Assembly (NCBI GenBank): GCA_007120465.1
Contig: SKNO01000183.1
Span: 1-33,479 of the forward strand
Direction of reading: 5' to 3'
Length of the DNA: 33,479 nucleotides
Origin: Nitriliruptoraceae bacterium
GTDB lineage: Bacteria > Actinomycetota > Nitriliruptoria > Nitriliruptorales > Nitriliruptoraceae
Part shown: positions 1-33,479 of the stretch, piece by piece
How positions within the stretch are numbered: position 1 is the stretch's first letter
Layout of the letters: each line of letters opens with the position of its first letter
Position numbers and translations under genes: made by a program
Notes under the pieces: generated by a model
The model's input: the letters and a program-made list of their open reading frames with translations, nothing else
The model's database searches: none
Told to the model about the DNA's origin: nothing

Positions 1-1628
1 CGGCGCTGCGCCCACCGGCGTTGAAGGCGATCATCAGCGTGTGCTCGACCGATGACCGCTACGCCGATGACATCCACTACCACGGGGGCTGCGTCGTGGG
101 GTCGGACATGCTGTCGTGGTCGTCGACGATGCTGTTCCGGGGTGCGCGGCCTCCGGACCCCCGGTACGTCGGTGACGGCTGGCGCGAGACGTGGCTGGAG
201 CGGTTGGGGGTCGCACCCTTCGTCGAGACGTGGCTCGCGCACCAGCGCCGCGACGAGTACTGGAAGCACGCCTCGGTCGCCGAGGACCTCGGTGCGATCG
301 ACTGCGCGGTGTACATGGTCGGGGGCTGGGACGACGCCTACCGCGATGCCGTCCTGCGGGTGCTGGAGGGCTACGACGGGCCGCGCAAGGGGCTGATCGG
401 CCCCTGGGGACACGTCTACCCGGACCTGGGGGATCCCGGTGCGCCGGTCGATTTCGTCGGGGAGGCGGCGCGCTTCTGGGAGTACTGGCTCAAGGGCATC
501 GAGAACGGGATCATGGACGAGCCGATGCTGCGGGTGTTCATCCGCGAGACGGTTGAGGACCCGCCGTCGCGAGCGGAGCGGCTCGGCCACTGGGTGGCCG
601 AGCCGACCTGGCCGGCACCGTCGGTCGAACGTCGCCGGATCGAGCTGCGGGGGGACAGCCGGCTCGGCAGCGTGGCCGGGGAGGACGCTGGCCCCCGGGG
701 GGTCGGCGAGGACGAACACGTGATCCTGGGCAGCCAGACCGCCGGGCTGGAGGCCGGGGCGTACATGGGACTCGGCATCATCGAGGATCTGCCGGGGGAC
801 CAGCGTCGCGAGGACGGGCTCGCGCTGGCCTACACCTCGGCTCCGCTGACGACGCCGGTGACGGTGCTCGGACAACCGGTGCTGCAGCTCGAGCTCGCCG
901 TCGACCGACCGTGCGCGCTGGTGGCGGTCCGGCTGTGCGAGGTGACCCCGTCGGGCTACTCGCGGCTGGTGGCACGGGGGCTGCTCAACCTCACCCACCG
1001 TGAGGGGCACGAGACCCCGGTGCCGATGCGGCCGGGCGAGCGGACCACGGTGCTCGTCCAGTTGAGCGCGACCGGGCACACCTTCGGGGTCGGCAGCCGG
1101 GTGCTGGTGGCGGTCTCCCCGACCTACTGGCCGTGGGCGTGGCCGTCACCGGAGCCCGTGACGATGACCCTGTTCACCGACGGCGGCAGCCTCCTCGACC
1201 TACCCGAGCGGATCCCCCAGGACGGAGACGGCGTCCTCCCACCCTTCGTGCTGGCGGATCAGGCCGGCGAGGAACACCCGACCCGCGGTGGGCACCGCCA
1301 CGTCACCCACGACTGGATCACCGGCCGGTCGGAGTTGATCGAGTGGGCCGACCGGGAGATCACGGCGCTGCCGGACGGGTTGGAACTGGCGGAGTCGTGG
1401 ACGGACCACTTCACGATCCTGGAGGACGACCCGCTCTCGGCGGAGGTCCGCTGCGAGCGCTCCTCCGAGATCAGCCGTGGCGACTGGCGGGTCCGTGTCG
1501 AGACCGTGTCGACGATGACCTCCGACCCCACACGGTTCATGGTCACCAACGCGCTCGACGCCTACGAGGGTGAGGTACGGGTGGCATCCCGGCACTGGGT
1601 CAAGGAGATCCCGCGCGACCACGTGTGA
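1..1628 (+). CDS. CocE/NonD family hydrolase, 5'-truncated by the window
   Basis: The reading frame is open from base 3, so the gene starts upstream; about 542 residues are visible and the N-terminus with the expected GxSYxG nucleophile is outside. What remains fits the X-Pro dipeptidyl-peptidase/cocaine esterase (CocE/NonD) family of serine hydrolases. It opens in the alpha/beta-hydrolase core (STDDRYADDIHYHGG), then shows the catalytic Asp region (VGGWDD) and the catalytic His (GPWGH). A jelly-roll C-terminal domain follows, with the family's 'VTVLGQPVLQLELAVDRP' strand and 'RVLVAVSPTYWPWAWPSPEP'. Family members cleave esters, amides or X-Pro peptides, and substrate cannot be read from sequence. 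No signal peptide can be judged. The gene converges on the membrane acyltransferase gene, with 51 bp between stops. Family assignment is firm; specificity is unknown. Confidence 0.88.
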   Translation, partial: ALRPPALKAIISVCSTDDRYADDIHYHGGCVVGSDMLSWSSTMLFRGARPPDPRYVGDGWRETWLERLGVAPFVETWLAHQRRDEYWKHASVAEDLGAIDCAVYMVGGWDDAYRDAVLRVLEGYDGPRKGLIGPWGHVYPDLGDPGAPVDFVGEAARFWEYWLKGIENGIMDEPMLRVFIRETVEDPPSRAERLGHWVAEPTWPAPSVERRRIELRGDSRLGSVAGEDAGPRGVGEDEHVILGSQTAGLEAGAYMGLGIIEDLPGDQRREDGLALAYTSAPLTTPVTVLGQPVLQLELAVDRPCALVAVRLCEVTPSGYSRLVARGLLNLTHREGHETPVPMRPGERTTVLVQLSATGHTFGVGSRVLVAVSPTYWPWAWPSPEPVTMTLFTDGGSLLDLPERIPQDGDGVLPPFVLADQAGEEHPTRGGHRHVTHDWITGRSELIEWADREITALPDGLELAESWTDHFTILEDDPLSAEVRCERSSEISRGDWRVRVETVSTMTSDPTRFMVTNALDAYEGEVRVASRHWVKEIPRDHV

Positions 1629-1679
1629 GGTGCGGCACCCCATCGAGGTGCAGGTCGCACGCCTGGCTAGGAACGTCGA

Positions 1680-2762
1680 TCAGGTGGCGCCCGACGAGGC
1701 GGGCAGCCGCATGGGAGGTGGCCGCAGCAGCACCTCCAGCGGACCGCGGTCGGCGACCGACCGCCACGCGGCGGCCACGGCCACGGCCAGGGCACTCAGC
1801 GTCAGGGTGATCAGCACCGCCGGGAGCAGCCGGTCCGAGGTGGCGATCCCGCTAGCGGTGTGGAGCAGCACGAGGTGGCCGACGTAGACGGTCAGGGCGA
1901 GCTGCCCGGTGCTCGCGAGCGGCCACGTGGCGCGGGGGAAGCGTGCGGCGACGAGCAGGGCGACCCCCAACACCCCCACCGCGGCGCCGGTCCCACCGAT
2001 CAGCCAGAGCGGCATCTGCCCGTGGGCGGCGCTGGTGACGAGGAACCGGGGATCGTCGCTGGTGGTCGGCGGGCCGAGCAGCGCGACCAGGCCGCGGGCG
2101 GCGAGGAACGCGGTGATCGCCGTGGCCCACCCCGCGATCGCGAGCCGTCGCTGCAGCAGCGTGGCGCCGAGGTCCTGTCGTCCCAACCACATGCCGAACA
2201 GGAACGGCGCCGCCAGCGTGAGCAGCGGGTACGGCCCGGAGAGCACCAGCCCGTGCACGGTGTCGACGACCGGGTCGGTCAGGGTCGTCGGGGCGCGGGT
2301 GTAGACCTCCGGTGCGCGGGCCTGTCCCAGCAGGTACGCCACCGGACCGAGGGCGGCCGCACCGGCGGCGAGCGCGAGCAGCCACCGTCCGGGCAGCGGG
2401 AGCAGCACGATCGCGAGCACGAACAGCACCGCGTAGTCCTGGAGGATCACGTTGGCGCCATGGTCGAGTTCCTGGAGGGCGAGACCGGCTGGGAGCAGCA
2501 GCAGTGCGCGCCAGCCGAGGATCCAGCGGACCTTCCCCGCGTCCGCTCGTCGGGACGACGCCAGCAGCGACACGCCGACGCCGGCGACGAGCACGAACAG
2601 CAGGGAGGCCCGGCCGTACGGTGCGGCGTAGAGGCGCCCGAGGAGCCCAGGCACGTCCGTCGGCCCCACGTGCACCGCGAGCATCCCGAGGATCGCGAGG
2701 GCCCGTGCGACATCGACCCCGAGGATGCGTGTCCGCTCCGGGGTGCGTGGCGGCGCCGACAC
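1680..2762 (-). CDS. DUF418/HGSNAT-like multi-pass membrane acyltransferase
   Basis: About 360 residues with roughly ten hydrophobic segments. The N-terminal RILGVDVARALAILGMLAVH resembles the first helix of the heparan-alpha-glucosaminide N-acetyltransferase (DUF1624) family, which moves acetyl groups across the membrane. The C-terminus resembles DUF418 (TGQLALTVYVGHLVLLHT, then GPLEVLLR). Members are predicted integral membrane acyltransferases, and the acceptor here is unknown. The frame stays open well upstream but that part has no membrane character. I chose GTG at 2762, just before the first helix. Its nearest Shine-Dalgarno-like GGGAGG lies 18 nt upstream; a CTG four codons earlier would be spaced about 6 nt from it, so the true start may be non-canonical. 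Divergent from the gamma-glutamyltransferase gene. Family likely, start uncertain. Confidence 0.75.
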   Translation of the reverse strand: MSAPPRTPERTRILGVDVARALAILGMLAVHVGPTDVPGLLGRLYAAPYGRASLLFVLVAGVGVSLLASSRRADAGKVRWILGWRALLLLPAGLALQELDHGANVILQDYAVLFVLAIVLLPLPGRWLLALAAGAAALGPVAYLLGQARAPEVYTRAPTTLTDPVVDTVHGLVLSGPYPLLTLAAPFLFGMWLGRQDLGATLLQRRLAIAGWATAITAFLAARGLVALLGPPTTSDDPRFLVTSAAHGQMPLWLIGGTGAAVGVLGVALLVAARFPRATWPLASTGQLALTVYVGHLVLLHTASGIATSDRLLPAVLITLTLSALAVAVAAAWRSVADRGPLEVLLRPPPMRLPASSGAT

Positions 2763-2859
2763 CTCGGTCGCCAGGGTCTGCCTCCCGGTCGTCCCGATCC
2801 CCCGCTGGCCGGACGCGACGAGCCGCCGACGGACGGCAGGCGGTGGAGCTCCGCGACCG

Positions 2860-2865
2860 ACCCTA
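2860..2865 (-). promoter_or_regulatory. Putative -10 box (TAGGGT) for the membrane acyltransferase gene
   Basis: Minus-strand TAGGGT fits the TANNNT pattern of actinobacterial -10 boxes and lies 97 nt upstream of the proposed GTG. No convincing -35 box is visible. It shares the 208-bp divergent spacer with the opposing promoter at 2921. Confidence 0.3.
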
Positions 2866-2920
2866 GCGCGGTCGTTGCGACGATGGCTGTCCGTCCGTTC
2901 ATCCCGTCGCTCGCGGCCGG

Positions 2921-2926
2921 TACGGT
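2921..2926 (+). promoter_or_regulatory. Putative -10 box (TACGGT) for the gamma-glutamyltransferase gene
   Basis: TACGGT lies 44 nt upstream of the ATG at 2971. The same or a similar hexamer occurs about 32-36 nt before several other starts in the window (16153, 17575, 18087, and 19713 on the minus strand). No clear -35 box is seen. Confidence 0.4.
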
Positions 2927-2970
2927 CGAGTCGCGGCCAGGACCGACGGGGTCGCGTCCGGGAGGTGCGG

Positions 2971-4689
2971 ATGCGCCGGAGTGCAGCAGCGTGGACCTGG
3001 CTGGTCGGTGGCCTCGTCGCGGCCATCGTCCTCGCCGGCTGCAGCGCGGTCACCGCCCCGGAGCCGGTCGGCGAGGCGGCGCCGAGCGTCGAGCCGGCCC
3101 CCGCGCCGGAACCGGCACCGCCACCCGAACCTCCCTCGGAGCCCGCTGAGCCCGAGCCGGCCCCGCCGGAGGAGTCGGCGCCGGCCTTGCGCGCGTTCGG
3201 CGTCAGTGCGGGGGACGCGGACGCCGTCGCCGCTGGCATGGCGGTGCTCGAGGACGGTGGCAACGCGGTCGACGCGGCGGTGGCGGCCGCCTTCGCCGTC
3301 AGCGTGGTCGAGCCCTTCGCGTCGGGGATCGGAGGCGGCGGCGCGGCCATCGTGGCCGCACCGGGGACGGAGCCCGTCGCCTACGACTACCGCGAGGTGG
3401 TGTCGCAGGACGGGGTGATCCCGGCCACCAACATCGGGATCCCGGGGTTCGTCGCCGGGATGGGTGCGCTGCTCGACGACCATGGCACCCGGACCCTGGG
3501 TGAGGTCCTCGCGCCGGCGGTGGATCTCGCCCGGCACGGCACCGCCACGTCGGCGACCGTCGCCAGCCAGCTGCGCAGCGCTGCGTACCGGCTCCCGGTG
3601 GGGCAGCTCCCGCACCTGTACCCGGGCGGCGCCCCGCTGGACGCCGGCGCCCCCCTGGTCCAGGAGGAGCTGGCGGACACCCTCGAGCTCCTGGCGCGGG
3701 ACGGGGTGGACGCGTTCTACCGGGGTGCGCTCGCCAACCGCCTGGCGGTGAACGTCGACGGGATCGACCGGGCCTCGCTGGAGGCCTACGCGGTGCAGCG
3801 GTCGCGCCCACCGGCCGGTCGCGTCGGTGACCTCGAGGTGCTCGGTGCCGCGCCTCCCCTCCCGGGGGCCACGCTCATCCAGATGCTGCAGGTGGCCGAG
3901 GCGCTCGACATCGGGGCGATCGAACCGGGGTCCGCCGACCACATCCACACCATCTCGATGGCGTGGCGACTCGCCGATCAGTTCGTGTCGTGGGACCTCG
4001 GTGATCCGGCCTTCATCGACGTGCCCCTCGACGAGCTCACCGACCCCGAGCGCAACACGGCCCTCGCCGCGGAGGTGCCGCCGAACGGGTTCCTGTCGGT
4101 CGACCCGGGTCAGCCCCGGGGCGGTCTCACCGGGAACACGACCCACCTCACGGTCGTCGATGCCGACGGGATGATGGTGTCGATGACCAACACCATCACG
4201 AACTTCTGGGGTTCCGGCCGCTACGAGGCCGGGTTCTTCCTGAACGACCAGCTGCGCCGCTTCTCGATCGGCCGCAGCGCGGCGAACCGGCCCGAGCCGG
4301 GCCGCCGCTCGGTGAGCTGGGCGCTGCCCGCCATGGTGCTCGACGACGAGGGCCGCCCGGTGCTCGGGATCGGGTCGCCCGGCGGGCGACGGATCCCGAA
4401 CATCCTGACGCAGGTGCTGGTGCGCTGGGGGTTCCACGATCAGTCGTTGTCCGACGCCGTCGCCGCGACCCGCTTCCACCTCGAGGGCACCGAGCTGTTC
4501 GTGGAGGAGATCCCGCCAGCGCCGATCGCCGACGACCTGCGTGGCCGCGGCTACTCGGCGCTGTCGGTGCCGGGGCCGCCCTACTACTTCGGGTCGGTCC
4601 AGGCGCTGGTGGTCGACCACGACAGCGGCGAGGTGACGGGGGCGCGCGACACCCGTCGTGAGGGCGACTGGGCCGTCGGCACACCCTGA
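2971..4689 (+). CDS. ggt: Gamma-glutamyltransferase, predicted lipoprotein
   Basis: 572 residues. Gamma-glutamyltransferases hydrolyse or transfer the gamma-glutamyl group of glutathione and related gamma-glutamyl compounds and mature by self-cleavage before a catalytic threonine. That site is visible at Thr390, in NTTHLTVVDADG, equivalent to E. coli Thr391 in TTHYSVVD. Other family marks are the substrate-binding DYREVV near the N-terminus and SPGGRRIPN in the small subunit. The N-terminus is a lipoprotein signal with lipobox LAGC (Cys24), followed by a Pro/Glu-rich tether of about 35 residues, so the enzyme probably sits outside the cell on the membrane. ATG at 2971 has GGAGG five bases upstream; a GTG two codons earlier is less well placed. 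Actinobacteria often use mycothiol or ergothioneine instead of glutathione, so the physiological substrate is open. Confidence 0.92.
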   Translation: MRRSAAAWTWLVGGLVAAIVLAGCSAVTAPEPVGEAAPSVEPAPAPEPAPPPEPPSEPAEPEPAPPEESAPALRAFGVSAGDADAVAAGMAVLEDGGNAVDAAVAAAFAVSVVEPFASGIGGGGAAIVAAPGTEPVAYDYREVVSQDGVIPATNIGIPGFVAGMGALLDDHGTRTLGEVLAPAVDLARHGTATSATVASQLRSAAYRLPVGQLPHLYPGGAPLDAGAPLVQEELADTLELLARDGVDAFYRGALANRLAVNVDGIDRASLEAYAVQRSRPPAGRVGDLEVLGAAPPLPGATLIQMLQVAEALDIGAIEPGSADHIHTISMAWRLADQFVSWDLGDPAFIDVPLDELTDPERNTALAAEVPPNGFLSVDPGQPRGGLTGNTTHLTVVDADGMMVSMTNTITNFWGSGRYEAGFFLNDQLRRFSIGRSAANRPEPGRRSVSWALPAMVLDDEGRPVLGIGSPGGRRIPNILTQVLVRWGFHDQSLSDAVAATRFHLEGTELFVEEIPPAPIADDLRGRGYSALSVPGPPYYFGSVQALVVDHDSGEVTGARDTRREGDWAVGTP

Positions 4690-4848
4690 ACGGCCCGGTC
4701 GACCGCACGTGCTCACCGCACGTGCTGATCCCTGCGGCGGTTCGCGACCGGGTGCGCACGCGGAGGACCGTCGGACGGTAGGTCGATGGTCCCGCTCGAT
4801 CCGTGCCGGACGCCACCTGCATCCCGGGGCGCGGTCCTCGACGATACG

Positions 4849-4890
4849 GGAGGCATCCGGAGGGGTCCGTCCGCCCCCTCCCTGGCCTCC
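4849..4890 (+). other. Two-tier hairpin in the leader of the thioredoxin-CcdA gene
   Basis: GGAGGC (4849-4854) pairs with GCCTCC (4885-4890). Inside it GGAGGGG (4859-4865) pairs with CCCCTCC (4875-4881) around a 9-nt loop. The structure ends 23 nt before the GTG start at 4914. No T-tract follows, so a classical terminator is less likely than a structured leader, although termination of the upstream gene cannot be excluded. The rest of the 224-bp spacer holds a direct repeat CGCACGTGCTNA near 4707-4729 and nothing else I recognise. Confidence 0.4.
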
Positions 4891-4913
4891 TGTCGGCGAT
4901 CGGAGCCCGCACC

Positions 4914-6302
4914 GTGCCCCACCTCCGGTCCACCCGCGGTGTGCCGATCGTCCGGCGGCTCCTGGTGCTGGTCGCCGGCGTGCTCGCGCTCACCGTCCTG
5001 GCCGCACCGGCGCGCGGGCAGGAGCCGGTGACGTTGCTGTACTTCGGGGCGGAGGGTTGCCCGTTCTGCGCTCAGATGGAGTCCTTCCTCGACGGTCTGG
5101 AGGCTCGCTACGGCGACGACCTCGAGGTGGAACGAGCCGACGTCGGCCGGGATCCCAGCGCGCGCGACCGGTGGGTCGCGGAGCTCGCGCAACGGGGCTA
5201 CGAGGCGTCCGGCGTGCCCACCGCGATCCTCGGTGACCGGGTCTGGGTCGGGTTCGACGCGCGCATCGGTGCGGACGTCGAGTCCGCGGTGATCACGGCG
5301 ATCGCGGCCCGGGAGCGGCCACCCGACGAGCCACCCAACGACCCGTCCGACGTCGTCCCTGACGACGGCACCACGATCAGCCTCCCGTTCATCGGCGAGG
5401 TGGACGTCGCGGCTCGTTCCGCGCTGGCGGCGACCGTGCTGATCGCCTTCGTCGACGGGTTCAACCCCTGCTCGCTGTGGGTGCTGGCGGTGCTGCTCGC
5501 GATGGTGCTGAACGCGGGCGCGACGCGGGGTCGGGTCGCGCTGATCGGCGGGGTGTTCCTGACGGTGACCGGGCTGATCTACGGCGCCTTCATCGCGGGG
5601 GTCTTCACGGTGCTCGGGTACATCGAGCACCTCGGGGTGATCCGTGTCGGCGTCGCGTTGATCGCCCTCGTCGTCGGTGCCATCAACGTCAAGGACTACG
5701 TCGCCTTCAAACAGGGTCCCTCGCTGACGATCCCCGACCGGTTCAAGCCACGCATCTACCGCGGCGGACGGTCGATCCGCGACACCGACCGACCGCTCGG
5801 GGCGGTGGTCGGCACCACGATCGCGATGGCGGCGGGCATCGCGCTGGTGGAGCTGCCGTGCACCGCGGGGTTCCCGGTGATCTGGACGGGGATCCTGCGT
5901 ACGCAGGGGGTCGAGGGGGCCGAGTTCGGGGGGCTGCTCGCCCTGTACCTGCTGATCTACATCCTCGACGAGCTGGCCCTGTTCGCCGCCGCCATCGTGA
6001 CCCTGAAGATCGGGCGGTTCGAGGAGCGCCACGGGCGCCTGCTCAAGCTCCTCGGCGGCACGGTGATGCTCGCCCTGGGCGGCGTGCTGCTGTTCGTCCC
6101 CGCACTGATGGAGGACCTCATCGGGGCGACCCTGGTGATCCTCGGGGCGATCCTGCTTGCGGTGATCGTCGATCGGATCAACCAGCGGCGGGCCGCCCAG
6201 CGCGGGCCGCGCCGCGGGGGGCAGCACCGACCACCATCGAAGCCGGTGCAACGGTCCCGGTCGAAGGCCGATCAGCGGTCCCGGTCCAGGACCCGCCGAT
6301 GA
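4914..6302 (+). CDS. Thioredoxin/glutaredoxin domain fused to a CcdA/DsbD-like transmembrane electron carrier
   Basis: 462 residues. CcdA/DsbD proteins pass electrons from cytoplasmic thiols across the membrane to extracytoplasmic thiol proteins. Residues 1-35 form a signal peptide or anchor (cleavage plausible at ARG/QE). Residues 38-130 form a thioredoxin-like domain with redox motif CPFC (49-52) and the cis-Pro GVPTAIL. After an acidic, Pro-rich linker come about six to eight membrane segments carrying the two CcdA-type cysteines, NPC (Cys186) and LPC (Cys316). The tail is short, basic and Ser/Arg-rich. GTG at 4914 has GGAG eight bases upstream; GTG 4941 is a possible alternative, and a longer in-frame start at 4803 lacks domain support. 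The stop overlaps the start of the next gene as ATGA, implying translational coupling. The domain order resembles DsbD but the partner is unknown. Confidence 0.85.
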   Translation: MPHLRSTRGVPIVRRLLVLVAGVLALTVLAAPARGQEPVTLLYFGAEGCPFCAQMESFLDGLEARYGDDLEVERADVGRDPSARDRWVAELAQRGYEASGVPTAILGDRVWVGFDARIGADVESAVITAIAARERPPDEPPNDPSDVVPDDGTTISLPFIGEVDVAARSALAATVLIAFVDGFNPCSLWVLAVLLAMVLNAGATRGRVALIGGVFLTVTGLIYGAFIAGVFTVLGYIEHLGVIRVGVALIALVVGAINVKDYVAFKQGPSLTIPDRFKPRIYRGGRSIRDTDRPLGAVVGTTIAMAAGIALVELPCTAGFPVIWTGILRTQGVEGAEFGGLLALYLLIYILDELALFAAAIVTLKIGRFEERHGRLLKLLGGTVMLALGGVLLFVPALMEDLIGATLVILGAILLAVIVDRINQRRAAQRGPRRGGQHRPPSKPVQRSRSKADQRSRSRTRR

Positions 6303-7855
6303 GCGCCGGGGAGCACGCCAGCCGAGCAGGTCACGTCCACGACGTCGTCGTCATCGGGGGTGGCGTCGTGGGCGTGACCCTGGCACGCGCGCTCTCGCGC
6401 TACCACCTCGACGTGGTGCTCCTCGAGCGCGACGAGGAGGTCGGCTTCGGGGTCAGCAAGGCCAACAGCGGGATCATCCACTCGGGGATCCACGCCGATC
6501 CGAACACGGTGAAGGGCGCACTCGAGTGGCCCGGCAACGTCGCGTGGATGACGCTGCGGGACGAGCTCGGGTTCGGGCTGGCCCAGGTCGGTGAGCTGCT
6601 GGTCGCGCTGTCGGAGGACGAGCTGGTCTCGATCGAGCGTCTGCACGCCCAGGGGCAAGCCAAGGGGGTCCCCGGTCTGGAGCGGTGGGACCAGCAGCGG
6701 GTGCGGCGCCACCAGCCGAACCTCTCCCGCGAGGTGATCGCGGCGCTGTGGGCCCCGACCGCCGCGGTGATCAACCCCTACGAGGCCGTCATGCTGATCG
6801 CGGAGAGCGCGGCGCACAACGGCGTCGAGGTCGCGACCGCCGAGCCGGTCGTCGCGATCGACCCGCCCGACCCGGACGGTCCGATCGTGCTGCACACCCC
6901 TGCCCGGACGCTGGCGGCGCACTACGTCGTGAACGCCGCCGGGTTGTACGCCGACGAGGTGGCGGGTATGGCCGGCGTCGGGACCTTCTCGATCACCGGA
7001 CGCAAGGGTGAGGAGTACCTGCTCGACAAGCGGCTCGCGGGGCTGGTGACCTCGATCATCTTCCCGTGCCCGACGGCGACCTCGAAGGGGACGCTCGTCA
7101 CCCCGACCTTCGACGGGACGATCATGGTCGGGCCCACCGCCGAGGCCACCGACGACAAGCGCGACACCGCGACCACGCCCGAGGGCGCCAAGGAGGTGTT
7201 CGCCGCGGCCCGGCGCTTGGTCCCCGGCATCGACGAGCGGGACGTGATCGCTGAGTTCGCCGGTGTCCGCGCGGTGGCCGACACCGACGACTTCGTGCTC
7301 GGTCCCACGGCCCGTCGCGGGTTCATCAACGCCGCCGGCATCCAGTCGCCGGGGCTGACCGCGGCGCCGGCGATCGCGGACCACCTCGTCGAGGTGCTCC
7401 GCGAGGAGGGGCTGCAGCTCACCGAACGGGACGAGTTCGAGCCGCGCGTCGAGTACCCGGTCCGGTTCGCCGTGCTCCCGATGGAGGAGCAGGCCGCGCT
7501 GGCCGAGCGGGACCCGCGGTTCGCTCGGCTCGCCTGCCGCTGCGAGCTGGTCACCGAGGCGGAGCTCGTCGACGCCGTCGACCGCGGGGCGCGCACCCTG
7601 GACGGCATCAAGTTCCGGACGCGTGCCGGGATGGGACGCTGCCAGGGCGCGTTCTGCACGTGGCGTTGCATCACGCTGCTGGCCGACCGGCGGGGCGTGC
7701 CGATCCCCCGGATCACCAAGCGTGGCGGGGATTCCTGGATCGTGTGCGACCGCGACGATGCCGACGCGGCCCCGCCGCGACCACCGGTCCCCGCCACCTC
7801 ACCACCGGCACCGGCGGCCGTCGAGGTGGCCGGGTCGCCGGGCGCCGGGAGCTGA
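6299..7855 (+). CDS. GlpA/LhgO-like FAD-dependent oxidoreductase with BFD-type [2Fe-2S] C-terminal domain
   Basis: 518 residues. A DAO-type FAD fold begins with VVVIGGGVVG (17-25) and continues with the GlpA/YgaF-like block SKANSGIIHSGIHADPNT (53-70). The C-terminus is a BFD-like domain with cysteines at 413, 415, 448 and 453 (CRC ... GRCQGAFC), as in GlpA of the anaerobic glycerol-3-phosphate dehydrogenase. With the next two genes it forms the GlpA-like, NAD/FAD and DUF1667 trio found beside glycerol kinase in Thermotoga and clostridia. No glpK or glpF is seen here, so the substrate could be glycerol-3-phosphate or another 2-hydroxy acid. A Pro/Ala-rich tail of about 35 residues is extra. 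ATG at 6299 overlaps the preceding TGA by four bases. Confidence 0.87.
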   Translation: MSAGEHASRAGHVHDVVVIGGGVVGVTLARALSRYHLDVVLLERDEEVGFGVSKANSGIIHSGIHADPNTVKGALEWPGNVAWMTLRDELGFGLAQVGELLVALSEDELVSIERLHAQGQAKGVPGLERWDQQRVRRHQPNLSREVIAALWAPTAAVINPYEAVMLIAESAAHNGVEVATAEPVVAIDPPDPDGPIVLHTPARTLAAHYVVNAAGLYADEVAGMAGVGTFSITGRKGEEYLLDKRLAGLVTSIIFPCPTATSKGTLVTPTFDGTIMVGPTAEATDDKRDTATTPEGAKEVFAAARRLVPGIDERDVIAEFAGVRAVADTDDFVLGPTARRGFINAAGIQSPGLTAAPAIADHLVEVLREEGLQLTERDEFEPRVEYPVRFAVLPMEEQAALAERDPRFARLACRCELVTEAELVDAVDRGARTLDGIKFRTRAGMGRCQGAFCTWRCITLLADRRGVPIPRITKRGGDSWIVCDRDDADAAPPRPPVPATSPPAPAAVEVAGSPGAGS

Positions 7856-7861
7856 CCGCCG

Positions 7862-9145
7862 ATGCCAATCACCCCCGACCGTCGCCACCTGCAGTCGAGG
7901 TACGACGTCGTGATCGTCGGCGCCGGACCTGCGGGGATGGCGGCGGCGCTCGGCGCCCGCGAGCGTGGGGCCGAACACGTCCTGCTCGTGGACCGCGAGA
8001 CCGATCCCGGCGGGATCCTGCTGCAGTGCATCCACTCGGGCTTCGGCCTGCACGCCTTCGGGGAGGAGGTGACCGGGCCGGAGTACGCCGGACGCTTCCT
8101 CGAACAGGTGCTCGAGCAGGACGTCGACGTCCTCACCGACGCCTACGTGATGGACGTCACCGCGGACCGCCGCGTGAAGCTGATGTCGCCGCGCGTCGGC
8201 GTGCACACCGTCGACGCCGCGACGGTGGTGCTGGCGATGGGGGCGCGGGAACGCACCCGGGAGGCGATCCGCATCCCCGGCGACCGGCCCTCGGGGGTGA
8301 TGACCGCGGGGTTCGCCCAGCAGTTGGTCAACCTCGAGGGCTACCTGCCGGGGCGTCGAGCGGTGATCCTCGGGTCGGGTGACATCGGGCTCATCATGGC
8401 CCGCCGGCTGGCCCTCGAAGGCGTCGAGGTGGTGGGGGTGTTCGAGCTGCTGCCCCAGCCGAGCGGGCTGACCCGCAACGTGGTGCAGTGCCTCGACGAC
8501 CTCGACATCCCCCTGCACCTGTCGACGACGGTGATCCGGATCCACGGTCGTGACCGGGTCGAGCGGGTCACCGTCGCCCCGGTGGACGACGACCGTCGAC
8601 CGATCCCCGAGAAGGCGTGGGACGTCGACTGCGACACGCTGCTGCTGTCGATCGGGTTGATCCCTGACGCGGAGCTGGCCCGGTCGCTCGGCGCACAGCT
8701 GGACCCGCTGACCGGCGGGCCGGTCGTCAGCGGCACGATGGAGACGACCCTGCCCGGGGTGTTCGCCGCCGGCAACGTCGTGCACGTCAACGACCTCGCC
8801 GACTGGGTCAGCAGGGAGGCGCAGGTCGCCGGGGAGGCCGCCGGGGCGCTGGCGACGGGGGCGCGTCGGCCCGACCAGGACATCCGGCTGATCCCGGGGG
8901 AGAACGTCGCGTACGTCGTCCCGCACACGATCGCCAGCGACGGCACCCACACGCTGTCCTTCCGGGTGCGCCGTCCGATCCACGGCCCGACGGTCCTGCG
9001 GCTCGGGGAGATCCACCGCCGCAAGGTCCGGGCAGTGGTGCCCGCTGAGATGGTCACGATGAAGGTGTCGCCGCGCATCCTGGAGGGGTTCCGCGGCGAC
9101 GTGCTGCGCGTCGACGCGATCGCCGCCGAGGAGGTGGCGAGGTGA
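7862..9145 (+). CDS. NAD(P)/FAD-dependent oxidoreductase of the GlpAB/DUF1667 trio
   Basis: 427 residues of the pyridine nucleotide-disulfide oxidoreductase fold. The FAD-binding motif [10 protein letters not shown] is at 16-25, a second dinucleotide motif [10 protein letters not shown] lies mid-protein, and an FAD-closing [13 protein letters not shown] follows. It has no CxxxxC redox disulfide of the thioredoxin reductase or glutathione reductase kind; [13 protein letters not shown] matches the variant found beside GlpA-like proteins. It probably moves electrons between the FAD/BFD subunit and NAD(P) or another acceptor. The start lies 6 bp after the upstream stop, and the end overlaps the DUF1667 start as GTGA, so the three were probably made together. 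Electron direction cannot be told from sequence. Confidence 0.87.
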
Positions 9146-9591
9146 CCGACCGCACCGCCACCCGCGACGACGGCAGCGATCGCGCGGACCGTGGTGACCG
9201 CGACGACCGCGGCGAGGTGGAGACCCACGTCTACCTGTGCACGGGCTGCCCGCTCGGGTGCCGGCTGGAGGTCGACGCGGTCGACGACGACGTGCTGGAG
9301 GTGCGGGGCTTCGCCTGTCGCCGCGGGGAGCGGTACGGGCGCCAGGAACACGTCGACCCCCGGCGTCCGGTCGCCACCACCGTCTGGATCGAGGGCGCGG
9401 TGGACCGTCGCGCGCCGGTGCGCACGGCCGAGCCGGTCCCGCGTGACCTGGTGCGCGACGTGGTCGCGTCGCTGCGGGGCGTCCGGCTCGAGGCGCCGGT
9501 CCGGCGCGGCGACCTCGTCGTCGCTGACGTGTGCGACACCGGCATCGACGTGATCGTGACGCGCGATCTCGAGCGGATCGGCCGGCCGTGA
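9142..9591 (+). CDS. DUF1667 protein, Cys-rich partner of the flavoprotein pair
   Basis: 149 residues. The first 27 are charged and low-complexity (many Asp and Arg). The DUF1667 body follows, with cysteines at 33, 36, 40 and 59 (CTGCPLGC ... CRRGERYG), the block [13 protein letters not shown], and C-terminal [24 protein letters not shown]. The spacing suggests an Fe-S cluster or metal. DUF1667 genes travel with GlpA-like and NAD/FAD oxidoreductases, so this is probably a small electron-transfer subunit. No membrane segment is present, in contrast to the E. coli anchor GlpC; the CcdA-like protein at the head of the operon is the only membrane component nearby. GTG at 9142 overlaps the preceding stop by four bases. 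Confidence 0.85.
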
Positions 9592-9611
9592 CCGGCGGGC
9601 TGGCCCGCGCG

Positions 9612-9624
9612 CCGTACCGTACGG
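9612..9624 (+). promoter_or_regulatory. Odd palindrome CCGTAC-C-GTACGG containing a -10-like TACCGT
   Basis: A perfect 6+1+6 inverted repeat in the 127-bp spacer before the SLC13 permease, 94 nt upstream of its GTG. It contains TACCGT (9615-9620), which fits the TANNNT -10 pattern, so promoter and operator may coincide. The GTAC halves resemble GTACGTAC at 11648. Nothing else is recognised in the spacer. Confidence 0.35.
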
Positions 9625-9718
9625 AGCCTCGCGCCCTGCCCCAATCGGGGTTGGCCGCGGATCCTGACGGGCCATCGCCCCGCGACGCGCTGACCCACCC
9701 ACACACGATCGGAGCGTT

Positions 9719-11533
9719 GTGGACGCCCTGACCGCGGAGATGGTCACCGTGCTCGTGATCCTCGCGGTCGCGGTGACGCTGTTCGTCTCCGAGGTGGTCC
9801 GGGTGGACGTCGCGGCGATCATCATCATGGTCGCGGTCGGGCTCACCGGGTTGATCCCCGCCGCGGACGTGTTCGCCGGGTTCGCGTCGAACGCGGTGAT
9901 CTCGATCATCGCGGTGATGATCCTGGGGTCGGCGCTGGATCGGGTCGGGGTGATGCGCGACGTCGCGGGTGCGCTGCTGCGGGTCGGGGGATCGACCGAG
10001 CGGCGCATCGTCGCGTCCAGTTCGGTCGCGGTCGGCGGCATCAGCGCCTTCATGCAGAACATCGGGGCGGCGGCACTGTTCCTGCCGGTGATGGAGCGCG
10101 TCGGTGAGCGCACGGGGACCCCGGCGTCGCGGCTGCTGATGCCGATGGGGTTCGCGGCGATCCTCGGTGGGACCCTCACCCTGGTCGCGTCGGGTCCGCT
10201 GATCCTGCTCAACGATCTGCTGGCGTCGACCGCGGACAACCTCGGCGTCGACATCGCCACCTACGGGCTGTTCGCTCCGACCCCGATCGGGCTGGCGCTG
10301 CTCGTCGGCGGCATCGCGCTGTTCGCCGTCGCCGGCCGGTGGCTGCTGCCGGTGAGCGCCGCCGCACGCGGCACCACCTCGGAGCTGCCGGGGATCGCGG
10401 CCCGGTACGGGCTCGACGGCCGCATCCGGCCGATGGTCGTCCCGGAGGGCAGCGCGCTCGTCGGGCGGCCGGTCGAGGCGGTCGAGTCGGAGCATCCCGG
10501 CGTCCTCGTCGCGGCGGTGGACGAACCGGGGGCCGACGTGCTGCTCGCACCGCCGCGCGAGGCGCGGATCCCCGTCGGGAGCACCGTCGGCCTGGTCGGC
10601 CGCGACGAGGACGTCGACGCCTTCGCGCGCGCCTGCGGGCTGCAGGCCACGGAGGACGACCCCTTCGCGGGACTGCGCGACGAGGACCGTGTCGGGCTCG
10701 TCGAGGTGGTGGTGCGGCCCGGCGGTGACGCGGACGGCCGCGTGGTGCGTGACCTGCGGCTGCGCGCTCACCACGGCCTCACCCTGCTGGCCGTCCATCA
10801 CCGCGGCGCGGTGGTCACCGAGGGCTTGCGGGAGCGGCCGTTGGCCGGCGGCGACGTGCTCGTGCTGTTCGGTCCGTGGGAGGCGGTGGCTGCGCTCGAC
10901 GAGCAGCGGTCCCTGGTCGTGATCAGCGACCACCCGACCACCCCCCCGCGCACGGAGAAGCGGTGGTGGGCGCTGGGGTGGTTCGCGGTCGCGCTGACCC
11001 TCGTGATCGCGACCGACCTGCAGCTGTCGCTCGCGTTGATGGTGGGCGCAGCGGGCATCCTCGTCAGCCGGGTGCTGACCCCCGACGAGGCGTACCGGTC
11101 GGTGTCGTGGAAGACGGTGTTCCTGCTGGCGGCGCTGATCCCGCTCGGGCAGGCGGTCGAGGACACCGGCACCGCAGCGTGGATCGCCGAGGGGGTGATC
11201 GGCGCGACGACGGGCCTGCCGGGCTGGACGATCCTGCTGATCGTCGGGGTCATCACCACGGTGTTCACCCTGGTGATCTCGAACGTCGGCGCGACCGTGC
11301 TGCTGGTCCCCCTGGCCGCCAATGTCGCCATCGGTGTCGGGGCGGATCCGGCGACCTTCGGGCTGATGGTGGCGATCGCCGCGTCGAACGCGTTCCTGCT
11401 GCCGACCCACCAGGTCAACGCGCTGCTGATGGGGCCCGGCGGGTACCGCGTGCGCGACTACCTGCGGGCCGGGACGGTGATGAGCCTGCTGTTCCTGGCG
11501 ATCGCGACGCCGATGGTGGGCTGGCTCGGCTGA
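9719..11533 (+). CDS. SLC13 family permease with two internal TrkA_C (RCK_C) domains
   Basis: 604 residues. SLC13/DASS carriers import dicarboxylates, sulfate or similar anions with Na+ or H+. About five membrane segments precede a cytoplasmic insert from roughly residue 225 to 405. The insert holds two TrkA_C-like domains (PEGSALVGRPVEAVE ... VGSTVGLVGRDEDV, and VRDLRLRAHHGLTLLAVHHRG ... GGDVLVLFG). A second membrane half ends in AIAASNAFLLPTHQVNALLMGPGGYR, typical of the family. This architecture occurs in bacterial and algal SLC13 carriers, some of which carry sulfate, which would suit the sulfur genes downstream; that substrate is inference. GTG at 9719 has GGAG with only a 4-nt spacer. 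A hairpin at 11572 probably ends its transcript. Confidence 0.85.
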   Translation: MDALTAEMVTVLVILAVAVTLFVSEVVRVDVAAIIIMVAVGLTGLIPAADVFAGFASNAVISIIAVMILGSALDRVGVMRDVAGALLRVGGSTERRIVASSSVAVGGISAFMQNIGAAALFLPVMERVGERTGTPASRLLMPMGFAAILGGTLTLVASGPLILLNDLLASTADNLGVDIATYGLFAPTPIGLALLVGGIALFAVAGRWLLPVSAAARGTTSELPGIAARYGLDGRIRPMVVPEGSALVGRPVEAVESEHPGVLVAAVDEPGADVLLAPPREARIPVGSTVGLVGRDEDVDAFARACGLQATEDDPFAGLRDEDRVGLVEVVVRPGGDADGRVVRDLRLRAHHGLTLLAVHHRGAVVTEGLRERPLAGGDVLVLFGPWEAVAALDEQRSLVVISDHPTTPPRTEKRWWALGWFAVALTLVIATDLQLSLALMVGAAGILVSRVLTPDEAYRSVSWKTVFLLAALIPLGQAVEDTGTAAWIAEGVIGATTGLPGWTILLIVGVITTVFTLVISNVGATVLLVPLAANVAIGVGADPATFGLMVAIAASNAFLLPTHQVNALLMGPGGYRVRDYLRAGTVMSLLFLAIATPMVGWLG

Positions 11534-11571
11534 CCCGCGCCCCCCGCGGCCCCGCCGCCCGTCACGGGGTT

Positions 11572-11611
11572 CGTGTGGGTTTCCGGGCGATGGTGCCGCG
11601 GAACCCACACG
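11572..11611 (+). terminator. Stem-loop downstream of the SLC13 permease gene
   Basis: CGTGTGGGTT (11572-11581) pairs exactly with AACCCACACG (11602-11611). The stem extends through a one-base bulge (T11582) by CC pairing with GG. It lies 38 bp after the permease stop, with no T-run, as is usual for terminators in very G+C-rich genomes. It separates the permease from the sulfur genes. Confidence 0.5.
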
Positions 11612-11647
11612 ATCGCGCGGAGGTGGAGTTGCGTTGCGACCACAAAA

Positions 11648-11658
11648 GTACGTACATT
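11648..11658 (+). promoter_or_regulatory. GTACGTAC element in an A/T island, site 1 of the GTACGGACA-like set
   Basis: GTACGTACATT contains the perfect 8-bp palindrome GTACGTAC flanked by AAAA and TTT, an A/T-rich patch (11644-11659) standing out from its surroundings. It lies 110 nt upstream of the rhodanese-DUF2892 start. TACATT (11653-11658) could also be a -10 box. Confidence 0.4.
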
Positions 11659-11688
11659 TGGTCTCGACGCTGATCGGTCGCGGCCGGT

Positions 11689-11748
11689 CGCACCCGACGG
11701 CGACCGCCCGCACCCGACGGCGACCGACCGCGACCGCCCTCGACCGAC
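11689..11748 (+). repeat. 20-bp direct repeats in the leader of the rhodanese-DUF2892 gene
   Basis: Two 20-bp units at 11689-11708 and 11709-11728 are identical except for one base near the end (CGCACCCGACGGCGACCGCC in the first). A third, degenerate unit (11729-11748) keeps the CGACCGAC end. They lie between the A/T-rich element at 11648 and the start codon at 11769 and are untranslated in the proposed start model. Confidence 0.6.
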
Positions 11749-11768
11749 CCGACCCCCGGAGTGAGCCC

Positions 11769-12314
11769 GTGTCCACCACCGCCACCGTCTGTCTGGACGC
11801 CACCGACCTGCGCGCGCGGCTCGACGACGTCGAGGTGATCGACGTCCGCACGCCCGGCGAGTTCGCGTCGGTCCACCTGCCGTCGGCCCGCAACCGCCCG
11901 CTCGACGAGCTCGACCAGCACGTCGCCGAGATCCGCGACCTCCTCCCCACCGGCCGTGACGTCGTGCTCGTGTGCCGGGCCGGCTCCCGCGCCCACCAGG
12001 CGCAGCAGCGACTGACCGCGGCCGGGCTGCCGGAGCTGCCGATCCTCGAGGGCGGCATCCTGGCCTGGCAGCAGGCCGAGGGTCCCGTCGTCCAGGACGT
12101 GATCCGCTGGGACCTCGAGCGGCAGGTCCGCTTCGCCGCCGGTGCGATGGTGCTGGCGGCGATCCTGGTGAGCCTGGTCGTCCCACCGGCCCGCTTCCTC
12201 GCCGGCATGGTCGGCGCCGGGCTGATCTTCGCCGCGGTCACCAACACCTGCGGGATGGGGATGCTGCTCACCAAGCTGCCCTACAACCGGCCGCGCACGG
12301 CGCAGGCAGACTGA
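11769..12314 (+). CDS. Rhodanese domain with DUF2892-type membrane tail (YgaP-like)
   Basis: 181 residues. Residues 8-108 form one rhodanese domain with active loop CRAGSR (Cys69), preceded by the typical VIDVRTPGEF. A DUF2892-like tail with two hydrophobic segments (about 120-160, FAAGAMVLAAILVSLV and FLAGMVGAGLIFAAVTNTCGMG) anchors it in the membrane. E. coli YgaP has the same plan and is a membrane sulfurtransferase. It should carry sulfane sulfur as a Cys69 persulfide. A Cys in the tail (NTCGMG) is conserved in this class. GTG at 11769 has GGAG with a 7-nt spacer; the frame upstream is open but lies in the repeats. The next gene, an anion transporter, starts 11 bp after its stop, so the two are probably cotranscribed. 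Confidence 0.85.
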   Translation: MSTTATVCLDATDLRARLDDVEVIDVRTPGEFASVHLPSARNRPLDELDQHVAEIRDLLPTGRDVVLVCRAGSRAHQAQQRLTAAGLPELPILEGGILAWQQAEGPVVQDVIRWDLERQVRFAAGAMVLAAILVSLVVPPARFLAGMVGAGLIFAAVTNTCGMGMLLTKLPYNRPRTAQAD

Positions 12315-12325
12315 ACGGACGCCCG

Positions 12326-14011
12326 ATGGCCGCGATCCCCGACCCCGAGCCCGGTGGGCGCTCCCTCGTCGCGCGCCTCCGGCGCCGCGTGCCGCTGATC
12401 GGGTGGGTCGCGGCCTCCGACCGGAGCACCCGCCGCGCCGACGCGGTGGCGGGACTGACCGTCGCCGCCATGCTCGTCCCGCAGGGGATGGCCTACGCCG
12501 CGCTGGCCGGGATGCCGCCGGTGACGGGGCTGTACGCCTCCACGGTGCCGCTGGTCGCGTACGCGCTCCTCGGTACCTCCGGGCAGCTGGCCTTCGGGCC
12601 GGTGGCGATCGTCTCGCTGCTCACGGCCTCGACCCTGGCGCCGATCGCCGGCGGTGACCCTGGTGCGTACGTCGCGCTGGCGGGGATGCTCGCCGTGCTG
12701 GTCGGCGTGATCCAGCTCGGCCTCGGGCTGCTGCGCGCCGGCCGCCTGACCGCCCTGCTGTCCCACCCGGTGATCAGCGGGTTCACCTCGGCTGCGGCGA
12801 TCGTGATCGCCACCAGCCAGCTCGACCGGTTGCTCGGGATCGACGTCGGACGACCCGACAGCTGGCTCGAACGGATCGCCGCCCTGCTCGGCGGGCTCAC
12901 CTCGACCCACCTGCCCACCCTGCTGATCGGGCTGGTCGCGATCGTCGCGCTGGTGCTCGGCAAGCGCCTCGGCCGCCGCATCCCGACCCCGCTGCTGGTC
13001 GTGGGGCTCGCGACCGCGGCGGTCCCGGTGCTCGGGCTGGAGGCCGCCGGTGTCGCCGTGCTCGGTGACGTCCCCGCCGGCCTGCCCCTGCCCACGCTGC
13101 CGATGGCGCCACTGGACGCGGTGCTCGCACTGCTCCCCGGCGCGGCGATCATCGCCCTGCTGTCCTACCTCGAGGGCATCAGCGTGGCGCGAGCGATCGC
13201 GCGGCGCACCCACGACCGGATCGACCCCGACCAGGAGCTGCTCGCCTCCGGTGCGGCCAACCTCGCCGCCGGGGTGTTCCAGGCCTTCCCGGTCGCCGGT
13301 GGTTTCTCGCGGACCGCCGTGAACCACACCGCGGGCGCACGCACCCCGTTCGCCAGCATCGTCAGCGCCGCCGGCGTGCTCGTCGCCCTGCTCCTCCTCG
13401 CGCCGCTGCTGTCCACCCTGCCCCAGGTCGTGCTCGCCGCGGTCGTGCTCGTCGCGGTCGCTGGGCTGGTGGACGTGCGCGAGGCGGTGCACGCCTGGCG
13501 GGTCGAGCGCACCGACGGGATCGCCCTCGCGATCACCTTCCTGGCCACCCTGCTCCTCGGCGTGGAGGTCGGGATCGGGGTCGGCATCGGCGCGAGCCTG
13601 CTGCTCTCGCTGTGGCGGGTCGGCGTCCCGCGCGTCCGCGTCGACCACGAGCCGGACCTGACGGTCGTGCACGTCGAAGGCGACCTGCTGCCCGCCTCCT
13701 CGGTGCGGCTGGTCGAGCTCGTCGAGGACGAGCTCGCGCGCCAGGTGACGCCCGCGCCGCGGGTGGTGCTGGACCTGTCGGGCGTGCCGAGCGCCGACCT
13801 CTCCGGGGTGCACGCGCTGGCGTCGCTGGACGGGACCTGTCGCGAGGCCGGGGTGGAGCTGCACCTGACCGGCGTCCGGGACGGCCTGCGCGAGCCGCTG
13901 CGTCGGGCACGTCTCGACGAACGCTTCGCCGGGCGGTTGCACCCCGAGCTCCCCGCCACCCCGGAGGCGACCCTGCAGCCTGCGGACCCGGTCCCCGCAC
14001 CGAGCCGCTGA
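12326..14011 (+). CDS. SulP family anion transporter with C-terminal STAS domain
   Basis: 561 residues. SulP/SLC26 carriers move sulfate, bicarbonate or other anions. The membrane domain starts with the family block VAGLTVAAMLVPQGMAYAALAG and PPVTGLYAS near residues 40-75 and contains about 12-14 segments, including the conserved AVAGGFSRTAVNHTAGARTP-like stretch around residues 325-345. The STAS domain occupies roughly 430-535, with DLSGVPSADLSGVHAL in place of the usual DxSxxxxxDxxG loop: a Ser-rich variant with Leu-Ser where Ser/Thr-G is common. The rhodanese-DUF2892 gene just upstream and the MBL-rhodanese gene downstream make sulfate, sulfite or thiosulfate plausible substrates, but the family cannot be resolved by sequence alone. 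ATG at 12326; no strong ribosome binding site is seen, consistent with coupling to the gene upstream. Confidence 0.88.
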   Translation: MAAIPDPEPGGRSLVARLRRRVPLIGWVAASDRSTRRADAVAGLTVAAMLVPQGMAYAALAGMPPVTGLYASTVPLVAYALLGTSGQLAFGPVAIVSLLTASTLAPIAGGDPGAYVALAGMLAVLVGVIQLGLGLLRAGRLTALLSHPVISGFTSAAAIVIATSQLDRLLGIDVGRPDSWLERIAALLGGLTSTHLPTLLIGLVAIVALVLGKRLGRRIPTPLLVVGLATAAVPVLGLEAAGVAVLGDVPAGLPLPTLPMAPLDAVLALLPGAAIIALLSYLEGISVARAIARRTHDRIDPDQELLASGAANLAAGVFQAFPVAGGFSRTAVNHTAGARTPFASIVSAAGVLVALLLLAPLLSTLPQVVLAAVVLVAVAGLVDVREAVHAWRVERTDGIALAITFLATLLLGVEVGIGVGIGASLLLSLWRVGVPRVRVDHEPDLTVVHVEGDLLPASSVRLVELVEDELARQVTPAPRVVLDLSGVPSADLSGVHALASLDGTCREAGVELHLTGVRDGLREPLRRARLDERFAGRLHPELPATPEATLQPADPVPAPSR

Positions 14012-14033
14012 TCCACGCCCCACGGGCCGAGAT

Positions 14034-14044
14034 GTCCGGATAAT
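14034..14044 (+). promoter_or_regulatory. GTCCGGATAAT element, site 3 of the GTACGGACA-like set, with possible -10 box
   Basis: Matches GTACGGACAAT at 17053 in 9 of 11 positions and lies 69 nt before the MBL-rhodanese ATG. GATAAT or TAATGT within it could be a -10 box. The 102-bp spacer holds nothing else I recognise. Confidence 0.35.
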
Positions 14045-14113
14045 GTTGCCCGCGAGCCGGTCGTCGACGGCGTTGACGCCGCGGGCGCTGGCCGCGGACA
14101 CTGGAGGGACGCC

Positions 14114-15505
14114 ATGGACATCCTGACGATCGAGACCCCGTCGCTCGGCGACCGCAGCTACGTGGTCACCGACGGGACGGTCGCGGTGGTGGTCGACCCG
14201 CAGCGGGACATCGACCGTGTGCTCGACCTGGTCGAGGAGCACAGCGTCTCCGTGACGCACGTGCTCGAGACCCACAACCACAACGACTACGTCACCGGTG
14301 GGGTCGAGCTCGCGCGGGTCACCGGGGCCGCGTACGTCATGGCGGCCGACGAGGAGGTCTTCGTCGAGACCCTCGGCGTCCGTGACGGTGATGAGCTCAC
14401 CACGGGCGCGCTGACGATCCGCGCCCTGCACACCCCGGGCCACACCCCCACGCACATGTCCTACGTCGTCACCGACGGTGAGCGGCAGGCGGTGTTCACC
14501 GGTGGGTCGCTGCTGTACGGCTCGGTCGGCCGCACGGACCTCATCTCCCAGGCGATGAAGGAGGAGCTCACCCGCCTGCAGTTCGCGTCGGCGCACCGGC
14601 TGGCCGGCGAGCTCCCGGACGACACGACGGTCCTGCCCACCCACGGGTTCGGCAGCTTCTGCTCCTCCGCCGCAGCCGACGAGCAGACCAGCAACGTCGA
14701 CCCGCGCTACGGGGTGGAGACCTCGACGATCGGGGAGCAGAAGGAGGCGAACGTCGCGCTGACGATCACCGACGAGGACGAGTTCGTCGAGGTGCTGCTC
14801 TCCGGGCTGGACGCCTACCCCCGCTACTACGCGCACATGGCGCCGCGCAACAAGCTCGGCCCCGGGCCGATCGACCTCTCACCGGCGGTGGAGGCCGACC
14901 CCACCGAACTGGCGCGTCGCATCCACGCGGGCGAGTGGGTCGTGGACCTGCGCACCCGCACGGCCTTCGCCGCCGAGCACGTCTCCGGGACGATCAACGT
15001 CGAGGTCGGCAACTCCTTCATCACCTACCTCGCCTGGCTGGTCCCGTGGGGGATGCCCGTCACGCTGGTGGGCGACAGCCAGGAGGAGGTCAGCGAGGCG
15101 CAGCGGCAGCTGGTCCGGGTGGGGATCGAACGCCCCGCTGCCCAGGCGACGGGCGGCATCGACACCTACGGCGCCGGCGTGGCGCGCGGCAGCTACCCCG
15201 TCTCGGACCTCGAGGTGCTGGCCAAGCGGGTGGCGGACGGCGACGCCCCGACGATGCTCGACGTGCGGCGCACCGACGAGCGGGCCCGTGGCGGCATCGC
15301 GGGCTCGCTGCACATCCCGATCCACGAGCTCGAGCGGCGTCTCGACGAGGTCCCGACCGACACCCAGGTGTGGGTGCACTGCGCGTCCGGGTACCGGGCC
15401 GCGATCGCGGCGTCGCTGCTGGCGCGCGGCGGACGGCGGCCCGTGCTGGTGGACGACTCGGACGAACGCCTCGAGGAGCTCGGGTTCGAGCTCACGTCGG
15501 GCTGA
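14114..15505 (+). CDS. MBL-fold protein with two rhodanese domains, persulfide-dioxygenase-like
   Basis: 463 residues. The N-terminal metallo-beta-lactamase fold (1-250) resembles ETHE1/persulfide dioxygenases, which oxidise glutathione persulfide to sulfite. Metal motif ETHNHNDY gives His54, His56 and Asp58, with Tyr59 where many MBL enzymes have His. His110 (HTPGH) follows. The position of the ETHE1 iron ligand Asp154 (TGDALL) is Gly131 here (TGGSLL), so the metal site is not canonical. A first rhodanese domain (about 255-345) lacks a catalytic Cys (VGDSQEE loop). The second (about 362-460) has Cys423 in HCASGYR. The fusion suggests that a persulfide loaded on Cys423 is passed to the MBL site. 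ATG at 14114 has GGAGG upstream. The next gene starts 6 bp after its stop. Confidence 0.85.
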   Translation: MDILTIETPSLGDRSYVVTDGTVAVVVDPQRDIDRVLDLVEEHSVSVTHVLETHNHNDYVTGGVELARVTGAAYVMAADEEVFVETLGVRDGDELTTGALTIRALHTPGHTPTHMSYVVTDGERQAVFTGGSLLYGSVGRTDLISQAMKEELTRLQFASAHRLAGELPDDTTVLPTHGFGSFCSSAAADEQTSNVDPRYGVETSTIGEQKEANVALTITDEDEFVEVLLSGLDAYPRYYAHMAPRNKLGPGPIDLSPAVEADPTELARRIHAGEWVVDLRTRTAFAAEHVSGTINVEVGNSFITYLAWLVPWGMPVTLVGDSQEEVSEAQRQLVRVGIERPAAQATGGIDTYGAGVARGSYPVSDLEVLAKRVADGDAPTMLDVRRTDERARGGIAGSLHIPIHELERRLDEVPTDTQVWVHCASGYRAAIAASLLARGGRRPVLVDDSDERLEELGFELTSG

Positions 15506-15511
15506 TCGACG

Positions 15512-16114
15512 GTGGACGCCCGCTCCTGGGATGCCCGCTACGCCGCGACCGAGCTGGTGTGGTCGCGCGGACCCAACCGGTTCGTCGAACGTGAGCTCGC
15601 GGAGCTGCCGCCCGGCCGGGCCCTGGATCTCGCCGGCGGCGAGGGACGCAACGCGATCTGGCTGGCCCAGCAGGGTTGGCAGGTCGAACTGGTCGAGTTC
15701 TCGGCCGTCGCGCTGGCCAAGGCCCGTGAGCTGGCCGCCCACACGGGGGTCGAGGTGGCGTTCACCGAGGCGGATCTGACCGCTCCACCCGACCTGGCAC
15801 CCGCCGATCTCGTCCTGCTCGCCTACCTCCAGGTGCCCCGCGAGACCTCCCGACAGGTGCTGCGCTTCGCAGCGTCACGGGTGGCGCCGCGCGGGACCCT
15901 CCTGGTCGTGGCGCACGCACGCCGTAACCTCGTCGACGGGGTCGGCGGCCCTCAGGACCCGGAGGTGCTGCCCGACGTGGACGAGGTGCGCGAGGACCTC
16001 CTCGGCACCGGGCTCACGATCCTCCGCGCCGAGGAGGTCACCCGGCCGGTCGAGACCGAGGACGGGCTCCGCGACGCGATCGACCTGCTGGTCCGCGCCG
16101 AGCGGCCGGCCTGA
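15512..16114 (+). CDS. Class I SAM-dependent methyltransferase (TehB-like)
   Basis: 200 residues. The SAM-binding motif I is ALDLAGGEGRNAIWLAQQG (about 38-56), followed by an acidic loop VELVEFS (motif II), EADLTAPPDL and a motif IV-like ADLVLLAYLQVP. The N-terminal WDARYAATELVWSRGPNRFV is typical of the small TehB/thiopurine-methyltransferase-like group that methylates tellurite, thiols or other soft nucleophiles. The position right after the MBL-rhodanese gene (6-bp gap, GTG start) suggests S-methylation of sulfide or a persulfide product, but this is inference from context. The enzyme is soluble and has no extra domain. Confidence 0.8.
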   Translation: MDARSWDARYAATELVWSRGPNRFVERELAELPPGRALDLAGGEGRNAIWLAQQGWQVELVEFSAVALAKARELAAHTGVEVAFTEADLTAPPDLAPADLVLLAYLQVPRETSRQVLRFAASRVAPRGTLLVVAHARRNLVDGVGGPQDPEVLPDVDEVREDLLGTGLTILRAEEVTRPVETEDGLRDAIDLLVRAERPA

Positions 16115-16152
16115 GCGGCGAGGCGAACACCGCCATCCCTCGCCTCGTCTCC

Positions 16153-16158
16153 TACGCT
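16153..16158 (+). promoter_or_regulatory. Putative -10 box (TACGCT) for the GntR gene
   Basis: TACGCT lies 33 nt before the GTG at 16192 and 5 nt before the palindrome at 16164, which would then cover the transcription start. No clear -35 box is seen. Confidence 0.4.
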
Positions 16159-16163
16159 ACGTC

Positions 16164-16173
16164 CGTTCGAACG
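16164..16173 (+). promoter_or_regulatory. Palindrome CGTTCGAACG, possible GntR self-operator
   Basis: A perfect 10-bp palindrome immediately downstream of the putative -10 box and 18 bp before the regulator's start codon, where an autoregulatory site would be expected. It differs from the GTACGGACA-like elements, although GTCC precedes it. Confidence 0.4.
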
Positions 16174-16191
16174 ATCCGGGAGGCAGCTGTC

Positions 16192-16962
16192 GTGGCCGAA
16201 GGGCAGACCCGTTCGCGGCCCCTGTGGCAGCAGGTGCTCGAGGACCTCGAGCGCCGGATCGAGGTCGGCGACATCGTCGACCGCTTCCCCACGGACAAGG
16301 AACTGACCGAGCAGTACGGCGTCAGCCGGCACACCGTGCGCGAGGCGGTGCGTCGCCTGCGGGCGCGGGGGCTGGTCGATCGCCACCGCGGGCGTGGCAG
16401 CTTCCTCAACGAGGAGCGGCTGACCCAGCCCCTCGGCGGGATCTACAGCCTGTTCCGAGCCGTCGAGGAGCGCGGGCTCGAGCAGCGCTCCGAGGTCCTC
16501 GCCCTCGAGCACGACCGTGACCCCGAGGTGGCCGAACGCCTCGGGTTGCCGCCGCGCACCGAGCTCGTCCGGATCGAGCGGCTGCGCTACGCCGGGGACG
16601 AGCCGCTCGCCCTCGACCAGGTGTGGCTGCCGCTCGACCTCGGCCGGCACCTGCTCGATGCCGACCTGACCCGCACCGCCCTGTACGACGAGCTCCAGGA
16701 GCGGGCCGGGGTCCGGCTGACCGCGGTCGACGAGTCCCTGGAGCCCGTGATCCCCGACGACGACGCCCGCGAACTGCTCCAGCTCGACCCCGACGAGGCG
16801 CTGCTGCGGGTCTGGCGCCTCGGGTGGAGCGGTGACCGCCCCGTGGAGTGCCGGGTGACGCTGATCCGCGGGCAGCGGTTCCTGTACACGAACTCGTGGC
16901 GGGCCGACCGGGAGCCCGGCGCGACCACGACCTTCAGCGACGCCGATGCTGCGCGGCTCTGA
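16192..16962 (+). CDS. GntR family transcriptional regulator, HutC/UTRA subfamily
   Basis: 256 residues. The N-terminal winged helix (about 8-78) has the GntR signature: PLWQQVLEDLERRI, FPTDKELTEQYGVSRHTVREAVRRLRARGLVDRHRGRGSF. The UTRA ligand-binding domain fills about 90-245, with the R-L-R-Y strand (VRIERLRYAGDEPLALDQVWLPLDL) and the C-terminal VECRVTLIRGQRFLYT. UTRA regulators usually repress nearby transport or catabolic genes until a small ligand binds. Here the neighbours are sulfur-handling genes on both sides, so the ligand may be a sulfur compound or a product of the methyltransferase; this is inference. GTG at 16192 has GGGAGG with an 8-nt spacer. GTG 16167 and other upstream alternatives are not supported. 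Confidence 0.9.
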   Translation: MAEGQTRSRPLWQQVLEDLERRIEVGDIVDRFPTDKELTEQYGVSRHTVREAVRRLRARGLVDRHRGRGSFLNEERLTQPLGGIYSLFRAVEERGLEQRSEVLALEHDRDPEVAERLGLPPRTELVRIERLRYAGDEPLALDQVWLPLDLGRHLLDADLTRTALYDELQERAGVRLTAVDESLEPVIPDDDARELLQLDPDEALLRVWRLGWSGDRPVECRVTLIRGQRFLYTNSWRADREPGATTTFSDADAARL

Positions 16963-17048
16963 CCCGGCTCCTGCGCGCTCGACCGGCAGGACACCGGCCC
17001 GCGGCTGCCCGGCCGTCCGGACGGGTCGACGGGAGCGTGGATCACCGA

Positions 17049-17063
17049 TAAAGTACGGACAAT
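17049..17063 (+). promoter_or_regulatory. TAAAGT -10 box overlapping GTACGGACAAT, site 2 of the shared element
   Basis: TAAAGT (17049-17054) is spaced 34 nt from the rhodanese ATG, as for other putative -10 boxes here. GTACGGACAAT (17053-17063) would overlap the transcription start, the normal place for a repressor. The A/T-rich patch AAAGTAC...GACAATT is a partial inverted repeat. The remaining bases of the 126-bp spacer show nothing I recognise. Confidence 0.45.
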
Positions 17064-17088
17064 TAGATCCGGACCGACGGAGGTGCCG

Positions 17089-17484
17089 ATGCTGTCGCGC
17101 GTGCTGATCGTCCCGCTGCTGCTGCTGGCCACCGCCTGTGCGACGGCGGGTGCGACCGCCACGGCCACCGCCGAGGTGGTGGACGCCGACACCGCCGTGG
17201 AGATGCTGTCCGAGCGCGACGAGCTGACGGTCATCGATGTGCGCACGCCGGCCGAGCACGCCGCAGGCCACCTCGCGGGCACCCAGCTGATCGACATCCA
17301 GTCGTCCGACTTCACCGCGCGCATCGGCGAGCTGGACCGCGACGGCGCCTACCTCATCTACTGCCGCACCGGCAACCGCAGTGCCGCCGCCGTCCAGGCG
17401 ATGGTCGAGCTCGGGTTCACCGAGCTGTACGACGCGGGTGGCTTCGCCGAACTGGCTGCGGCGGGAGCGCGCACCGGCCCGTGA
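17089..17484 (+). CDS. Single-domain rhodanese, predicted exported lipoprotein
   Basis: 131 residues. A signal sequence with possible lipobox ATAC (Cys17) is followed by an Ala/Thr spacer and a rhodanese domain (30-130) with VIDVRTPAEHAAGHLAG and active loop CRTGNRSA (Cys92). Such proteins are PspE-like exported sulfurtransferases that take sulfane sulfur from thiosulfate or polysulfide. The lipobox has Ala at -3, which is allowed but not ideal, so a cleavable signal is also possible. ATG at 17089 has GGAGG five bases upstream; a GTG two codons earlier sits inside that ribosome binding site. Exported location contrasts with the membrane and cytoplasmic rhodaneses of the same island, so sulfane sulfur could be handled on both sides of the membrane. 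Confidence 0.85.
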   Translation: MLSRVLIVPLLLLATACATAGATATATAEVVDADTAVEMLSERDELTVIDVRTPAEHAAGHLAGTQLIDIQSSDFTARIGELDRDGAYLIYCRTGNRSAAAVQAMVELGFTELYDAGGFAELAAAGARTGP

Positions 17485-17574
17485 CCCGAGACGGCGGGGT
17501 GCCCGTCCGTCGTGCGCGGGCGGCACCGACCGGCGGGACACCGTCGGGTGCACGAGGTCGCGCCGGCGCTGCCC

Positions 17575-17580
17575 TACCCT
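17575..17580 (+). promoter_or_regulatory. Putative -10 box (TACCCT) for the ParB-like gene
   Basis: TACCCT lies 32 nt before the GTG at 17613, the same spacing as the GntR and thermonuclease promoters. No clear -35 box is seen. Confidence 0.4.
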
Positions 17581-17612
17581 CCGCCGGCCATCCTCGCCCG
17601 GAGCCCACGTCC

Positions 17613-18068
17613 GTGTCCCCCCGGCTGCCTGCCGAGCTGCCCGACCGCCTGAGTGCGTACCTGCCGGGGCGGATCGTGGTCGTGCCCGACGACGTGTGGC
17701 CCGCCCGGATGTGCGGGCGCGCGTTCCGGTCCGGGATCCGGACGCGCATCCCCCGGTACGCCCTCGAGGTGCGCATCCGTCGGGACGCCGTGGACCCCGC
17801 CCAGGTCCGGCGGCTGGTACAGGGATGGACGATCCGCGGGCTCGACAGCCGCCCCGTCGAGCTCACGAACCACCGCGGGGTGCTGTGGGTCCTCGACGGG
17901 CACACCGCGCTCGCCGCCCACCTCGCCGTGGGGACCGAGGAGATCCCGGTCCGGCTCGTCAGCCCGATGCCGGACGCCACACGGGACGGCTCCCAGGGGA
18001 GCGGGGCGGTCGGGGTTGCCCGGGAGCCGGCGCTGGACCGTCGGACCCCGGCGGGCGTCGCCGGCTGA
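17613..18068 (+). CDS. Small ParB/Srx-like domain protein of unknown function
   Basis: 151 residues, no signal peptide or membrane segment. Residues 15-120 look like a ParB-N/sulfiredoxin-type fold: RIVVVPDDVWPAR, a helix DAVDPAQVRRLVQGW, then VLWVLDGHTALAAHLAVGTEEIPVRLV, which resembles the 'DGHHRLAAA...G...IPVRVV' block of ParB-like proteins. Sulfiredoxins have GCHR with a catalytic Cys at this place; here it is DGHT, so Srx chemistry is not supported. The last 30 residues are low-complexity. GTG at 17613 has GGAG with a 9-nt spacer. The frame is open back to 17481, overlapping the rhodanese stop, but that part is compositionally non-coding. It sits between the rhodanese lipoprotein and the thermonuclease and could belong to either context. 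Fold call is tentative. Confidence 0.6.
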   Translation: MSPRLPAELPDRLSAYLPGRIVVVPDDVWPARMCGRAFRSGIRTRIPRYALEVRIRRDAVDPAQVRRLVQGWTIRGLDSRPVELTNHRGVLWVLDGHTALAAHLAVGTEEIPVRLVSPMPDATRDGSQGSGAVGVAREPALDRRTPAGVAG

Positions 18069-18086
18069 CGCGTCCCGGCACGCCGC

Positions 18087-18092
18087 TACGGT
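18087..18092 (+). promoter_or_regulatory. Putative promoter of the thermonuclease gene (TACGGT, with CTGACG upstream)
   Basis: TACGGT lies 33 nt before the GTG at 18126. CTGACG (18065-18070), 16 nt upstream of it, resembles a -35 box and overlaps the stop of the preceding gene. Confidence 0.45.
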
Positions 18093-18125
18093 CAGCGGCG
18101 GGCGCTGCGCGACACCGGAGGGCAC

Positions 18126-18794
18126 GTGCCACGACGCGGGAGGCTCGTCGCGCTGGTGATCACGCTGGCGGTGGTCCTCGTCGCCGTGGCCGCGGCCGGG
18201 GCGTGGCTGGTCGACGTGGGCACCGATCGGCTCGCCGGTGCCCGCGACGAGCCCCCGGAGCACCAGCAGGGCGCGTCCGACCCGGACGTCCACCCGCAGG
18301 AGGGCGAGCCGGGGGGTGGGGGGCACGGCGACGCCCGTCCACCGGGGGTGCCCGACGACGCGGAGGCCGCGATCGTCGACCGGGTCGTTGACGGGGACAC
18401 GATCCGGGTGGTCGCCGCCCCCGGCGGCTCGATCCCCGCCGGCGGGTCGATCAGGGTCCGGCTGCTCAACATCGACACCCCCGAGCTGGCGCGCGACGGG
18501 CAGCCAGCGCAGTGCGGTGCCGAGGAGGCCCGGGACCGGATCGCGACCCTGCTCGTCCCCGGCGACCTCGTCTGGCTCGCGGCGGACCGCGAGGACCGTG
18601 ACCGCTTCGACCGGCCGCTGCGCGGCGCGTGGACCGCGGACGGCGTGTTCGTCAACGAACTGCTCGCCGAGGAGGGGTACGCCGAGCCGCTGCTGATCCC
18701 CCCGAACGACCGCTTCCACGCCCGCATCGCCGCGGCTGCCGACCGGGCGCAGCGGGCGGGCCGAGGCATCTGGGGCGCGTGGTGTCCCGGGTGA
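18126..18794 (+). CDS. Thermonuclease family protein (SNase-like), membrane-anchored or secreted
   Basis: 222 residues. A hydrophobic N-terminal segment (8-28) is followed by a charged, Pro/Gly-rich linker (35-80) and an SNase-like domain (81-220). Staphylococcal nuclease-like catalytic features are visible: VDGDT (Asp89, Asp91), the RLLNIDTPE block with Arg112, Asp117 and Glu120, and Arg163 in FDRPLRG. The tail AGRGIWGAWCPG is typical of bacterial thermonuclease-family proteins. It should be a Ca2+-dependent nuclease acting outside the cytoplasm. Two cysteines (130 and near the end) might pair. GTG at 18126 has GGAGG with a 4-nt spacer. It converges on the CrcB genes, with 41 bp between stops. 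Confidence 0.87.
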   Translation: MPRRGRLVALVITLAVVLVAVAAAGAWLVDVGTDRLAGARDEPPEHQQGASDPDVHPQEGEPGGGGHGDARPPGVPDDAEAAIVDRVVDGDTIRVVAAPGGSIPAGGSIRVRLLNIDTPELARDGQPAQCGAEEARDRIATLLVPGDLVWLAADREDRDRFDRPLRGAWTADGVFVNELLAEEGYAEPLLIPPNDRFHARIAAAADRAQRAGRGIWGAWCPG

Positions 18795-18835
18795 CCGACC
18801 GGCGAGGTCCCACGTGCCGCCGTGGTGCGTACCCG

Positions 18836-19210
18836 TCAGCGGACCAGCACCACCCCGAGCGCGGCCGCCAGCACCGACGTCACCAGGGTGCCGACGAGGT
18901 TGAGCACCCCGGCGACCCGCTGGTCCGCCTCGAGCTCCACGGCCGCCTGGAACATCGCCGTCGAGAAGGTCGTGTACGCACCGAGGAACCCGCCGGCCAC
19001 GACGGTGCGCAGGTCGGGTCCCACCAGCCCGCTCGCCGCCAGACCCGCGACGACCCCGGCCGCGAACGAGCCGGACACGTTGACCGTCCAGGTCCCCCAC
19101 GGCAGCGCGGAGACGACCCGGACGGAGACCCACCGGTCGACGGCGACCCGGCACACCGCCCCGAGCCCGCCCGCCAGCGCCACCCACACCCAGGTCAGCG
19201 CGCCACTCAC
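18836..19210 (-). CDS. crcB: CrcB/Fluc fluoride channel, second subunit of a pair
   Basis: 124 residues with four membrane segments. Fluc channels export fluoride passively as dual-topology dimers. Family marks are GGLGAVCRVAVDRW near the N-terminus, WGTWTVNVSGSFAAG (the conserved Asn of helix 2), and GGFLGAYTTFSTAMFQAAVEL (the Phe-box and polar track helix 3). GTG at 19210 overlaps the stop of the upstream crcB as GTGA. Paired crcB genes in Gram-positives usually make a heterodimer whose two proteins insert in opposite orientations. Confidence 0.9.
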   Translation of the reverse strand: MSGALTWVWVALAGGLGAVCRVAVDRWVSVRVVSALPWGTWTVNVSGSFAAGVVAGLAASGLVGPDLRTVVAGGFLGAYTTFSTAMFQAAVELEADQRVAGVLNLVGTLVTSVLAAALGVVLVR

Positions 19211-19671
19211 CGCGCCACCTCGGCGTCACGGGGCAGGCGGCGCAGCCGGCGACCCACCCAGATGCCGGCCGCGGCGGCGGCGAGGCCCACGGCCAGGCTG
19301 GCGGCCGCGTAGGTGACCGCGGTCGACCCCGCACCGGCCCGGGTCAGACCGTCGAGCTCGACGGCGAGGGTGCTGTAGGTGGTGAACGCGCCGAGCATCC
19401 CGACGCCGACCAGCAGCTGGACGCGGCGGTGGGTCGCCCGGCGGTGGGACAGGAACGACAGCGCCACCGCCAGCAGGAACGCGCCCACCACGTTCTCGAG
19501 GAAGGTGGTCCACGGGAAGGTGGTCGCCGTCGCGGGGAACGCGGTCGCGAGCGCCACCCGTGCGACCGCCCCGATCGCGCCACCGACGAACACGAGCCCG
19601 AGGTCGCCGGCACCCAGGGTCGGCGGTGACCCGTGCCCTGCCGTCGGCGGGCCGGCGATCGGCGGGGGCAC
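19207..19671 (-). CDS. crcB: CrcB/Fluc fluoride channel, first subunit of a pair
   Basis: 154 residues. A Pro/Gly-rich leader of about 25 residues precedes four membrane segments with Fluc marks GGAIGAVARVALATAF, WTTFLENVVGAFLLAVAL (conserved Asn) and GMLGAFTTYSTLAVELDGL. GTG at 19671 has AGGA six bases upstream. An internal GTG at LVFVGGAIG would give a shorter leaderless form. The C-terminus is Arg-rich (GRRLRRLPR), opposite in charge placement to a typical partner, which fits the heterodimer model. It overlaps the second crcB by four bases. I see no fluoride riboswitch upstream. Confidence 0.88.
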   Translation of the reverse strand: MPPPIAGPPTAGHGSPPTLGAGDLGLVFVGGAIGAVARVALATAFPATATTFPWTTFLENVVGAFLLAVALSFLSHRRATHRRVQLLVGVGMLGAFTTYSTLAVELDGLTRAGAGSTAVTYAAASLAVGLAAAAAGIWVGRRLRRLPRDAEVAR

Positions 19672-19707
19672 GTGCGTTCCTGTTCGGGCTGCGGTGGTCG
19701 GCGTCGC

Positions 19708-19713
19708 ACCGTA
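19708..19713 (-). promoter_or_regulatory. Putative -10 box (TACGGT) for the crcB pair
   Basis: Minus-strand TACGGT lies 36 nt before the crcB GTG at 19671. The 211-bp divergent spacer to uppP also holds plus-strand TATCGT (19774-19779), a candidate -10 box for uppP, 103 nt before its ATG. No -35 boxes are clear. Confidence 0.4.
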
Positions 19714-19882
19714 CTGCCGCCGTCCCCGTCCTCCGGTCAGCCCGGCCTGCACCCCGCCGGTCCCCGCACCCCGTATCGTTCGCGCCACCCGCGCCGGGGG
19801 CCCGCCACCTCGGCGTCGCTGCCGGACGGGCCCGTCCCGGTCCGGATCCCTGGTCGCCCGCGTCCCGACCCCTGGAACCTCG

Positions 19883-20770
19883 ATGTCGCTGCTCGTCGCG
19901 CTGGTGCTGGGCATCGTGCAGGGCCTGTTCATGTTCGTGCCGGTCAGCTCCACCAGCCACCTCGTGCTGACCCAGACGCTCCTCCGCGAGCAGGGGGTGG
20001 ACCTCCCCCCGTCCGACAGTCCCGAGATGATCCTCTTCGACCTGGTCGTGCACGTCGGCACGCTGGTGTCGGTGCTGATCGTGATGGGCAACGGCCTGCG
20101 CGAGCTCGCGTCGGGGGTCCGCGACGACGTGGTCAGCGGCACGCTCCGCCACGACGGGTTGGGTGCCGCCACCTCGACCCGCCTGGTGCTGCTCGGGCTG
20201 CTCAGCGTGCTGGTCACCGGGGTGCTCGGGCTGACCTTCCAGGAGCCGCTGACCAGCGTGTTCGGCTCGCCGCCGGCCGTCGCCACCGCGCTGATCGTCA
20301 CCGGTGGGCTGCTGTGGTGGACCGACCTGATGACCCCCGAGCGCGGCGGACGGCGGCTGCGGTTCGCGTGGCGGGGACCCGCCCAGGTCACCGTGACCGT
20401 CGCGGTGCTGATCGGGGTCGCCCAGGCGGCGGCGCTCACCCCGGGGCTGTCGCGCAGCGGCACGACGATCTTCGCGGCCCTCGTGCTCGGGATGACCCGC
20501 ACGTTGGCGGCGAGGTACTCCTTCTACATCGCGATCCCGACGATCCTCGCCGCGACCGGGTTGCAGATGGTGCTGGTCGCGCTCGACGGGGGGTTCGGCA
20601 CGGTCAGCTGGGCGGCGATGGGGGTCGGCTTCGTCACCGCGGCGGCGGTGGGGACGGCGGCGCTGTGGCTCGTGCTGCGCCTGCTCGAGGCCGCCCGGTT
20701 CCGGATCTTCTCGTTCTACGTGTGGGCGCTGGCGGCCGTGACGCTGGCGACAGGGCTCGGGGTGGAGTGA
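19883..20770 (+). CDS. uppP: Undecaprenyl-diphosphate phosphatase (UppP/BacA) homologue with altered active-site motif
   Basis: 295 residues with about eight membrane segments. UppP dephosphorylates undecaprenyl diphosphate to recycle the lipid carrier of cell wall synthesis and can confer bacitracin resistance. The PGLSRSGTT motif (187-195) and PVSSTSHL block (20-27, His26) are intact. The (E/Q)XXXE motif is not: E. coli Glu17 and Glu21 correspond to Gln13 and Met17 here (QGLFMF). Gln at the first place is tolerated in the family; loss of the second Glu is unusual. SSTSH also replaces SSTGH. The protein may be a weakened phosphatase, use another acid, or have another lipid phosphate as substrate. 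ATG at 19883; its ribosome binding site is weak (GGAA). Confidence 0.85.
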   Translation: MSLLVALVLGIVQGLFMFVPVSSTSHLVLTQTLLREQGVDLPPSDSPEMILFDLVVHVGTLVSVLIVMGNGLRELASGVRDDVVSGTLRHDGLGAATSTRLVLLGLLSVLVTGVLGLTFQEPLTSVFGSPPAVATALIVTGGLLWWTDLMTPERGGRRLRFAWRGPAQVTVTVAVLIGVAQAAALTPGLSRSGTTIFAALVLGMTRTLAARYSFYIAIPTILAATGLQMVLVALDGGFGTVSWAAMGVGFVTAAAVGTAALWLVLRLLEAARFRIFSFYVWALAAVTLATGLGVE

Positions 20771-20809
20771 GCCCGGCGGGGTACGGGACCTCGTGCCGGC
20801 ACGACCGGC

Positions 20810-20815
20810 TACCCT
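20810..20815 (+). promoter_or_regulatory. Putative -10 box (TACCCT) upstream of prfC
   Basis: TACCCT lies 107 nt before the GTG at 20923, within the 152-bp spacer after uppP. No terminator or other element is recognised there. Confidence 0.3.
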
Positions 20816-20922
20816 CGTGGGGCGCCGCCCGACGGGGCGGCCTTCGTGCGTGTGGCCGCGTCGCACCCCGCTACCTCGGCCCCGCCCCACCGTCCGTCCT
20901 CGCCCGCGTGTTGGAGCCGTCC

Positions 20923-22479
20923 GTGTCCCCCGTCCTCGCCGAAGCGTCGCGCCGTCGGACCTTCGCGATCATCTCGCACCCCGACGCCGGGAAGACGACG
21001 CTGACCGAGAAGTTCCTGCTGTACAGCGGCGCGATCCAGCAGGCGGGCGCGGTCCAGAGCCGCAAGGCCGACCGCGCGACCACCTCGGACTGGCTGGAGC
21101 TCGAGCGCAAGCGCGGCATCTCGGTCAGCTCCGCCGTCGCGCGGTTCGAGCACGACGGCACGATGCTCAACCTGCTCGACACCCCCGGTCACCGCGACTT
21201 CTCCGAGGACACCTACCGGGTGCTGTCCGGCGTGGACGCCGCCGTGATGGTGATCGACGCGGCGCGGGGCGTGGAGCCGCAGACCGAGAAGCTGCACGCC
21301 GTGTGCCGGGCGCGCGGCACCCCGGTGATCACCTTCGTGAACAAGATGGACCGGCCCTCCCCCGAACCGCTCGCGATCCTCGACGACATCGAGGAGAAGC
21401 TCGGGCTCACCGGTCAGCCCGTCACCTGGCCGATCAAGCCGGAGGGGCGCTTCCAGGGAGTGGTCGACCGGGCGTCCGGCAGGGCGTACCGCTTCCACGC
21501 GTCAGGGCCGGGCGGGACCCGGCGGGCGCAGGAGGACGAGGGCGGCGTCGACGAGCTCGCCGAGGAGGTCCGTGAGGAGCTCGAGCTGCTGGACGCGATC
21601 GGGGCCGACGTCGACGTCGACGCGTTCCTCGCCGCGAAGGCCACGCCGGTGTTCTTCGGCTCGGCCCTGTCGAACTTCGGGGTGCGGATGCTGCTGGACG
21701 CGATCACCGAGCTGGCTCCGGCGCCGGGGCCACGGATCGACGTCGACGGCGAGCCCCGACCGGTCGACGCGCCCTTCAGCGGGCTGGTGTTCAAGGTCCA
21801 GGCCAACCTCGACCCGCGCCACCGTGACCGGCTCGCGCTGGTGCGGGTGTGCTCGGGCCGCTTCGAGCGTGGCGCGCCGCTGACCTGCGCCCGCACGGGG
21901 AAGCGGATCCAGGCGAAGTACGCCCACGCGGTGTTCGGCCGCGAGCGCGAGACCGTCGACGAGGCCTTCCCCGGCGACGTGATCGGGCTGGTCAACGCCA
22001 CCGACCTGCGTGCGGGCGACACCCTCCACGAGGGGGACGCGCCGGTGACCTTCCCGCCGATCCCCACCTTCACCCCGGAGCACTTCGCGACCGCCCACCC
22101 GGCCGACCGCAGCCGGGTCAAGCAGTTCCGTCGCGGCGTCGCACAGCTCGACGAGGAGGGCGTGGTGCAGGTGCTGCGCCATCCCGACCTGGGCGACCAG
22201 GCACCGGTGTGGGCGGCGGTCGGGCAGCTGCAGTTCGAGGTGGCCGCCTGGCGGATGGAGCACGAGTTCGGCGCCCCCGTCCGTCTGGAGGGCACCCGCT
22301 TCGACACCGCACGGGCCACCGACGAGGACGGGGTGGCGGCCCTGGCCGGGATGCGCGACGTGGAGGTCTGGCGACGCGAGAACGGCACCCCGCTGGCGCT
22401 GTTCCGCAGCCGGTACGTCGCCGAGCGGATCGAGCGGGATCATCCCGAGATCCGCCTCGACACCCTGCTGCTCGGGTGA
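20923..22479 (+). CDS. prfC: Peptide chain release factor 3 (RF3)
   Basis: 518 residues, near the usual RF3 length of about 530. RF3 is a translational GTPase that removes RF1/RF2 from the ribosome after termination. G motifs are complete: G1 SHPDAGKTT, G2 region with KRGISVSSAV, G3 DTPGHRDF, G4 NKMD, G5-like GSAL. RF3-specific blocks include SDWLELERKRGISVSSAV and TFTPEHFATAHPADRSRVKQFRRGVAQLDEEGVVQV. An Arg/Gly-rich insert (GPGGTRRAQEDEGG) near residue 195 is short and probably exposed. GTG at 20923 has GGAG with a 6-nt spacer; an in-frame GTG at 20908 is a less likely start. The stop overlaps the MFS gene's GTG by four bases. Confidence 0.94.
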   Translation: MSPVLAEASRRRTFAIISHPDAGKTTLTEKFLLYSGAIQQAGAVQSRKADRATTSDWLELERKRGISVSSAVARFEHDGTMLNLLDTPGHRDFSEDTYRVLSGVDAAVMVIDAARGVEPQTEKLHAVCRARGTPVITFVNKMDRPSPEPLAILDDIEEKLGLTGQPVTWPIKPEGRFQGVVDRASGRAYRFHASGPGGTRRAQEDEGGVDELAEEVREELELLDAIGADVDVDAFLAAKATPVFFGSALSNFGVRMLLDAITELAPAPGPRIDVDGEPRPVDAPFSGLVFKVQANLDPRHRDRLALVRVCSGRFERGAPLTCARTGKRIQAKYAHAVFGRERETVDEAFPGDVIGLVNATDLRAGDTLHEGDAPVTFPPIPTFTPEHFATAHPADRSRVKQFRRGVAQLDEEGVVQVLRHPDLGDQAPVWAAVGQLQFEVAAWRMEHEFGAPVRLEGTRFDTARATDEDGVAALAGMRDVEVWRRENGTPLALFRSRYVAERIERDHPEIRLDTLLLG

Positions 22480-23789
22480 CGCGCCCGGTGCTGTTCGGAC
22501 CGCTCCCCGCGCCTGCGACGCCACGCCCCGGCACCCGCTTCTCTGGGTGGCGGATCGTCGCGTTCGCGGCGATCGCCCTGGGCGCCACCGGTCCGGGGCA
22601 GACCCCCGGCGTCTCGGTGTTCGTCGACCCGATGATCGCGGCGCTCGACCTGACCCGCTCCCAGGTGTCCGCCGCCTACCTCGTCGGGACCCTCGGTGGG
22701 GCGCTCGCGATGCCGCGGGTCGGCCGCCTGATCGACGATCGGGGCGCCCGGGTCGCGATGGCGGTGGTCGGGGGGCTGTTCGCGCTGGTGCTGGCGGCCA
22801 TGGCGGGGGTGACCGGGCTGGTGACCCTGACGATCGGGTTCGTGGGGATCCGGATGCTCGGACAGGGTGGCCTCAGCCTGGTCGCCACCACCTCCGTGGC
22901 GCCCTGGTTCGACCGGCGGCGAGGGCTGGCGATCGGTGTCACCACCGCTGTCGGGTCCGGGATCATCGCGCTGGTGCCGGTGGCCAGCGAGGCGTTGATC
23001 GGGCAGGTCGGCTGGCGGACCACCTGGCTGCTGCTGGCCACGGCCGTCGCGGTCGTCGTGCTGCCGATCGCGCTTCGTGGCCTGATCGACGATCCGCTGG
23101 ACGTCGGACAGCGGGCCGACGGGGCTCCCGAGCCCGACCCCGACGGGCCGACCCCCGTCCCGCCGGTCTCCTTCACCCGGGCACAGGCGCTGCGCACCCC
23201 GATGTTCTGGGCGATCGCCGCCGGTGTCGCCGCGACCGGGATGATCGGGACCGGCCTGGCCTTCCACCAGATCGACCTCCTCGGTGAGCAGGGGCTCACC
23301 CCGGCCCAGGCGGCCGGCAACTTCATCCCGCAGACCCTCGCGGCGCTCACGACCACGATCGCGGTCGGTTCGCTGATCGACCGGCTGGCGCCACGGTGGG
23401 TGCTGCTCGGGTCGATGGGGCTGCTGGCCGGGGCGATGCTGGCCGTGCCGTACGTCTCGCCCGGTTGGGCCGCGATCGCCTACGGCGTGACGGTCGGTGC
23501 CGCGGGGTCGTCGGCCCGGGCGCTCGAGGCGGCGTCGTTCCCTCGGATGTTCGGGCTCGCGTCGATCGGGCGGATCCGCGGGGTGGTGACCTCGATCAGC
23601 GTGGCGTCGACCGCCTTCGGGCCGCTCGCCCTGTCGCTCGGCTACGACCTCGCCGGCAGCTACCGCGAGGTGCTGCTGGTGCTGCTGGTCATCCCGGCGG
23701 CGGTGGCGGTCATGGGACTGGTGGCACCGGTCCCGACCGTCCCGCCGGAGACGGCCCGCGACCGGGGTGGCGCCGGACCGATGCGGTAG
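22476..23789 (+). CDS. MFS transporter, oxalate/formate antiporter-like
   Basis: 437 residues with about 12 membrane segments in two halves around a cytoplasmic Pro/Asp-rich loop (about 210-235). The N-terminal GATGPGQTPGVSVFVDPMIAALDLTRSQVSAAYLVGTLGGALAMPRVGRLIDDRGAR contains the MFS loop 2-3 motif (GRLIDDRGAR) and resembles the OFA/monocarboxylate branch. The conserved WFDRRRGLAIGV follows helix 4, typical of that branch. The substrate is unknown, perhaps an organic anion. GTG at 22476 overlaps the prfC stop as GTGA, so it is probably translated from the same message, an unusual partnership for RF3. Confidence 0.85.
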   Translation: MTRPVLFGPLPAPATPRPGTRFSGWRIVAFAAIALGATGPGQTPGVSVFVDPMIAALDLTRSQVSAAYLVGTLGGALAMPRVGRLIDDRGARVAMAVVGGLFALVLAAMAGVTGLVTLTIGFVGIRMLGQGGLSLVATTSVAPWFDRRRGLAIGVTTAVGSGIIALVPVASEALIGQVGWRTTWLLLATAVAVVVLPIALRGLIDDPLDVGQRADGAPEPDPDGPTPVPPVSFTRAQALRTPMFWAIAAGVAATGMIGTGLAFHQIDLLGEQGLTPAQAAGNFIPQTLAALTTTIAVGSLIDRLAPRWVLLGSMGLLAGAMLAVPYVSPGWAAIAYGVTVGAAGSSARALEAASFPRMFGLASIGRIRGVVTSISVASTAFGPLALSLGYDLAGSYREVLLVLLVIPAAVAVMGLVAPVPTVPPETARDRGGAGPMR

Positions 23790-23792
23790 CGT
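23787..23792 (+). promoter_or_regulatory. Putative -10 box (TAGCGT) for the antiporter gene
   Basis: TAGCGT overlaps the MFS stop codon and lies 89 nt before the antiporter ATG. The 92-bp spacer holds nothing else recognised. Confidence 0.25.
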
Positions 23793-23881
23793 TCGCCGCT
23801 CCGCCACCCGGGCGACCTCGAGCTCGCTGCTGCTGGCGGTGCTGCTCGCCGCTCCCGCCCCGACGTCACGAGGCACGCCGG

Positions 23882-25834
23882 ATGCTCGACGGCCTGTTCC
23901 CGCTGACCGATCCGGGTGCGGTGTTCGCGGTGCTGTTCCTGCTCGTGCTGCTGGGGCCGATCGCCGCCGAACGGCTGCGCCTGCCCGGCATCATCGGGAT
24001 GATCGTCGCCGGGATGGTCGTCGGTCCGAACGTCACGGGCATCATCGGCCAGAACACCTTCATCGAGGCGATCGGGTACATCGGGCTGCTGTACCTGCTG
24101 TTCCAGGCGGGACTCGACCTCGACCTCGAGGGGTTCATGCGCTACCGGCGGGACTCGCTGGTGTTCGGGGTGCTGACCTTCGTGCTGCCGATGGTGATCG
24201 TCACCTGGGTGGCGACGGCGCTCGGGATCGAGCTGTTGCCAGCGATCATCATCGGCTCGGCGCTGACCAGCCACACGCTGCTGAGCTACAACACCGTCGC
24301 CAGCTTCGACCTGCTGAGGAACCGGGCGGTCACCGCGACCCTCGGGGCGACCCTGCTGGTGACCGTCGGCGCGCTGCTCGTGCTGGCCGTCGGGGCTGCC
24401 GCCGCCCGGGGCGACGCGACGCCGCTGTTCTGGGTCCTGTTCTCGGCAGGCCTGCTCGCCTACCTCGTCGTCGTGCTGGCCGCCCTGCCACGGTTCACCC
24501 GGTGGTTCTTCACGGGCCTCGGCCAGGAGCGGCAGGTGCGCCTGACCTTCCTGCTGTCGGGGATGGGGCTGGCCGCGGTGGTCGCCGGCCTGATCGGGAT
24601 CGAACCGATCGTGGGCGCGTTCCTCGCCGGGCTCGCCTTCAACCGCTTCGTGCCGTTCGGCACGATGATCGACGACCGTGTCCGGGTGATCGGGCGCAGC
24701 GTGTTCATCCCGGCGTTCCTGATCACGACCGGGATGATGCTCGACCCGTTCGGGTTGTTCGCCGACCCACGGGCGCTGCTGCTTGGTGGCGCGTTGCTCG
24801 GTGCCTGCGTCGCGTCGAAGTGGTTGGCGGCCGATCTGTCCGGCCGCCTGATGGGTGCGAGCCGTCCCGAACGGGGGGTGATGTTCTCCCTGTCGGTCGG
24901 GCAGGCCGCAGGCGCGCTGGCCGCGGTGATCGTTGCGCGCGAACTCGGACTCGTCGGGCAGGTCGAGGTGAACGCGATCGTGCTCGTGATCCTGCTGACC
25001 GCGCTGATCGCTGGATGGACCGCGGACCGGCACGCCCCCCGGGTCGAGGCGCGGCACCTCGGCGCCGCAGCGATGGGTACGCGCGTGGTGGTGCCGGTGT
25101 CGAACCCGCGCACCGTCGGCTCGCTGGTCCGCATCGCGGCGCAGGTCGCCGCTCCCGACTCGGGCGCGGTGGTCGCGGTCAACGTCCTGCCCTTCGATGC
25201 CCGGCCGGAGCAACTGAAGGTGCACCGGGACCTGGCGACGCAGGCCGAGAAGGTGGCGCTGGCATCGGGCGCCGAGGCGTCCACCTCGGTGCGGATCGAC
25301 GCGTCCACCGTCGATGGGGTGCTCCACACCGTCGTGGAGCAGAGCGGCACCGCGTTGGTGATGGGCTGGAAGGGGTACGCCAACGCTCGGGAGGGGCTGT
25401 TCGGGTCGGTGATCGACCAGGTCGTGTCACGCAGCCCGGTACCGGTGCTCGTGTGTCGCCCGGGCGACGACGACGCCACCAGACGGGTCGTGGTCGTGAT
25501 CACCCAGGAGGACGTCGGACCCGCCGGCGAGATGGGCACGCACCTGGCGCTGGAGGTCGCGTCACGGATCGCGCGACAGGCCGAGGTCCGGATCGTCGCC
25601 GTCACCGACGTGGAGGAGACGCTGGTCCGGCCCCGCCTCCAGGCGGTACGCGACGGCGACGCGATCGAGGTCGTCGCGCTCGAAGGGGTCGTGGGGCGGC
25701 TCAACCGGGTGTTGCAGCCCGGTGACGTGGTCATCACGGGGATGCCGCCGGCGACGAGCCGGCTCGGCCGCGGTGCCCGTCGCCTCGCGCGGGCGGCGTC
25801 GGGCCGGACCGTGATCGTGGCGGTCCCCCACTGA
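23882..25834 (+). CDS. CPA2 cation:proton antiporter with C-terminal universal-stress-protein domain
   Basis: 650 residues. The first ~385 residues form a Kef/NhaS-like antiporter with about 12 membrane segments: ERLRLPGIIGMIVAGMVVGPNVTG, YLLFQAGLDLDLEGF (family FxxGLxxD block) and GIEPIVGAFLAGLAFNRFVP. CPA2 members exchange Na+ or K+ for H+. A cytoplasmic part from about 400 resembles a universal stress protein, with RVVVPVSNPRTVGSLVRIA, ALVMGWKG, and the GSVIDQVVSRSPVPVLVCRPG nucleotide-binding end. A second, shorter USP-like repeat (RRVVVVITQEDVG ...) runs to the C-terminus. The USP part probably senses ATP or c-di-AMP-like ligands to gate transport. ATG at 23882 has GAGG with an 8-nt spacer. 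Convergent with the Fur gene across the hairpin repeats. Confidence 0.87.
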   Translation: MLDGLFPLTDPGAVFAVLFLLVLLGPIAAERLRLPGIIGMIVAGMVVGPNVTGIIGQNTFIEAIGYIGLLYLLFQAGLDLDLEGFMRYRRDSLVFGVLTFVLPMVIVTWVATALGIELLPAIIIGSALTSHTLLSYNTVASFDLLRNRAVTATLGATLLVTVGALLVLAVGAAAARGDATPLFWVLFSAGLLAYLVVVLAALPRFTRWFFTGLGQERQVRLTFLLSGMGLAAVVAGLIGIEPIVGAFLAGLAFNRFVPFGTMIDDRVRVIGRSVFIPAFLITTGMMLDPFGLFADPRALLLGGALLGACVASKWLAADLSGRLMGASRPERGVMFSLSVGQAAGALAAVIVARELGLVGQVEVNAIVLVILLTALIAGWTADRHAPRVEARHLGAAAMGTRVVVPVSNPRTVGSLVRIAAQVAAPDSGAVVAVNVLPFDARPEQLKVHRDLATQAEKVALASGAEASTSVRIDASTVDGVLHTVVEQSGTALVMGWKGYANAREGLFGSVIDQVVSRSPVPVLVCRPGDDDATRRVVVVITQEDVGPAGEMGTHLALEVASRIARQAEVRIVAVTDVEETLVRPRLQAVRDGDAIEVVALEGVVGRLNRVLQPGDVVITGMPPATSRLGRGARRLARAASGRTVIVAVPH

Positions 25835-25844
25835 CCAGTGGGCC

Positions 25845-25999
25845 TGCGAGAACCTGGGCGTGGGGCGAGGTTCTTGCACCGTCGGGGTGTGGCGGTCCGG
25901 TCGGGTGCGAGAACCTGGGCGTGGGGCGAGGTTCTTGCACCGTCGGGGCGTGGCGGTCCGGTGGGGTGCGAGAACCTGGGCGTAGGGCGAGGTTCTTGC
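25845..25999 (+). repeat. Three tandem hairpins on a 61-bp period between convergent genes
   Basis: Hairpin units lie at 25845-25878, 25906-25939 and 25967-25999. Copies 1 and 2 are identical over 34 bp; copy 3 differs by one loop base (GTAGGGCG for GTGGGGCG) and its last base. Each folds as GCGAGAACCT pairing with AGGTTCTTGC around a 12-nt loop. On the plus transcript the one imperfect pair is G-U; on the minus transcript it is an A-C mismatch, so the stem is stronger in RNA from the antiporter gene. The two 27-bp spacers differ at only two positions, so the whole 61-bp unit was duplicated. The array starts 11 bp after the antiporter stop and ends 31 bp before the Fur stop, which fits a terminator. 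It may belong to a dispersed repeat family. Confidence 0.8.
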
Positions 26000-26030
26000 G
26001 CTCCGGACGGCGTCGACCGGGCGGGTCGGT

Positions 26031-26453
26031 TCAGGCGCCGCGGCAGCGGCGGCAGCGGCCGTGCACGACGAGCTCCACCTCGTCGACCTCGAAGCCGTGG
26101 CCCTCGTCGAGGTGCTCGCGGATCTGTGCGACGAGCGACCCGATGTGGTGGTCGACCTCGCCGCAGGAGGTGCACACGAGGTGGAAGTGCTCGTCGGGGT
26201 GGGCCGGCTCCCACCGGGCGGCGTCCCGGTCCCCGAGCCGGGTCATCCGCGCCAGGCCGAGCTCCTCGAACAGCGCGAGCGCCCGGTAGATCGACGCCTG
26301 GTCGACCTGGCCCGCGAGCTCGGTGGCCAGCTCCTCGACCGTCACGTGTCCCGACGCGCTGATGAGTGCGTCCCAGACGAGCCGCCGCGGACCGGTCGCG
26401 CGGTACCCCTCCTGCCGGAGGGTCCGGTCCAGCTCGACCGTCGAGGGATCCAT
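26031..26453 (-). CDS. Fur family transcriptional regulator
   Basis: 140 residues. A winged-helix DNA-binding domain (about 10-82, YRATGPRRLVWDALISASGHVTVEEL ... DQASIYRALALFEELGLARM) is followed by the dimer/metal domain with HPDEHFHLVCTSCGEVDHH. Ligand candidates are His85, His89, His91, Cys94, Cys97, His102 and His103, and the C-terminal CRRC (Cys134, Cys137) completes a structural zinc site. This could be Fur, Zur or another metal or peroxide sensor; the neighbours (helicase, antiporter) do not settle it. No metal transporter is nearby. ATG at 26453 has no ribosome binding site and follows a -10 box by 6 nt, suggesting a leaderless message. Confidence 0.92.
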   Translation of the reverse strand: MDPSTVELDRTLRQEGYRATGPRRLVWDALISASGHVTVEELATELAGQVDQASIYRALALFEELGLARMTRLGDRDAARWEPAHPDEHFHLVCTSCGEVDHHIGSLVAQIREHLDEGHGFEVDEVELVVHGRCRRCRGA

Positions 26454-26459
26454 GGCGGC

Positions 26460-26465
26460 AGCCTA
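26460..26465 (-). promoter_or_regulatory. -10 box (TAGGCT) for a leaderless Fur-family mRNA
   Basis: Minus-strand TAGGCT ends 6 nt before the ATG, so transcription would begin at or next to the start codon. This fits the absent ribosome binding site. Confidence 0.45.
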
Positions 26466-26512
26466 CGCCACCCCACCGGTCGCGCCGATCCGTGGCCGGA
26501 GGTTGCCAGGGT

Positions 26513-26544
26513 GCACATCCCCCTGCTCGAGCAGGGGGATGTGC
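26513..26544. terminator. Perfect 32-bp palindrome, copy A
   Basis: GCACATCCCCCTGCTC (26513-26528) is followed directly by its exact reverse complement to 26544, centred on CTCGAG. RNA would form a 14-bp stem with a 4-nt loop. It lies in the 160-bp spacer between the helicase stop and the Fur promoter. It shares its outer arm with copy B at 26578, so it is probably a repeated element acting as a terminator. Confidence 0.6.
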
Positions 26545-26577
26545 GGTCGAGGTGGGGTCAGACGCTCGAGGGTGACG

Positions 26578-26601
26578 ATCCCCGTGCGCTCGCAAGGGGA
26601 T
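26578..26601 (-). terminator. Palindrome copy B, directly after the helicase stop
   Basis: On the minus strand ATCCCCTTGCGAGCGCACGG and the following GGAT pair end to end with one mismatched pair and a 2-nt centre, beginning 12 bp after the helicase stop. GGGGATGTGCAC (26596-26607) is the exact inverse of GTGCACATCCCC (26511-26522) in copy A. Probable helicase terminator. Confidence 0.55.
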
Positions 26602-26613
26602 GTGCACCGCGGG

Positions 26614-28272
26614 TCACAGCCGATCGATCCAGCGGTCGGCGGCGTGCAACCGGCGTTCGAGGTCCCGGATCGTTGCCTCGCCTACGGCCGTGACCCCGGC
26701 CTCCTGGTTGAGGCGGGCGTTGACCACCTCCGGGGTCAGCCCGGTCAGGTGCACGATCATCCGCACCCGGTCGGCGTTGGCCTGTCGCAGCTCCCGCTTG
26801 CGCTGCGTGCGGCTCACGGTGAGCGTCGTGCCGCCCGCCCCGTCCGGACCGCCGCGCAGGGGTGGCGGGGGCGCGAGCTCGATCTCCAGGGTCAGGTCCT
26901 CCCGGTGCTCGTGGATCAGGTCCTCCGGATGGCTGTCGTCGAACACGCTGTTCGGATCGCTGTCCGCCGGTGTGGCCGAGATCGCCTGGAACAGCGACAG
27001 CTGGTCGTCCTCGCCAGCCGGGAGCTGGTCGAGCTCGACCGGCACCTGTTCGCCCGTCTCCTCACGACGCCGCAGCGAGTGGGTGCGCTGCTCGGCCAAC
27101 TGGTTCGCGAAGGCGCGGATGCGCGGATCGTTGGGGATGAACATGAAGGCCTTCTGGCGCCGCAAGGTCCCGTGCCAGCGCACGAGGCGCCCGACCGCCT
27201 GCCGGAAGAACAGCTCGGTGACCGTGTTGGTGGCGTACACGCCGACCCGCAGGCGCGGGACGTCCACCCCCTCCGACACCATCCGCACCGCGACGATCCA
27301 CGGGTCCGTCCCGGTCGCGAACTCCGCGATCCGTTCGCTGGCCAGCGGGTCGTCCGAGGTCGCGACCACGGCGTCGACCCCGTGGCGGCGACGCAGCAGA
27401 CGGGCGATCGCCTGGGCGTGGTCGACGTCCATCGCGATCGCCAGGGCCCCCGCGTCGCGCTGCACCTCGCGCAGTCGGCACAGCTGCTCGTGGGCCTGGT
27501 CGAGCACCGCCGGCAGCCACTCGCCGCCCGGTGACAGCGCGGTCCGCAACCGCTGGGACGCGCCGGTCCGATCGAGGGGATCGTCGAAGGTGGCGGACAT
27601 CTCGGCGCCGTCGGGCGCCATCCACTCCATATGTCCGCCGATCGCCGGGAAGAACACGGGGCGGACCACCCCGCCGTCCTCCAGCGCGTCCCCGTAGCCG
27701 TAGGTGTAGTGCGAGACGGCCTCGTCGAAGGCGTACTCCACGAAGGGGATCGGATCCTGGTCGCTGCGGAAGGGTGTCCCGGAGAGCTGGAGCCGCCGGG
27801 CGGCGAACTCGAAGGCGGACGCGATGCCCTCACCCCATGCCCGCTCCGAGCCGGCGTGGTGGATCTCGTCGAGGATCACGAAGGCGTCGTCGGCGGGGCC
27901 GCGCAGCCGGCGCGCGCTGGACGCGACCTGCTGGTAGGTGACGACGACCCCGTGCATGTCGACCGGGAAGCCGTCGGTGGACGCCCACTCCGGTTCGAGG
28001 TGGAGCCCGAAGGACGCACCGGCCGCGGACCACTGGTGCTTGAGGTGCTGTGTCGGTGCCACGATGATCACGCGGCGGTGTGGGTAGCTCGCGAGGTCGC
28101 GCAGCGCGGCCGTCAGTGCGAAGGTCGTCTTCCCGGCGCCCGGGGTCGCGACGGTGAGGAAGTCGCGACGGTCGGACCCCTCGAAGGCATCGAGCGCCTC
28201 CTTCTGCCAGCGGCGTAGACGCAGGGAACGACGCAACGGCGGACCTTCGTGGTCGTGGTCGGTGGCACGCAC
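26614..28272 (-). CDS. SF2 DEAD/DEAH-box helicase
   Basis: Up to 552 residues. SF2 motifs are complete: a Q-like region RRWQKEALDAF, motif I ATPGAGKT (42-49), motif II DEIHH (135-139), motif III SGTPF, motif V-like VRMVSEGVDVPRLRVGVYA and motif VI FRQAVGRLVRW. The helicase core ends near residue 385. The remaining tail is acidic then basic (PVELDQLPAGEDDQLSLFQAI ... TVSRTQRKRELRQANADRVRMIVHLTG) and ends in a helical region with no family I recognise. The role is probably DNA or RNA unwinding in repair; specificity is unknown. Start is uncertain: GTG 28272 has no ribosome binding site, while TTG 28236 has GAAGG with a 7-nt spacer. Both keep every motif. Divergent from the Lon-like protease. 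Confidence 0.85.
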   Translation of the reverse strand: MRATDHDHEGPPLRRSLRLRRWQKEALDAFEGSDRRDFLTVATPGAGKTTFALTAALRDLASYPHRRVIIVAPTQHLKHQWSAAGASFGLHLEPEWASTDGFPVDMHGVVVTYQQVASSARRLRGPADDAFVILDEIHHAGSERAWGEGIASAFEFAARRLQLSGTPFRSDQDPIPFVEYAFDEAVSHYTYGYGDALEDGGVVRPVFFPAIGGHMEWMAPDGAEMSATFDDPLDRTGASQRLRTALSPGGEWLPAVLDQAHEQLCRLREVQRDAGALAIAMDVDHAQAIARLLRRRHGVDAVVATSDDPLASERIAEFATGTDPWIVAVRMVSEGVDVPRLRVGVYATNTVTELFFRQAVGRLVRWHGTLRRQKAFMFIPNDPRIRAFANQLAEQRTHSLRRREETGEQVPVELDQLPAGEDDQLSLFQAISATPADSDPNSVFDDSHPEDLIHEHREDLTLEIELAPPPPLRGGPDGAGGTTLTVSRTQRKRELRQANADRVRMIVHLTGLTPEVVNARLNQEAGVTAVGEATIRDLERRLHAADRWIDRL

Positions 28273-28369
28273 GTGCCCGGTCGGCGAGCCGCGCGGACCG
28301 CTGCACCGGGCGGGCGAGGTGCGGACCGAGGTGCCGTCGCGCGCGGACGTGCGGGCTCGAGAGCGTCGC

Positions 28370-28375
28370 AGGGTA
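28370..28375 (-). promoter_or_regulatory. Putative -10 box (TACCCT) for the SF2 helicase gene
   Basis: Minus-strand TACCCT lies 97 nt before GTG 28272 in the 293-bp divergent spacer. Nearby are an inverted repeat GGCAGC...GCTGCC (28379-28405) and a perfect 16-bp palindrome CGCACCCGCGGGTGCG (28414-28429), either of which could bind a regulator. No gene is recognised in this spacer. Confidence 0.35.
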
Positions 28376-28492
28376 GGCGGCAGCCTCCTCGAGGTGGAAG
28401 CTGCCCTCGCCCCCGCACCCGCGGGTGCGCACCATCCGCCTCCACTCGCCGTGTACGCGCGATGAGCGGGCACAGCGGGTCCGGGTCGTGGG

Positions 28493-28512
28493 TGTCCGTA
28501 CACTGTCCGTAC
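28493..28512 (+). promoter_or_regulatory. Two TGTCCGTAC elements 11 bp apart before the Lon-like protease gene
   Basis: TGTCCGTAC occurs at 28493-28501 and 28504-28512, one helical turn apart, 53 nt before the ATG. It is the reverse complement of GTACGGACA at 17053. The joint creates TACACT (28499-28504), a possible -10 box, so repressor binding would cover the promoter. Confidence 0.5.
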
Positions 28513-28565
28513 CACGGTTCGAGGGGGCGTGGAGGAGCCGTGGCGGATCGGTGGTCGGAGCGAGG

Positions 28566-29603
28566 ATGTCGCGAGGTGAGCGTCGGGGCGCGCACCGCGA
28601 CAGCCCCTGGCAACGGCTCCGTCGCCGCCTGACCGTGCCACGCGCGACCGCGCTGCTCGTCGCCATGGCCGTGGTCATCGCGATCCTGCCGGTGCCCTGG
28701 CTGCACGTCGTCGGCGACGACCCACCGGGGTGGGCCTGGCGGCTCGACGGCCGGATGGTGGTCGACGGCCAGGTGATGGATCCGGCCGGCCGCTGGTCGT
28801 GGCTGACGGTGGGTCGCCCCCCGATGGTGTACGAGACCGCGTTGGATGCCTTTCGCGGCACCGAGGAGCCGCCCCGCGACATGCGCATCGGACCGGCCGG
28901 CTCCCGGCCGGCGCAGAGCGAACCCCTCGCGGCTGCGATCGGGTTGCGGCAGGCTGGGATCGAGCTCCAGCTCGGGGTGTTCGTGGAGGTCGCCGAGCCG
29001 CGCTTCGAGTGGCTGCCCCCACACGCCGTGATCACCGAGATCGACGGGGTCGGACTCGCCACGCGCGCCCAGTACGACGCCGCCCTCGAGGCGGCGGCGG
29101 AGTCGCTGGCCTTCACCACCGCCACCGGGGAGACCTTCTCCGCCCCGGGGCCCGAGCTCCCGTACGACCACGTGCGGGTGATCGACCTGGCACCGCAGGG
29201 GCTCGAGGCGGGGATCGGTGGACGCTGGTCACGTCTGGCGCCGGTCGCGTGGTTCCGGAGCCTGTCGCTCGGCAGCTCGCACGGGATGATGGTCGCGCTC
29301 CTCACCTACTCCCAGGTTGCCGATCCCGACCTGGCTGCGGGACGCCACGTCGCGGGGACCGGCGGGATCCGCGGGGACGGGACGGTGTCGCGCATCGGGG
29401 GGCTGCCGGCGAAGGCTGAGGCGGCACGCCGCGCCGGCGCGGACGTGCTGCTGTTCCCCGCGTCGCAGATCGGTGACCTTGAGGACTTCGATCCGGGGTT
29501 CATGGAACTGGTCCCCGTCGAGACCCTGGCCGACGCGATCAACCACCTGGCCTTGACCCGCCTGGCGGGCGACCAGGACGGCGGGACGGGCCCGGTGCGC
29601 TGA
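28566..29603 (+). CDS. Membrane-anchored Lon-like (S16) protease, YlbL/PDZ type
   Basis: 345 residues. A membrane segment (about 27-47) precedes an extracytoplasmic part. Residues 135-195 sit where YlbL-type proteins have a PDZ domain, but only a divergent one is visible (VITEIDGVGLATRAQYDAAL). The C-terminal Lon-type protease domain (about 200-335) has the Ser-Lys dyad: Ser238 in GSSHG and Lys283 in GGLPAKAEAARRAGA. Lon and YlbL normally read PSAG; His239 replaces Ala. GTGGIRGDGTVSRIGGL just before the Lys is typical. ATG at 28566 has GGAG with a 5-nt spacer. It shares a promoter region with the helicase and converges on the UvrD-type helicase with 45 bp between stops. Confidence 0.85.
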   Translation: MSRGERRGAHRDSPWQRLRRRLTVPRATALLVAMAVVIAILPVPWLHVVGDDPPGWAWRLDGRMVVDGQVMDPAGRWSWLTVGRPPMVYETALDAFRGTEEPPRDMRIGPAGSRPAQSEPLAAAIGLRQAGIELQLGVFVEVAEPRFEWLPPHAVITEIDGVGLATRAQYDAALEAAAESLAFTTATGETFSAPGPELPYDHVRVIDLAPQGLEAGIGGRWSRLAPVAWFRSLSLGSSHGMMVALLTYSQVADPDLAAGRHVAGTGGIRGDGTVSRIGGLPAKAEAARRAGADVLLFPASQIGDLEDFDPGFMELVPVETLADAINHLALTRLAGDQDGGTGPVR

Positions 29604-29648
29604 GCCAGCGGCGGCAGACGACCGTCGATGCCTGATCGGGCACCGCGG

Positions 29649-32600
29649 TCACACGTGCTCGGCCACCACGTCCAGCACGTCGTCGCCGTAACGTTCGAGC
29701 TTGGTGGGGCCCACCCCCGGGCAGCCGGCGAGCTCGCCCAGCGACCGCGGCTTGCGGCCGGCGATCACCCGCAGATGGCGATCGTGGAAGACGAGGTAGG
29801 CCGGGATGCGCGCATCCCCCGCGACCCGGGCCCGCCACGCCCGCAGCGCCTCGAACAGCGGCTCGTCGGCCGCCTCCTCGCCAGCGTCAGGCAGCTGGCC
29901 ACCGTTGCCCGTGGGCGTCCGAGTCCGCCGCACGAGCGTCGCCGGCTGTCCGTCGACCAGCACCGTCTCGCCGTACGGCAGCCACAGCGAGGTGGCAGGT
30001 GGGTGCGCCGGTCCCGACCCCTCCTCCGCGACCCCGTCGCCGTTGCTGGTGGCAACGTCGAGGTGGAGGGCGACCCCGTCCCGGTCCTGCGCCACGACCT
30101 GCGCCGTCAGCCCGCCGACGAGTCCCACCCGCAGGCCGGGCTCCGCGGCGACGGTGCCGTCGGCACCACGGGTCGCGGGGATCGGTGTGCTCGGCGCCGA
30201 CGCACCGTCCGTGCCCGTCCGTGCGCCGCGCTCGGCGACCTGGTCCAGCTCGGCCAGGAACGGCGACGGTCGATCACCGTCGGCCACCACCAGCACGTCG
30301 CGCCGGCAGCGGGTGACCGCGACGTGCAGCACCCGCCGTTCCTCCTCGACGTCGTCGGCGAGGCGGTGCGGGAACAGCCCGCCGTTGGCCGCGAACACCA
30401 CCACGTGGTCCCACTCCATCCCCTTGACGCGGTGCACCGTCGACAGCGTGACACCCCGCGCGTCGGCAGGCACCCGGAGCCGGTCGGCGAGCCAGTCGCG
30501 GAACGCCGCGGGGTCAGGCTGCAACGCTGCCAGTTGCAGGAGGGCGTCGAGGTCGTCGGCGTGGGATGAGCCCTCGGGCCGCGTGCGCGAGCGGTCGAGG
30601 GCGTCCATGGCCTCGCCGAGGCCGATCCGGTCGCGGATCAGTCGCAGGCACGCGGCTGTGTCGGCCCCGTCGGTGATCGCCCGCTCGAGGCGGCGCAGGT
30701 CGGCGAGGTAGCCGGCGAACCGCTCCTGGTGGGTCGGGTCCAGTGCCGCGGTGACCTGCTCGAGCTGGCGGAGGCTCAACCGCCCGGACGGCAGCAGCGG
30801 TGTCACCGCCGACCGCACCTTCCGGGCGGGCCGGTTGATCGTGTCGAACAGGTCGTCCCGGCGGATGCGCTCGAGGTCGAGGCCGAGCCGCAGGTACGCC
30901 AGCGCCGTCCGGACCCCGGTCCGGCCGAGCACGGTCGTGTCCAGCGGGGCGGTGTGCGCGACGCCGGCATCGGTGAGCGCGACCTGCACCGGCAGCAGCG
31001 TGCTGTTCACCCGGGCGAGCACCGCGACCTCGGTGGGTGCGGCACCGTCGGCGAGCCGGGCCGCGACCCGCTCAACGGCGAGACGAGCAAGGTCGGCCGA
31101 GGCGCCCGTGGTCACCGCCAGCGCCACCTCGTCATCCCTGACGGGCGCTGGCGACGCGTCGTCCGCCGGCGCGCTGCGGATCGTCTTGGGGACCCGGACC
31201 CGGTTGTGCGACAGCAGCCGGCCAGCGCGGTCGACCACCGGCGGCGGGCAGCGGTAGTTGACCTCCAGGGCGTGGGCGCGGGCGCCCGGGAACCAGCGCT
31301 GGATGTCGACGAGGTAGCGCGGGGTGGCACCGGCGTAGGAGTAGATCGTCTGATCGTCGTCGCCGACGGCGAACACCTGCGCGGTGGGCCCGGCCACCAA
31401 CCGGATCAGCAGGAGGAACGCCGGGGTGAGGTCCTGGAACTCGTCGACCAGCAGGTGCGTGCCGGCACGCTGCGCCCGCGCCCGGATGTCGGGCCGGGTG
31501 AGCAGGAGCTCCAGCGCGCGGAAGACCTGCTCGTCGAAGTCCAGGACCCCGCGTCGCGCGAGTTCGGCCCGGTAGGTGCCGAACAGCGCCGCGAACCCGT
31601 CGACGTCGCCGCGTGCGGCCTCGACCTCCGCCGGGTCGCGCAGGGCGAGGCGGACCTCGGCGAGGGCCTCGAGGTAGGGCTGGAAGGGGTCCTGGTTGGG
31701 TATGCGCGCGGTGCGGACCAACCGCTCGAGCAGGGAACGGACCTCACGCTCCTGGATCACGTCCCGACGGGCGTCGAGGTTGCAGATCCACAGCGCCAGC
31801 GAGTGCAGCGTGCGGATCGACGCGTCGAGGTCGCGGGTGCGCTCGCGCATCTCGGCGGCGGCCCGGGTGTTGTAGGCGACGGCGGTCACGAGCTCCGGCT
31901 CGATGCGCCGGTCCGCCAGCAGGTGACGCAGCCGGGCCGTGAGCACCCGGGTCTTGCCCGACCCGGCGGGGGCGATCACCCGGGCCGGTCCCGCCGGGTG
32001 GGTCACGGCGGCGAGCTGGTCCGGGGCGAGGTTGACCGCATCCCGTGGCGGGTCGTCGCCGAGGACCGTGAGCCGGCGGAGCGTGATCGACTCACGGTGT
32101 ACCAGCGCGGCGTGCTGCTCGGCGGGCAGCGGCACCGGTCCTCGCGGCCCCCCATCGACCCACGCCGGGCTGCCGTCCGGCAGCACGATGTCGCCGAGGT
32201 GGTCGCTGCGGGACGCCGGGGTGTGCCGGACCGCGAGCTCGCCGTGCCACCAGATGGGTGCGCCGCGGCGCAGGTCGTAGGTGTTGGCCCAGGTCAGGGC
32301 GTGGAGTCGCTCACGGTGCAGCCCGGTGTCGGGCGGCAGGGCGTAGGGCGGGAGGTCGACCACCTCGGGGGTGCGGGCGGCGTCGTTGTCCGCGGCCAAC
32401 TCGACCACGATGGGGCGGCGGTGCAGCCAGTGGTCGTGGAGGACGGCGGCCACCGCCTGCGGGTGGGCGAGCACGTCGTCGTCGATCACGACCCGTCGGA
32501 CGCCGAGGAAGGACGGGGGGACGTCGACACCGGGCCCGATGACGATGCCGCGCCCGAGCGCAGCAGGGCCGGGGAAGCTGGTGGCGGGGGGAGGTGGCAT
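29649..32600 (-). CDS. UvrD/Rep-type SF1 DNA helicase with N-terminal extension and HRDC domain
   Basis: 983 residues. SF1A motifs are complete: Q-like NLAPDQLAAVTH (190-201), motif I PAGSGKT (211-217), II VDEFQDLTP, III GDDDQTIYSYAG, IV-like VEVNYRCP, V LSTVHRVKGMEWDHVVV, VI HVAVTRCRRDVLV. The C-terminal ~75 residues are an HRDC domain (PLFEALRAWRARVAGDARIPAYLVFHDRHL ... LGELAGCPGVGPTKLERYG). Before the Q motif is an unusual ~190-residue extension (FLGVRRVVIDDDVLAHPQAVAAVLHDHWLHRRP, APIWWHGELAVRH) with no domain I recognise. Probable role is DNA repair or recombination 3'-5' unwinding. ATG at 32600 has no ribosome binding site, and a -10 box lies 10 nt upstream, suggesting a leaderless or nearly leaderless message. 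Confidence 0.92.
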   Translation of the reverse strand: MPPPPATSFPGPAALGRGIVIGPGVDVPPSFLGVRRVVIDDDVLAHPQAVAAVLHDHWLHRRPIVVELAADNDAARTPEVVDLPPYALPPDTGLHRERLHALTWANTYDLRRGAPIWWHGELAVRHTPASRSDHLGDIVLPDGSPAWVDGGPRGPVPLPAEQHAALVHRESITLRRLTVLGDDPPRDAVNLAPDQLAAVTHPAGPARVIAPAGSGKTRVLTARLRHLLADRRIEPELVTAVAYNTRAAAEMRERTRDLDASIRTLHSLALWICNLDARRDVIQEREVRSLLERLVRTARIPNQDPFQPYLEALAEVRLALRDPAEVEAARGDVDGFAALFGTYRAELARRGVLDFDEQVFRALELLLTRPDIRARAQRAGTHLLVDEFQDLTPAFLLLIRLVAGPTAQVFAVGDDDQTIYSYAGATPRYLVDIQRWFPGARAHALEVNYRCPPPVVDRAGRLLSHNRVRVPKTIRSAPADDASPAPVRDDEVALAVTTGASADLARLAVERVAARLADGAAPTEVAVLARVNSTLLPVQVALTDAGVAHTAPLDTTVLGRTGVRTALAYLRLGLDLERIRRDDLFDTINRPARKVRSAVTPLLPSGRLSLRQLEQVTAALDPTHQERFAGYLADLRRLERAITDGADTAACLRLIRDRIGLGEAMDALDRSRTRPEGSSHADDLDALLQLAALQPDPAAFRDWLADRLRVPADARGVTLSTVHRVKGMEWDHVVVFAANGGLFPHRLADDVEEERRVLHVAVTRCRRDVLVVADGDRPSPFLAELDQVAERGARTGTDGASAPSTPIPATRGADGTVAAEPGLRVGLVGGLTAQVVAQDRDGVALHLDVATSNGDGVAEEGSGPAHPPATSLWLPYGETVLVDGQPATLVRRTRTPTGNGGQLPDAGEEAADEPLFEALRAWRARVAGDARIPAYLVFHDRHLRVIAGRKPRSLGELAGCPGVGPTKLERYGDDVLDVVAEHV

Positions 32601-32610
32601 GGTGGTCGCG

Positions 32611-32616
32611 AGGCTA
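32611..32616 (-). promoter_or_regulatory. -10 box (TAGCCT) for the UvrD-type helicase gene
   Basis: Minus-strand TAGCCT ends 10 nt before the ATG, leaving a leader of only a few bases. It matches the Fur-gene promoter TAGGCT in pattern and position. Confidence 0.4.
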
Positions 32617-32690
32617 GGAGCTACCCGTGACCTGACGGGACACGCTGGTCGTGGACCTGTGTACGGCCGGAGCCGACCGGGACCTGTCGG

Positions 32691-33479
32691 TCAGATGCGC
32701 TCCGCCAGCGTCGGGTCCTGCTCGGTCAGCCGATCGATCACCCAGGCGAGCAGCGTGTCGTCCGTGGTGACCCGGAGCGAGCCGAGCAGCTCGTCCGCCG
32801 TGGGCAGCGTGCGATCGAGCACCTGGGCGAAGGCGTCCGGGTCCAGCCACGCCGCGTGGTCGGCATCGACGGAGAGGTGACCGCCCAGCTCCAGCTCGCC
32901 ACGGGCGGCGGCGGCGTGCACGTCGTCCCAGTCGGGCAGCGACCCACCGTCGCTGGCGGCGAGCGGTGCACGGTCGGGGAGCGGGCCGAGGTCCGACAGG
33001 GACACCTCGGCGTCGCCGCCCTCACGGTCGAAGGCCTCGAGGGCGGCGCTGGCGACCACGAGCAGCCAGGTCCGGACGGCGATGTCGGCGAGCGCGACCG
33101 GGTCGGCCAGCGACGGCAGCCCGAAGGCGCGCCGCGCCGTGTTCGACGCGACGTCGCGGGGCCGTAGATCGTCGGCCGCGTCCTCCGGGTCCGCGTCGGT
33201 GCGCCAGACCCGCAGCGTCTCGTCCCCGGCGACGCGGTACACGCCGAGCTCCGTCCCGTCACGCAGGACGGCCATCAGCTGGGTCAGTCCGAGCACCACG
33301 TCGTCGTTGGTCACCTCCTCGGCGGTGACGACCACCAGCCCGGCCACGTCGTCATCCACCTCGAGGATGCCGTTGTCCTGGAGGTCGACGTCGACGAGCG
33401 AGACCGTGCCGGGTTCACCGGCGCGCAGGCCGACGATCGCACGGGTGTCGGGATCGATCGTGCCGAGCTCGCGGTCGAG
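32691..33479 (-). CDS. Uncharacterised acidic protein, 5' end outside the window
   Basis: The frame is open to the window edge with no start codon between 33479 and 33359, so the gene begins beyond the window; 262 residues are visible. An in-frame GTG at 33359 could give a 222-residue form, but the upstream residues (LVDVDLQDNGILEVDDD) look coding, so I treat it as internal. The protein is acidic, soluble, and rich in Asp, Ala and Leu, with predicted helices (VLGLTQLMAVLRDGTELGVYRV, VRTWLLVVASAALEAF, FAQVLDRTLPTADELLGSL). I recognise no family, catalytic motif, signal or membrane segment. Its stop is 90 bp from the UvrD-type helicase start, and both genes run the same way. Confidence 0.7.
   Translation of the reverse strand, partial: LDRELGTIDPDTRAIVGLRAGEPGTVSLVDVDLQDNGILEVDDDVAGLVVVTAEEVTNDDVVLGLTQLMAVLRDGTELGVYRVAGDETLRVWRTDADPEDAADDLRPRDVASNTARRAFGLPSLADPVALADIAVRTWLLVVASAALEAFDREGGDAEVSLSDLGPLPDRAPLAASDGGSLPDWDDVHAAAARGELELGGHLSVDADHAAWLDPDAFAQVLDRTLPTADELLGSLRVTTDDTLLAWVIDRLTEQDPTLAERI

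What the first reader, a model, noticed from the sequence alone, without database searches (positions are those of the whole stretch)
25845..25999. Tandem 61-bp hairpin array with strand-biased pairing
Three nearly identical hairpins with nearly identical 27-bp spacers sit between convergent genes. The imperfect pair is G-U in the plus-strand RNA and A-C in the minus, conserved in all three copies. Selection on RNA structure from the antiporter transcript would explain this. Identity of copies 1 and 2 points to recent duplication. The unit resembles a dispersed element.
Basis: partly seen in the sequence, partly recalled or inferred. Interest (0 to 1): 0.55.

Follow-up and report, generated by a model that had tools for sequence, protein, structure and literature searches.

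The report
Phased palindrome doublets between genes
The three hairpins are one copy of a dispersed DNA element that salt-lake actinobacteria carry in many gaps between genes: each genome has its own palindrome, but the copies nearly always sit 61-62 or 72 base pairs apart, as if a protein that pairs them measures the distance.

Summary
The array is real: three 34-bp imperfect palindromes, period 61, at 25845-26000. It is one of 8 arrays found in this genome. In relatives the same gap is almost empty (0-11 nt in 6 of 13), so about 190 bp was inserted here. Other Nitriliruptoraceae carry comparable arrays built from other palindromes. Spacing is 61-63 bp in G000, G003, G001, G004 and G010, and 71-72 bp in G012, G023, G026 and G027: two classes one helical turn apart, nothing between 64 and 70. 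Half-sites vary independently, so base pairing is not what is conserved. The G-U wobble is not fixed (10 of 15 copies), and array orientation ignores transcription. Copies lie head-to-tail, spacers do not fold, and no IS200-type (Y1) transposase is found in 35 family genomes, so these are not RAYT-driven REPINs. Best reading: a REPIN/STAR-like non-autonomous DNA element, recognised in pairs by an unknown protein that measures 6 or 7 turns, favouring gene 3' ends. Geometry, insertion and dispersal are shown; the protein and the movement are inferred.

The parts
25837..26027 (.). inserted element as a whole, about 191 nt = 3 x 61 + 8; ends approximate
   Evidence: the gap between the two stop codons is 196 nt here but 0-11 nt by projection in G002, G003, G012, G015, G027 and G034
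25845..25878 (+). palindrome copy 1 (13-bp arms, 8-bp asymmetric centre)
25879..25905 (.). spacer 1, 27 nt, locus-specific
25906..25939 (+). palindrome copy 2, identical to copy 1
25940..25966 (.). spacer 2, 25 of 27 identical to spacer 1
25967..26000 (+). palindrome copy 3, two differences
26001..26027. 27 nt after copy 3; possibly a decayed third spacer (my reading by eye; the ungapped comparison gives only 5 of 27)
23882..25834 (+). left neighbour: Na/H exchanger with Usp domain, ends 10 nt before copy 1
26031..26453 (-). right neighbour: Fur-family regulator, stop codon facing the array

Best explanation
The array is one insertion of a non-autonomous, non-coding, dispersed DNA element of Nitriliruptoraceae. 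The unit is a 28-35-bp imperfect palindrome P plus a locus-specific spacer S, present as (P S)n with n mostly 2, sometimes 3-4, all copies head-to-tail. SHOWN: it is inserted at gaps that are empty in relatives; related units occur at many intergenic loci per genome; copy number changes by local tandem duplication; P is genome-specific; spacer sequence is free while its length is fixed, so that successive P centres lie 61-63 bp (6 turns) or 71-72 bp (7 turns) apart; it is constrained as a DNA dyad, not as a base-paired RNA. INFERRED: a protein binds P as a dimer, two dimers dock on the same face of the helix 6 or 7 turns apart, and this paired complex copies or moves the doublet within the genome, much as a REP doublet is the mobile unit of REPINs, but with an enzyme other than a Y1/RAYT transposase. 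Recognition sequence turns over between species; the geometry does not. Arrays survive mainly at gene 3' ends because insertion there is least harmful.
For: Dispersed in own genome and in relatives. Empty sites: window locus; G012:C31 locus, where 212 nt of the query is missing in G034. Shared spacers at non-orthologous loci of one genome: G012 C81 and C136 from -7 to +128, G012 C31 and C113 spacer only. Spacing: G000 61 x6, 62 x4; G003 61 x3, 62 x1; G026 72 x8, 71 x1; G023 72 x19; G012 72 x20, 71 x1; G027 72 x2; G001 62 x9, 63 x2; G004 62 x11, 61 x1; G010 62 x4. A scan not tuned to any motif or period found tandem palindromes in arbitrarily sampled stretches of G001, G010 and G004, each at period 62. 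At orthologous arrays the spacer was replaced but stayed 40 nt (L080/L107, L111/L116). Outside P nothing is conserved over 35 doublets of G012 and G023. Half-sites do not co-vary. Direct orientation closer in 60 of 66 adjacent pairs, inverted in 1, tie in 5. Flank repeats the spacer at the P edge (exact run of 6 or more) in 13 of 55 doublets; for right flanks 9 of 55 against 4 of 552 mismatched comparisons, for left flanks 6 of 55 against 0 of 552. No match in phage or plasmid records.
Against: No enzyme or binding protein was identified. No event of movement was seen; the empty sites are between species, so deletion in relatives is not strictly excluded, though several genera share the empty state. 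Orthologous arrays persist between G012 and G023, so movement is slow and some arrays may be kept by function. Outliers of spacing: one 62 in a 72-type genome, 98 and 109 between doublets of G012 and G023, one 124 in G001, 78 in G017. The G026, G000/G003 and G012/G023/G027 palindromes share GCGAGAA or a close form of it, so these are not independent inventions. Convergent preference would also fit a terminator.
Confidence: 0.55

Rival explanations
1. Chromosome-organisation or nucleoid sites: a host DNA-binding protein bridges or loads at phased doublets, and the sites spread by insertion and are kept by selection.
For: fixed spacing with free spacer and vertical persistence of arrays between G012 and G023; no coding content; all arrays intergenic
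Against: sequence turns over even within one genus (G000, G001 and G003 differ); the G025 samples (10 stretches, 200 kb) gave no such array, the one palindrome hit there being a period-36 simple repeat; empty sites show gain at arbitrary gaps
Confidence: 0.17
2. Bidirectional transcription terminators or 3'-end stabilisers without a U tract, used at convergent gene ends.
For: 19 convergent, 24 codirectional, 7 divergent gaps among 50 arrays with both neighbours called, against 27/115/50 in other gaps of 40 nt or more (Fisher convergent/divergent p=0.0012); in codirectional gaps the median distance is 94 nt from the upstream 3' end and 185 nt from the next start; very stable fold of the whole array; G001 has a different hairpin doublet in the same antiporter-Fur gap
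Against: no pairing constraint; no T tail; divergent cases; orientation 2:2 against transcription in G000; fixed spacing is not needed for termination
Confidence: 0.13
3. REPIN/REP element mobilised by a RAYT (Y1) transposase.
For: REP doublets in P. fluorescens also have fixed distances, 71 and 110 bp (PMC3116915, passages); intergenic, near 3' ends
Against: PF01797 found in 0 of 35 family genomes, while 5 of 14 control genomes ring; doublets direct, not inverted; spacers do not fold, mean z -0.15 over 66
Confidence: 0.05
4. Mini-CRISPR arrays (repeat 28-34, spacer 27-40).
For: geometry of repeat plus fixed-length spacer
Against: spacers within multi-copy arrays are mostly near-identical and the flank repeats the spacer; dozens of dispersed 2-copy loci; cas genes were not searched
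Confidence: 0.03
5. Site-specific recombination sites (13-8-13, as in loxP; recalled) that mark gene-cassette boundaries.
For: 34-bp, 13-8-13 layout; homology between G012 and G023 breaks near arrays, e.g. 1.7 kb extra in G012 beginning within 2 nt of the position matching a P edge of G023 (L079/L108)
Against: adjacent gene-sized indels seen at only 3-4 loci and without matching P at the far end; no recombinase tied to arrays; no recurrent neighbour gene family
Confidence: 0.07

Closest known systems
REPINs / REP doublets (Bertels and Rainey 2011, PMC3116915; passages read)
   Same: dispersed intergenic palindromes, doublet as the unit, fixed distance (71 or 110 bp), free spacer sequence, genome-specific sequence
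   Different: REPINs are inverted pairs whose spacer forms a hairpin and are tied to a RAYT; these are direct pairs, the spacer does not fold, and no Y1 protein is found
STAR elements of staphylococci (Purves et al. 2012, PMC3532100; abstract and sections 3, 7, 11 read)
   Same: interspersed intergenic direct repeats, locus-specific spacers that are near-identical within a locus, copy number changes locally, different loci in each species, function and dispersal unknown
   Different: the STAR repeat is a 14-bp GC-rich motif with one signature in all species; here a 28-35-bp palindrome whose sequence differs between species while spacing stays fixed
GTAG/CGTC REP dimers (Di Nocera et al. 2013, PMC3733652; passages read)
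   Same: dimers with spacers of similar length, preference for convergent and unidirectional gaps
false-CRISPR elements (PMC5294841, BMC Bioinformatics 2017; passages read)
   Same: repeat-spacer look without spacer diversity
   Different: that class is defined by exclusion and has no conserved spacing
ERIC, MITEs (recalled; ERIC also mentioned in PMC3532100)
   Same: small non-autonomous intergenic insertions
   Different: no long terminal inverted repeat around a core; the unit is a tandem pair of short palindromes

Membership tests
REPIN / REP-RAYT | RAYT (Y1) transposase in the genome | tested here: not met
   PF01797: 0 of 35 family genomes, controls ring in 5 of 14; own assembly is 80.5% complete
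REPIN / REP-RAYT | two REPs inverted | tested here: not met
   direct closer in 60, inverted in 1, tie in 5 of 66
REPIN / REP-RAYT | spacer able to form a hairpin | tested here: not met
   66 spacers, mean z -0.15, 3 below -2
REPIN / REP-RAYT | fixed distance between members of a doublet | tested here: met
   61-63 or 71-72
STAR element | interspersed intergenic direct repeat with locus-specific spacer | tested here: met
STAR element | signature T(G/A/T)TGTTG(G/T)GGCCC(C/A) | tested here: not met
   by eye: no such motif in the array sequence or in the palindromes listed
CRISPR array | diverse spacers within an array | tested here: not met
   25 of 27 identical in the window; near-identical in L090
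CRISPR array | cas genes | not tested
   no search made
intrinsic terminator | G+C hairpin followed by a T run | tested here: not met
   0 found in 25700-26150
conserved RNA structure | pairing kept when bases change | tested here: not met
   observed pairing not above shuffled halves in G000, G026, G012+G023+G027, G001
known Rfam RNA | match at gathering score | tested here: not met
   0 in the window
tyrosine-recombinase core site (loxP type) | recombination between sites by a recombinase | not testable with these tools
   layout 13-8-13 only

The most novel reading that the evidence does not exclude
A spacing code: in this bacterial family the conserved feature of a dispersed element is not a sequence but the distance between two dyads, 6 or 7 turns of the helix, read by an undescribed fast-evolving protein that each lineage re-tunes to a new palindrome. 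This would be a new, Y1-independent class of paired-site mobile DNA, or a host bridging system fed by it.
Probability: 0.33. Interest if true: 0.78.

Novelty: new variant of a known kind. Interest (0 to 1): 0.58.

Why it matters
Short dispersed palindromes are common in bacteria, but what spreads them is known mainly for RAYT systems. Here palindromes with several different sequences obey the same ruler in several genera that lack the known enzyme, with two settings one helical turn apart. That gives a sharp, testable prediction (change the spacer by 10 bp or by 5 bp) and a search handle (the ruler, not the sequence) for an unknown DNA-pairing protein. It also warns that such arrays can be miscalled as CRISPRs or RNA hairpins.

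Tried and rejected
RNA-structure selection: rejected by the half-site shuffle test and by orientation against genes. Note that in G000 and in G012/G023/G027 some positions pair less often than chance (pairs 11/22 in G000, 8/25 and 13/20 in the others), so conserved mismatches, as in a folded single-strand substrate, are not excluded.

REP/RAYT: rejected. Rfam: nothing. Coding repeat with 24-residue period (72 = 3 x 24): rejected, arrays lie between called genes and 61/62 are not multiples of three. A recurrent neighbouring gene family that could be the mobiliser: none stood out among 381 called proteins. Gene-cassette reading: only a few adjacent gene-sized indels, not consistent. Wider pattern scan of 84,980 species genomes: 80 loci listed, 47 from records titled Nitriliruptoraceae or Nitriliruptorales; the other 33 are scattered over unrelated taxa and mostly look unrelated (the script stopped with an error before printing L190 and L195, and I did not give it L174). 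Outside the family: no tandem pattern in the 31 other genomes of the class; de novo samples there were small (225 kb). G025, G014, G029 and G005 samples gave no phased doublet (one period-36 simple repeat in G025).

Literature: 'Nitriliruptoraceae palindromic' 1 unrelated paper, 'Nitriliruptor repeat intergenic' 3 unrelated, general repeat searches showed nothing with this spacing in the listings; only open-licence PMC text was searched.

Full report
OBSERVATION. The window holds three 34-nt imperfect palindromes at 25845, 25906 and 25967 with 27-nt spacers, 25 of 27 identical. Dinucleotide shuffles give none. The array lies between the stop codons of a Na/H exchanger with a Usp domain and a Fur-family gene.

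IN THE SAME GENOME. The window is contig C63 of a 294-contig, 80.5%-complete assembly, G000. Searching with mismatches gives 15 copies in seven arrays (C63, C82, C212, C223, C224, C234, C261) and a three-copy variant array on C77. All are direct tandem copies with period 61 or 62. P is conserved between loci, the spacer is not. In several arrays the flank repeats the beginning or end of the array's own spacer, as expected from local tandem duplication.

IN RELATIVES. Of 66 genomes of the class, seven carry tandem GAGAA-type palindromes and all are in the family. Named records of these are titled Nitriliruptoraceae or Nitriliruptorales. G003, in the same genus, has another palindrome at 61/62. 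G026 (another genus) and G012, G023, G027 (a third) have palindromes at 72, in 49 of the 51 adjacent pairs of the 71-72 class. G012 also holds one doublet at 62. G017 shows 78 at two contig ends with near-identical sequence, probably one locus.

OTHER PALINDROMES, SAME RULER. A scan that knows neither motif nor period, run on stretches chosen without regard to arrays, found tandem palindromes in G001, G010 and G004. All three have period 62 and palindromes unlike that of G000. Searches with those palindromes showed them to be dispersed: in G001 26 hits, adjacent spacing 62 nine times, 63 twice (C63 and C159, probably the same locus on two contig ends), 124 once; in G004 31 hits, 62 eleven times and 61 once; in G010 two triplets at 62 (the second triplet lies in a stretch fetched because of a pattern hit). 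Two further tandem hits were simple repeats of period 52 and 36. A hairpin doublet at 77 in G001 is known at one place only. Together, the 61-63 class has 41 adjacent pairs in five genomes and the 71-72 class 51 in four, with nothing from 64 to 70. The difference, 10-11 bp, is one turn of B-DNA; 61.7 and 72 are 6 and 7 times 10.28.

SPACING, NOT SPACER. Over 35 doublets of G012 and G023, positions outside P carry no more information than base composition gives, without indels. At orthologous arrays the spacer can be replaced altogether and still be 40 nt (L080/L107, L111/L116).

DNA, NOT RNA. If base pairing mattered, left and right halves would co-vary. They do not: pairing at variable positions is at or below that of shuffled halves in G000, G026, G012+G023+G027 and G001 (157 of 200 against 158.0). 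With G-U pairs allowed G026 is slightly above shuffled (99 against 96.8, 23% of shuffles reach it). The G-U pair is G-T in 10 and A-T in 5 of 15 aligned G000 copies. Direction relative to transcription in G000's codirectional gaps is 2:2. The whole array does fold strongly on paper (z -7.8 on the plus strand, -3.8 on the minus), but any set of near-perfect palindromes would.

INSERTION. In relatives the exchanger and Fur stop codons are almost adjacent: 0-11 nt by projection in G002, G003, G012, G015, G027, G034; longer unrelated gaps in G010 (30), G021 (42), G024 (53), G031 (63), G007 (72), G001 (128) and G030 (1060). I saw this P in none of the twelve gaps printed in full; the G030 gap was printed only at its ends, and the P pattern search found no match in G030. 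Of the 30 loci returned I examined 17, own included; of the 16 relatives 3 lacked one of the two genes and were dropped. So about 190 nt, roughly 3 x 61 + 8, was inserted in the G000 lineage. A second case: 212 nt of the G012 C31 locus are missing in G034. Within G012, arrays at C81 and C136 share spacer and 24 nt beyond the second palindrome, and arrays at C31 and C113 share the spacer only. These are marks of copying between loci.

CONTEXT. Every array with two or more copies in the fetched regions lies between called genes (overlap of up to 40 nt tolerated): of 50 with both neighbours, 19 convergent, 24 codirectional, 7 divergent; convergent enriched against other gaps (p=0.0012; 13 arrays at contig ends were not classed). 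In codirectional gaps they sit nearer the upstream 3' end. One G004 array and one G010 array sit within 8-23 nt of two facing stop codons.

INTERPRETATION. Known doublets with a ruler are REPINs (71 or 110 bp; PMC3116915), but these are inverted, have folding spacers and a RAYT. Here pairs are direct (60 of 66, 1 inverted, 5 ties), spacers do not fold, and Y1 transposases are not found in any of 35 family genomes. STAR elements (PMC3532100) match in locus-specific spacers and local expansion, not in sequence or geometry. I therefore propose a paired-site element read as DNA by an unknown protein with a 6- or 7-turn ruler, probably its mobilising enzyme. The protein, the movement mechanism and any benefit to the host are inferred. 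A host bridging protein and a terminator role remain live rivals.

LIMITS. Most assemblies used are fragmented. Gene calls come from a codon-usage script of my own, not a standard annotator. Unsampled genomes may lack or carry other palindromes. cas genes were not searched.

Noticed in passing
L296 (G001:C105) 1090-1230: In the same exchanger-Fur gap the congener G001 carries a different hairpin doublet at period 77, found only at this place in G001 at 0-1 mismatches.
   Followed up: partly
G001, G008, G011, G015, G019, G024, G028, G032 (among loci L022-L037): A single-copy palindrome of the form GCGCGAACCTCCC..GGGAGGTTCTCTC recurs once per genome in many family members; possibly a conserved terminator or operator.
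   Followed up: no
arrays of G023: Arrays lie within 350 nt of a contig end more often than expected: 7 of 20 against 2.4; arrays may break assemblies or mark variable sites.
   Followed up: partly
L077, L080, L111, L112 flanks: Short simple tandem repeats (about 9-15 bp units) often sit right beside the arrays.
   Followed up: no
L109 4091-6470 (G012:C136): The right flank of the array is repeated about 2 kb away around genes that read like a nucleotidyltransferase and a broken tyrosine recombinase (names recalled from reading, not tested).
   Followed up: no
L136 and L142 (CAUJHV010000056.1, Pseudomonadota MAG): Two places on one contig carry a GGCGAGAAGCCCCGC palindrome doublet at period 75, a possible analogue outside the group.
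   Followed up: no
L110 505-598 (G012:C170): A doublet at 62 lies beside one at 72 in the same gap, one helical turn apart.
   Followed up: partly
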